From contig JAMPAU010000012.1 in the NCBI GenBank assembly GCA_023667045.1, positions 1 through 39,231 on the forward strand: a stretch of DNA of 39,231 nt, read 5' to 3'. The translations under genes were made by a program, and so were the position numbers. Of this stretch, positions 1-39,231 are shown piece by piece. The notes under the pieces were generated by a model. It searched no databases. It saw only the letters and a program-made list of their open reading frames with translations, and was not told where the DNA came from. The DNA is from Ruminococcus flavefaciens. Lineage in GTDB: Bacteria > Bacillota > Clostridia > Oscillospirales > Ruminococcaceae. Position 1 is the first letter of the stretch. Every line of letters starts with the position of its first letter.

Positions 1-52
1 TCGTGTATACGTTAATAGCGTATCGAGGGTTCGAATCCCTCCCTGTCCGCCA
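1..52 (+). tRNA. tRNA-Ser, 3' part only (probably GGA)
   Basis: Only the 3' half lies in the window. A long variable arm is visible (ATACG, loop, CGTAT, about 6-23), which marks a class II tRNA. It is followed by a T arm (GAGGG TTCGAAT CCCTC), a 3' acceptor strand and an encoded CCA at 50-52. The 3' anticodon-stem sequence at the very start fits serine tRNA with anticodon GGA, but the anticodon itself is outside the window, so isotype and anticodon are inferred. Confidence 0.8.
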
Positions 53-110
53 TAATATTTTAGAAAGAACTGCATAATATATGCGTTTTTTTTTGTTTAT
101 ATTCAAAAAG

Positions 111-146
111 AAAGGACAGCCCTTTGTGTAGCTGTCCTTTTTATTT
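111..146. terminator. bidirectional intrinsic terminator
   Basis: A perfect 10-bp stem (AAAGGACAGC / GCTGTCCTTT, loop 121-130) has T-rich tracts on both sides. It lies between the tRNA-Ser on the plus strand and the last gene of the minus-strand flavodoxin operon, so it probably ends both transcripts. Confidence 0.8.
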
Positions 147-469
147 TAGTCTTCTTGATATACTTCTTTGGCAATACGTAATGCCGCCCACGCTTTAGAC
201 CAACCTGCATAGAATGCCGTATGCGTGATTATTTCAGCCATTTCCTCAGCGGTAACGCCGTTGTTTTTGGCATTTATAATATGATACTTGAAAGAGCTGT
301 CCACAAGTCCCTGTGCCATAAGAGCGGTGACCGTTACAACGCTTCTGTCACGGAGTGAAAGCTTATCCTCTCTCGACCATACTTCACCAAAAAGTATATC
401 GTCGTTGAGTTCGGCGAACTTCGGGGCGAAATCTCCTAACTGCTCTCTGCCAGCCGTCTGTTTTACCAT
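146..469 (-). CDS. carboxymuconolactone decarboxylase-like (AhpD fold) protein
   Basis: A 107-residue helical protein of the carboxymuconolactone decarboxylase family. It has the family's central pattern: RDRSVVTVTALMAQG, then a conserved histidine (FKYHI), then the stretch NNGVTAEEMAEIITHTAFYAG. There is no CxxC pair, so it belongs with the non-thiol members and not with AhpD-type peroxidase partners. I start it at the ATG at 469, which follows a strong AAGGAGG site. The longer open frame to 508 would overlap the upstream gene. It is the last gene of a six-gene operon and sits 13 nt behind the acetyltransferase gene. In other bacteria such proteins occur beside cupins and flavodoxins in redox or aromatic-compound cassettes. 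The substrate here is unknown. Confidence 0.85.
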   Translation of the reverse strand: MVKQTAGREQLGDFAPKFAELNDDILFGEVWSREDKLSLRDRSVVTVTALMAQGLVDSSFKYHIINAKNNGVTAEEMAEIITHTAFYAGWSKAWAALRIAKEVYQED

Positions 470-482
470 ATTTAAAACCTCC

Positions 483-1055
483 TTATTTTTCGTAAATACT
501 GCGTACAACCTTTGCCGGACTGCCTACCGCTACCATATCTGCCGGAATGTCCTTTGTGACAACTGAACCTGCTCCGATAATGGCATTGTCTCCGATTTTC
601 ACGCCGGAGAGTATAACAGTACCCGAACCAATCCACACGCCTTTGCCGATACGGACAGGACGGGCTATCAAGTCGCCACGTTTTTCCGGCAACATACCAT
701 GATTGAGCGTTGCAATAACGACGTTGTGACCGATAAGGCACTTGTCGCCGATATAGATTCCGCCTTGGTCTTGAAAAGAACACCCCGAATTTATAAATAC
801 GCCTTTGCCTATGTGGGTATTTTTACCGCAGTCTGTGTGAAACGGCGGAAACATTCTGAAATCTTCATCAAGTTCTTGTCCGGTAAGTCTCGACATAAGG
901 AGACGGATTTCTTCCGGCGTATGATACGAGCTATTTATTTCGGACGTTATACGCAAAGCCTCTTGACTGAGTTCGTGCATTTTCATGTGAACCGGATTTC
1001 CGCAAGTGATTTGTTCACCGCTGTTCATTATCTGAATAAACTCATTATTTGTCAT
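483..1055 (-). CDS. maltose/galactoside-type sugar O-acetyltransferase
   Basis: A 190-residue protein of the Maa/LacA acetyltransferase family. It would transfer acetyl from acetyl-CoA to a sugar hydroxyl in the cytoplasm. An N-terminal helical Mac-type segment (about 1-55) is followed by hexapeptide repeats of a left-handed beta helix (about 75-185, such as IGDKCLIG and IGDNAIIGAG). The likely catalytic histidine is in TLNHG (H119). The length matches the family. The start overlaps the stop of the cupin gene by 4 nt (ATGA), so translation is probably coupled. The acceptor sugar cannot be read from sequence, and the neighbours suggest a stress or detoxification role more than lactose metabolism. 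Confidence 0.88.
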   Translation of the reverse strand: MTNNEFIQIMNSGEQITCGNPVHMKMHELSQEALRITSEINSSYHTPEEIRLLMSRLTGQELDEDFRMFPPFHTDCGKNTHIGKGVFINSGCSFQDQGGIYIGDKCLIGHNVVIATLNHGMLPEKRGDLIARPVRIGKGVWIGSGTVILSGVKIGDNAIIGAGSVVTKDIPADMVAVGSPAKVVRSIYEK

Positions 1056-1486
1056 AATTTTTCGTACTCCTCATCTGAGACAGGTTCGCACCATTCGTTT
1101 GAGGTTTCCTCGCCGAGTACTTCCACTGCTATGTGCGAAAACCACGAATCACTTTTAGCCCCGTGCCAGTGTTTTACCTCTGCCGGAATGGTTATCACCA
1201 TACCTGCTGTAAGGCTTACAGGTTCTTTGCCCCATGCCTGATACCAACCCTCTCCGGCAGTGCATATAAGCAACTGTCCTCCGCCGGACTTTGCGTGGTG
1301 GATATGCCAGTTGTTGCGACATTTTGGTTCAAAGGTAACGTTTGCGAGGAATACTGGACACTTTCCGGCTGCTGTTAGGGGTTTAAGGTATGAATTTCCC
1401 TTAAAGTACTGTGCAAAAGCGTCATTCGGCGAACCTATGCCGAAACTGTCAGCTTTTTCAAATTCATTTCTGTCTGTAATTTTCAT
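1052..1486 (-). CDS. single-domain cupin protein
   Basis: A 144-residue single cupin barrel. The first metal motif is visible around H61, H63 and H64 followed by a glycine-rich turn. The second lies near KHWHG (H106, H108) with another histidine at 118. These would hold one divalent metal. An AGGAGG-type site lies just upstream of the ATG. The gene follows the dockerin-flavodoxin gene by 15 nt and overlaps the acetyltransferase gene by 4 nt. Cupins of this size often travel with carboxymuconolactone decarboxylase-like genes, as here. Whether it is an enzyme or a binding protein is not clear from the sequence. Confidence 0.85.
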   Translation of the reverse strand: MKITDRNEFEKADSFGIGSPNDAFAQYFKGNSYLKPLTAAGKCPVFLANVTFEPKCRNNWHIHHAKSGGGQLLICTAGEGWYQAWGKEPVSLTAGMVITIPAEVKHWHGAKSDSWFSHIAVEVLGEETSNEWCEPVSDEEYEKL

Positions 1487-1501
1487 AGAAAAAATACCTC
1501 C

Positions 1502-2431
1502 TTATTTTGCGAGCGACAAAGTAACTTCAACACTTCCTGTGCCTAAAATCTTTTTAAGTTCTTCCTGTGTTACGTTGTTAATGTGTCCGAGACGTGTCAA
1601 TGACCATGAATTTTTATCATAGTATATCACAAACTTGTTTCCTTGATAGAGAATCAAGTCGCCATAATCGGTGTTGATTTGTTCGTTGTTTGTGGGCAGA
1701 GCTTCCGGAAGAGTGCCAGTTTTTTCAAAGTTAGCGTAATCATCAAGACTTAAAGTAAGTGATTTGTTGCCGATGAGTTTTGCGAGAGCCTCAGCGGAAG
1801 AATTATCGGCAAGAGTGGCAGAAAGCGTATGTCCGTTTACTTCGATATTCATTATAGTTTCTTTTTTCTTGTCGGGGAGATTAAGCGTGTCAATCCAGTC
1901 TGAAACGTCTTTTTCGGTTGCATTTGATGCGAAACGTTTTCCGGCGAGCTGATTTCCGGCTGAAATTAATTCACTGATATTCTTTTCGCTTGCGGAAATT
2001 CCAGTACTGCCGGACGTACAGAAAGGTATAACGGTTTTATCCGAGAAGTCGTAACTCTCAAGAAAAGTATCTATAATACGAGGTTCTTCGCCCCACCAAA
2101 TAGGATAGCCCAAGAAAACCACATCATATGATTTTATGCTGTCAATGGGGTCGGCGATTTTTTCGGTGTTTCCGGTGCGTGAAAAATACGCAACAAGAAT
2201 ATCGCTTTTTTCTTCATTATTGTTAAGGAAATGTTTACGCATAAGACAGAGGTCGAAAACGTCTATAACGCCGTCGCCGGTGAGGTCGTAGAGACTTCTT
2301 AAAATTCCTGGCGAGCCAGTGAGAAGAAAGTTATTCAGATTGTGCATATCCTGAGCGGTATAGTTTACGGCGTTTGCGGTTGCCGGAACAGCAAGAAAAG
2401 CAGTTATTAAAGCGGTAAGAAATTTTTTCAC
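1502..2431 (-). CDS. exported dockerin-flavodoxin-cyclophilin-like fusion
   Basis: A 309-residue modular protein. Residues 1-21 are a signal peptide (MKKFLTALITAFLAVPATA). Residues 23-70 are a dockerin whose second calcium loop is canonical (DLTGDGVIDVFDL) and whose first half is degenerate. Residues 77-186 are flavodoxin-like, with the FMN phosphate loop SRTGNTEK and the GYPIWWGEEP strand. Residues 194-309 match the cyclophilin-like domain found behind flavodoxins in gut Firmicutes. Compared with the next gene upstream, about 45 residues are missing between TEKIA and DPIDSI, so the flavodoxin core is shortened in frame. The start is GTG, set by an AGGAGG site about 10 nt upstream. The export signal and dockerin suggest attachment to a cell-surface scaffold. 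Cofactor binding is doubtful because of the deletion. Confidence 0.85.
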   Translation of the reverse strand: MKKFLTALITAFLAVPATANAVNYTAQDMHNLNNFLLTGSPGILRSLYDLTGDGVIDVFDLCLMRKHFLNNNEEKSDILVAYFSRTGNTEKIADPIDSIKSYDVVFLGYPIWWGEEPRIIDTFLESYDFSDKTVIPFCTSGSTGISASEKNISELISAGNQLAGKRFASNATEKDVSDWIDTLNLPDKKKETIMNIEVNGHTLSATLADNSSAEALAKLIGNKSLTLSLDDYANFEKTGTLPEALPTNNEQINTDYGDLILYQGNKFVIYYDKNSWSLTRLGHINNVTQEELKKILGTGSVEVTLSLAK

Positions 2432-2446
2432 AGGAAAGGACCTCCT

Positions 2447-2923
2447 TTAAAGAGTTTCAAGCCATTCCTTTAACTCTGCAACAGTCGGGTTGCCGTTTAA
2501 TATTTTACCCTCTTTTATCACGGTGCTGTCGGAAACACTGCATTCCAGTTCTTTTACTGTATTGCCGAAACCGCTAACGCCGGAAGTAGCAAAGAGTATT
2601 ATTGTTTTTCCGGAAAAGTCATGACTTTCAAGGAAAGTATTTATAACAGTCGGTGCTACATACCACCATACCGGAAAACCAACAAAAACAGTATCGTATG
2701 CCGAAATATCAACCGGATTTTCAGAGAGTGCCGGACGGTAGCTTTTGTCCGCCATCTCAACACTTGAACGTGATTTTTTGTCCATCCAGTTGAGGTCGGC
2801 AGTGGAGTAGGGAACAGCCGGTTTTATTTCGTAAATATCAGCTCCGGAAGCCTCAGCAAGATTTTTGGCAGTTTTGGCAGTAACTCCACTTGCACTGAAA
2901 TATGCAACTAATTTTTTACTCAT
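2447..2923 (-). CDS. flavodoxin
   Basis: A 158-residue cytoplasmic flavodoxin of the short Firmicutes type. The N-terminal phosphate-binding loop (FSASGVTAKTAK, about residues 9-20), the central VGFPVWW strand and the LFATSG loop that packs on the flavin are all present, so it should bind FMN and carry electrons. The length is normal for the family, which makes it a useful template for the shortened copy in the next gene. The ATG follows a clear AGGAGG. It is the second gene of the TetR-led operon, 34 nt after the regulator gene, with 15 nt to the GTG of the dockerin fusion. Its redox partner is unknown. Confidence 0.9.
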   Translation of the reverse strand: MSKKLVAYFSASGVTAKTAKNLAEASGADIYEIKPAVPYSTADLNWMDKKSRSSVEMADKSYRPALSENPVDISAYDTVFVGFPVWWYVAPTVINTFLESHDFSGKTIILFATSGVSGFGNTVKELECSVSDSTVIKEGKILNGNPTVAELKEWLETL

Positions 2924-2957
2924 AATAAATTCCTCCTGTTGTATTTTATGATTTTAA

Positions 2958-3587
2958 TTAATATTCGCCGGAAAGTAAGTTTTTCACACAGTTATATACT
3001 ATATCGTGTATACTGTATTGTACGAAATCCAGTCCCACTTCACGCATAGCCCTTGACTGCTTTTCCGTTGCGTTGGTATATGGATAAACTCCGAACATAA
3101 ACGGAAAAAACACAAAAATAAAGTCTGACTTCTGCTTTTCACTCATATGCGGACAGAATTTGTCAAGGCACGCCCCTACAGCCAAAAGGGCTTTTTTGTA
3201 TGAAGATTTAAAATCCTTGAGGTTTTCAAATCTGCTGTTAGCCTCAATGTCGTAAAGATTCATGGCAAGGAGCTTAAGGAGCTGTTTACGCTTTTCGAGG
3301 GAGCAGGCAAGGTTATGTGCGAGACTTTCAGCGGAAAGCGTATCATTGCTGTCAATTATGCTTTGCAGGTCGATTATCCATAAGTCATATTCTCTCTGCA
3401 TGAATGCAAGAAAAATTTCCTCTTTGGTCTGAAAGTAATTATATATAGAAGTCCTCGTGAATGATGTAATACTTCCTATTTCCTTTATCGTGATTTCCCT
3501 GAAGCTCATAGTCTGGTAGAGTTTTTCGCAGGCGTTTATAATTTCCTCACGGCGTGAGGCGGTAAGTTCCGGTGAACCTTTTGGCAT
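2958..3587 (-). CDS. TetR/AcrR-family transcriptional regulator, probably autoregulatory
   Basis: A 209-residue one-component repressor. The N-terminal helix-turn-helix is plain (about 15-60: ITIKEIGSITSFTRTSIYNYF), and the rest is the helical ligand and dimer domain, which resembles TetR_C members of Clostridia. I start it at the ATG at 3587, behind AAAGGAG. The open frame extends 11 codons further but would run into the promoter. It is the first gene of the six-gene operon. Two TGACA-centred palindromes overlap its own promoter, so negative autoregulation of the whole operon is the natural reading. The inducer cannot be guessed from sequence; the enzymes downstream suggest a redox or electrophile signal. 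Confidence 0.9.
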   Translation of the reverse strand: MPKGSPELTASRREEIINACEKLYQTMSFREITIKEIGSITSFTRTSIYNYFQTKEEIFLAFMQREYDLWIIDLQSIIDSNDTLSAESLAHNLACSLEKRKQLLKLLAMNLYDIEANSRFENLKDFKSSYKKALLAVGACLDKFCPHMSEKQKSDFIFVFFPFMFGVYPYTNATEKQSRAMREVGLDFVQYSIHDIVYNCVKNLLSGEY

Positions 3588-3606
3588 AGCAATTCTCCTT
3601 TTATAC

Positions 3607-3619
3607 TGACACCGTGTCA
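3607..3619. promoter_or_regulatory. TetR operator 1
   Basis: A perfect 13-bp palindrome, TGACACCGTGTCA, just downstream of the minus-strand -10 box at 3628-3633 and between the promoter and the tetR ribosome site. Binding here would block promoter clearance. It closely resembles operator 2, and the centres are 36 bp apart. Confidence 0.7.
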
Positions 3620-3627
3620 TTAAGGCT

Positions 3628-3656
3628 ATTATATATTATTTCTGACACGATGTCAA
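3628..3656 (-). promoter_or_regulatory. sigma-A promoter of the tetR-flavodoxin operon
   Basis: On the minus strand, TTGACA (3651-3656), a 17-nt spacer and TATAAT (3628-3633): a perfect consensus promoter reading into the TetR gene. Such a strong promoter makes sense if it is normally held off by the repressor whose likely operators overlap it. Confidence 0.85.
3643..3655. promoter_or_regulatory. TetR operator 2
   Basis: TGACACGATGTCA, an inverted repeat with 5-bp arms that differs from operator 1 only at its centre. It covers most of the -35 hexamer of the operon promoter, so a bound repressor would exclude sigma-A polymerase. Confidence 0.7.
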
Positions 3657-3728
3657 TATATTTTGCTTAAATTCGTTATAATATACAATCGGGTATGAAA
3701 AAAATTGTGATTTGTTACAAAGACAATA

Positions 3729-3764
3729 AAAAAACTCCCGAAAACAATAGTTTTCAGGAGTTTT
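3729..3764 (-). terminator. terminator of tRNA-Arg
   Basis: A hairpin with arms AAACTCCCGAAAAC and GTTTTCAGGAGTTT (one mismatched pair) and an A-tract on the plus side that becomes a U-tract in the minus-strand RNA. It begins at the CCA end of tRNA-Arg. Confidence 0.8.
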
Positions 3765-3840
3765 GGCGTGCCTGGAGGGATTCGAACCCCCGACCTACTG
3801 GTTCGTAGCCAGTCACTCTATCCAGCTGAGCTACAAGCAC
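3764..3840 (-). tRNA. tRNA-Arg (ACG)
   Basis: A complete 77-nt cloverleaf on the minus strand. Acceptor arms GTGCTTG and CAGGCAC pair with one wobble, the anticodon loop is CTACGAA (anticodon ACG), the T arm contains GGTTCGAATCC, and CCA is encoded. The A at the wobble position would be edited to inosine. Confidence 0.95.
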
Positions 3841-3871
3841 ATTTTTTATCTTTCGCCTTACGACAATAAAT

Positions 3872-3900
3872 ATTATATCACGCTTTTACGCAAATGTCAA
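3872..3900 (-). promoter_or_regulatory. promoter of tRNA-Arg
   Basis: Minus-strand TTGACA (3895-3900), 17-nt spacer, TATAAT (3872-3877), about 30 nt upstream of the mature tRNA-Arg 5' end. Confidence 0.8.
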
Positions 3901-3988
3901 CACTTTTTTGAAAAAACGGCATATTTTATATATTTTTCTATTATTATCCAAAAAATATATGCAAAACATAGAAACAGTGAATTTTCTA

Positions 3989-4017
3989 TTGACTTTTCCG
4001 GACAACTGTGCTATAAT
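3989..4017 (+). promoter_or_regulatory. promoter of the first tRNA-Lys
   Basis: TTGACT (3989-3994), 17-nt spacer, TATAAT (4012-4017), 14 nt before the tRNA 5' end. Confidence 0.8.
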
Positions 4018-4031
4018 AAATAACGTTGTGA

Positions 4032-4107
4032 GAGACATTAGCTCAGTCGGTAGAGCATACGCCTTTTAAGCGTAGGGTCGAGGGTTCAAATCCCTCATGT
4101 CTCACCA
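4032..4107 (+). tRNA. tRNA-Lys (TTT), copy 1
   Basis: A complete 76-nt cloverleaf. Acceptor GAGACAT/ATGTCTC, anticodon loop CTTTTAA (anticodon TTT), T loop TTCAAAT, encoded CCA at the end. It is nearly identical to the next tRNA gene. Confidence 0.95.
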
Positions 4108-4118
4108 ACTCTTTTTTG

Positions 4119-4150
4119 AAAAGTCCGATAGTTTCGGATTTTTATTTTTT
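4119..4150 (+). terminator. terminator after tRNA-Lys copy 1
   Basis: The stem AAGTCCGA / TCGGATTT (one G-T pair) is followed by a long T-rich run. A related hairpin follows copy 2, so tRNA and terminator were probably duplicated as a unit. Confidence 0.7.
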
Positions 4151-4176
4151 GTTTGTCCGCATATATTTGCTGAAAT

Positions 4177-4252
4177 GAGACATTAGCTCAGCCGGTAGAG
4201 CATACGCCTTTTAAGCGTAGGGTCGAGGGTTCAAGTCCCTCATGTCTCACCA
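4177..4252 (+). tRNA. tRNA-Lys (TTT), copy 2
   Basis: A complete 76-nt cloverleaf with the same acceptor and anticodon arms as copy 1. It differs at one D-loop base (GCCGG for GTCGG) and one T-loop base (TTCAAGT for TTCAAAT). CCA is encoded. This is a tandem duplication of a tRNA-Lys gene. Confidence 0.95.
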
Positions 4253-4264
4253 GTTTGTTTGCAG

Positions 4265-4296
4265 AAAGTCTGATTTAATCGGACTTTTTATTTTTT
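4265..4296 (+). terminator. terminator after tRNA-Lys copy 2
   Basis: AAAGTCTGAT, a 3-nt loop and ATCGGACTTT form a 10-bp stem with one wobble pair, followed by a T tract. It separates the tRNA from the WYL regulator gene. Confidence 0.75.
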
Positions 4297-4324
4297 GTCT
4301 GTCTGAAAAAAAGAGGTACATAAA

Positions 4325-5287
4325 ATGAACGGCGAAAGAATTTTACATATATATGACTGTCTGTGCCGATGTACAGACGACACAAAAGGTGTTTCAATTA
4401 AAGATATTCAGAACTATCTCGCACAGAATGCTAATATGGAAAACGTCTCGGACCTTACTATAAGGCGTGACATCGACCGCCTCACAGCTATGGGCAAGGA
4501 TATAAAGAAAAATAAAGGAGCTCACAATATTGCGTATTACAGCGTTGACAGGCAGTTTTCTTTCAATGAAATGCGTTTTATTGTGGATTCTATCTCAATA
4601 AATAAATTTCTGTCAGTCTCACAGAAAACTAAACTCATAAAGAAATTTGAGGGAATGTGTTCTGAAAAGGAAGTGCAGAAACTCATAAGCCGTACGCCTG
4701 CCGACCCTCAGAAAACACCTTGTGATTTAATGGAAAATCTTGACAGAGTTCATGATATTATCGAGAACAAGCGGAAAATACAATTTGATTATGGAAAATT
4801 CAATACTAAAAAACAAATGGTCTATTATCATAAACACAGAAATATTATTCCCTTGAAAGTCATCTATTTCAGCACACGCTTTTATCTTAAATGTTTTGAT
4901 ATAGAAAACAAGGCGTTTAGAACATACCGCATTGACCGCATGAAAAATATAAAGTACGGCGAAAAAGTAAGCGTTGCGGAGAGTATGCCCGATTATAAAG
5001 GTGCTGTCCTTGATATGTTTGAGCCGGAATACTTTGAGCTTGTAACCTTGCGTGTAAAGCGTTTCCTTACGGACGATATGCTTGAATGGCTCGGCAATTA
5101 TGCAAGCATACGTGACGACTTTGATGACAGTGATTATATTATCGTAAATGCAAATATAGGTATCAGTCAAGGCTTTTACCGCTGGGTAATGAAGTACGGC
5201 GGTAATATGGAAATTATTTCGCCAGATACTGTCCGCAGAAATTTCCTCGCCGAAATGAAAGAAGTCATGAAAATATACGAAAAGTAA
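4325..5287 (+). CDS. HTH-WYL transcriptional regulator (YafY family)
   Basis: A 320-residue protein with a winged helix-turn-helix (about 1-75: LTIRRDIDRLTAMGKDIKK) followed by a WYL domain (about 130-215: IIPLKVIYFSTRFYLKCFD) and a C-terminal extension (to 320). WYL domains bind nucleotide-like or other small ligands, and many members control defence or stress genes. The ATG follows AGAGG. The gene stands alone between the tRNA-Lys terminator and its own terminator, so no target can be assigned from context. Its position behind a tRNA cluster is a common site for acquired genes. Confidence 0.88.
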   Translation: MNGERILHIYDCLCRCTDDTKGVSIKDIQNYLAQNANMENVSDLTIRRDIDRLTAMGKDIKKNKGAHNIAYYSVDRQFSFNEMRFIVDSISINKFLSVSQKTKLIKKFEGMCSEKEVQKLISRTPADPQKTPCDLMENLDRVHDIIENKRKIQFDYGKFNTKKQMVYYHKHRNIIPLKVIYFSTRFYLKCFDIENKAFRTYRIDRMKNIKYGEKVSVAESMPDYKGAVLDMFEPEYFELVTLRVKRFLTDDMLEWLGNYASIRDDFDDSDYIIVNANIGISQGFYRWVMKYGGNMEIISPDTVRRNFLAEMKEVMKIYEK

Positions 5288-5298
5288 TAAAAATTATT

Positions 5299-5330
5299 AA
5301 ACGACCGGATTTATTCCGGTTGTTTTTTTG
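5299..5330 (+). terminator. terminator of the WYL regulator gene
   Basis: AACGACCGGA / TCCGGTTGTT stem with a 5-nt loop and a run of seven T. It lies between two convergent genes and may serve both. Confidence 0.85.
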
Positions 5331-5756
5331 TCAGTCCCATTCGTTGAAGATGATATTTCCGACTGAAAGTGGACTATAATATTTAATCTGTTGCAGTTCG
5401 CATTCAGACAGATTGTTTTCTGTTTTGTTAAAAGACGAGTTCAGCGTAACAGCAGGGATTATTTCATACTCCGGAAGATAAATTCCGCTCATGCATAAAT
5501 CAGTGAAAACCTTATCGCCGTGTGATATGTCTTTCGTGAATCCGGCAACCGCATAATACTTGTTCAGCAGAAAATATATATTGTCAAATTCCGCATAGAA
5601 ATAGCTTGTATTGTTAGGATTTGCAGTACTGATTAGCTTTTGCTTTATTATATTCTGTATATTAAAACATACTTTCCGGAATGTTTTATAGTCGTTGATT
5701 TCGGGCAGAGAATCCCCGATACTATAAAAGCCCGTTATACCTTTTTTCAACAGCAT
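5331..5756 (-). CDS. hypothetical protein, possible immunity-type
   Basis: A 141-residue soluble protein that I do not recognise. It has no signal peptide or membrane segment. It is rich in aromatic residues and asparagine (ANPNNTSYFYAEFDNIYFLL) and ends in an acidic, aromatic tail (NEWD), a composition common in small immunity proteins. The stop of the DUF5071 gene and this start share one base (TAATG), so the two are translationally coupled and probably act together. No function is assigned. Confidence 0.6.
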   Translation of the reverse strand: MLLKKGITGFYSIGDSLPEINDYKTFRKVCFNIQNIIKQKLISTANPNNTSYFYAEFDNIYFLLNKYYAVAGFTKDISHGDKVFTDLCMSGIYLPEYEIIPAVTLNSSFNKTENNLSECELQQIKYYSPLSVGNIIFNEWD

Positions 5757-6160
5757 TATTTATTCAGAACCTCCCCGATACTTTCAAGATATTCAAGTGC
5801 CGTCATGTCAACTTCCTCTGCCTTTTCGCTGTCAGACGGACTGTATGCTATTCTGCTGACAGCATTTTTCAGTCTTTCAGATGGTTTTTCTATTAACGGC
5901 AGAAGTCCGGTTATTATGAAATACTTCCATAGTTCGTCATGCTGTGAAACGTCCAGAATATTTATAATATAGTCGTCTGCAACGGCATAGTGTCCGGCGA
6001 CTATACGGCATACTTCGTCAGCAACCGGAAAATTCATATCTTGAACCCATTCAAGCAAGTCCAGAATAACCGATTTTATTTCTTCGTCCGTCAGTGCGTA
6101 AAGACTGCTCAGACCGCTTTTGTCAAACTTATCCTTTGGCAGAAAATCTCTGATACTCAT
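5756..6160 (-). CDS. DUF5071 family protein
   Basis: A 134-residue helical protein. The opening IRDFLPKDKFDKSG, the central LLEWVQDMNFPVA with its following helix, the WKYFIITGLLPLI segment and the SEKAEEVDMTALEYLE close follow the DUF5071 pattern. This family of small HEAT-like proteins is common in toxin-immunity neighbourhoods, and its biochemical role is unknown. I start it at the ATG at 6160; the open frame extends 22 codons further but has no ribosome site there and overlaps the promoter. It is the first gene of a two-gene unit with the unknown gene at 5331-5756. Confidence 0.75.
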   Translation of the reverse strand: MSIRDFLPKDKFDKSGLSSLYALTDEEIKSVILDLLEWVQDMNFPVADEVCRIVAGHYAVADDYIINILDVSQHDELWKYFIITGLLPLIEKPSERLKNAVSRIAYSPSDSEKAEEVDMTALEYLESIGEVLNK

Positions 6161-6182
6161 TAAAACACCGTCCTTTGTTTCA

Positions 6183-6211
6183 ATTATACAGTATGTGTCC
6201 GTATAAGTCAA
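6183..6211 (-). promoter_or_regulatory. promoter of the DUF5071 pair
   Basis: Minus-strand TTGACT (6206-6211), 17-nt spacer, TATAAT (6183-6188). It starts immediately behind the U-tract of the serpin terminator, so the two transcripts are tightly packed. Confidence 0.8.
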
Positions 6212-6213
6212 TA

Positions 6214-6242
6214 CAAAAAACCGCACCCCATAAGGATACGGC
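6214..6242 (-). terminator. terminator of the serpin gene
   Basis: In minus-strand RNA, CCGUAUCC pairs with GGGUGCGG (two G-U pairs) around a short loop and is followed by six U. It lies about 90 nt past the serpin stop codon. Confidence 0.7.
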
Positions 6243-6331
6243 TTTCTGATTTTGTCCCCATGCGGAGACCCCCAAAAAAAATTTATATATACCGCCGACA
6301 GTGTGCAGAAGTCAGCAGGAATATAGCGGAA

Positions 6332-8545
6332 TTATTCAAGATTCATGAGTGTACCCATGAATACAGGGAGATAAGTTTCTGTATCTACAATGCAGTAAAC
6401 AAAAGGTCTGTCAAGGATTATTTCCTTTTCAGCAGGCATTGCGGTACAATCATTTAACAGTACAGCGGTAACTGCTGATGCCTTTGTGCCTTCTTCAAAA
6501 ACGTCAATGTGGGTCTTGTGGATAACCTCGCTTATAAATTTAGGCTGTAATGCGAGCTTTGAGAAATCAGCATTATAATAATCGAATGCACTCGGCATAC
6601 CCATGTCAGAAAGTATCTTTACAAGTTCGCCGTCTGCCGTGCTGTAGTCATAGCTGAATTTCGGAATACCCGCACTGATATAGTCTGACTGTGGATTTGC
6701 AAGGACATTGTGGAGCGATTCGGGAGTAAGACCCTTTACATAGTCTACAACGGTAATATCTTCGTCCGGCAGAAGTACAGCAAAGGCATAACGATTGCCC
6801 TTATAGTATTTATAGAAACCCTCTGCATTGTCGTCCTTAAGGTAGTAGGATTCTGACGACATCATCATGTCGGCTTCTTGAATATCTCCGTTGTAGTTCT
6901 GGAAATTATATTTTATAACGTCGTCTTCCGTGTATGGTTTTTTCCATTTAGCGTCAAAGGTAACGGCGTTTATAAGCATCATAACGCATTCGTCCTGTAT
7001 TTCATCAATGACTGACGGTATCATGTGGTCGGTGTTGGTGTCTACCCACTTGTTTACTTCTTCAATAGTTTTTTCATCAAAAGGTGCTGTAAAGATTTCG
7101 GCATTGTAGTAATCAACAACGCTCTGTAAAAATTCGGGGTACGGACTTATACGTGCCTCGTTGTTGCGTGTCCATACGGAGTTAGCAGTAAGGAGCTTGC
7201 ACTTGTCGTCATTCGGCTGGCTAGTTCTTTGTGTGTAGAGGTATTTGTTGAGGTCGTCGAAATCAATTCCACCGCCTATGACGTTTTCAAATTCTTCCTT
7301 TGTAACGCCGTCAGCACCGTTTCCGGTCATAGCAAGTGCCTGTACTACTGAATATGGCGATACAAGGACGTTTTGGCTCTCTGAGACTGTATTCTGGAAA
7401 AGTTCAAGGGCAAAATCTGTCTGACCGTTTATGAAAGTATCATCAGCTTCCTTGCCCTGTACCTCTGCTGACTTTATATCAGCGGTAAGATTTACAATTT
7501 CTGTAGAGACAGGCAAACCAGCTTCAATTTTTTCAACAAGAGCTTTTTTCATGAAATACAAATCAAATACATCAACATATCCGTCGTTGTTTATGTCACC
7601 AGTGCCGTCAGCGATAGAACCTCTGCCCATGAGCCAGTTATTGAGCGTTACAACGTCGGCTACAGTGAAGATACCGTCGCCGTTAATGTCTTCGCCCATA
7701 TTTTTTTCGGTGATTGCTACAAAGTTAATACCGTGTTCTACAGCGAACGCCTCTACCTTGCTACCAGCGACGGACTTTATAGTAGTATTTTTGAAGTTCA
7801 CGGCAAAGTCGTGCAGTTCGCAGTCTGGATTATTTATAGTAACCATTTTAAGAGTTGACGGAAAAGCATTCATGCCAATAGTGGCGACGCTTTCCGGCAG
7901 AGTGATATAATCTATACTTGTACAGCCGTTGAAAGTATTCGCTTCAATTGAGGTCACGCCGTCGGGAATATTTATCTCTGTGAGACCTAAACAGTCATGA
8001 AAAGCCTGCTCTTTGATTCTTGTCACAGAATCGGGGATATTTACTTTCGTGAGACTGCTACAGCCATAAAATGCCCTTGTGCCGATACTGGTTACATTTT
8101 CAGGGATTCTGATTGATTTAAGGGATTTGCAGTTAATAAATGTCTCGTCATCAATTCTTGTCACATCTTCCGGAATATTGACTGTTTCAAGTGCCGTACA
8201 CTGATAGAAAGCCTGTTTGTCGATAGTCGTCACTGTACTGGGGAGGACTATTTCCGTGACATTGGTATTTCCGGCGAATGCGTGTTCACCGATATACTTA
8301 ACCGGCAGACCTGCTATTTCTTCCGGCACTTCAATTTTACCGCTTGCATTTGTTGCAACGGCAGTAATCTGAATATATCTTCCTAAATTTTTATACTGGT
8401 AAATATCATAGTATTCAGTTTTTACCGGCTGTTCAACAACAACACTGCTGTCAGCACTTGCGTTAAATATCGGTGGTATGTAACCGGACATCTGTGCTGT
8501 CATACAGAGACACATTACAGCGGTAAGGATTTTTTTAGTTTTCAT
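6332..8545 (-). CDS. secreted serpin with leucine-rich repeats and dockerin
   Basis: A 737-residue modular secreted protein. Signal peptide about 1-31. Residues about 68-255 are BspA-type leucine-rich repeats (units like VTSIGTRAFYGCSSLTKVNIP, trimmed here to their pattern: I..RAF..C..L..VNIP). Residues 285-340 are a dockerin with two calcium loops (DINGDGIFTVADV, DINNDGYVDVFDL). Residues about 365-737 are a full serpin. The reactive-loop hinge is EEGTKASAVTA (684-694), matching the inhibitory pattern with an unusual Lys at P13. Counting 17 residues from E684 puts P1 at Cys700 and P1' at Thr701, though P1 could be a neighbour. A strong AGGAGG precedes the ATG. It is probably a suicide inhibitor of serine or cysteine proteases, tethered to the cellulosome. 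Dockerin-serpins are known in Clostridium thermocellum. The LRR part may bind a surface partner. Confidence 0.92.
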   Translation of the reverse strand: MKTKKILTAVMCLCMTAQMSGYIPPIFNASADSSVVVEQPVKTEYYDIYQYKNLGRYIQITAVATNASGKIEVPEEIAGLPVKYIGEHAFAGNTNVTEIVLPSTVTTIDKQAFYQCTALETVNIPEDVTRIDDETFINCKSLKSIRIPENVTSIGTRAFYGCSSLTKVNIPDSVTRIKEQAFHDCLGLTEINIPDGVTSIEANTFNGCTSIDYITLPESVATIGMNAFPSTLKMVTINNPDCELHDFAVNFKNTTIKSVAGSKVEAFAVEHGINFVAITEKNMGEDINGDGIFTVADVVTLNNWLMGRGSIADGTGDINNDGYVDVFDLYFMKKALVEKIEAGLPVSTEIVNLTADIKSAEVQGKEADDTFINGQTDFALELFQNTVSESQNVLVSPYSVVQALAMTGNGADGVTKEEFENVIGGGIDFDDLNKYLYTQRTSQPNDDKCKLLTANSVWTRNNEARISPYPEFLQSVVDYYNAEIFTAPFDEKTIEEVNKWVDTNTDHMIPSVIDEIQDECVMMLINAVTFDAKWKKPYTEDDVIKYNFQNYNGDIQEADMMMSSESYYLKDDNAEGFYKYYKGNRYAFAVLLPDEDITVVDYVKGLTPESLHNVLANPQSDYISAGIPKFSYDYSTADGELVKILSDMGMPSAFDYYNADFSKLALQPKFISEVIHKTHIDVFEEGTKASAVTAVLLNDCTAMPAEKEIILDRPFVYCIVDTETYLPVFMGTLMNLE

Positions 8546-8664
8546 AATAAGCTCCTCCTTGAATTTGTATGTTTTAATTTTTTCGCCTTCATAATGTATA
8601 ACGTCTGAGCAGGTGCAGATGTGCGGATTTTTATTGTAAATTGTTTATTAATAATTTAGAAATT

Positions 8665-9075
8665 TTATTCAATATAGTTTGCACCGTCGGGGAGGTCGTC
8701 CGGCGAAATCCATTTTATATTATAATGTATACTTCCAGTTGTGACAAACTCGCATATACACTGCCATGCGATTTCGGGAGGAATAAAAAGCCCTGCTGAA
8801 ACATAAAGCCCGTCGCCCCATACGTCAACGAGTTCTTCGAGATTGTTTTTGTCGTGGAGTGACAGGTTTGTTTTTCCGTCGCTATGGTAGGCTAAAAATA
8901 CGCCGTACTCTTTCACGGAAGCTAATGCAATACCAATACAGTTTTCCCTATCGTCGATATATCCGCAACAGTCCATGAATCTGTCGGGATATAAAAATTC
9001 TTTCAGTTCTTCGAGAGTTTCGCCCTCAAAATGAACATACTCATCTTCAGTCATATCAATATCATAAGTTATCAT
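8665..9075 (-). CDS. Imm1-like immunity protein
   Basis: A 136-residue acidic soluble protein. The C-terminal half has the pattern I associate with Imm1: VWGDGLYVSAGLFIPPEIA, then a helix with CICEFVTTG, then IKW. Imm1 proteins neutralise nuclease or deaminase toxins of polymorphic toxin systems, but no toxin gene is in view. The start is uncertain. ATG at 9075 overlaps the upstream gene by 14 nt, and an in-frame TTG lies three codons earlier. The overlap makes it the second gene of an operon with the helical-repeat protein upstream. Confidence 0.6.
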   Translation of the reverse strand: MITYDIDMTEDEYVHFEGETLEELKEFLYPDRFMDCCGYIDDRENCIGIALASVKEYGVFLAYHSDGKTNLSLHDKNNLEELVDVWGDGLYVSAGLFIPPEIAWQCICEFVTTGSIHYNIKWISPDDLPDGANYIE

Positions 9076-10399
9076 AGTTTTCAACCAGCTTTCTTATATC
9101 GTTGTTGCAGTCCCATGAACATTCGGACTTTATTTCTTCTGTGAAAAGATTACGCCGGATTAATTCTTCAACGGCACTTTCACGACAGCATGAACACATA
9201 GATTTTTCATACACAAAATATACAAACTCGTCGGGGAGTGTTTCTATATTGTTGACGATTTCCAAAACAATATTATGCCACCCCGAACTATTTTCACGGT
9301 TAATTTTAAAACGTTTAATAATATCGAGCAGAAAATCCTTGTCGTCAGGGGAGAAGTTATTAATAAGAATTATTATAAACTCCAACGGGAAGTTTTTTCT
9401 GTACCGCTTTAATTTTTTAAGTGCAAAGTCGTGCAGACAGTCAGCTTTTAAGTAGGTCATTGCGTCAAATGCACTTCTGCGGAGATTTTCGTTTTCTGAG
9501 GTTGCATAGTCAATCAGTATTTCTGGTGACAGCGGAAAAGGGTTTGAGAAAAACGTAAAGGCACGGAGCAGGTCGGCTTTTTTGTTAAGGTCTTTTTCTG
9601 AAACAACAGCCTCTGCAACCTTGATTTTTTCCGACTTTTCTGCACGTCCTAATGATATTACATCACTGCGGTTTGTTTTTTCTTTTTCAATAAATTCCTC
9701 TGCTGAGAGAGTTTTTCTTTTGCTTGGACGGTCTTCTTCTTCCTTGTGAAACATCACACGACTGAAACGTCTTATTGCGGTATTGTCATGGCTGAGAACG
9801 TCCAGTTTTTCCGAAAGATATTTTTCGCCGTACTTTTCACAGGCACAGCTCCAGAACCAACTAAACCGCCATTTTAAATCGTCGTCCGGTACTCTCCAAC
9901 GACGTATGAAAAAATTCCCTATATCCTCGAATATTTTAAGAGTGCGTTCAATGTTGCTGTTCTGCATTATTACTATTATAATGTATTCATAGCACTGAGA
10001 TACTTCATTTGCACGGACACTCCACCTCAGCGACATGAGCAGGTTATAAAGCTGACTGTACTTTTCTTCAATGGCGTTTTTTGCGGAAACATCGTCGTAA
10101 TCTTCCGAAAAGAGTTCTATGAAGTCGCACAGATGATTTATCGTGTGCCATTCGTCAGAGACTTTCGGTGAAAGAAATTTTTCTATTGCGGGTTGCAGAA
10201 AATAATTGTAGTCTTCATACTGCAATGCGAGATTATACATGAAAAGCCCCCGTGAACCCTCGCACTGTAGGTCATAGGTTATGTCGTTTAAACAACCATA
10301 TAGGACTATATCTTTAAAGTTTTCAAGTTCGCTGTCTTTTGCAGAAAAGCACCGTCCGTGACCGCACAGCATATACTGTCTGAAATCTTCTCTGTTCAT
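9062..10399 (-). CDS. hypothetical HEAT-like helical repeat protein
   Basis: A 445-residue soluble protein, mostly helical. The C-terminal half contains HEAT-like units (LRRSAFDAMTYLKADCLHDFALKKL, shown here by its ends LRRSAF and LKKL), and there is a charged linker around residues 215-260. I start it at the ATG at 10399 behind GGAGG. The frame is open for another 68 codons upstream, but that stretch crosses the promoter and the divergent promoter region. The final CSWDCNNDIRKLVENY repeats the pattern of the preceding repeat. The family is unknown to me. Coupling to an Imm1-like gene suggests a toxin-related or stress-related role, which is inference only. Confidence 0.7.
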   Translation of the reverse strand: MNREDFRQYMLCGHGRCFSAKDSELENFKDIVLYGCLNDITYDLQCEGSRGLFMYNLALQYEDYNYFLQPAIEKFLSPKVSDEWHTINHLCDFIELFSEDYDDVSAKNAIEEKYSQLYNLLMSLRWSVRANEVSQCYEYIIIVIMQNSNIERTLKIFEDIGNFFIRRWRVPDDDLKWRFSWFWSCACEKYGEKYLSEKLDVLSHDNTAIRRFSRVMFHKEEEDRPSKRKTLSAEEFIEKEKTNRSDVISLGRAEKSEKIKVAEAVVSEKDLNKKADLLRAFTFFSNPFPLSPEILIDYATSENENLRRSAFDAMTYLKADCLHDFALKKLKRYRKNFPLEFIIILINNFSPDDKDFLLDIIKRFKINRENSSGWHNIVLEIVNNIETLPDEFVYFVYEKSMCSCCRESAVEELIRRNLFTEEIKSECSWDCNNDIRKLVENYDNL

Positions 10400-10427
10400 A
10401 AATACCTCCGTTTTAACAGTTGATTTT

Positions 10428-10456
10428 ATTATAGCACTTTTACAGCAATCTGTCAA
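10428..10456 (-). promoter_or_regulatory. promoter of the helical-repeat/Imm1-like operon
   Basis: Minus-strand TTGACA (10451-10456), 17-nt spacer, TATAAT (10428-10433). Its -35 box lies six bases from the -35 box of the divergent promoter at 10463. Confidence 0.85.
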
Positions 10457-10462
10457 ATAATG

Positions 10463-10491
10463 TTGACTTTTTATATTAAATATGGTATAAT
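10463..10491 (+). promoter_or_regulatory. promoter of the 10520 operon
   Basis: TTGACT (10463-10468), 17-nt spacer, TATAAT (10486-10491), directly ahead of the ribosome site at about 10504-10517. Confidence 0.85.
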
Positions 10492-10519
10492 CAGTTGAAT
10501 TTAAGAGGAGCAGGGGAGT

Positions 10520-10837
10520 ATGTTTGGGACAAGAGTTGATATTGTGAGCGTTGAAAATGGTTATGCAAGCTTTGAACTTGTTGACTGTCACGGAGTATGT
10601 CATTTTTTCCGTGAAAAACTATCATCTGTAAAGTTATACTATTACGATTCGGGCAGTCTGACCGGTGACGGCACAATAAGATGTAAAATAATAAAAAGCA
10701 AGGAAAATACTTATGTAATTGATACATCTGAACCGGATAATATTAAGTCAGTTGACGGACTGCATGAATTTGAAGTCAAAAAATCGGGTACAGGTAGACT
10801 TCTGAAATGGCAGTACAATAACAGCAAGTCGGATTAA
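10520..10837 (+). CDS. hypothetical small beta-rich protein
   Basis: A 105-residue soluble protein that I do not recognise. Alternating hydrophobic residues (VDIVSVENGYASFELVD, then VKLYYYDSG) suggest a small beta barrel or sandwich. Its start is supported by AGGGGAG and a good promoter. A gap of 22 nt separates it from the DUF4291 gene, so the two are probably co-transcribed. No function is assigned. Confidence 0.65.
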   Translation: MFGTRVDIVSVENGYASFELVDCHGVCHFFREKLSSVKLYYYDSGSLTGDGTIRCKIIKSKENTYVIDTSEPDNIKSVDGLHEFEVKKSGTGRLLKWQYNNSKSD

Positions 10838-10859
10838 GAAATATAAATGAGGTGGCATT

Positions 10860-11447
10860 ATGGAATATATAAAGGAAGTTTTTGCATCATACAACAGAAA
10901 GTATATCCGAATTTATCAGGCGTATAATTCAGTTATAGCAAATGAGGCTGTCAGACTACAGAATTTCGGGGACAGTTTTAACACCAACCGTATGACTTGG
11001 ATTAAGCCGTCGTTTCTGTGGCTTATGTACCGCTCAAATTGGGGTACTAAAAAGAATCAAGAGTGCATACTTGCTATTGACGTTCACCGTGATTTCTTTG
11101 ACCGTATGCTCGAAAGGGCTATACTCACTTCGCCGGATTCAAAGATTTTTGACGGCAACGAATGGGAAAAACAGTTCAAGAGTACTGCCGTTTACTGTCA
11201 GTGGGATTCAGACAGGTCGCTGGGCGGAAATCCTCTGAATCGTGGTGCTGTACAGTTAGGTATAAAAGGCGAGGCTCTGAGCGACTTCCTCGAAAACGGA
11301 ATATATAAAATAGAAGATTTAACGCCGACTGTCCGCAAATGGAATGAACGTCGCAAAAAGAGACAGCTAAGTATTACTGAGTTGCCGTCCGAAAAGATAT
11401 ATCCGGTTAATGACAGAAAAATCCGCAATCGGCTTGACATGAGATAA
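10860..11447 (+). CDS. DUF4291 family protein
   Basis: A 195-residue protein that follows DUF4291 closely: IRIYQAYNSVIANEA near the start, then NRMTWIKPSFLWLMYRSNWG (about 43-62), a conserved AIDVHRDFF, the QWDSDRSLGGNPL segment and the IEDLTPTVRK close. The family is widespread in bacteria and fungi, about 190-200 residues long and biochemically uncharacterised. The invariant Trp, Arg and Asp residues suggest an enzyme or a nucleic-acid-binding fold, but this is not established. The ATG follows GAGGTGG. The membrane-protein gene starts 4 nt after its stop. Confidence 0.85.
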   Translation: MEYIKEVFASYNRKYIRIYQAYNSVIANEAVRLQNFGDSFNTNRMTWIKPSFLWLMYRSNWGTKKNQECILAIDVHRDFFDRMLERAILTSPDSKIFDGNEWEKQFKSTAVYCQWDSDRSLGGNPLNRGAVQLGIKGEALSDFLENGIYKIEDLTPTVRKWNERRKKRQLSITELPSEKIYPVNDRKIRNRLDMR

Positions 11448-11451
11448 AATC

Positions 11452-12105
11452 ATGAATAATATAATAAAAATTGTAGTGAGTGTAATTTTATCGCTTGTGA
11501 TGATTTTCTGTAACGTTTCTTATGCATATGCACTTGACTTTGACCCAGATATGATTCATATATGTGCTGATGATGTCCTTGAAAATACGGTGTATATTGA
11601 TATTTTAGTGCCTTTGGACAAGGACAGCAACGACTATACAGATTTCAGAAGTCCGCCCTTGTGGTACGTTGAAAACGGCGAAAATAAACCGTTGCTTATT
11701 GATGAAGACAGTCAGATTGCCAAGTATAATGATAATGGTTATGGAAGTATAACTTTACATACAGAATATGTAAAGCAAGTTGAAATATATACCAGTGTGA
11801 TATGCCTTAATTATACAGTCGATAATATTTATGAAAAGTTTAAGGATTTCAAGGCAGTGTATGTTGATGAAAACGGCAATATACTTAAAATAACAGATAC
11901 TTTTTCAGTTGAATACAGTAGCAAAGACCCATATGCTTTTATTGTGAACGACAATAATCTTACACTGCGTATTTATGGTAGCAGTCCGATTGCAGAAATT
12001 AAGATTTTTATAATCATGTCTGTACCTGTCTTGTTACTGGTGATATTGTTGGTATTTATTGTATGGAAGTTCCGAAAGAAAAAAATACAGACTGGAAATA
12101 GATAA
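11452..12105 (+). CDS. hypothetical membrane-anchored extracytoplasmic protein
   Basis: A 217-residue protein. An N-terminal signal peptide (1-28, ending SYAYA) is followed by an extracytoplasmic domain (about 29-180) rich in Asp, Tyr and Asn. A single C-terminal membrane helix (about 184-206, MSVPVLLLVILLVFIVWKF) is followed by a short basic tail, so the bulk faces outside. I do not recognise the domain. It starts 4 nt after the DUF4291 stop and is probably co-transcribed. The ribosome site is weak, which suggests coupled translation. Confidence 0.7.
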   Translation: MNNIIKIVVSVILSLVMIFCNVSYAYALDFDPDMIHICADDVLENTVYIDILVPLDKDSNDYTDFRSPPLWYVENGENKPLLIDEDSQIAKYNDNGYGSITLHTEYVKQVEIYTSVICLNYTVDNIYEKFKDFKAVYVDENGNILKITDTFSVEYSSKDPYAFIVNDNNLTLRIYGSSPIAEIKIFIIMSVPVLLLVILLVFIVWKFRKKKIQTGNR

Positions 12106-12121
12106 AAATTACTATGGATAG

Positions 12122-12283
12122 TGCCATGAGCAGATTGAAAAACGGGGACGCATTCACAAAGCTGTACTTTCAGAAGAATATAAAGAGCTTCTTATGCTGT
12201 CGGACGGTCTTATTTCAGATATTTTCGATGATGAACTTTTTTCGCTTTACAGGGTTATCATTTTACCGTTGTTTCAGAATTGA
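12122..12283 (+). pseudogene. broken SUKH (SMI1/KNR4)-like immunity gene fragment
   Basis: The frame entered just after an in-frame TAG reads EKRGRIHKAVLSEEYKELL and continues MLSDGLISDIFDDELFSLY before a TGA. The LSEEYKELLMLSDG segment resembles the conserved SMI1/KNR4 (SUKH) signature of many immunity proteins. There is no start codon or ribosome site in this frame. An ATG-initiated frame (12114-12317) covers the same bases but has no such signature. I read this as a truncated and frame-damaged gene. The match is short, so the family call is tentative. Confidence 0.4.
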
Positions 12284-12350
12284 AGAAGACAGTCTGCTAG
12301 ATTTTCTGGAATACTGATACAACAATAACTGAAAAGAGGTAAAAATTATT

Positions 12351-12650
12351 ATGCAGACTATTATTATAACGCTCGATTCACGCAAAATGAAAAATCCAAA
12401 TCTGGATATACGCTATACTTTGCCGGACAGTCTTGAAAAAATCACTTCCGGCAGAATAACTGATAATGGTTACGACTACATAACAGATACGGTACTCGGC
12501 ATATGGCTCGCTACCGATAATGCAAAGGAAATGTTTCCGGCGGTGACTGATTTTATCAGAGGTGACAGTAATTTACAGTCGGCAGAAGTATATATTTCTG
12601 ACACGGAAAACGCTGAACTTAACCAGTGCCGGAAAGTATATCCTAATTGA
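12351..12650 (+). CDS. hypothetical small protein
   Basis: A 99-residue soluble protein, unrecognised. It opens with a likely beta strand (TIIITLDSRKM), followed by an acidic middle (DNGYDYITDTVLGIWLATD) and a C-terminal alpha-beta segment. No membrane segment or signal peptide is visible. An AAGAGG site lies about 10 nt upstream of the ATG. It stands in a run of small plus-strand genes that look like orphan immunity genes, but nothing in its sequence proves that role. Confidence 0.55.
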   Translation: MQTIIITLDSRKMKNPNLDIRYTLPDSLEKITSGRITDNGYDYITDTVLGIWLATDNAKEMFPAVTDFIRGDSNLQSAEVYISDTENAELNQCRKVYPN

Positions 12651-12792
12651 AAACACATAAAAATACTGCCAGTATTGTAAAATTTTTTTGAACGGACAAC
12701 CCTATGTCCAGTACTGTATGTATAATATAATTACAGAACGTTTTTCAGTGAACGGACTACATAAAATCAGATGGAAAGGAGCTGAAACGCCT

Positions 12793-12963
12793 ATGGGTAT
12801 ATTTGGAAACTTCGGAGACGGTATGCCTAAAAACAAGTCGCCACGTGCTAACGGCGGTCCTCTTGTAAAAAGCGGACCAACTGCCGGACAGGTAAGAAGC
12901 AGAAATAATGACGGTACATGGCGTAAAAAAAGAAGCGACGCTGGCATAAAAAGAAAACCGTAA
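12793..12963 (+). CDS. small basic hypothetical protein
   Basis: A 56-residue, strongly basic, Gly- and Asn-rich protein (opens MGIFGNFGDGMPKNKSP, ends in Arg and Lys). I start it at the ATG at 12793, which follows GGAAAGGAG; the frame is open upstream to 12688 without a ribosome site. The low complexity and charge suggest a nucleic-acid or ribosome contact or an unstructured protein. It ends just before the large hairpin at 12973-13035. No family is recognised. Confidence 0.55.
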   Translation: MGIFGNFGDGMPKNKSPRANGGPLVKSGPTAGQVRSRNNDGTWRKKRSDAGIKRKP

Positions 12964-12972
12964 GCAACCATA

Positions 12973-13035
12973 ACAACAAAATCATACAAAAAAACTGCCG
13001 GTATGCCCGACAGTTTTTTTGTATGATTTTGTTGT
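12973..13035. terminator. very long bidirectional terminator hairpin
   Basis: A perfect 25-bp inverted repeat (12973-12997 with 13011-13035) is continued, after one C-A mismatch, by three more pairs around a TATGC loop. Runs of seven A and seven T inside the arms give U-tracts in both directions. It separates the small plus-strand gene from the convergent histidine kinase gene. The kinase stop codon lies inside the left arm. Confidence 0.85.
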
Positions 13036-15486
13036 GATTGGAAGTGAAACTATAGCCTCAAAAACGTCTCCGTCAATGGTGATTTCAAAAGTTCCTCCGC
13101 AAGCCTCAGTGAAGCTTTTAGCGATTGAAAGACCTAATCCGTTGCCTTCGGTTGTGCGGGATTCGTCGCCACGTGTGAAACGTTCCGTTATTTCTTCCGG
13201 AGTGAACTTTATCTCATAGGACGATATATTTTTTATCTTTATTGTTACCGTGTCTATAGTTCGGCTGAGTGTGAGATAGATTCTTGTATTGTCAAGGGAG
13301 TATTTCAGAGCGTTGTCAATGATATTCTGTAAAACTCTGTACAGTCTTTTTCCGTCGGCGTATACCGGAGCGTTTTCAGTGGAAACCGTCTTGCGTATTT
13401 CCTTTCCGGAATCTGTTATTCTGTCGGTCATGTCTCCTAAAACCTGCTCCATGAGTATTACAGCGTCAATCATCTCAAAGTTAATATCAGTACGGCTTGT
13501 AGCTTTGGCAATATCGAAAACGTCCGATACTATTTCGCTGAGACGAGCAGATTTATTTTCAAGTATTTTAACATAGTCTCTTGCAACTGGCGACAAGTCT
13601 TTTTCCATAGACAGCAGATTGATATAGCTTATTATTGAAGTCAGTGGTGTCTTGAGGTCGTGGGAGACGTTTGTTACGAGTTCTATCTTCATTTTTTCGG
13701 ACTGTAGTTTCTTGTCAACTGCTGTCTGTATGCCGTCCGATATGTTATTGAGTTTTTCGGTCAGAGTGTATGTCGGGTAATCCATGTGTACTTCTTTAGG
13801 GGAGTAGTCACCGCCGTAAATGTCGCTGATATGCCGTGAAAGTTCATTAACTGCATTTATATCTTTAAGACTGAAATATATATACACTGCAAATATAATC
13901 ATCCATACAACAGGCTCTGCATTGATTGCCATAGAAAACATTGTTGCAAGAATGAAAATACCGAGTTTTATTAAGAATCTTCGGGCAAAGATGTTGTTGT
14001 CAGCCATATCTCTTGAAAAGCCTGCATCTCTGACTACCTTTAAAACGGATTTTACTTTTCCGTATATGTGTTTAATGATTTTCCATGCAAATTTCCATAT
14101 ACGACTGAACAGGGTGGTTTTCCAGAAACTCCGGCACTTGAAACGTTTAACAATGCTGTTCACGCACATTGTTATAAGTGCAAGAAGTGCCGTCCAGCCA
14201 GTTGTCCACATGAATATTGAAACGCTTCTGTAGTCTTTGGAATAGTCAAGCAGGAAATCGTTGAAATCGTCCAGTAGGTCAACACTTAGGACTGCACCGA
14301 AAAATAGTAATACTGCTGTGGCAATAACTGCTTCTGCCCATATATTGTCGGTTTTGCTGAGGACGAATTTCTTCTTTTTTGTGTTATAACCGCTTGTCAC
14401 TACAAAGAATCCCATTAAGAATACCACAACCACTAAAAACGGTATAGCTCCCAGCATAAAACTTGTTATGGCTTCTTCTGCGTTTTTGCGTTCGTTGGCA
14501 ACGCTCTGAATAACCGGCAGTATCTTTGTGGACGGTGTAACGCATATTTTAAGCGGTAATTCATTTCCGATATTTCTGGTGTCGTTTTTTACTTCTACCC
14601 ATTCTTTGCTGTTCTTGTCATAGAGAATGTAGGAATCCGGATTGCTTTCAAGCAGATTTGCCGGAATCTCAACAAATCTTGTTTTTCGTGGTCTGCCGTC
14701 GGCTTCGGTTACTTCCTGTATGTCTTCTTGTATTTCTTCCGTATCTTCATAATAGCCGTCATAGTATTCATCATGGTAATTGTATACGGTCATATCAATA
14801 TTTCTTAAATCGCTGTAGGGAGTGGGTACAGGCGTTGAGCCGTCTTTTTTGTAGTAGATTTTAACGCCCAAATCGTCGAGATAATAGTCAAGGTCTGTAG
14901 TGTCGTAATCGAATACCGCCGTAGCCATTATGCCGTTTATGGTATGCGGAAAATCATAGTATGTCATGCCGTAGTCGGTGGTATACCAGTGATAACCACT
15001 ATAATTGAAATATCCTAATGCCGAATCATGCCGGAACTCTCCATTTATCTGACTTGTTGAATATACGTCGGACTTGTATATATCATCATAACTTTTTCCG
15101 TCGGTTGAAATGGAGTTATTTCCCCACGATACGTAATAATCAAAGTTTTCACTGTCTATGGTTATTCTGCCCTTGTCGTCCATAAGACCGAGACTTTTAA
15201 GGGCGTTTTCGGTGGAAGTCTTTAACTCCTCTGAGCCGGTAAACTTTCCGTTTTCGTCGAGGTTGCGGAGATACATACTTCCGACTGCCCATAATTCAGA
15301 GAATAATTCTTCCTGTTCGTCCTTGAATCCGTTATAGTACATAACGTCATTGTACTGGTCAAACGTCTGCTGAAACGAATAGAACTTATTAAGACCGCAC
15401 ACGGCACATACCGCAAATATCACGCACGCACTTATAAACGCTATAATCCGTGTGGACTTCTGTTGTAGAAAATCAATAACTTTCAT
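12982..15486 (-). CDS. membrane sensor histidine kinase
   Basis: An 834-residue two-component kinase. A membrane helix at about 13-32 is followed by a large extracellular sensor region (33-340) rich in Tyr and Asp. Further membrane helices lie at about 344-366, 383-405, 423-446 and 504-540. The dimerisation domain has the phospho-acceptor His609 (VSHDLKTPLTS). The ATPase domain has the N box (NIIDNALKYS, 721-730) and the G box (GNGLGLSIA, 781-789). It overlaps the response regulator gene by 4 nt. The last 16 or so residues are encoded by the terminator hairpin and probably do not belong to the conserved fold. The ligand is unknown; the divergent binding-protein gene is a candidate partner. 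Confidence 0.93.
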   Translation of the reverse strand: MKVIDFLQQKSTRIIAFISACVIFAVCAVCGLNKFYSFQQTFDQYNDVMYYNGFKDEQEELFSELWAVGSMYLRNLDENGKFTGSEELKTSTENALKSLGLMDDKGRITIDSENFDYYVSWGNNSISTDGKSYDDIYKSDVYSTSQINGEFRHDSALGYFNYSGYHWYTTDYGMTYYDFPHTINGIMATAVFDYDTTDLDYYLDDLGVKIYYKKDGSTPVPTPYSDLRNIDMTVYNYHDEYYDGYYEDTEEIQEDIQEVTEADGRPRKTRFVEIPANLLESNPDSYILYDKNSKEWVEVKNDTRNIGNELPLKICVTPSTKILPVIQSVANERKNAEEAITSFMLGAIPFLVVVVFLMGFFVVTSGYNTKKKKFVLSKTDNIWAEAVIATAVLLFFGAVLSVDLLDDFNDFLLDYSKDYRSVSIFMWTTGWTALLALITMCVNSIVKRFKCRSFWKTTLFSRIWKFAWKIIKHIYGKVKSVLKVVRDAGFSRDMADNNIFARRFLIKLGIFILATMFSMAINAEPVVWMIIFAVYIYFSLKDINAVNELSRHISDIYGGDYSPKEVHMDYPTYTLTEKLNNISDGIQTAVDKKLQSEKMKIELVTNVSHDLKTPLTSIISYINLLSMEKDLSPVARDYVKILENKSARLSEIVSDVFDIAKATSRTDINFEMIDAVILMEQVLGDMTDRITDSGKEIRKTVSTENAPVYADGKRLYRVLQNIIDNALKYSLDNTRIYLTLSRTIDTVTIKIKNISSYEIKFTPEEITERFTRGDESRTTEGNGLGLSIAKSFTEACGGTFEITIDGDVFEAIVSLPITTKSYKKTVGHTGSFFV

Positions 15487-16202
15487 GGCTTGCCTCCTAT
15501 TTTTTCAATTTTATAACCAATGCCCCATACTACTTTCAGATAGCGTGGGTCGCTTGGGTTTATTTCGATTTTTTCACGGATATGCCGGATATGCACCATT
15601 ACAGTATTCTCAACCGAGTATGATTCTTCATTCCATATGCGTGAGTAGATTTCTTCAGCGGAAAATACCCGTCCGGCATTTTCTATGAGCATTTCCGTGA
15701 TTTTGTACTCTGTAGCCGTAAGTCTGACTGGCTCGCCGTCAACGTAAAGCTGTTTGGCGGTTTTGTCAAGAGTAAGACCGCCTATTGTTATGTCGTCTGC
15801 CTTTTTGGTGTCTGCCGACCCTAAACTAAGATAACGCCGGAGATTAGACTTCACACGTGCGACAAGCTCCATAGGGTTGTAAGGTTTGGTTATATAGTCG
15901 TCTGCACCCATTGAAAGACCTAAAATTTTGTCGCTGTCTTCGGACTTTGCCGAGAGTACGATAATAGGAATGTTTCTTGTTGTGCGAATTTTCATCATTG
16001 CGGAAAGACCGTCGAGTTTCGGCATCATAACGTCAATAAGAATAAGCTGTATATTGTTTGACATAAGAGTGTCGATAGCCTCAAGACCGTTGTAAGCCTT
16101 GAAAATCCTATATCCCTCTCTTTCAAGCAGGGTGGCAATAGCATTGACTATATAGTGGTCGTCGTCCACAACTAAGATTGAAGCGTTTTCAAAAGTATCC
16201 AT
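15483..16202 (-). CDS. OmpR-family response regulator
   Basis: A 239-residue regulator. The receiver (about 8-125) has the acidic pair at the start (VVDDD), phospho-acceptor Asp57 (LILIDVMMP), a Ser in VLSAKS and the conserved Lys in TKPYNP. The winged-helix DNA-binding domain (about 140-235) has the typical VENTVMVHIRHIREKI recognition region. It starts at an ATG behind AAAGGA and overlaps its kinase by 4 nt, so the pair is made together. Repeated CATAAGATTT sequences upstream of its promoter are candidate binding sites and suggest autoregulation. Confidence 0.94.
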   Translation of the reverse strand: MDTFENASILVVDDDHYIVNAIATLLEREGYRIFKAYNGLEAIDTLMSNNIQLILIDVMMPKLDGLSAMMKIRTTRNIPIIVLSAKSEDSDKILGLSMGADDYITKPYNPMELVARVKSNLRRYLSLGSADTKKADDITIGGLTLDKTAKQLYVDGEPVRLTATEYKITEMLIENAGRVFSAEEIYSRIWNEESYSVENTVMVHIRHIREKIEINPSDPRYLKVVWGIGYKIEKIGGKP

Positions 16203-16238
16203 AATGGTACATCCTTTCTGTAATTTATTCCGAATATC

Positions 16239-16267
16239 ATTATAAACCCCTCCTTTTCTTATGTCAA
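16239..16267 (-). promoter_or_regulatory. promoter of the two-component operon
   Basis: Minus-strand TTGACA (16262-16267), 17-nt spacer, TATAAT (16239-16244), about 40 nt before the regulator start codon. Confidence 0.85.
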
Positions 16268-16283
16268 CCCCATTTTATCATAC

Positions 16284-16315
16284 AAATCTTATGCTGTTCC
16301 AACTAAAATCTTATG
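16284..16315. repeat. direct repeats, candidate response-regulator sites
   Basis: AAATCTTATG occurs at 16284-16293 and 16306-16315, exactly 22 bp (two helical turns) apart. A related TTTTCTTATG lies at 16254-16263 in the promoter. Tandem direct repeats in one helical phase are typical for OmpR-type regulators, and the location just upstream of the operon promoter fits autoregulation or control of the divergent gene. Confidence 0.5.
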
Positions 16316-16391
16316 AATTTCTTAATTTTTATATTTAGCTAAAATGCACATGATTCAGTGGATAGATTTGTGACTTTATACAAACTTTCAG

Positions 16392-16425
16392 AAAAATTCG
16401 TCTTTTTACGGCTTTAAAATCACTT
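16392..16425 (+). promoter_or_regulatory. conserved element upstream of binding-protein gene 1
   Basis: AAAAATTCGTCTTTTT (16392-16407), nine variable bases, AAATCACTT (16417-16425). The same two blocks with the same spacing lie upstream of the second binding-protein gene. No good -35 box is present, so this may be an activator-dependent or alternative-sigma promoter. It lies about 35 nt before the start codon. Confidence 0.6.
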
Positions 16426-16458
16426 ACATATAAAGGCACTAAAAGGAGGTACTTTTAT

Positions 16459-18750
16459 ATGAAAAAGTTTTTAATATTTATGTCGGCACTGGTTATGCTT
16501 TCTGCAACGGCTTGTGCTGAAAAGTCCGCAACGACAGGTACGCCGGAGACTTCCACAGAAACAAAGAACGTTGAGGTTACTCAGCTCATGTACAAACAGG
16601 AACACTTATCTTTTCCGGCTGATATGTCGGAAAGAATGGGGCTGTACTACCACGACGGAGTGAAGTTTGTCTACAAATCAAAAGACGACAGCATAAAAAT
16701 AATGTCCTACGAAGAAAACATGAATGAAACCGGAGCGTTAACCCTGATAGGTGCTGACGACCTGCCGTATGAGGCTTGTTGCTGTGCAAAACAGGACGGT
16801 ACAATAGTAATGTTCTGTATCTATACGGATTACGGCGAAATCACTGATTATGAGGATTTCTATGAAAACGCCGTACTGTCTCCGGAAATCCGCACATACT
16901 CACCGGACGGTAAACTTCTTGAAACACATGAAGTTGACGGTTTTCATAGCTGGGACGATTTCAGCTTTATTGACGGCTTTTACGAGTACGGCGAAAACTA
17001 TGTCATATCCTACAACGGCGGTTATGCTCTTGTCGCTCCCGACGGCGAAATTCTTAATATGTCAACCGAAAGTCAGAATAATGTCTTTGCTACCGACACT
17101 GACGGCAAACCATACGTATGCGACTGGAAAAAATACTGCGTTACTGACGGCAAAAGGCTTACAATCGACAAAAACAACGCTACAGAGTATGGAAAATATA
17201 TCAACCGTACTGGTTCAGCATTCAGGGGAGCAGGGGACTTTAAGTTATTTATGGTGATGAACGAGGGTATTTTTGGCATTGCACCGAATGACGAACTGAT
17301 ACAGGTTATGGATTTCACGGATTCTAACGTTTCGCCGTCGGGAATTTACTTCGCCTGTTACGGCGGTGACGGAAAGTTTGTCATCTGCGGTGACGACCAG
17401 ACACTTGCGGACGGTATGTTTTTCGACCTGCTGACAGTCCGCCCCGACGACTACACCGAAAACAAAACTAATCTTACATTAGGCTGTATAAACTGGAGCA
17501 ACAACGCACCCGAAATTGCCATGATGTACAGCAAGCAGAGCGACAATTACAATGTCGAAATCAAAAAATATGAGGACATTGACAACCTTAAACTTGACGT
17601 TCTCAGCGGTGAAGCCCCCGACCTTTTTGCATATGGTGAAGCGTCTTTCATGTATCGTTATGCTAATTTCGGGGCGTTCGCCGACCTGTACGGCTACATG
17701 GAAAACAATGATGGCATAAAACAGGAAGATATTCTTGAAAACGTTTTGAATGCTTATGAGTATAAAGGCGGTCTGTACGGCATACCCGTTGCGTTTAACC
17801 TTGAAAATGTATACCTTGCAAACAGCGACGTAATAAGCCGTGACTATTCCTACTGGAATTATGAGGAGTTTTTCAGTTTTGCTGAGAATATGCCCGACGG
17901 TATGTATCTTGGTTCACGAAATTCATCTTTTGCATACCGTGACCATACTTTCAGCAATTTCTTGTGTAACTACAGCAACTGGATTGATTATGACAACTAC
18001 ACCTGCGATTTCAACAATGAGGAATTTATACATCTGCTTGACTTCTGCAATACGGTTGAAATAAATGAACCTTTCAACTGGGAAAAGAACGACTGGGGAA
18101 CAGAACAGCAGGAAATTGAATATATGGAAGATGAATTAAGTGTACTCCGCAAAACTGCACTTCTGTATAATACAAACTGGACAACTGAGGTCAATGATTT
18201 CATTCACCGTCCCATACAGACTGGTCTTTATACGGAAGATAAATGCACTTTCCTTATACCGCCGTCCAATGACAGAACAGGTAGTATTTCAACAAGCAAT
18301 GATATGTGCTTTTCGATTCTCACTGATACTGACTGTCCGGAGGGTGCGTGGGATTTCATGAATTATATTTTAAGTCCGTACTTCCAGAATAACTATTTGC
18401 AGGTAGCAAGGCATTTTACAAGCAATAAGGAAAGCTATGAATACAAAATGAACAAGGATTTTGACGAGGCTAAAAAAGAACTGCCGACACCTATTGATGT
18501 AACGGCTAACGACTGGGGCAATCCCGAAACAGAGGGCATAACATGGAAAAATAAACCTCTCACCGACAGCGACATTGATTATATAATGGAATTTATATCG
18601 CACTTCACAAAGCTGACAGACCATGACGAAGACGTGTATGAAATCATTAACGAAGAAATCCCAAAATTAATAGCCGGCGAGGCAACAGCCGAACAGTGTG
18701 CCGAAATGATTCAGAACAGGGTTTCTATTTATCTCAGCGAACAGAGCTGA
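16459..18750 (+). CDS. solute-binding lipoprotein with large N-terminal extra domain
   Basis: A 763-residue lipoprotein. The signal peptide ends in a lipobox (SATAC, Cys19), so it would be anchored to the outer face of the membrane. Residues about 30-335 form an added beta-rich region with repeated short strands and DG turns that may be a propeller. Residues about 345-763 match family 1 ABC solute-binding proteins, including the YKGGLYGIPVAFNLE stretch and a C-terminal MIQNRVSIYLSEQ. That ending is shared with the smaller paralogue at 21428-22885. No ABC permease or ATPase gene is nearby, so it either serves a distant permease or is a sensor for the divergent two-component system. An AGGAGG precedes the ATG. 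Confidence 0.85.
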   Translation: MKKFLIFMSALVMLSATACAEKSATTGTPETSTETKNVEVTQLMYKQEHLSFPADMSERMGLYYHDGVKFVYKSKDDSIKIMSYEENMNETGALTLIGADDLPYEACCCAKQDGTIVMFCIYTDYGEITDYEDFYENAVLSPEIRTYSPDGKLLETHEVDGFHSWDDFSFIDGFYEYGENYVISYNGGYALVAPDGEILNMSTESQNNVFATDTDGKPYVCDWKKYCVTDGKRLTIDKNNATEYGKYINRTGSAFRGAGDFKLFMVMNEGIFGIAPNDELIQVMDFTDSNVSPSGIYFACYGGDGKFVICGDDQTLADGMFFDLLTVRPDDYTENKTNLTLGCINWSNNAPEIAMMYSKQSDNYNVEIKKYEDIDNLKLDVLSGEAPDLFAYGEASFMYRYANFGAFADLYGYMENNDGIKQEDILENVLNAYEYKGGLYGIPVAFNLENVYLANSDVISRDYSYWNYEEFFSFAENMPDGMYLGSRNSSFAYRDHTFSNFLCNYSNWIDYDNYTCDFNNEEFIHLLDFCNTVEINEPFNWEKNDWGTEQQEIEYMEDELSVLRKTALLYNTNWTTEVNDFIHRPIQTGLYTEDKCTFLIPPSNDRTGSISTSNDMCFSILTDTDCPEGAWDFMNYILSPYFQNNYLQVARHFTSNKESYEYKMNKDFDEAKKELPTPIDVTANDWGNPETEGITWKNKPLTDSDIDYIMEFISHFTKLTDHDEDVYEIINEEIPKLIAGEATAEQCAEMIQNRVSIYLSEQS

Positions 18751-18757
18751 CAGCACA

Positions 18758-18800
18758 CAAAAAAAGAGTTCACCCGCAAGAGTGAACTCTTTAATTATTA
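18758..18800. terminator. terminator hairpin, repeat copy A
   Basis: AGAGTTCAC (18765-18773), an 8-nt loop and GTGAACTCT (18782-18790), with an A run before it and T-rich sequence after it. It ends both the binding-protein gene (plus) and the GIY-YIG gene (minus). It is almost identical to copy B at 19461-19492. Confidence 0.85.
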
Positions 18801-18805
18801 TCAGT

Positions 18806-19435
18806 TTAAATAATTATTAACTTTTCATCTATATCATCGCTTATGGCTTGTTGTGGAGCTATATCACCCCTTTTTATATTATATACTTCAGAATTGATTT
18901 TCATATAAGCTATAAAGGCTGTTTCAAGAGCATCTAAACTGCTATAACCACTGTTTTTAAGTCTTATACATCTCAGTTTAAATCTATGTTTGGCATGGAT
19001 TTTTTCATCAACACATAGACCGGAACTTTTATATGAATGTTCACGCAGTCTTTTATTTATGTTTTTAGACTGTCCGACATAATACTTGTCTTCTTCTTCG
19101 TCATGCAGGATATAGACCCCTTTGACATTCCAACACCTTTCTGGAGCAGGGGAATCTATGTTATAGTTATATTCTTTTGCGTTGTCAAAAAGTTTTTTAA
19201 GATGTACATCATCAATGATATAGAAATTATCTATAGTCCATGTTTCAGGCTCGCTTTCACCAGTAACTAGAAATGTAACATAAGCACCTTTTTTGAATGA
19301 CCATATTTTAACCTCAAAGACACCATTTTTGTTTGCCCATTTAAATTTTCTTCCACGAGTTAATAAAGTGCCGTTTTCATATTCTTTTTTGAAACCCTCA
19401 TTTAATTTATCTGCAAATTCTTCACAATAATACAA
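18806..19435 (-). CDS. GIY-YIG nuclease-domain protein
   Basis: A 209-residue protein. An N-terminal domain of about 100 residues, with no family I recognise (Trp- and Phe-rich strands), is followed by a GIY-YIG domain at about 104-190. GVYIL and YYVG form the signature, R129 lies in the helix, and E171 and N186 are in place, so the active site looks complete. The start is TTG, chosen because AGGAGG lies 8 nt upstream. The gene is alone and flanked on both sides by the same terminator hairpin, which suggests insertion or duplication. It could be a DNA-repair or homing-like nuclease, or a defence protein. The sequence does not decide. Confidence 0.82.
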   Translation of the reverse strand: MYYCEEFADKLNEGFKKEYENGTLLTRGRKFKWANKNGVFEVKIWSFKKGAYVTFLVTGESEPETWTIDNFYIIDDVHLKKLFDNAKEYNYNIDSPAPERCWNVKGVYILHDEEEDKYYVGQSKNINKRLREHSYKSSGLCVDEKIHAKHRFKLRCIRLKNSGYSSLDALETAFIAYMKINSEVYNIKRGDIAPQQAISDDIDEKLIII

Positions 19436-19460
19436 ATAATCAACCTCCTTATAAATGATT

Positions 19461-19492
19461 AAAAAAAGAGTTCACCCACAAGAGTGAACTCT
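19461..19492. terminator. terminator hairpin, repeat copy B
   Basis: AGAGTTCAC (19467-19475), an 8-nt loop that differs from copy A at one base, and GTGAACTCT (19484-19492). It ends the GGGtGRT gene on the minus strand, with a run of U in that direction, and lies upstream of the GIY-YIG gene. Confidence 0.85.
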
Positions 19493-19506
19493 CTTAAAAT
19501 CATGAA

Positions 19507-20505
19507 TTACTTCATAGCCTCTTCAACTGCAACTGCACAGGCAACTGTAGCACCAACCATCGGGTTGTTACCCATACCGATAAGACCCATCATTTCAACG
19601 TGAGCAGGTACGGAAGATGAACCTGCAAACTGAGCGTCTGAGTGCATACGACCCATAGTGTCAGTCATACCATAGGAAGCAGGTCCTGCTGCCATATTAT
19701 CAGGGTGAAGTGTACGTCCTGTACCGCCACCGGAAGCAACTGAGAAGTATTTCTTGCCAGCGTCTGTACGTTCTTTCTTGTAAGTACCTGCAACAGGGTG
19801 CTGGAAACGTGTCGGGTTAGTTGAGTTACCAGTGATAGAAACATCAACGTTTTCTTTCCACATGATAGCCACGCCCTCTGTTACGTCGTTTGCACCATAG
19901 CAGTTAACTTTAGCACGGAGACCCTCAGAGTAAGCCTTGCGGAAAACTTCCTTGACTTCGCCTGTGTGGTAGTCCATTTCAGTTTCGACATATGTAAAGC
20001 CGTTGATTCTTGCGATAATCTGAGCAGCGTCCTTGCCGAGACCGTTGAGGATAACACGGAGGGGCTTCTGACGAACCTTGTTAGCCTTTTCAGCGATACC
20101 GATAGCACCTTCAGCAGCAGCGAAAGATTCGTGACCTGCGAGAAATGCGAAACATTCTGTATCTTCTTCGAGGAGCATTTTTCCGAGGTTGCCGTGACCG
20201 AGACCAACTTTTCTCTGGTCTGCAACAGAACCCGGAATACAGAAAGCCTGAAGACCTTCACCGATAGCAGCAGCAGCTTCAGAAGCCTTTGTACAGCCCT
20301 TCTTGATAGCGATTGCACAGCCTACAGTGTAAGCCCACTTAGCATTTTCAAAGCAGATAGGCTGAATGCCTTCAACGAGCTTGTAGATGTCGAGACCTTT
20401 TTCTTTGCAAACGTCAGCACATTCTTCAATGGTGTTGATACCGTACTGTCCGAGAACAGCGAGAATCTGCTTTTCACGTCTCTCATATGATTCAAATAAA
20501 GCCAT
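19507..20505 (-). CDS. GGGtGRT protein
   Basis: A 332-residue cytoplasmic protein of the GGGtGRT family, named for the motif seen here as SGGGTGRTLHP (about 259-269). Other strongly conserved features are KVGLGHGNLG, LAGHESFAAAEGAIG and the glycine-rich GLIGMGNNPMVGAT near the end. The family is nearly always found beside a NifU-like scaffold gene in strict anaerobes, as here (14 nt apart), so a link to iron-sulfur or sulfur metabolism is likely, but the activity is unknown. The long open antisense frames over this gene point to strongly biased codon use and hence high expression. A good AGGAGG precedes the ATG. Confidence 0.9.
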   Translation of the reverse strand: MALFESYERREKQILAVLGQYGINTIEECADVCKEKGLDIYKLVEGIQPICFENAKWAYTVGCAIAIKKGCTKASEAAAAIGEGLQAFCIPGSVADQRKVGLGHGNLGKMLLEEDTECFAFLAGHESFAAAEGAIGIAEKANKVRQKPLRVILNGLGKDAAQIIARINGFTYVETEMDYHTGEVKEVFRKAYSEGLRAKVNCYGANDVTEGVAIMWKENVDVSITGNSTNPTRFQHPVAGTYKKERTDAGKKYFSVASGGGTGRTLHPDNMAAGPASYGMTDTMGRMHSDAQFAGSSSVPAHVEMMGLIGMGNNPMVGATVACAVAVEEAMK

Positions 20506-20519
20506 TTCAAAAATCCTCC

Positions 20520-21212
20520 TTATTCTTTTCTCGGGTCAACAATCTTAACAGCGTCAGCAACTCTGCCGTACTGACCCTTAGCCTTTTCAAAAGCTGTGTT
20601 AGCGTCATCGCCAGCCTTGATGAAGTCCATCATCTTGCCGAAGTTAACGAACTGATAGCCGATGATTTCGTCATCTTCATTGAGAGCGATACCTGTAACG
20701 TAGCCGTCAGTCATTTCGAGGTAGCGAGGACCTTTAGCGAGTGTGCCGTACATTGTGCCGACCTGTGAGCGAAGACCTTTACCGAGGTCTTCAAGACCTG
20801 CACCGATAACAAGACCGCCCTCTGAGAAAGCAGACTGTGAACGTCCGTAAACAATCTGGAGGAAAAGTTCTCTCATAGCAGTGTTGATAGCATCGCAAAC
20901 GAGGTCAGTGTTGAGAGCCTCGAGGATTGTTCTGCCGGGAAGGATTTCAGCAGCCATAGCAGCTGAATGTGTCATACCGGAACATCCGATAGTCTCAACG
21001 AGAGCTTCCTGAATAACGCCCTCTTTAACGTTGAGTGTGAGCTTGCAAGTACCCTGCTGAGGAGCACACCAGCCGATACCGTGTGTGAAGCCGGAAATAT
21101 CCTTGATTTCCTTAGCCTTTACCCACTTAGCTTCTTCCGGAATCGGAGCAGCACCATGAGCAACGCCCTGTTTTACAGGACACATTGTTTCTACTTCATG
21201 AGAATAAATCAT
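20520..21212 (-). CDS. NifU-like iron-sulfur cluster scaffold protein
   Basis: A 230-residue protein related to the N-terminal scaffold domain of NifU/IscU. It has cysteine clusters in GWCAPQQGTC (about 48-57) and IGCSGMTHSAAMAAE (about 76-90), which are the probable cluster ligands, and a long C-terminal extension. It is larger than a simple IscU (about 130 residues). It is transcribed first in a two-gene operon with the GGGtGRT gene, from a near-perfect promoter. It is probably a dedicated scaffold or carrier for the GGGtGRT protein, and no cysteine desulfurase gene lies nearby. Confidence 0.88.
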   Translation of the reverse strand: MIYSHEVETMCPVKQGVAHGAAPIPEEAKWVKAKEIKDISGFTHGIGWCAPQQGTCKLTLNVKEGVIQEALVETIGCSGMTHSAAMAAEILPGRTILEALNTDLVCDAINTAMRELFLQIVYGRSQSAFSEGGLVIGAGLEDLGKGLRSQVGTMYGTLAKGPRYLEMTDGYVTGIALNEDDEIIGYQFVNFGKMMDFIKAGDDANTAFEKAKGQYGRVADAVKIVDPRKE

Positions 21213-21266
21213 ATAATTACTCCTTTCATATTCAGAGTTTGATAAAAAACCCTGTCGTATAAAAAC

Positions 21267-21295
21267 ATTATAACATACTTTTTGGCATAAGTCAA
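21267..21295 (-). promoter_or_regulatory. promoter of the NifU-like/GGGtGRT operon
   Basis: Minus-strand TTGACT (21290-21295), 17-nt spacer, TATAAT (21267-21272), about 55 nt before the NifU-like start codon. Confidence 0.85.
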
Positions 21296-21389
21296 GTTAT
21301 TATTTATCGGACAAGGCTATTAATTTATGATTTTTTTATATATTATGTAAAAAAATAAACTGCTTGCATAAATATTATATTAATTAATA

Positions 21390-21411
21390 AAATAAAATAC
21401 GGATTTTATTT
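21390..21411 (-). terminator. possible weak terminator of binding-protein gene 2
   Basis: AAATAAAAT, ACGG loop, ATTTTATTT: a perfect 9-bp stem made only of A-T pairs, 17 nt past the stop codon of the minus-strand gene. Its stability is low, so this is a tentative call. Confidence 0.35.
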
Positions 21412-21427
21412 AAATAAAATTTATAAA

Positions 21428-22885
21428 TCAGTATTGTTCACTTATCCATATGGAAGCACGGTTCTGAATCATGTCAACGGTATCATCAATGGAATGCTCG
21501 CCGGCAAAATATGCCATAACCTCATCTTCTATTATTTTCCAGAGTTCACGGTCAATGGTAGTTTCCCACCTGTCAATGCTGTCAAGGTATTTTTTCATCT
21601 TGTCAATTTCTTCTTGAGTTGGCATAGCTACAGTGTATTCAACGCCCTTGTCGCTTCTTCTGCCGTCGTCGTATTCGCCGTTTATTGTTTTCTGAGCGGT
21701 TATGTCAAAGGCGTTATTGTTTATACAAAAACCTTTTTCAGCTGAATAATGTATATATTCCTCTCCGTCAATATTATCCACATATTTTTCTCTTACATCA
21801 TTCTGCTGGTATTCTTCGGTGCAGAACTGACGGATAAACTCCCATGCACCTTTCTGTTTTTCGGGGGAAGACTTGGCACTTATCGAGTATGTAAATTCAC
21901 TGGTAAAAAACGCTCCTTGTCCGTCTGGTGATGGATAACCTACTAATGTGTATGGAGGATTAGTATTTAATCCAATGTTATCAGATTCTCCAAATACCTT
22001 TGCCGACATAATACCACTTAGACCATATGCCAATACAAATCTTTGAGATTCATAATCCCATTCACCTTTCTGACCATTGTTACTTTCAAATCTGTTGCAG
22101 AATTCAAGAATTTTTCTGAACTCCGGACAATCAAAATTAACTTCTGCATTTTCGTAATCGACAAATGATACAAGGTTTGACCTAAGAATATCATAGTAAA
22201 TATTTTCGCTGTCCCTTGAACCATTTACAGTTGCTCCCTCCGGCATCTGCTCCCAGTGTGAAATAAACTCGTCAACAGTCCAGTTTTCCTTATCACCGAC
22301 ATACCTTGATTCTCCTGCCAAAGTAGTTAAACTGTAGTACACAGGCAAAGAACAGAGTTTACCGTCTGTCTCATTAAGGCTGAGAATGTGCTGATTGAGA
22401 GTTGATGTATTTACTTCGGGGTCATTTTCCATAAAAGGATACAAATCTGCGAATGCCCCCATATTCCTGAGAATTTCATATTTAGACTGATTGATGAATG
22501 TATATGACGGTATAATATCAATGCTGTCAGTATTCATAATATCTTGTGTAATGTTGAAATCAACTGTCAATCCGTCTTTTTCATTCATAACAGCCGTATC
22601 AAATTCCTTGTTGTAAAAATCCATATCAACAATCTTAGTAACAATCTGATAGCCGTTGTCAAGAGCGTTGAAGCTGTCGATTTCGTCTTGTAATTCAGTA
22701 CGCATTGTTGAGTTTGTCGCCAGTGTGATGATTATATCTTCCTTGTTTTCATTGTCCGGTACAATGTCTTGTGATTCTGTAACTGCGGAACTTTCTGATT
22801 TAATATCTGCCTGTTTAATCTCACTGCACGATACCGCCGTAAGTGTCAGTGCTGAGATACACGCAACTATAATGTTTTTCTTCAT
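21428..22885 (-). CDS. solute-binding lipoprotein (family 1)
   Basis: A 485-residue lipoprotein with a signal peptide and lipobox (TAVSC, Cys20). It is a family 1 ABC solute-binding protein that lacks the large extra domain of the 16459 protein but shares its C-terminal pattern (MIQNRASIWISEQ), the internal LYPFMENDPEVN-type segment and the general order. I start it at the ATG at 22885 behind GGGGG; the frame is open for 23 more codons without support. It is a single gene with no permease nearby. The conserved upstream element shared with the other binding-protein gene suggests that both answer to the same regulator. Confidence 0.85.
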   Translation of the reverse strand: MKKNIIVACISALTLTAVSCSEIKQADIKSESSAVTESQDIVPDNENKEDIIITLATNSTMRTELQDEIDSFNALDNGYQIVTKIVDMDFYNKEFDTAVMNEKDGLTVDFNITQDIMNTDSIDIIPSYTFINQSKYEILRNMGAFADLYPFMENDPEVNTSTLNQHILSLNETDGKLCSLPVYYSLTTLAGESRYVGDKENWTVDEFISHWEQMPEGATVNGSRDSENIYYDILRSNLVSFVDYENAEVNFDCPEFRKILEFCNRFESNNGQKGEWDYESQRFVLAYGLSGIMSAKVFGESDNIGLNTNPPYTLVGYPSPDGQGAFFTSEFTYSISAKSSPEKQKGAWEFIRQFCTEEYQQNDVREKYVDNIDGEEYIHYSAEKGFCINNNAFDITAQKTINGEYDDGRRSDKGVEYTVAMPTQEEIDKMKKYLDSIDRWETTIDRELWKIIEDEVMAYFAGEHSIDDTVDMIQNRASIWISEQY

Positions 22886-22935
22886 TTTTGTGCCCCCATA
22901 AAATTTTTTTAAATGTATTAAAACATTCTGTATAC

Positions 22936-22969
22936 AAGTGATTTCAGAGGACAAAAAAGACGAATTTTT
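22936..22969 (-). promoter_or_regulatory. conserved element upstream of binding-protein gene 2
   Basis: On the minus strand, AAAAATTCGTCTTTTT, nine variable bases, AAATCACTT, equal to the element at 16392-16425 in both sequence and spacing. It lies about 50 nt before the start codon. No consensus -35 box is visible. Confidence 0.6.
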
Positions 22970-23031
22970 TATATTTTTCTACTTTTTGTACGAATTATGA
23001 TATGCATATGGCTGCTTTTTTTGTGTGATTT

Positions 23032-23157
23032 GTGAACTATATACAGAAAGTTATAAAGGATATAGATAATTATTTTGAAGATAATACTTTAATTGTAAGA
23101 AATAAACTCAGAAAAATATATAATAATGTATTAGTAGTTCACAAGAAACCGGAATAG
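23032..23157 (+). pseudogene. 3' remnant of an unknown gene
   Basis: An open stretch of 41 codons begins at a GTG three codons after an in-frame TGA and has no ribosome site. It reads as a charged helical peptide (IQKVIKDIDNYFED, then KLRKIYNNVLVVHKKPE). Its stop lies one base before a terminator-like hairpin, which suggests the tail of a gene whose front has been lost. It sits between binding-protein gene 2 and the restriction-modification operon. The family is unknown. A small real protein is possible but less likely. Confidence 0.4.
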
Positions 23158-23202
23158 CTCGGCAGACAGGATTTAAATATGCTGAAGCCGAGTATATTTT
23201 TT
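23158..23202 (+). terminator. terminator of the remnant gene
   Basis: CTCGGC (23158-23163) pairs with GCCGAG (23187-23192) around a large loop and is followed by TATATTTTTT. It lies between the gene remnant and the promoter of the methyltransferase operon. Confidence 0.6.
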
Positions 23203-23229
23203 CTAAAAAATAAAATCTTCTCTTATGAC

Positions 23230-23258
23230 TTGAAAAAAGTTGTTATATATGTTATAAT
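23230..23258 (+). promoter_or_regulatory. promoter of the restriction-modification operon
   Basis: TTGAAA (23230-23235), 17-nt spacer, TATAAT (23253-23258), 36 nt before the first methyltransferase start codon. Confidence 0.8.
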
Positions 23259-23294
23259 GAAATATATTAAAGAGGCAAAAAAGGAGCAGAATTA

Positions 23295-24227
23295 ATGAAT
23301 ATAGTATCCTTGTTTAGCGGAATCGGTGGTCTTGATGCTGGTTTTGAACAAACAGGCTTTAATATTGTGTGGGCTAACGATTATGATAAATACGCCGTTG
23401 AAACATATAAGGCAAATTATAAAAACACTATAGTATGTGGTGATATTAATGAAATTCCCTTAGATGATATACCGTCTTTTGACGTTTTAATCGGAGGATT
23501 TCCTTGTCAGCCGTTTAGTATGATGGGTTCAGAGCTTGGTTTTGAAGATACGAGAGGTACTCTTTTCTTTAGAATTGCTGAAATAATTAAACATAAAATT
23601 TCACTTAATGAAAAACCAAGAGCAATTATTCTTGAAAATGTACGTACCCTTAAAACACATGATAAAGGTCGGACATTTAAGGTTATAAAAAACGTGTTAG
23701 AAAAGGAACTGAAATATAAGGTATTCGATACGGTTTTAAATACTGCTGATTATGGTATTCCTCAAATACGAAACAGAACATACATAGTGTGTTTTGCGAA
23801 TGAAAATTCAGAGTTTGAATTTCCATTGCCAGTACCGCTTAATCTCACACTACAGGATTTACTGGAGCATGATGTTGAAGAAAAATACTATCTCTCTGAT
23901 AAGATTCTTCCGACAATTCTTTCGGACGGTACAGGCGGTTATAAAGCAAAGTCGGAAATAGATTTAAAGATTGCCCGTCCGCTGTGTGCAACAATGGCAA
24001 AAATGCATCGTGCTTGTCAGGATAATTATGTAACTCAAAACGGACGAGTGAGAAAGCTGACACCGAGAGAATGTGCCAGATTACAGGGATTTTCAGATAA
24101 CTTTATTATTCCTGTATCAAATTGTCAAGCCTATAAGCAATTTGGAAACGCTGTTACAGTTAATGTTTCTCGTGCTGTTGCTGAAAAAGTAAGAAAAGAA
24201 CTTGAAAGATTAGGAGAGTGGTATTAA
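23295..24227 (+). CDS. DNA (cytosine-5) methyltransferase 1, LlaJI-like M1
   Basis: A complete 310-residue m5C methyltransferase. Motif I is FSGIGG (7-12), motif IV has the catalytic Cys71 (GGFPCQPFS), motif VI is ENV (114-116), motif VIII is QIRNR (157-161) and motif X is QFGNAV (282-287). The target-recognition region between VIII and X is about 100 residues. AAGGAG precedes the ATG. Its stop shares a base with the start of the second methyltransferase (TAATG). Two m5C enzymes in one system usually mean an asymmetric target in which each enzyme modifies one strand. The target sequence cannot be read from the protein. Confidence 0.95.
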   Translation: MNIVSLFSGIGGLDAGFEQTGFNIVWANDYDKYAVETYKANYKNTIVCGDINEIPLDDIPSFDVLIGGFPCQPFSMMGSELGFEDTRGTLFFRIAEIIKHKISLNEKPRAIILENVRTLKTHDKGRTFKVIKNVLEKELKYKVFDTVLNTADYGIPQIRNRTYIVCFANENSEFEFPLPVPLNLTLQDLLEHDVEEKYYLSDKILPTILSDGTGGYKAKSEIDLKIARPLCATMAKMHRACQDNYVTQNGRVRKLTPRECARLQGFSDNFIIPVSNCQAYKQFGNAVTVNVSRAVAEKVRKELERLGEWY

Positions 24228-25663
24228 TGAATGTTTTTCAAGTTGATTTAAATGAAATTGAAGCAATATTGCTTGCCTTATATCCAAGTTCCGATAAGGC
24301 GGATTTAGGTGCAGAAAAAGTTTTGTCTAAAATGTCGGTAATAACAGATGAGGATTATCTTAATAACCGCATGACCTATATCAAATCTCATGCTGATAAT
24401 TCTCAAATCCTTAAAAGCGGTTTGTCTGAAATATTTAACGACTATTGCAAGAGTAACGAGTGTACAGAATGTCCGGTTTGTAAGTATTGCAATTCATATA
24501 TAATGGAAAGAAGACAAAGTTTTGACCATTCAGCACCGGTTATGATAGATTTATTTTGCGGTGCTGGTGGTCTGTCTCTGGGATTTACGCAGGAAGGTTT
24601 TATTACAAGCCTTGCAAATGATATAGAACCATGTTGTATTGATACATATTCCCACAATCACCCCGATTTGCCACGAAAGTATATAGTACTTGGGGACATT
24701 CAAAATGTTGTCAATGATATAAAAAGCTTAATGAGATTTCAGAATGTCGATGTGATTGTTGGCGGACCGCCATGTCAAGGTTTTAGTATGGCAAACCGCC
24801 AAAGGCTTATTAATGACCCCCGAAATCAATTATATAAAAATTATGTAAAAGCGGTTGAGTTGGTGCAACCTCGTTTCTTTGTCATGGAAAATGTCAAGGG
24901 TATGCTTTCGGTTGCCAGTCAGGTTGTTGAAGACTTTGAGACAATAGGATATAACGTTTCTTATCGGGTACTGAATGCTAAAGATTTTGGCGTGCCACAG
25001 AACAGGGAACGCCTAATATATATAGGCAACAGAATAGGAGCGGATAATTCTGTGATACTTGATGAAATAAGTTCATTATCGTCAAGTATACCACACAGTG
25101 TACTCGCCGATGCAATAGAGGGGTTACGACCACTGGAAGCTTCAAGGAAAAAAAATGATACAGAATCAAATTCAGTCCAATCTGGCGGAAAAATCGAAAA
25201 GTCAACGTCTATCAATGCCAACAGCTACATAACATACATTAATCAAGGGCGTAAATATCCGCTGACTTTTAATCACAAAGCCCGATACAATAATGATAGA
25301 GATATTGAGATTTATGGCAGAATGCTACCCGGCGATAAGTCAGACGACCCTAAAATAGCTGATATAATGCCATATAAAAGCAGAAATAATATCTTTAAAG
25401 ATAAGTATTTTAAGTTAGAACCCTCAAAAATCTGCAAAACAATTACCGCCCATATGAAATTTGACTGCAATATGTACATACACCCGTCACAAGCACGTGG
25501 ATTAACACCAAGAGAATCAGCAAGAATCCAGTCCTATCCAGATGATTATTTCTTTCGTGGGTCTTATACAAAGACCTATATGCAGATAGGAAATTCAGTA
25601 CCGCCATTGCTGGGGCGTGCTATTGCTTCAATTATAAAAAAGCACTTGAAAGGAGAAAAGTAA
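24227..25663 (+). CDS. DNA (cytosine-5) methyltransferase 2 with N-terminal Cys cluster, LlaJI-like M2
   Basis: A 478-residue m5C methyltransferase. Residues 1-100 are an added N-terminal region with five cysteines at 74, 79, 82, 85 and 88 (CX4CX2CX2CX2C), probably a metal or Fe-S site. The catalytic part begins at motif I (FCGAGG, 110-115), with catalytic Cys183 in GGPPCQGFS, ENV in motif VI and QNRERL in motif VIII. Motif X is near the end (QIGNSVPP). I start it at the ATG at 24227, which overlaps the M1 stop by one base; a GTG nine bases earlier is in frame but less likely. Its stop is followed immediately by the McrB-like start. Confidence 0.94.
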   Translation: MNVFQVDLNEIEAILLALYPSSDKADLGAEKVLSKMSVITDEDYLNNRMTYIKSHADNSQILKSGLSEIFNDYCKSNECTECPVCKYCNSYIMERRQSFDHSAPVMIDLFCGAGGLSLGFTQEGFITSLANDIEPCCIDTYSHNHPDLPRKYIVLGDIQNVVNDIKSLMRFQNVDVIVGGPPCQGFSMANRQRLINDPRNQLYKNYVKAVELVQPRFFVMENVKGMLSVASQVVEDFETIGYNVSYRVLNAKDFGVPQNRERLIYIGNRIGADNSVILDEISSLSSSIPHSVLADAIEGLRPLEASRKKNDTESNSVQSGGKIEKSTSINANSYITYINQGRKYPLTFNHKARYNNDRDIEIYGRMLPGDKSDDPKIADIMPYKSRNNIFKDKYFKLEPSKICKTITAHMKFDCNMYIHPSQARGLTPRESARIQSYPDDYFFRGSYTKTYMQIGNSVPPLLGRAIASIIKKHLKGEK

Positions 25664-27211
25664 ATGAATTTTGATGAAGCAATCAAGATTGTTAAAGAAG
25701 AACTTGAAAAAGTTGGCACTCTTATTGATGCTAATCGTTACGACGGAATTATTGTTAAAAGGCTTACCGAGAGCAATATATTAGATGAGGGAAGAAAATC
25801 ACATCAAACCCATATTGCTATTACTGGTGAGCAAATGGATATATTCCCATATTTGTATGCTGACGGATACAAGTATTCTAACAATAGTGCTTTAAAAAAA
25901 TACTTTATCCTACAAGTACCAGTGTACATATCTGAAACAAATATAAAACATTTGGGTGGCAATAGAATGGATTTCACATTTACAGACGGTATGTGTGAAA
26001 CAACAACTACTATTGTTCGCAGTAAAAGAGAAAAATCAGCAGACCAAATTCAAGTTTCTATGTTAGATAAAGACGGTAAGGCTTTCATATCATTTAGGCG
26101 TTTACTGCATGAAAATTATTATTTTGTTCTTTTGAAGTGTAAAAATGAATTGAAGTATCATATATTTGGCGTAAAAAGTGATAACATAAGTTTAATTTCC
26201 AATTTAAATAATAAATTTTTTAATCTTAATACAAATACAGTAGTCAATTCGCAGTCATTTGTTGATAATTCAGAGGAGAACAAAACAGAAGACAAGGATT
26301 GTTTAGAGATTACTCGCAGTCCGAGAGTTAATCCAGTCCACCCGCTTAACCGGATTGTTTACGGTGCGCCCGGAACAGGTAAAACCTATTCTATGGTTGA
26401 ATACGCACTTGCAACACTTGAAAACATCAGTTTAAGTGATTTCAGAAAAAACAATACAGACCGTAAAGCTAATGTTGCAAAATACAAAGACATGGTAAAA
26501 GAAGAAAGAATTATTTTTACTACATTCCACCAAAATTACGGTTATGAGGAATTTATAGAGGGTTTGCGTCCCGACAAGGACAGTGAAAATCTTTCTTTTA
26601 AGGTTGTTGACGGCATTTTTAAGAAAATCGCTCTTAAAGCTATTGATGACCATACAAACAATTATGTAATTATTATTGATGAAATAAACCGTGCTAACAT
26701 TTCAAAAGTATTCGGCGAACTGATTACGCTTATCGAAGATGACAAGCGTTGGGGTGAAATCAATGAGATGAGCGTGGTTCTGCCTTCCGGAAATAACTTT
26801 GCTGTTCCGAATAATCTTTATATTATCGGTACTATGAACTCGGCAGATAAATCTATTTCCTTAATTGATACGGCACTCCGCAGAAGATTTCACTTTATTG
26901 AACAAAAACCGGAGGCTTGGCGAGTGACGGATAACGTTCTTAATTCTGTGATGACAGAGCTTAATGAAGAACTTATTGAGGAGTTAAAGAGTACTGACCT
27001 GCTGATAGGACACTCTTATTTTATGAATAAGAATGAAGATGAACTTTGTTCGATATTAAATGAAAATATCATTCCTTTACTTTATGAATATTTCTTTGAT
27101 GACAGTAATAAGGTTAGGCAAATTCTGGATTCAGTAATAAAAAATACTGGTGCATCTATAGAAATAGAAGATTCAAATATTGGAAGAATATCCGTTATAA
27201 CAAAAGGGTGA
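25664..27211 (+). CDS. McrB-like AAA+ GTPase, restriction subunit R1 of an LlaJI-like system
   Basis: A 515-residue motor protein. Residues 1-210 form an N-terminal domain that differs from E. coli McrB and is probably the DNA-recognition part, followed by a polar linker. The AAA+ domain has Walker A (GAPGTGKTY, 234-242), Walker B (IIIDEIN, DE at 339-340) and the McrB signature MNSADKS (391-397), which is linked to GTP use. The start codon touches the M2 stop codon, so translation is coupled. In LlaJI the equivalent subunit recognises the site and drives translocation with the nuclease partner. Here the partner gene follows after 6 nt. Confidence 0.92.
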   Translation: MNFDEAIKIVKEELEKVGTLIDANRYDGIIVKRLTESNILDEGRKSHQTHIAITGEQMDIFPYLYADGYKYSNNSALKKYFILQVPVYISETNIKHLGGNRMDFTFTDGMCETTTTIVRSKREKSADQIQVSMLDKDGKAFISFRRLLHENYYFVLLKCKNELKYHIFGVKSDNISLISNLNNKFFNLNTNTVVNSQSFVDNSEENKTEDKDCLEITRSPRVNPVHPLNRIVYGAPGTGKTYSMVEYALATLENISLSDFRKNNTDRKANVAKYKDMVKEERIIFTTFHQNYGYEEFIEGLRPDKDSENLSFKVVDGIFKKIALKAIDDHTNNYVIIIDEINRANISKVFGELITLIEDDKRWGEINEMSVVLPSGNNFAVPNNLYIIGTMNSADKSISLIDTALRRRFHFIEQKPEAWRVTDNVLNSVMTELNEELIEELKSTDLLIGHSYFMNKNEDELCSILNENIIPLLYEYFFDDSNKVRQILDSVIKNTGASIEIEDSNIGRISVITKG

Positions 27212-27217
27212 GTAGTT

Positions 27218-28603
27218 TTGAATGTGAATGCATATGAATATGGAACTACACTAAATCAACAGAATTTGCCTAAATCATGGTTAACGTCTCTTGAAGAACT
27301 TCAAACTTTTCTTCAAAAAAGCTGGGAACAGCGAAATTTATTATATACTGACAGCAATAAATCTGAAACTCAGCAGTTTTTAAAGTTTACAGAACCAAAT
27401 TCAATTAAAACAAATGGATATATTGGTACTATTATATTCAAGGGTCATCAGCTAAATATTTATCCACGAGTTTTTAAAAAGTCGATTACTGACACAAATG
27501 CTGATAATAATTCACAGAAACATCTGCTACATTGCATTTCAAAATGGATTGAATACAGTAGTCAAGATAAAAAACTTCCATTTCTTAATCTGTCCGTTGG
27601 ATTGGATTATGCTGATAATCTGCGAGAATTATTTATAACGCTATATGTTAGGTATCTTAAAGGCATTATAAGCAGAGGTATATATTATCAGTATGTTGAT
27701 GAATCAGAAGACTGTCGGTCAATCAAAGGAAGATTTAATCTTTGCAATTATATAACAAAGAAAATTCCAAGCGGACAGTATGATAAATTTAAATGCGAAT
27801 ATTCAAAGTTTAATTATGATAATTTGATTAACAGAATAATTAAATACACTTGTGTGCAGTTGCTCAAAAATACTTCACAGAATAATCAAAAAAATTTAAG
27901 AATTATTCTTGCCAAGCTAAATGAAGTATCTGATGTAAAATGCACCCCACGAGACTGTGACATGGTTCGTCTTGATAAATCACACAAAGATTATAACATA
28001 ATTATAAATATGAGTAAGATGTTTTTAATCAATCAAGTTTCAGATTTCACTAAGGATAATAATGATTCATTTTGTTTTCTATTCCACACCCAAGATTTAT
28101 TTGAGGACTTTATCGGCTGGAATATAAAAGAAATTCTTAATGAAAAGAATATCAAGGTAAATCTCCAAAAAAGCGATAAATACCTTATAGATAAAGTAAT
28201 ATACAAAGACCAATCATTTAGAAAAGTTTTTCAGATGAAACATGATATATATTTTGAATATCAAGGTAAAGTAATAATTCTTGATACGAAATACAAAGAA
28301 CTTGAAAGGTTTGAAAACTGCACAGATATTAGAAAATGTATCAGCAAAGAAGTAAAACAAAGTGACTGCTATCAAATGATTTCATATGCCACAAAGCGAG
28401 ATTGCAAAGACATTTATCTTCTTTATCCAATGTATCGCCACGAAAGCATAGAGCCATGTTTTCCTGTTGCGGTAATAGAATTGCCAGAGGGAGAAGTTAT
28501 AAATCTTCATCTGATACGTTTACCATATGTATTTGAGGAATCAGACAGCGGTGAAAAACTTATCAGCGAATTGAGAGAAGTAGTAGAGAGAGAATTATTA
28601 TGA
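27218..28603 (+). CDS. McrC-like PD-(D/E)XK nuclease, restriction subunit R2 of an LlaJI-like system
   Basis: A 461-residue McrC-family protein. The N-terminal part (to about 120) contacts the GTPase ring in known McrBC. The C-terminal nuclease has the active-site residues Asp343 (MKHDIYFEY) and Asp356-Thr-Lys358 (VIILDTKYK), then a helix with QMISYA, so it looks active. The likely start is TTG at 27218 behind AAAGGGTGAG; GTG at 27224 is the alternative. It is the last complete gene of the operon. Its stop overlaps the ATG of a 24-codon frame that may be the stub of a fifth gene. Confidence 0.92.
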   Translation: MNVNAYEYGTTLNQQNLPKSWLTSLEELQTFLQKSWEQRNLLYTDSNKSETQQFLKFTEPNSIKTNGYIGTIIFKGHQLNIYPRVFKKSITDTNADNNSQKHLLHCISKWIEYSSQDKKLPFLNLSVGLDYADNLRELFITLYVRYLKGIISRGIYYQYVDESEDCRSIKGRFNLCNYITKKIPSGQYDKFKCEYSKFNYDNLINRIIKYTCVQLLKNTSQNNQKNLRIILAKLNEVSDVKCTPRDCDMVRLDKSHKDYNIIINMSKMFLINQVSDFTKDNNDSFCFLFHTQDLFEDFIGWNIKEILNEKNIKVNLQKSDKYLIDKVIYKDQSFRKVFQMKHDIYFEYQGKVIILDTKYKELERFENCTDIRKCISKEVKQSDCYQMISYATKRDCKDIYLLYPMYRHESIEPCFPVAVIELPEGEVINLHLIRLPYVFEESDSGEKLISELREVVERELL

Positions 28604-28674
28604 AATTATACTGCTATCCGTATTTACAAGCACGGACTGGCAATGATTGTAGTATTAAAAAAAGATGTGTTTAA
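28600..28674 (+). pseudogene. 24-codon stub after the nuclease gene
   Basis: An ATG overlapping the nuclease stop (ATGA) opens a 24-codon frame (MKLYCYPYLQARTGNDCSIK, then a stop). The LQAR-G-DC-I pattern resembles the start of some metallo-beta-lactamase-fold proteins. The frame ends inside a terminator hairpin, which suggests that a fifth operon gene was deleted down to its start. The resemblance is short and this is tentative. Confidence 0.3.
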
Positions 28675-28700
28675 TTTAAAAAACACATCTTTTTATTTTA
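28661..28700 (+). terminator. terminator of the restriction-modification operon
   Basis: AAAGATGTGTTT, a short loop, AAACACATCTTT: a perfect 12-bp stem followed by a T-rich tract. It can also work in the minus direction for the half-dockerin frame. Confidence 0.85.
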
Positions 28701-28716
28701 TTTGATTATTAATTTT

Positions 28717-28884
28717 TTAAATCAGAACCTGTTTCATTATGCATAGGTCAAAAATGTCAATCTTATTGTCTTTGCATATGTCGCCTACCAGTTGTTCAAA
28801 GTCACTTCGGGGACAGCAAGAAGCCATTTCTGTATTAATTTCGTCCTCTACTTTGTTTTCACTGTAAGTATCAGTAAATGACAT
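28717..28884 (-). pseudogene. orphan half-dockerin fragment
   Basis: A 55-codon frame starting with ATG but without a ribosome site or signal peptide. Its C-terminal 22 residues are one dockerin repeat (GDICKDNKIDIFDLCIMKQV), close to the second repeats of the other dockerins in the window. Before that comes an acidic stretch without a recognised domain. It is most likely the 3' end of a lost dockerin-bearing gene. Confidence 0.6.
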
Positions 28885-28904
28885 GAAAAATTTGACACTT
28901 TATC

Positions 28905-28933
28905 TTGACAACAGTTCAATATTTTGGTATAAT
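28905..28933 (+). promoter_or_regulatory. promoter of the rhamnogalacturonan operon
   Basis: TTGACA (28905-28910), 17-nt spacer, TATAAT (28928-28933). The leader to the first start codon is about 70 nt and shows no obvious structure. Confidence 0.85.
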
Positions 28934-29007
28934 TTATTCATTAGTTAAGAGCTTGTTCTGAAATTTAATAACAACGAGTTTTAAATTTATAACTGGAGTG
29001 TGATTAC

Positions 29008-31539
29008 ATGAAACTGAAATCAAAATACATACGAGTTACTGCCGGCATCATGTGTGCTGCTCTTGCAGTAAATTCTGTTCCGATGGTTCATCAAGTCAAT
29101 GGTGTTTCCGGAGAGAGCGTAATTATGGGTGATGTCAACTCAGACGGCAGAATTGACAGCTTTGACCTTGTGTCACTGCGAAAGCTTTCAATAAGTCCTA
29201 AAACGGCATATAATGTTGCTGGAGATGTGAACGGAAACGGAAGCATTGACAAGGAAGATTTGCAGATTCTTTCAGACTATATTTTAGGCAAGGACGTGAA
29301 ATTTGCAGAGCCATATGTACCTACAGTCGAGACAATAAAATATTATGCCTCAGACGCTGTATATCAGAATGCAGTGACGGAAACAACAAACGAAGGCTTT
29401 GAAGGTGAATCCTACATTAATTTTGACAATGAAATAGGAAGTTTTATTGAATGGACAATAGAAGCTCCGGCTGACGGAAATTATAATATAGATTTCCGCT
29501 ATGCAAACGGCACAGATGTAAATCGTCCCGTCAAGCTTATTGTGAACGGTAACAGAGAGTACGGTCAGTATGTTGATTTTGAGGGTACAGGTGCATGGAC
29601 TTCATGGAATGACCAGAATGTTACTGTCGCTCTTAGAAAGGGTACGAATACTATTAAGGCATACGCTACAACACTCAATGGCGGTCCTAATATAGATTAT
29701 ATCGAAATTTCGTCAACTGATAAAACAGCACCTCATGAAAAGGCGGTTCGTGGTAAGCATATGGAAAATCTCAACCGTGGTGTTGTTTCTGCACACGCTA
29801 AAAACGGCAATCTGGTAAGCTGGAGAATCCTTGCTACAGATAACGAGGAAACTGTTTTCCACCTTTGGAAGAACGGCGAAACTAAACTTGGCGAATTTAC
29901 TATGGAGCAGGCTTCCAACTATTTCGATAACGGCGGAACGGCTACAGACTGGTATACTGTTGATGTGTACGTAAACGGAGAATGTACGGAATTTGCTCAG
30001 GCATCAAAGAATTTCACCAATACTAACAGCGGACAAAGCGGTGCATATTTCGACATCAAGCTGAATCAGCCGGCAGATATGACTATGCCCGACGGCACAA
30101 CCTGCTCATATACCCCTAATGACTGTTCTGTAGGCGATGTTGACGGCGACGGAGAATATGAATTATTTGTTAAGTGGGACCCGTCAAACTCACAGGATAA
30201 TTCAAAGAACGGATATACCGGAAATGTATATATTGACTGCTATAAGCTTGACGGCACACAACTGTGGAGAATTGATTTAGGACGTAATATACGTGCCGGT
30301 GCGCACTATAATCCGTTCACAGTTTACGATTTTGACGGCGACGGAAAGGCAGAACTCATATGCAAAACTGCTGACGCAACTGTTGACGGTATGGGAAATG
30401 TTATCGGTGACGGTTCAAAGGATTACCGTTCAAGTGCCGGAAGAATCCTTTCAGGTCCTGAATATCTCACTCTATTTGACGGTGCAACCGGAAAGGCTCT
30501 TGATACTATCGATTACAAGCCGGATAGAGGCGATTACAATGCATGGGGCGATAATTACGGAAACCGTGTTGACAGGTTTACTGCCTGCGTTGCATATCTT
30601 GACGGTGTGAATGCCTATGCCTGCTTCGGTCGTGGATATTATACCCGTTCGGCTGTTACTGCATACTCAGTATCAAACGGCAAACTTAAAGAATACTGGG
30701 CATATGATACTGGACATGATGAGAGTGCAGAGGGATACGGCGACGGAAATCATCATATTATGGGTGCTGATGTTGACGGTGACGGAAAACAGGAAGTTGT
30801 AATCGGTTCAGCAGTTATTGATGATAACGGCGAACTCCTTTATACAAGCGGATTAGGTCACGGCGACGCTATTCATATAGGCGATTTTGACCCGACAAAT
30901 CCAGGTCTTGAGATATTCCAGTGCCATGAAGAAGAATCGGCTAATTATGGCATATCTTTCCGTGACGGAAAAACAGGAAAGATTCTGTTTAAGGAAGACG
31001 CAAGCGACGATACAGGAAGATGTCTTGCAGACAATCTCATCGCCGGAAACGGCGGAGCTGAAATGGTAGGCTCACATAACGGCATAGTGTATTCTGCTAC
31101 AGGTGAACATCAGCAGGTGCTTACATGGTCTGAAATTACCAAATGGGGACAAAATTCAGCAGTGTATTGGACTGATACTCTTGAAAGAGCAGTCCTTGAC
31201 CGTACAATGCTTGACCAGTACGGCAAAGGTCGTGTATTTACAGGCGATGACGCAGGATATAATAATGCCTCAAAGTCTAATGCCTGTCTTACTTGCGACC
31301 TTATGGGCGACTGGCGTGAAGAAATGCTTTTCCGTGTAGGTTCTGACACAATAAGAGTATTTACTACAACTTACACCAATGAATACAATCTCTATTGCCT
31401 TATGCAGAATCCACAGTACAGAGTACAGGTTGCATCTCAGAACAACGGATATAATCAGCCTCCACATACAGACTATTATATTGATTCTGTGGAATACACA
31501 CGACCGGAAGAACAGGATATCTGGGTTAACAGTAAGTAA
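29008..31539 (+). CDS. rhamnogalacturonan lyase (PL11) with N-terminal dockerin and CBM35
   Basis: An 843-residue secreted enzyme. Signal peptide about 1-34. Residues 38-96 are a dockerin with two calcium loops (DVNSDGRIDSFDL, DVNGNGSIDKEDL), placed at the N terminus, which is less common. Residues about 109-236 are a CBM35-type carbohydrate-binding module ending NGGPNIDYI. Residues about 245-843 are a PL11 lyase, with many calcium-type DVDGDG and DFDGDG loops of the eight-bladed propeller. It would cleave the rhamnose-galacturonic acid backbone of rhamnogalacturonan I by beta elimination outside the cell. GGAGTG precedes the ATG, and the esterase gene follows after 14 nt. Confidence 0.93.
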   Translation: MKLKSKYIRVTAGIMCAALAVNSVPMVHQVNGVSGESVIMGDVNSDGRIDSFDLVSLRKLSISPKTAYNVAGDVNGNGSIDKEDLQILSDYILGKDVKFAEPYVPTVETIKYYASDAVYQNAVTETTNEGFEGESYINFDNEIGSFIEWTIEAPADGNYNIDFRYANGTDVNRPVKLIVNGNREYGQYVDFEGTGAWTSWNDQNVTVALRKGTNTIKAYATTLNGGPNIDYIEISSTDKTAPHEKAVRGKHMENLNRGVVSAHAKNGNLVSWRILATDNEETVFHLWKNGETKLGEFTMEQASNYFDNGGTATDWYTVDVYVNGECTEFAQASKNFTNTNSGQSGAYFDIKLNQPADMTMPDGTTCSYTPNDCSVGDVDGDGEYELFVKWDPSNSQDNSKNGYTGNVYIDCYKLDGTQLWRIDLGRNIRAGAHYNPFTVYDFDGDGKAELICKTADATVDGMGNVIGDGSKDYRSSAGRILSGPEYLTLFDGATGKALDTIDYKPDRGDYNAWGDNYGNRVDRFTACVAYLDGVNAYACFGRGYYTRSAVTAYSVSNGKLKEYWAYDTGHDESAEGYGDGNHHIMGADVDGDGKQEVVIGSAVIDDNGELLYTSGLGHGDAIHIGDFDPTNPGLEIFQCHEEESANYGISFRDGKTGKILFKEDASDDTGRCLADNLIAGNGGAEMVGSHNGIVYSATGEHQQVLTWSEITKWGQNSAVYWTDTLERAVLDRTMLDQYGKGRVFTGDDAGYNNASKSNACLTCDLMGDWREEMLFRVGSDTIRVFTTTYTNEYNLYCLMQNPQYRVQVASQNNGYNQPPHTDYYIDSVEYTRPEEQDIWVNSK

Positions 31540-31553
31540 TAAAGGAGGAATAT

Positions 31554-34508
31554 ATGAAGTCTGTCAGAAAAATTATAGGTGCTTTGCTTGCCTGTGCAAT
31601 GGCAGTTCCGGCAACGTCAACAGCAATACTTCCCGAAAAAAGTCTGAATGCGTCCGCAGTTCAATCGGAATGGAAGTTTGATTTAGGCGGAAGCGGTACA
31701 GAATCGGGTTATACAGGCGTAACCGCCACAGACAGTTACAGTAAATCCGCCGGATATGGCTTTGCGAATACTTCGGGAGTAAAAAATGTAAGTTCTTCCG
31801 GCAAAGGAGCTTTAAGTGATGCAGTGCAGTTTACTTCTGAAGACACTGGAAATACTTTTAATGTTGACCTCCCGAAAGGTCTTTATCAGATAACAGTTAC
31901 CACAGGAGATACTAGCAGAACAAGCATTCGTGCGGAAGGTATGTTGCAGTTAATCAATCTCACAGGAAACAATGCTGTTGAAACGTTTCAGATACCTGTC
32001 ACGGACGGGCAACTGAATTTACAGGCGGTTGCAGGGCGTGCGGGTACTGCATTTTCAATCAGTGCGATTGAAATTATACAGCTTAATGACACCGGAAAAA
32101 CCAATCCTACAATATGGCTTTGCGGAGATTCTACAGTTGCCAATTATTATAATACACCCGATACTTCACAGCACGGCTGGGGACAGTATCTGGGAGACTT
32201 TCTGGGAAATACTCCGGTAAAAAATTATCAGATTAGAAATATGGCGGCAAGCGGTCAGTATGCAAAAGGCTTTTTAGATGCCGGACAGTTTGAAGCAATA
32301 GAAACGTATGGTACAGTCGGTGACTATTATATTATTTCTATTGGAATTAACGATACAAACTATTCCAATGCTACTGAATATACAGAAGTCGTAACTGATA
32401 TGGTACAGCGTGCAAAGAAAAAGGGTATGGAAGTAATTCTTGTCAAACAGCAGGGAAGACTAAGTGATTTAACAAGAAGTCCTCTTTTAAACGGCAGATG
32501 GTTTGGCGGTCAGATGGATTCAATAGGTACTGCCGAAAATGTAGAAGTTGTGGATTTATTCACGGAATGGCAAAATTTTGGAATTTCTGTCGGTGCGGAC
32601 ACAATGAAAGAATATTATGCCACAGACGACGACTTACACCAAAGTAAAAAAGGTTCTGTTAAACTTGCTGAATTTGTTTCTGAACTTATATTCAAGGAGC
32701 AGGGCGATACACTTGACGGACTTCCAGAAACATTCATACTCAGAAACGGCAGTTCAGGACAATATTTGTCATTAGCAGACACTCCGGCGAATGGTACGAA
32801 TGTTGTACAGCTTGCCAGTCCTGTTATTGACAGTAAATATGCTGTATGGAAAGCAGTTCCGGCTACAGACGGATATTACTACATATATAATATGGCAGAT
32901 GAAAGCAAGCTTTTAGATGTTGATTATGGGCGTGCTGATAACGGTACAAATATCGGTATATGGGAAAATACAAAATCAGACGCACAGCTTTATAAATTCA
33001 TACATCAGGAAAACGGCAGTTATATTATCACAACAAAAGCCTCCGGCGACAAGAGTGCTGTTGAAGTGAAAAATGCTTCCGATGTAAGCGGTGAGAACGT
33101 ACAGGAATGGGAACGCAACGGCAACGCTTGTCAGACATGGTTTATTGATAACGTCGTGACATCTGCCGGAGAAGTGATTTCCGGTGACCTTAATAATGAC
33201 GGTATTGTTGATGTATTTGATTTGGTACTGATGAGGAAAGTTATTCTGAATAGTAATATATCTCATGCGGAACGCAGAGTATCCGACCTGAACGGCGATG
33301 CCGGTATTAATGTGGCAGATGCCGTTATAATGCAGAAGTTCTTGCTTAATGGAGATGATATAACCTGTACTAAAGAGGGAAAAAATATATACTATGCGGT
33401 TGACCAGTCATACAGCAAGGGAACAGAAGAAAATGTCAATTCGGGTTTTACTTCTGAAGCATATCTGAATTTAGACAACAATGATTTTAGTTTTGTGGAA
33501 TTTACAGTCGATGTTCCGGCAAGTGGCAATTTCCTTTGTACTTTCAATATTGCAAACGGCAGTAACAGTAATCGTCAGATGAAAATTGAAGTCAATGATA
33601 ATACTGAATACTGGCTACAAGATTTTCTTTCTACAGGTTCGTGGACAGAATGGAACGAAAGAGCTATTGTATTGCCTCTTAAGTCGGGTAAAAATATTAT
33701 ACGCCTGACCTCTGCAACAAAGGACGGCGGACCTAATATTGACTATCTCCGTACAGAATGGACAGATGAACCGATTGCCGAAACATATCAGAAACCCGAT
33801 TCATTACCGGATACAAATCCGAACGACAGAAAAACTACCATATATATTGCAGGCGATTCAACAGTACAATCATATCGTGCGAGTTATGCACCGCAACAGG
33901 GCTGGGGATATTATCTTGGCAGTTACTTCAAAGATAATGTGAGTGTCTCAAATCACGCAATTGCCGGACGGAGTTCAAAGAGCTTTTACGATAATGGAAG
34001 ATTACAGACAATTCTTGATGAAATTCAAGCGGGTGACTATCTGCTTGTACAGTTTGCAATAAATGATTCGGCATCTTCAAATGCTGAAAGATATGCACCG
34101 ACTTGTGGAAATGCAGATAATCCGACAGAAGGTTCTTATGAGTGGTATATTACCAAATACATTGAAGGCACACTTGAAAAAGGTGCAACACCAATTCTTG
34201 TAACAACAGTAATTGGACTAAAGGCTTATTCCAATGGAAAATTTGAAAACAGTTATACAAATTACTGTAATGCCTGCAAGGATTTGGCAAAAAAATATAA
34301 TATTCCATGTATTGACCTAAATACATTAATGGTAAATCATTATAATTCTATTGGTTATAATACGGCATACAAATATCATCTGATTGGTGCGGTGGAAAAT
34401 TCAACAGATATGACCCACTTTACCGAAACTGGTGCTAATGCGGTTGCCGGACTTGTGGCAGATGTAATAAGTAAACTTAATATACCAATATCTTCAGAGG
34501 TAAAATAA
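31554..34508 (+). CDS. double CE12 acetylesterase with CBM13-like, dockerin and CBM35 modules
   Basis: A 984-residue secreted protein. Signal peptide about 1-36. An N-terminal beta domain (about 38-178) precedes a first SGNH esterase (about 185-383: Ser193 in GDSTVANY, GIND with Asn266, catalytic Asp-His near 359-362). Next come a ricin-type CBM13-like domain (about 392-535), a central dockerin (543-600, loops DLNNDGIVDVFDL and DLNGDAGINVADA) and a CBM35 (about 610-737). The second SGNH esterase (about 760-975) has Ser769 in GDSTVQSY, IND at 836-838 and D953/H955. Both esterases look active. It would remove acetyl groups from rhamnogalacturonan I so that the lyase encoded upstream can act. 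AGGAGG precedes the ATG, and a strong terminator follows. Confidence 0.92.
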   Translation: MKSVRKIIGALLACAMAVPATSTAILPEKSLNASAVQSEWKFDLGGSGTESGYTGVTATDSYSKSAGYGFANTSGVKNVSSSGKGALSDAVQFTSEDTGNTFNVDLPKGLYQITVTTGDTSRTSIRAEGMLQLINLTGNNAVETFQIPVTDGQLNLQAVAGRAGTAFSISAIEIIQLNDTGKTNPTIWLCGDSTVANYYNTPDTSQHGWGQYLGDFLGNTPVKNYQIRNMAASGQYAKGFLDAGQFEAIETYGTVGDYYIISIGINDTNYSNATEYTEVVTDMVQRAKKKGMEVILVKQQGRLSDLTRSPLLNGRWFGGQMDSIGTAENVEVVDLFTEWQNFGISVGADTMKEYYATDDDLHQSKKGSVKLAEFVSELIFKEQGDTLDGLPETFILRNGSSGQYLSLADTPANGTNVVQLASPVIDSKYAVWKAVPATDGYYYIYNMADESKLLDVDYGRADNGTNIGIWENTKSDAQLYKFIHQENGSYIITTKASGDKSAVEVKNASDVSGENVQEWERNGNACQTWFIDNVVTSAGEVISGDLNNDGIVDVFDLVLMRKVILNSNISHAERRVSDLNGDAGINVADAVIMQKFLLNGDDITCTKEGKNIYYAVDQSYSKGTEENVNSGFTSEAYLNLDNNDFSFVEFTVDVPASGNFLCTFNIANGSNSNRQMKIEVNDNTEYWLQDFLSTGSWTEWNERAIVLPLKSGKNIIRLTSATKDGGPNIDYLRTEWTDEPIAETYQKPDSLPDTNPNDRKTTIYIAGDSTVQSYRASYAPQQGWGYYLGSYFKDNVSVSNHAIAGRSSKSFYDNGRLQTILDEIQAGDYLLVQFAINDSASSNAERYAPTCGNADNPTEGSYEWYITKYIEGTLEKGATPILVTTVIGLKAYSNGKFENSYTNYCNACKDLAKKYNIPCIDLNTLMVNHYNSIGYNTAYKYHLIGAVENSTDMTHFTETGANAVAGLVADVISKLNIPISSEVK

Positions 34509-34515
34509 TACAAAG

Positions 34516-34553
34516 TCCCCTGCTTGTTTTCTACAATAAGCAGGGGATTTTTT
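34516..34553 (+). terminator. terminator of the rhamnogalacturonan operon
   Basis: TCCCCTGCTT / AAGCAGGGGA, a perfect 10-bp stem with a 12-nt loop, followed by a T run, 7 nt past the esterase stop codon. Confidence 0.9.
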
Positions 34554-34726
34554 GCAGAATATGTATCAATATTCTGAAAAGTAAGAAAACAGGGTAATCA
34601 ATTCATTTTAAATTGATTTTATATCTGTTCAAATAATATTACTTTATAAACTGTTTCATACGTATTTATTATATTTATCGCTTAAATTATTATTTTTTTC
34701 ATAAAAAATATTATAAGTTAATTGAA
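34554..34726. other. AT-rich gap with no gene
   Basis: Very AT-rich sequence without a supported frame, promoter or RNA gene. Its right edge holds a small inverted repeat (TGTCAA, six bases, TTGACA, 34730-34747) at the point where the recombinase remnant begins. Nothing else is seen. Confidence 0.5.
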
Positions 34727-35193
34727 TTGTGTCAAGTATTATTGACAAAATCATACATAGAACTGCCGTGTATGCTGGCTATATGGCTTGGACTGAGAGC
34801 GTCGGAAATACGTGGCATAAGAAAAAGCGACATACAGGACGGAAATTTAACTATAAACCATGTAATTGTCACTGTAGACGAAAAAGACGTTATAAAAGAA
34901 GAAACCAAAACAACAGATAGCAGACGACAGCTTAAACCGTGTCTCTATATACAGAAAGTTCTGTAAAGTATTAAAAGAAAATAATATTGAGCATATACGT
35001 TTCCATGATTTGAGACACCTCAATGTCTCTGTAATGCTCGCTTTAGGGTTATGCTATGAAGCGTGGCGATTGGAGTTCTCCTAATGTTTTGAAATCCGTG
35101 TATCAGCATACTTTTTCAAACTAAAGACAAAAAGCTGATGAAAAAATAGACAGCTATTTCAATGAAATTATATCAAAGCAGACACAAAATTAA
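34727..35193 (+). pseudogene. decayed tyrosine recombinase (integrase), Tn916-like
   Basis: The catalytic half of a tyrosine recombinase survives in pieces. One frame reads LAIWLGLRASEIRGIRKSDI (first catalytic Arg) to about 34965. After a frameshift, another gives ENNIEHIRFHDLRHLNVS (His-x-x-Arg box). A third gives RGDWSSPNVLKSVYQHTFS (nucleophile Tyr), followed by an internal stop and a last IDSYFNEIISKQ up to a TAA at 35191-35193. The DNA-binding front half is absent. The order and spacing match integrases of conjugative transposons. It is a relic of an integrated element, and no partner xis gene or intact ends were found. Confidence 0.85.
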
Positions 35194-35261
35194 TTTTATT
35201 GCTGTATACCATGATTTTTAAAGTTATTTTACAGGTTCAACTCCTATTATCCGCACTTAAA

Positions 35262-35300
35262 CAAAAACCGCTGTATTTCGGGGTATTCCGATTTACAGCT
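35262..35300 (-). terminator. terminator of the hybrid kinase gene
   Basis: In minus-strand RNA, GCUGUA-AA-UCGG pairs with CCGA-AA-UACAGC (an internal AA/AA loop) and is followed by GGUUUUUG. It lies 13 nt past the kinase stop codon. Confidence 0.75.
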
Positions 35301-35312
35301 GTTTTATATTTA

Positions 35313-38300
35313 TTATTGTCTGTAGAGGAATTTTCCGAGAACAGATAGAAAATAATCTGCGTCAATAGGCTTTGCAATGTGGGCATTCATACCGCTTGTA
35401 AGAGCCATTTGTTTGTCTTCTTCCATAGCGTTTGCCGTCATAGCGATAATGGGGATATTTTCAGCGTCCTTGCGAGGCATGGCACGTATTGTGCGTGTTG
35501 CCTCATAGCCGTCCATAACAGGCATTTGTACGTCCATAAGTATAGCGTCGTAATAATTTTCTGTACACTTTTCCATCATAGCTACTGCGTCAGTACCGTC
35601 GGGAGCTGTTTCTATAATCAGTCCTGTTTCTTGTAGGATTTCCTCTGCTATTTCACGGTTAAGCTCATTATCCTCAACCAAGAGAACACGTTTTCCTCTG
35701 AAATCCATAGCGATTGAATCTGAATCTTCATTTTGTTTTGAGATAAGATTATTAGCGGAAAGAAGTGCAGATTTTAAATCAGACATAAAAAGAGGTTTAG
35801 CACAGAATGCAGTAACGCCGGCTTCTTTTGCCTCCTGCTCTATGTCCGTCCAGTCGTAAGCGGTAAGTATAATTATCGGGACTTCTTTTCCTATGGCATT
35901 GCGTATTTTTCTTGCTGTTTCTATACCGCTCATTTCGGGCATCTGCCAGTCTATTATATATGTGTGGTATGAATCGCCCTCATTGTGTGCCATTCTTGCA
36001 CGGTAGACAGCTTCTCCGCCGGAAGTCGTCCACTCTGCCCTAAGACCAATCTGTTTCAGCATTTTTGCCACGCTGTCACAACTGTTCGGGTCGTCGTCAA
36101 CCACCATAGCCCTAAGACCTTCGAGTTCCTTAATCTGTGCCGTATTCTTTTCAATATCCTGTAGTTTAAGGCTCAGTTTTACGACAAATTCACTTCCCTT
36201 GCCTTTTTCACTTTCAACGGATATTTCACCGCCCATCATCTCAACAATATTCTTTGTTATAGCCATTCCGAGACCAGAACCTTGAATACCTGTTCTAGTT
36301 ACAGTATGCTCACGCTCGAAAGGCTCAAATATATGCTCCGTAAATTCCTTTGACATTCCTATGCCGTTGTCTTTTATAATGAAAGTATAGTCGCCCCAGC
36401 CCCTGTGGAATGTAGTTTCCTGAATGATACGGAAAGTAACCGTACCGCCTGCTGGAGTGTACTTTACTGCATTGCTGAGGAGATTGACAAATACCTGACT
36501 GAGTTTCAGAGAGTCGGCTATAATATCCTCGTTTGAGACATTGAATGTATCAATGAATAATTCAAGTTGTTTTGCCTTTACCTGTGGCTGAATGATATTA
36601 ACAAGATTATGAGTGAGTTCAGATATATTGCAGTCCTGCTCCTTTATCTGAACCTTTCCGCTTTCGATACGGCTCATGTCAAGTATATCGTTGATAAGGC
36701 TGAGAAGATGATTACTTGAAGAAAGAACTTTCTGCAAACAGTCTCTTACCTGCTCCTTGTTGTCTATATGGCTTACTGCAATAGTCGTGAACCCTATAAT
36801 AGCATTCATAGGGGTGCGTATATCATGGGACATATTATTAAGGAAAGTCGTTTTAGCCTTGTTTGCGTGCTGTGCCTGCATTAAAGCGTCCTGCAAGACC
36901 TGCATCTGCTTACGCTGTCTCTGTACCTGCTCAGTGATTTCCTTTATTATAACCATTGCCATGATGTCATTTGTTTCGTCGTCCCATGTCATGAAAAACG
37001 ACTGGCGTATGCATATTTTCCTGCCGGAAGAAGCACTTCTCCAGTATTCTATAATATACTCACGTTTGCCCTGCTCAAAACTTTTCAGCAAAACAGAAAC
37101 ATCCGCACCTGCACAGTAGTCTTCCATTGATTCCTCATCTACAAACTGTTTCCACAGCTCAAACCACTCAGTAGCACGGCACGGAGCTTTAAGACCTACC
37201 AGTGAGAGCATACTAATCTGCTGACCGTCCTCCTGAAAGACAATATCCTGAGCGATTAAATCCTTTGTAAGATTTATTTCATATGCACATAATGCGTCTG
37301 ACATGGTAGCCGTCATGTACTGACGTTCCTTGCGGTTTGCCACAGCAATCTTTGCCTGTGTGTTAAGTTCCTTTTCCTTGAGCCTTGTTATATCCTGCCG
37401 GAAGAAAAGCACCTTTGTAGCCTTGCCGTTTTTTCTTTCAAGACAGATGACATTCATATGCTCCCACCGGAAGCCGTCGCCGTTTTTTATTCTGTATTCA
37501 TACTGTGTATCAAGAATATCGCTGTCCAGTTCGCTGACGACAGCACGCTTTGAAAAATTCTGCATAAAGCTTTTTCCGCCGTCCTCGTCCACTATATTTG
37601 AACAGAGATAATTTACAAAGTCCTCATACTTTCCGCTTGGTGCAAAACTGCTGTCTATAGGCTTGCTTCCTACAAGATATTGATATGTGTCTTCTTCCAA
37701 ATCCGCCATAATAAAACGGCTGAACAATGCACGTGTACCCATAGTGACATAGCCCATTTCAGTGTTTTCCTTTTCAAGCCTGTTCCTTTCCTTATGGGTC
37801 TGTATAAGCATTACGGTTATATATACAATAAACATACCGATAAGTATAACCTGCATTATTATGCCGGCACGGTTTGCACTGTTTATCATCTGGCTTGTAA
37901 CATTCATAGGAAAAGTCTGTATCAGAAAATATTCGCTTTCCGGTATGCTTACCACGCATATATTATCGGTAGCACAACCTTCCTCACATATAAAAGCCTT
38001 TTCACCGTTATTGGTCTTAAAAACACTCCATGCACCTTCTGCTGTTTCTTTGTCAATTATATTTTCATCAAGCAGTAAGTCAAGCAGCGGCTTGTCATAT
38101 GATATATTATCGTCCGAACCTGCGATAGACAAACCGTCGGCATTGCAGAGAAAAACGTCGGCGGGTTCGTCAAAATAACTGGCAGTAAGCATTTTCTGCA
38201 AATATTCTTCCGCATAGTAAAGACCGAGAAGTACGCCGAAAATCTCGCCGTCATACTCCAAAGGAGCATAAAAAACCATCATCGGGTCGCCTGTTATCCG

Positions 38301-38729
38301 TGATTCCAACATGACAGCACTTCCTATTTCTCCTGTACTGATACATCTCTGAAAATAATCACGGTCGGATATATCACAGGTCTGACCGTTTGAGGCAATA
38401 TTGACACCGTTTTTATCAACATAGCGAAAAGCGTCAAAATCAGAGCCTTCTTCCCACGTTTTCAGCATCTGAGGCGTGATATTCGGCTGATTTGAAGCTG
38501 TACTTATCAAAGAAGAATATGTATGTATTCTCTGAATACCGCTTTTCAGCTCGCCCTCTATCCGTCTGGCAGTCTGCCGTCCCGAATCAAGAGAGTAATT
38601 AAGATTCTGAGATTCAATACGACTGCTTGTTGTCTGAAAGAACCACTGAAAAAGAATAATCACGCCGATAAGCATAACCAGAATATACAACGCATTTTTC
38701 CATGATTTTTTTGTTTTCTTCATTAGCAT
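35313..38729 (-). CDS. hybrid sensor histidine kinase with two receiver domains
   Basis: A 1138-residue membrane kinase. A membrane helix (about 14-32) and an extracellular Cache-type sensor (about 35-280, FDAFRYVDKNGVNIAS pattern) are followed by a second membrane helix (about 288-312). Two PAS-like regions follow (about 340-455 and 470-600). The kinase core has His635 (NNMSHDIRTPMNA), an N box (LLSNAVKYTP) and a G box (GSGLGMAI). Two receivers close the protein: the first with acceptor Asp927 (YIIDWQMPEMSG), the second with Asp1066 (AILMDVQMPVMDG). No output or HPt domain is present, so phosphate must pass to a separate protein. I chose the ATG at 38729 because AGGAG lies six bases upstream; the frame is open to 38798. 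No partner gene is nearby. Confidence 0.92.
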   Translation of the reverse strand: MLMKKTKKSWKNALYILVMLIGVIILFQWFFQTTSSRIESQNLNYSLDSGRQTARRIEGELKSGIQRIHTYSSLISTASNQPNITPQMLKTWEEGSDFDAFRYVDKNGVNIASNGQTCDISDRDYFQRCISTGEIGSAVMLESRITGDPMMVFYAPLEYDGEIFGVLLGLYYAEEYLQKMLTASYFDEPADVFLCNADGLSIAGSDDNISYDKPLLDLLLDENIIDKETAEGAWSVFKTNNGEKAFICEEGCATDNICVVSIPESEYFLIQTFPMNVTSQMINSANRAGIIMQVILIGMFIVYITVMLIQTHKERNRLEKENTEMGYVTMGTRALFSRFIMADLEEDTYQYLVGSKPIDSSFAPSGKYEDFVNYLCSNIVDEDGGKSFMQNFSKRAVVSELDSDILDTQYEYRIKNGDGFRWEHMNVICLERKNGKATKVLFFRQDITRLKEKELNTQAKIAVANRKERQYMTATMSDALCAYEINLTKDLIAQDIVFQEDGQQISMLSLVGLKAPCRATEWFELWKQFVDEESMEDYCAGADVSVLLKSFEQGKREYIIEYWRSASSGRKICIRQSFFMTWDDETNDIMAMVIIKEITEQVQRQRKQMQVLQDALMQAQHANKAKTTFLNNMSHDIRTPMNAIIGFTTIAVSHIDNKEQVRDCLQKVLSSSNHLLSLINDILDMSRIESGKVQIKEQDCNISELTHNLVNIIQPQVKAKQLELFIDTFNVSNEDIIADSLKLSQVFVNLLSNAVKYTPAGGTVTFRIIQETTFHRGWGDYTFIIKDNGIGMSKEFTEHIFEPFEREHTVTRTGIQGSGLGMAITKNIVEMMGGEISVESEKGKGSEFVVKLSLKLQDIEKNTAQIKELEGLRAMVVDDDPNSCDSVAKMLKQIGLRAEWTTSGGEAVYRARMAHNEGDSYHTYIIDWQMPEMSGIETARKIRNAIGKEVPIIILTAYDWTDIEQEAKEAGVTAFCAKPLFMSDLKSALLSANNLISKQNEDSDSIAMDFRGKRVLLVEDNELNREIAEEILQETGLIIETAPDGTDAVAMMEKCTENYYDAILMDVQMPVMDGYEATRTIRAMPRKDAENIPIIAMTANAMEEDKQMALTSGMNAHIAKPIDADYFLSVLGKFLYRQ

Positions 38730-38824
38730 TTCAACTCCTAACATATTGGTGAAAATACCATATAATACGCTGTATATTAGGCGTTTTAACCAATTCATTC
38801 TGATTGGGTATATTCCCCTTGCTA

Positions 38825-38853
38825 ATTATATCACTTTAATTTATTAATGTCAA
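38825..38853 (-). promoter_or_regulatory. promoter of the hybrid kinase gene
   Basis: Minus-strand TTGACA (38848-38853), 17-nt spacer, TATAAT (38825-38830). It leaves a leader of about 90 nt before the start codon. Confidence 0.85.
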
Positions 38854-38916
38854 TATTTTTAATATATTAAACAAAACATTCCAAAAAATATTTTTCAGAT
38901 TTTTTTCAGAAAGTAC

Positions 38917-38946
38917 TTGACAAACAATATCAATTTATGTTATAAT
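38917..38946 (+). promoter_or_regulatory. promoter of tRNA-Leu
   Basis: TTGACA (38917-38922), 18-nt spacer, TATAAT (38941-38946). The 5' leader of about 50 nt contains a small AGGTGCGA / TCGCTCCT hairpin (about 38964-38986) of unknown meaning. Confidence 0.8.
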
Positions 38947-39002
38947 ATTAAAGCACAGAAAAAAGGTGCGAGTATTTTCGCTCCTTTGAGTGTTTAATAT
39001 TT

Positions 39003-39088
39003 GCCGGAGTGGCGGAATGGCAGACGCAGTGGACTCAAAATCCACCGGTAGCGATATCGTACGGGTTCAAGTCCCGTCTCCGGCACCA
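39003..39088 (+). tRNA. tRNA-Leu (CAA)
   Basis: A complete 86-nt class II cloverleaf: acceptor GCCGGAG/CTCCGGC, anticodon loop CTCAAAA (anticodon CAA), a short long-type variable arm (GGTAGCGATATCGT region), T arm ACGGG TTCAAGT CCCGT and encoded CCA. Confidence 0.95.
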
Positions 39089-39100
39089 TAAAAACAACGT

Positions 39101-39138
39101 AAAATCGGGCTTTTTTGGAAGTTCGGTTTTATTTTTTT
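39101..39138 (+). terminator. terminator after tRNA-Leu
   Basis: AAAATCGGGCTT and AAGTTCGGTTTT pair over 12 positions with three wobble pairs around a 6-nt loop, then a run of seven T. Confidence 0.75.
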
Positions 39139-39191
39139 GACTGAAAAATTTTCTACCATACAGCCAAAACGTCTACCGTTGTTAAATTTGT

Positions 39192-39231
39192 TTACTTTTT
39201 AGAGCTGTTTTCGTCATCATCTGGACTGAAT
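39192..39231 (-). CDS. probable C-terminal tail of a minus-strand gene (partial)
   Basis: Read on the minus strand from the window edge, an open frame gives FSPDDDENSSKK and a TAA at 39192-39194. Such an acidic-then-basic tail is typical of a protein end. Only 13 codons are visible, so no product can be named and the frame may be accidental. Confidence 0.3.
   Translation of the reverse strand, partial: FSPDDDENSSKK

Follow-up and report, generated by a model that had tools for sequence, protein, structure and literature searches.

The minus-strand gene at 1502..2431 of the window (the whole analysed stretch of 39,231 nucleotides from Ruminococcus flavefaciens) encodes a probably exported protein in which an N-terminal half dockerin, a shortened flavodoxin of the Flavodoxin_4 family and a complete cyclophilin-like domain are fused. 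Its flavodoxin has lost 48 residues (144 bp, in frame), a segment that takes in strand 2, the greater part of helix 1 and the long loop leading into strand 3. The likely history is a recent deletion between short repeats, which crippled flavin binding and left the cyclophilin-like domain and the tag in place; the short form is most likely a recent and probably damaging deletion, not a new design. The features of the gene are as follows.

1502..2431, minus strand: probably exported half-dockerin, shortened Flavodoxin_4, cyclophilin-like protein of 309 aa, with a GTG start
2441..2448, minus strand: ribosome-binding-site-like sequence AAAGGAGG, which overlaps the stop codon of the flavodoxin gene upstream
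2369..2431, minus strand: predicted signal peptide (residues 1-21) without lipobox cysteine, assigned by eye
2213..2368, minus strand: half dockerin (residues 22-73), a loopless first helix and one calcium-loop repeat
2252..2287, minus strand: single calcium-binding loop (residues 49-60), from a pattern match in the sequence
1883..2206, minus strand: Flavodoxin_4 remnant (about residues 76-183)
2151..2158, minus strand: deletion junction ATCGCCGA with 144 bp missing, placed by comparison with relatives
1517..1846, minus strand: complete Cyclophil_like2 domain (residues 196-305), from Pfam and fold

The reading frame is open throughout and AAAGGAGG is a good ribosome-binding-site-like sequence ahead of the GTG codon. 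In the Pfam search the Flavodoxin_4 match (4.9e-27, 94.8 bits against a gathering cut-off of 24) is incomplete and starts at profile position 64 of 155, residues 92-182, within the remnant, corresponding to profile positions 64-154, and the Cyclophil_like2 match (2.2e-25, profile positions 1-114 of 115) is full length. Since these two matches lie far over the cut-off and the frame is open, this is no chance reading, even though the Dockerin_1 match clears its cut-off only barely (24.4 bits against 22.9). The Pfam domains and the signal peptide recognised by eye thus agree with the original prediction of a dockerin-bearing flavodoxin/cyclophilin-like protein that is probably exported.

The dockerin named in that prediction stands, as a half dockerin: its best stretch covers one repeat (profile positions 2-28 of 57), and a single calcium loop is found where two calcium-loop repeats were looked for. 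This is the rule among its relatives, as 62 of 65 distinct stretches (the shortened one included) carry the second-loop pattern and one, probably by chance, the first-loop pattern. In R. flavefaciens FD-1, the half dockerins of group 2 are described as C-terminal and retaining the first repeat (PMC2930009), and are reported to be bound by the cohesins of ScaE and ScaH (PMC5301203). They share with the present domain the possession of one recognisable calcium repeat; however, the present domain is N-terminal and its loop follows a loopless first helix, so the likeness is one of analogy and not of membership. The genome has 12 cohesin matches, ten of them over the cut-off, with cohesins on contigs C90, C61, C101 and C24, and 86 dockerin matches at E 0.001, that of the shortened protein not being among them. 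Judged by this cellulosome-like parts list, display of the shortened protein on a scaffold is plausible. With a rough pattern, 39 of 69 signal regions were marked as having a lipobox-like cysteine; some of these marks fall within the hydrophobic core and are questionable, and a few likely cysteines escaped the pattern. The shortened protein, unscored owing to its GTG start, has no such cysteine by eye. Many relatives combine a lipobox-like signal with a half dockerin, that is, a predicted membrane anchor and a scaffold tag together.

Within the remnant, strand 1, the phosphate loop and the start of helix 1 are followed directly by strand 3 and the rest of the domain. The distance from the phosphate-loop motif to the GYPIWWG motif is 26 residues. 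In the 84 other motif pairs it is 73-76 (83 pairs) or 94 (one pair), so that the shortened gene alone, one of 85 pairs, has a short spacing. In dockerin-bearing frames (58 motif pairs) the spacing is 74 in 49, 73 in seven, 76 in one and 26 here. Likewise, the gap between dockerin and flavodoxin is 20 residues here versus 68-83 in 68 others, one short gap among 69 dockerin-flavodoxin stretches, some of which are truncated versions of a single gene. The originally predicted in-frame deletion, lying after the phosphate loop and before the next core strand, is thereby borne out; its size had been put at about 45 residues and is 48. The prediction that the neighbouring gene (2447..2923) possesses the missing segment was also correct, as its Flavodoxin_4 match is complete (1-154 of 155). 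Of 54 WWG places located by the motif pattern, 42 have full spacing, one is short (1502..2431) and 11 have no phosphate-loop match. Among these 11, the full segment is visible by eye in six (L033, L042, L061, L064, L066 and L067); it is present in L041, whose phosphate loop is out of frame; L002 is a truncated copy of the intact paralogue described below, L072 starts at its own contig end, L028 has a frameshift in this region, and L069 lacks the upstream part.

No conserved short form was found across the genus, the family, the genome contigs (best 80 of 304 related stretches, from one genome per species) or the viral contigs, the last of which gave no match to the shortened protein. The genome collections searched hold one genome per species. 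In the genus, matches at E 0.001 occur in 96 of 100 sampled genomes (the present one counted), and many of them cover the flavodoxin, the cyclophilin-like part or the dockerin alone; the results of this protein search stand for the matches listed, the weaker of which include starts just before residue 91. The nucleotide search of the genus gave a match of 28 bases (nt 268-295, E 8e-4) in G050. Within the taxonomic family, matches at 1e-60 were obtained from 15 of 396 genomes (the present one counted), which belong to 8 of 126 genera; the matches listed for the other 14 genomes start at query residue 91-95. The best relative among the matches listed for the genus is only about 68% identical to the shortened protein. 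Repurposing of the short form had been offered originally as a possibility, with full-length homologues named in advance as the finding that would speak against it; the homologues examined are full length, and a conserved, repurposed short form is not supported.

Several candidate short forms were rejected. Three of them, G098 (residues 42-185), G005 (residues 42-189) and G025 (residues 73-185), are full-length flavodoxins aligned ungapped across the junction, and G103, matching nt 229-296 and then nt 303-455 about 150 bases further on, is full length as well. In the relative L028, the exported flavodoxin shifts frame around position 4300, close to the RPE motif of this region, through real damage or sequence error; unless the latter holds, the same gene may have been damaged elsewhere too.

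The shortening could also be an artefact of assembly or sequencing, the organism itself carrying a full-length gene; in favour of this, the other copies examined are full length across the missing stretch. Assemblers usually work with word sizes far exceeding 8 bp. The repeat at the junction, of only about 8 bp, would be too short to mislead them, and the frame, the neighbouring genes and both flanks are clean, which makes an artefact very unlikely. As known from the assembled sequence, the deletion appears to be real, and it is found in this genome only.

The edges of the lost segment point to the mechanism. The junction ATCGCCGA, encoding I92, A93 and part of D94, reads TEK-IA-DP, where relatives typically have TEKIAE at a first site and RPEIAD or RPEIAE at a second site 144 bp away, and many relatives possess a short direct repeat exactly at these two edges. 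Identical runs of at least 7 nt at the 144-bp offset occur in 13 of 56 full-length dockerin-flavodoxin copies and in 16 of 81 flavodoxin copies, as compared with 22 of 8009 comparisons at other offsets; these counts are not independent trials, since related copies share the repeat by descent, and in most copies the runs at this offset are shorter than 7 nt. The lost copy of the repeat is not visible in the shortened gene. Loss through the repeats is the most likely mechanism: slippage or recombination between two short direct repeats would have removed the 144 bp, and both repeats encode (K/E)-I-A-(E/D), by which the frame would have been kept. A slip between repeats read in one frame preserves that frame in any case, so its being intact does not point to selection. 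Along with strand 2 and the long conserved loop, the deletion would have taken most of helix 1, giving a product that would still be exported and tagged, with a sound cyclophilin-like domain and a flavodoxin that probably neither folds normally nor holds FMN. Its redox work would either have been lost or have been taken over by the paralogue on contig C43, which is intact and exported.

What remains of the flavodoxin is well preserved. The lost segment holds the near-invariant CRA..EQ.D...RP.I, with 16 near-invariant residues gone, and the alignment of 25 proteins shows that the phosphate loop, the WWG loop and the TSGSTGI loop were retained. In classical flavodoxins these three loops touch the flavin. 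Conserved positions were kept in 50 of 51 cases in the remaining flavodoxin, in 21 of 23 in the cyclophilin-like domain and in 10 of 13 in the dockerin. In a tree of 37 proteins (48 before removal of near-identical ones), the branch of the shortened protein ranks 21st for the flavodoxin, which is ordinary, 28th for the cyclophilin-like domain, which is rather long, and 35th for the dockerin, which is long; the ratio of the flavodoxin to the cyclophilin branch ranks low (7 of 37), and the remaining flavodoxin residues are not accelerated. Gene decay, offered in the original prediction, finds only partial support: the retained positions and the flavodoxin branch, which is not long, indicate that decay, if any, has barely begun. 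No feature yet resembles neutral decay, and this counts against the explanation that we prefer. This leaves a recent deletion or a remnant still under constraint; we favour the former, given the strong conservation of the lost residues and the intact exported paralogue in the genome.

These observations bear on two further readings. In one, the flavodoxin is a redox-dead spacer and only the cyclophilin-like domain and the half dockerin work; this predicts faster drift in the flavodoxin than in the cyclophilin residues, which is not observed, and with no second species showing the short form it is improbable. In the other, one beta-alpha unit was cleanly removed, strand 1 is now joined to strand 3 by a helix, and a functional minimal flavodoxin with a reduced sheet continues to bind FMN or a different ligand. 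The three retained loops, the 50 of 51 conserved positions and the lack of rate acceleration are in its favour. The original prediction had proposed a structure prediction as a check, and AlphaFold modelling, with an input of 25 sequences and hence a weak judge of a deletion, gave a mixed answer: a flavodoxin is still recognised, but the predicted fold of the remnant is poor and that of the intact relative L011 excellent. Across the junction the model shows the order strand, helix, helix, strand, which puts helices between strand 1 and strand 3 and makes a reduced sheet conceivable. Foldseek still finds flavodoxins, the best match being weak (4ici, E 2.3e-5), and pLDDT is low at the junction and at the WWG loop; the 50 rows listed by VIA-align for the same model are all cyclophilin-like folds and say little on the flavodoxin part. 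Given this poor match, the 16 near-invariant residues gone and a short form seen in no other species examined, we consider a minimal flavodoxin, and its retention of a ligand, unlikely. It is hardly probable that the one-step removal left a stable smaller domain holding flavin or a new ligand extracellularly under selection. A recent, crippling deletion remains our preferred reading.

When compared with the known structures of Flavodoxin_4 (PF12682; 3klb, 4ici and 4j8p, from Bacteroides), the intact L011 shares their fold (TMt 0.89-0.92), whereas the shortened protein lacks about 48 profile positions before position 64 and is fused to a half dockerin and a cyclophilin-like domain. The latter is complete by Pfam and by fold, and shares the whole domain with Cyclophil_like2 (PF18050), the atypical cyclophilin TM1367 (1zx8) and the Pictet-Spenglerase KslB (9nsc); with only 14-18% identity to the two solved proteins, isomerase or ligase activity is not inferable. 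Extracytosolic Flavodoxin_4 proteins flavinylated by ApbE, mainly from Firmicutes, carry a flavinylation-motif insertion between strand 1 and helix 1 as described in PMC11334425, and with these the present family has export of a Flavodoxin_4 in common. No insertion between strand 1 and helix 1 was found in the 25 aligned proteins, the shortened one included, and our own flavinylation-like pattern matched 0 of 70 proteins; one ApbE gene lies elsewhere in the genome. By sequence, this is a probably exported Flavodoxin_4 family devoid of the insertion reported for the flavinylated exported ones, and as such it would hold FMN non-covalently or not at all.

The shortened gene is part of a tight minus-strand run, in the order TetR regulator, cytosolic flavodoxin, shortened gene, cupin, hexapeptide acyltransferase and CMD protein, with its start 15 bp past the cytosolic flavodoxin gene (2447-2923).

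2958..3620, minus strand: TetR-family regulator (TetR_N, TetR_C_34; Pfam), upstream gene in the likely operon
2447..2923, minus strand: full-length Flavodoxin_4 (Pfam) without signal peptide, directly upstream
1052..1486, minus strand: cupin protein (Pfam), downstream
483..1055, minus strand: hexapeptide-repeat acyltransferase-like protein (Pfam), downstream
146..508, minus strand: carboxymuconolactone-decarboxylase-family (CMD) protein (Pfam), downstream

Elsewhere in the window, tandem tRNA-Lys (ttt) genes (4032-4107 and 4177-4252) lie near a tRNA-Arg (acg) gene (3764-3840), and 6332-8545 encodes a 737-aa protein with a signal-like start, BspA leucine-rich repeats, a dockerin and a serpin domain (Pfam); Doc-serpin proteins are on record for R. 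flavefaciens FD-1 in PMC2930009.

Similar neighbours recur around related genes. Among 68 flavodoxin-cyclophilin loci (the shortened one's included, some overlapping, and many so short that the counts are lower bounds), a cupin resembling that at 1052..1486 is present in at least 18, a CMD protein in at least 17, often in one frame with the cupin, a hexapeptide protein in at least 13 and a TetR regulator in at least nine. Twenty selected neighbours included four aldo/keto reductases, three LysR regulators, three alpha/beta-hydrolase-like proteins, two ECF-transporter-like proteins and one FMN reductase. The neighbours suggest a small pathway for redox reactions or detoxification in which a flavin protein outside the cytoplasm takes part.

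The fusion itself is no oddity. The 165 loci examined contain 129 distinct flavodoxin-bearing stretches, some of them cut copies of one gene, and the domain search found the order dockerin, flavodoxin, cyclophilin in 48, that is, in 47 besides the shortened one. The search for this order in other Ruminococcus-like genomes, called for originally, shows it to be common in the genus and present elsewhere in the family. No description of a dockerin-flavodoxin or an exported flavodoxin-cyclophilin fusion was found in the open-access literature by title or start of abstract. The intact exported paralogue of the same genome (G000:C43, locus L009 3225-5657, 810 aa) consists of a dockerin-like start, a full Flavodoxin_4, an FGE-sulfatase domain, a second flavodoxin and a cyclophilin-like domain; the FGE-sulfatase domain also lies between two flavodoxins in L049. 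Two half-dockerin flavodoxin-cyclophilin proteins with a signal-like start (L018 4001-5956 and L104 1036-2988) are fused to an aldo/keto reductase, an enzyme that normally obtains its NADPH in the cytoplasm. Other arrangements were cyclophilin, flavodoxin, dockerin in L066 (3806-5029), where the dockerin was not reported by Pfam, and, in L165 (G030:C1:34500-50000), several flavodoxin and cyclophilin-like genes within 15 kb, one of them ordered dockerin-cyclophilin-flavodoxin-cyclophilin. With low confidence, and from gene content, we propose that the intact family may serve extracytoplasmic FMN-based reduction, in one pathway with the aldo/keto reductase, the CMD-cupin and the cytosolic flavodoxin that are often encoded alongside.

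The deletion presents a clean natural case of a short repeat removing a unit of a fold in frame. More broadly, Ruminococcus-like bacteria appear to export many flavodoxin-cyclophilin proteins that bear a single-repeat dockerin and lack the covalent-flavin insertion, and should these proteins hold flavin on the outer side of the membrane, bacteria with cellulosomes may carry out redox chemistry at their cell surface.
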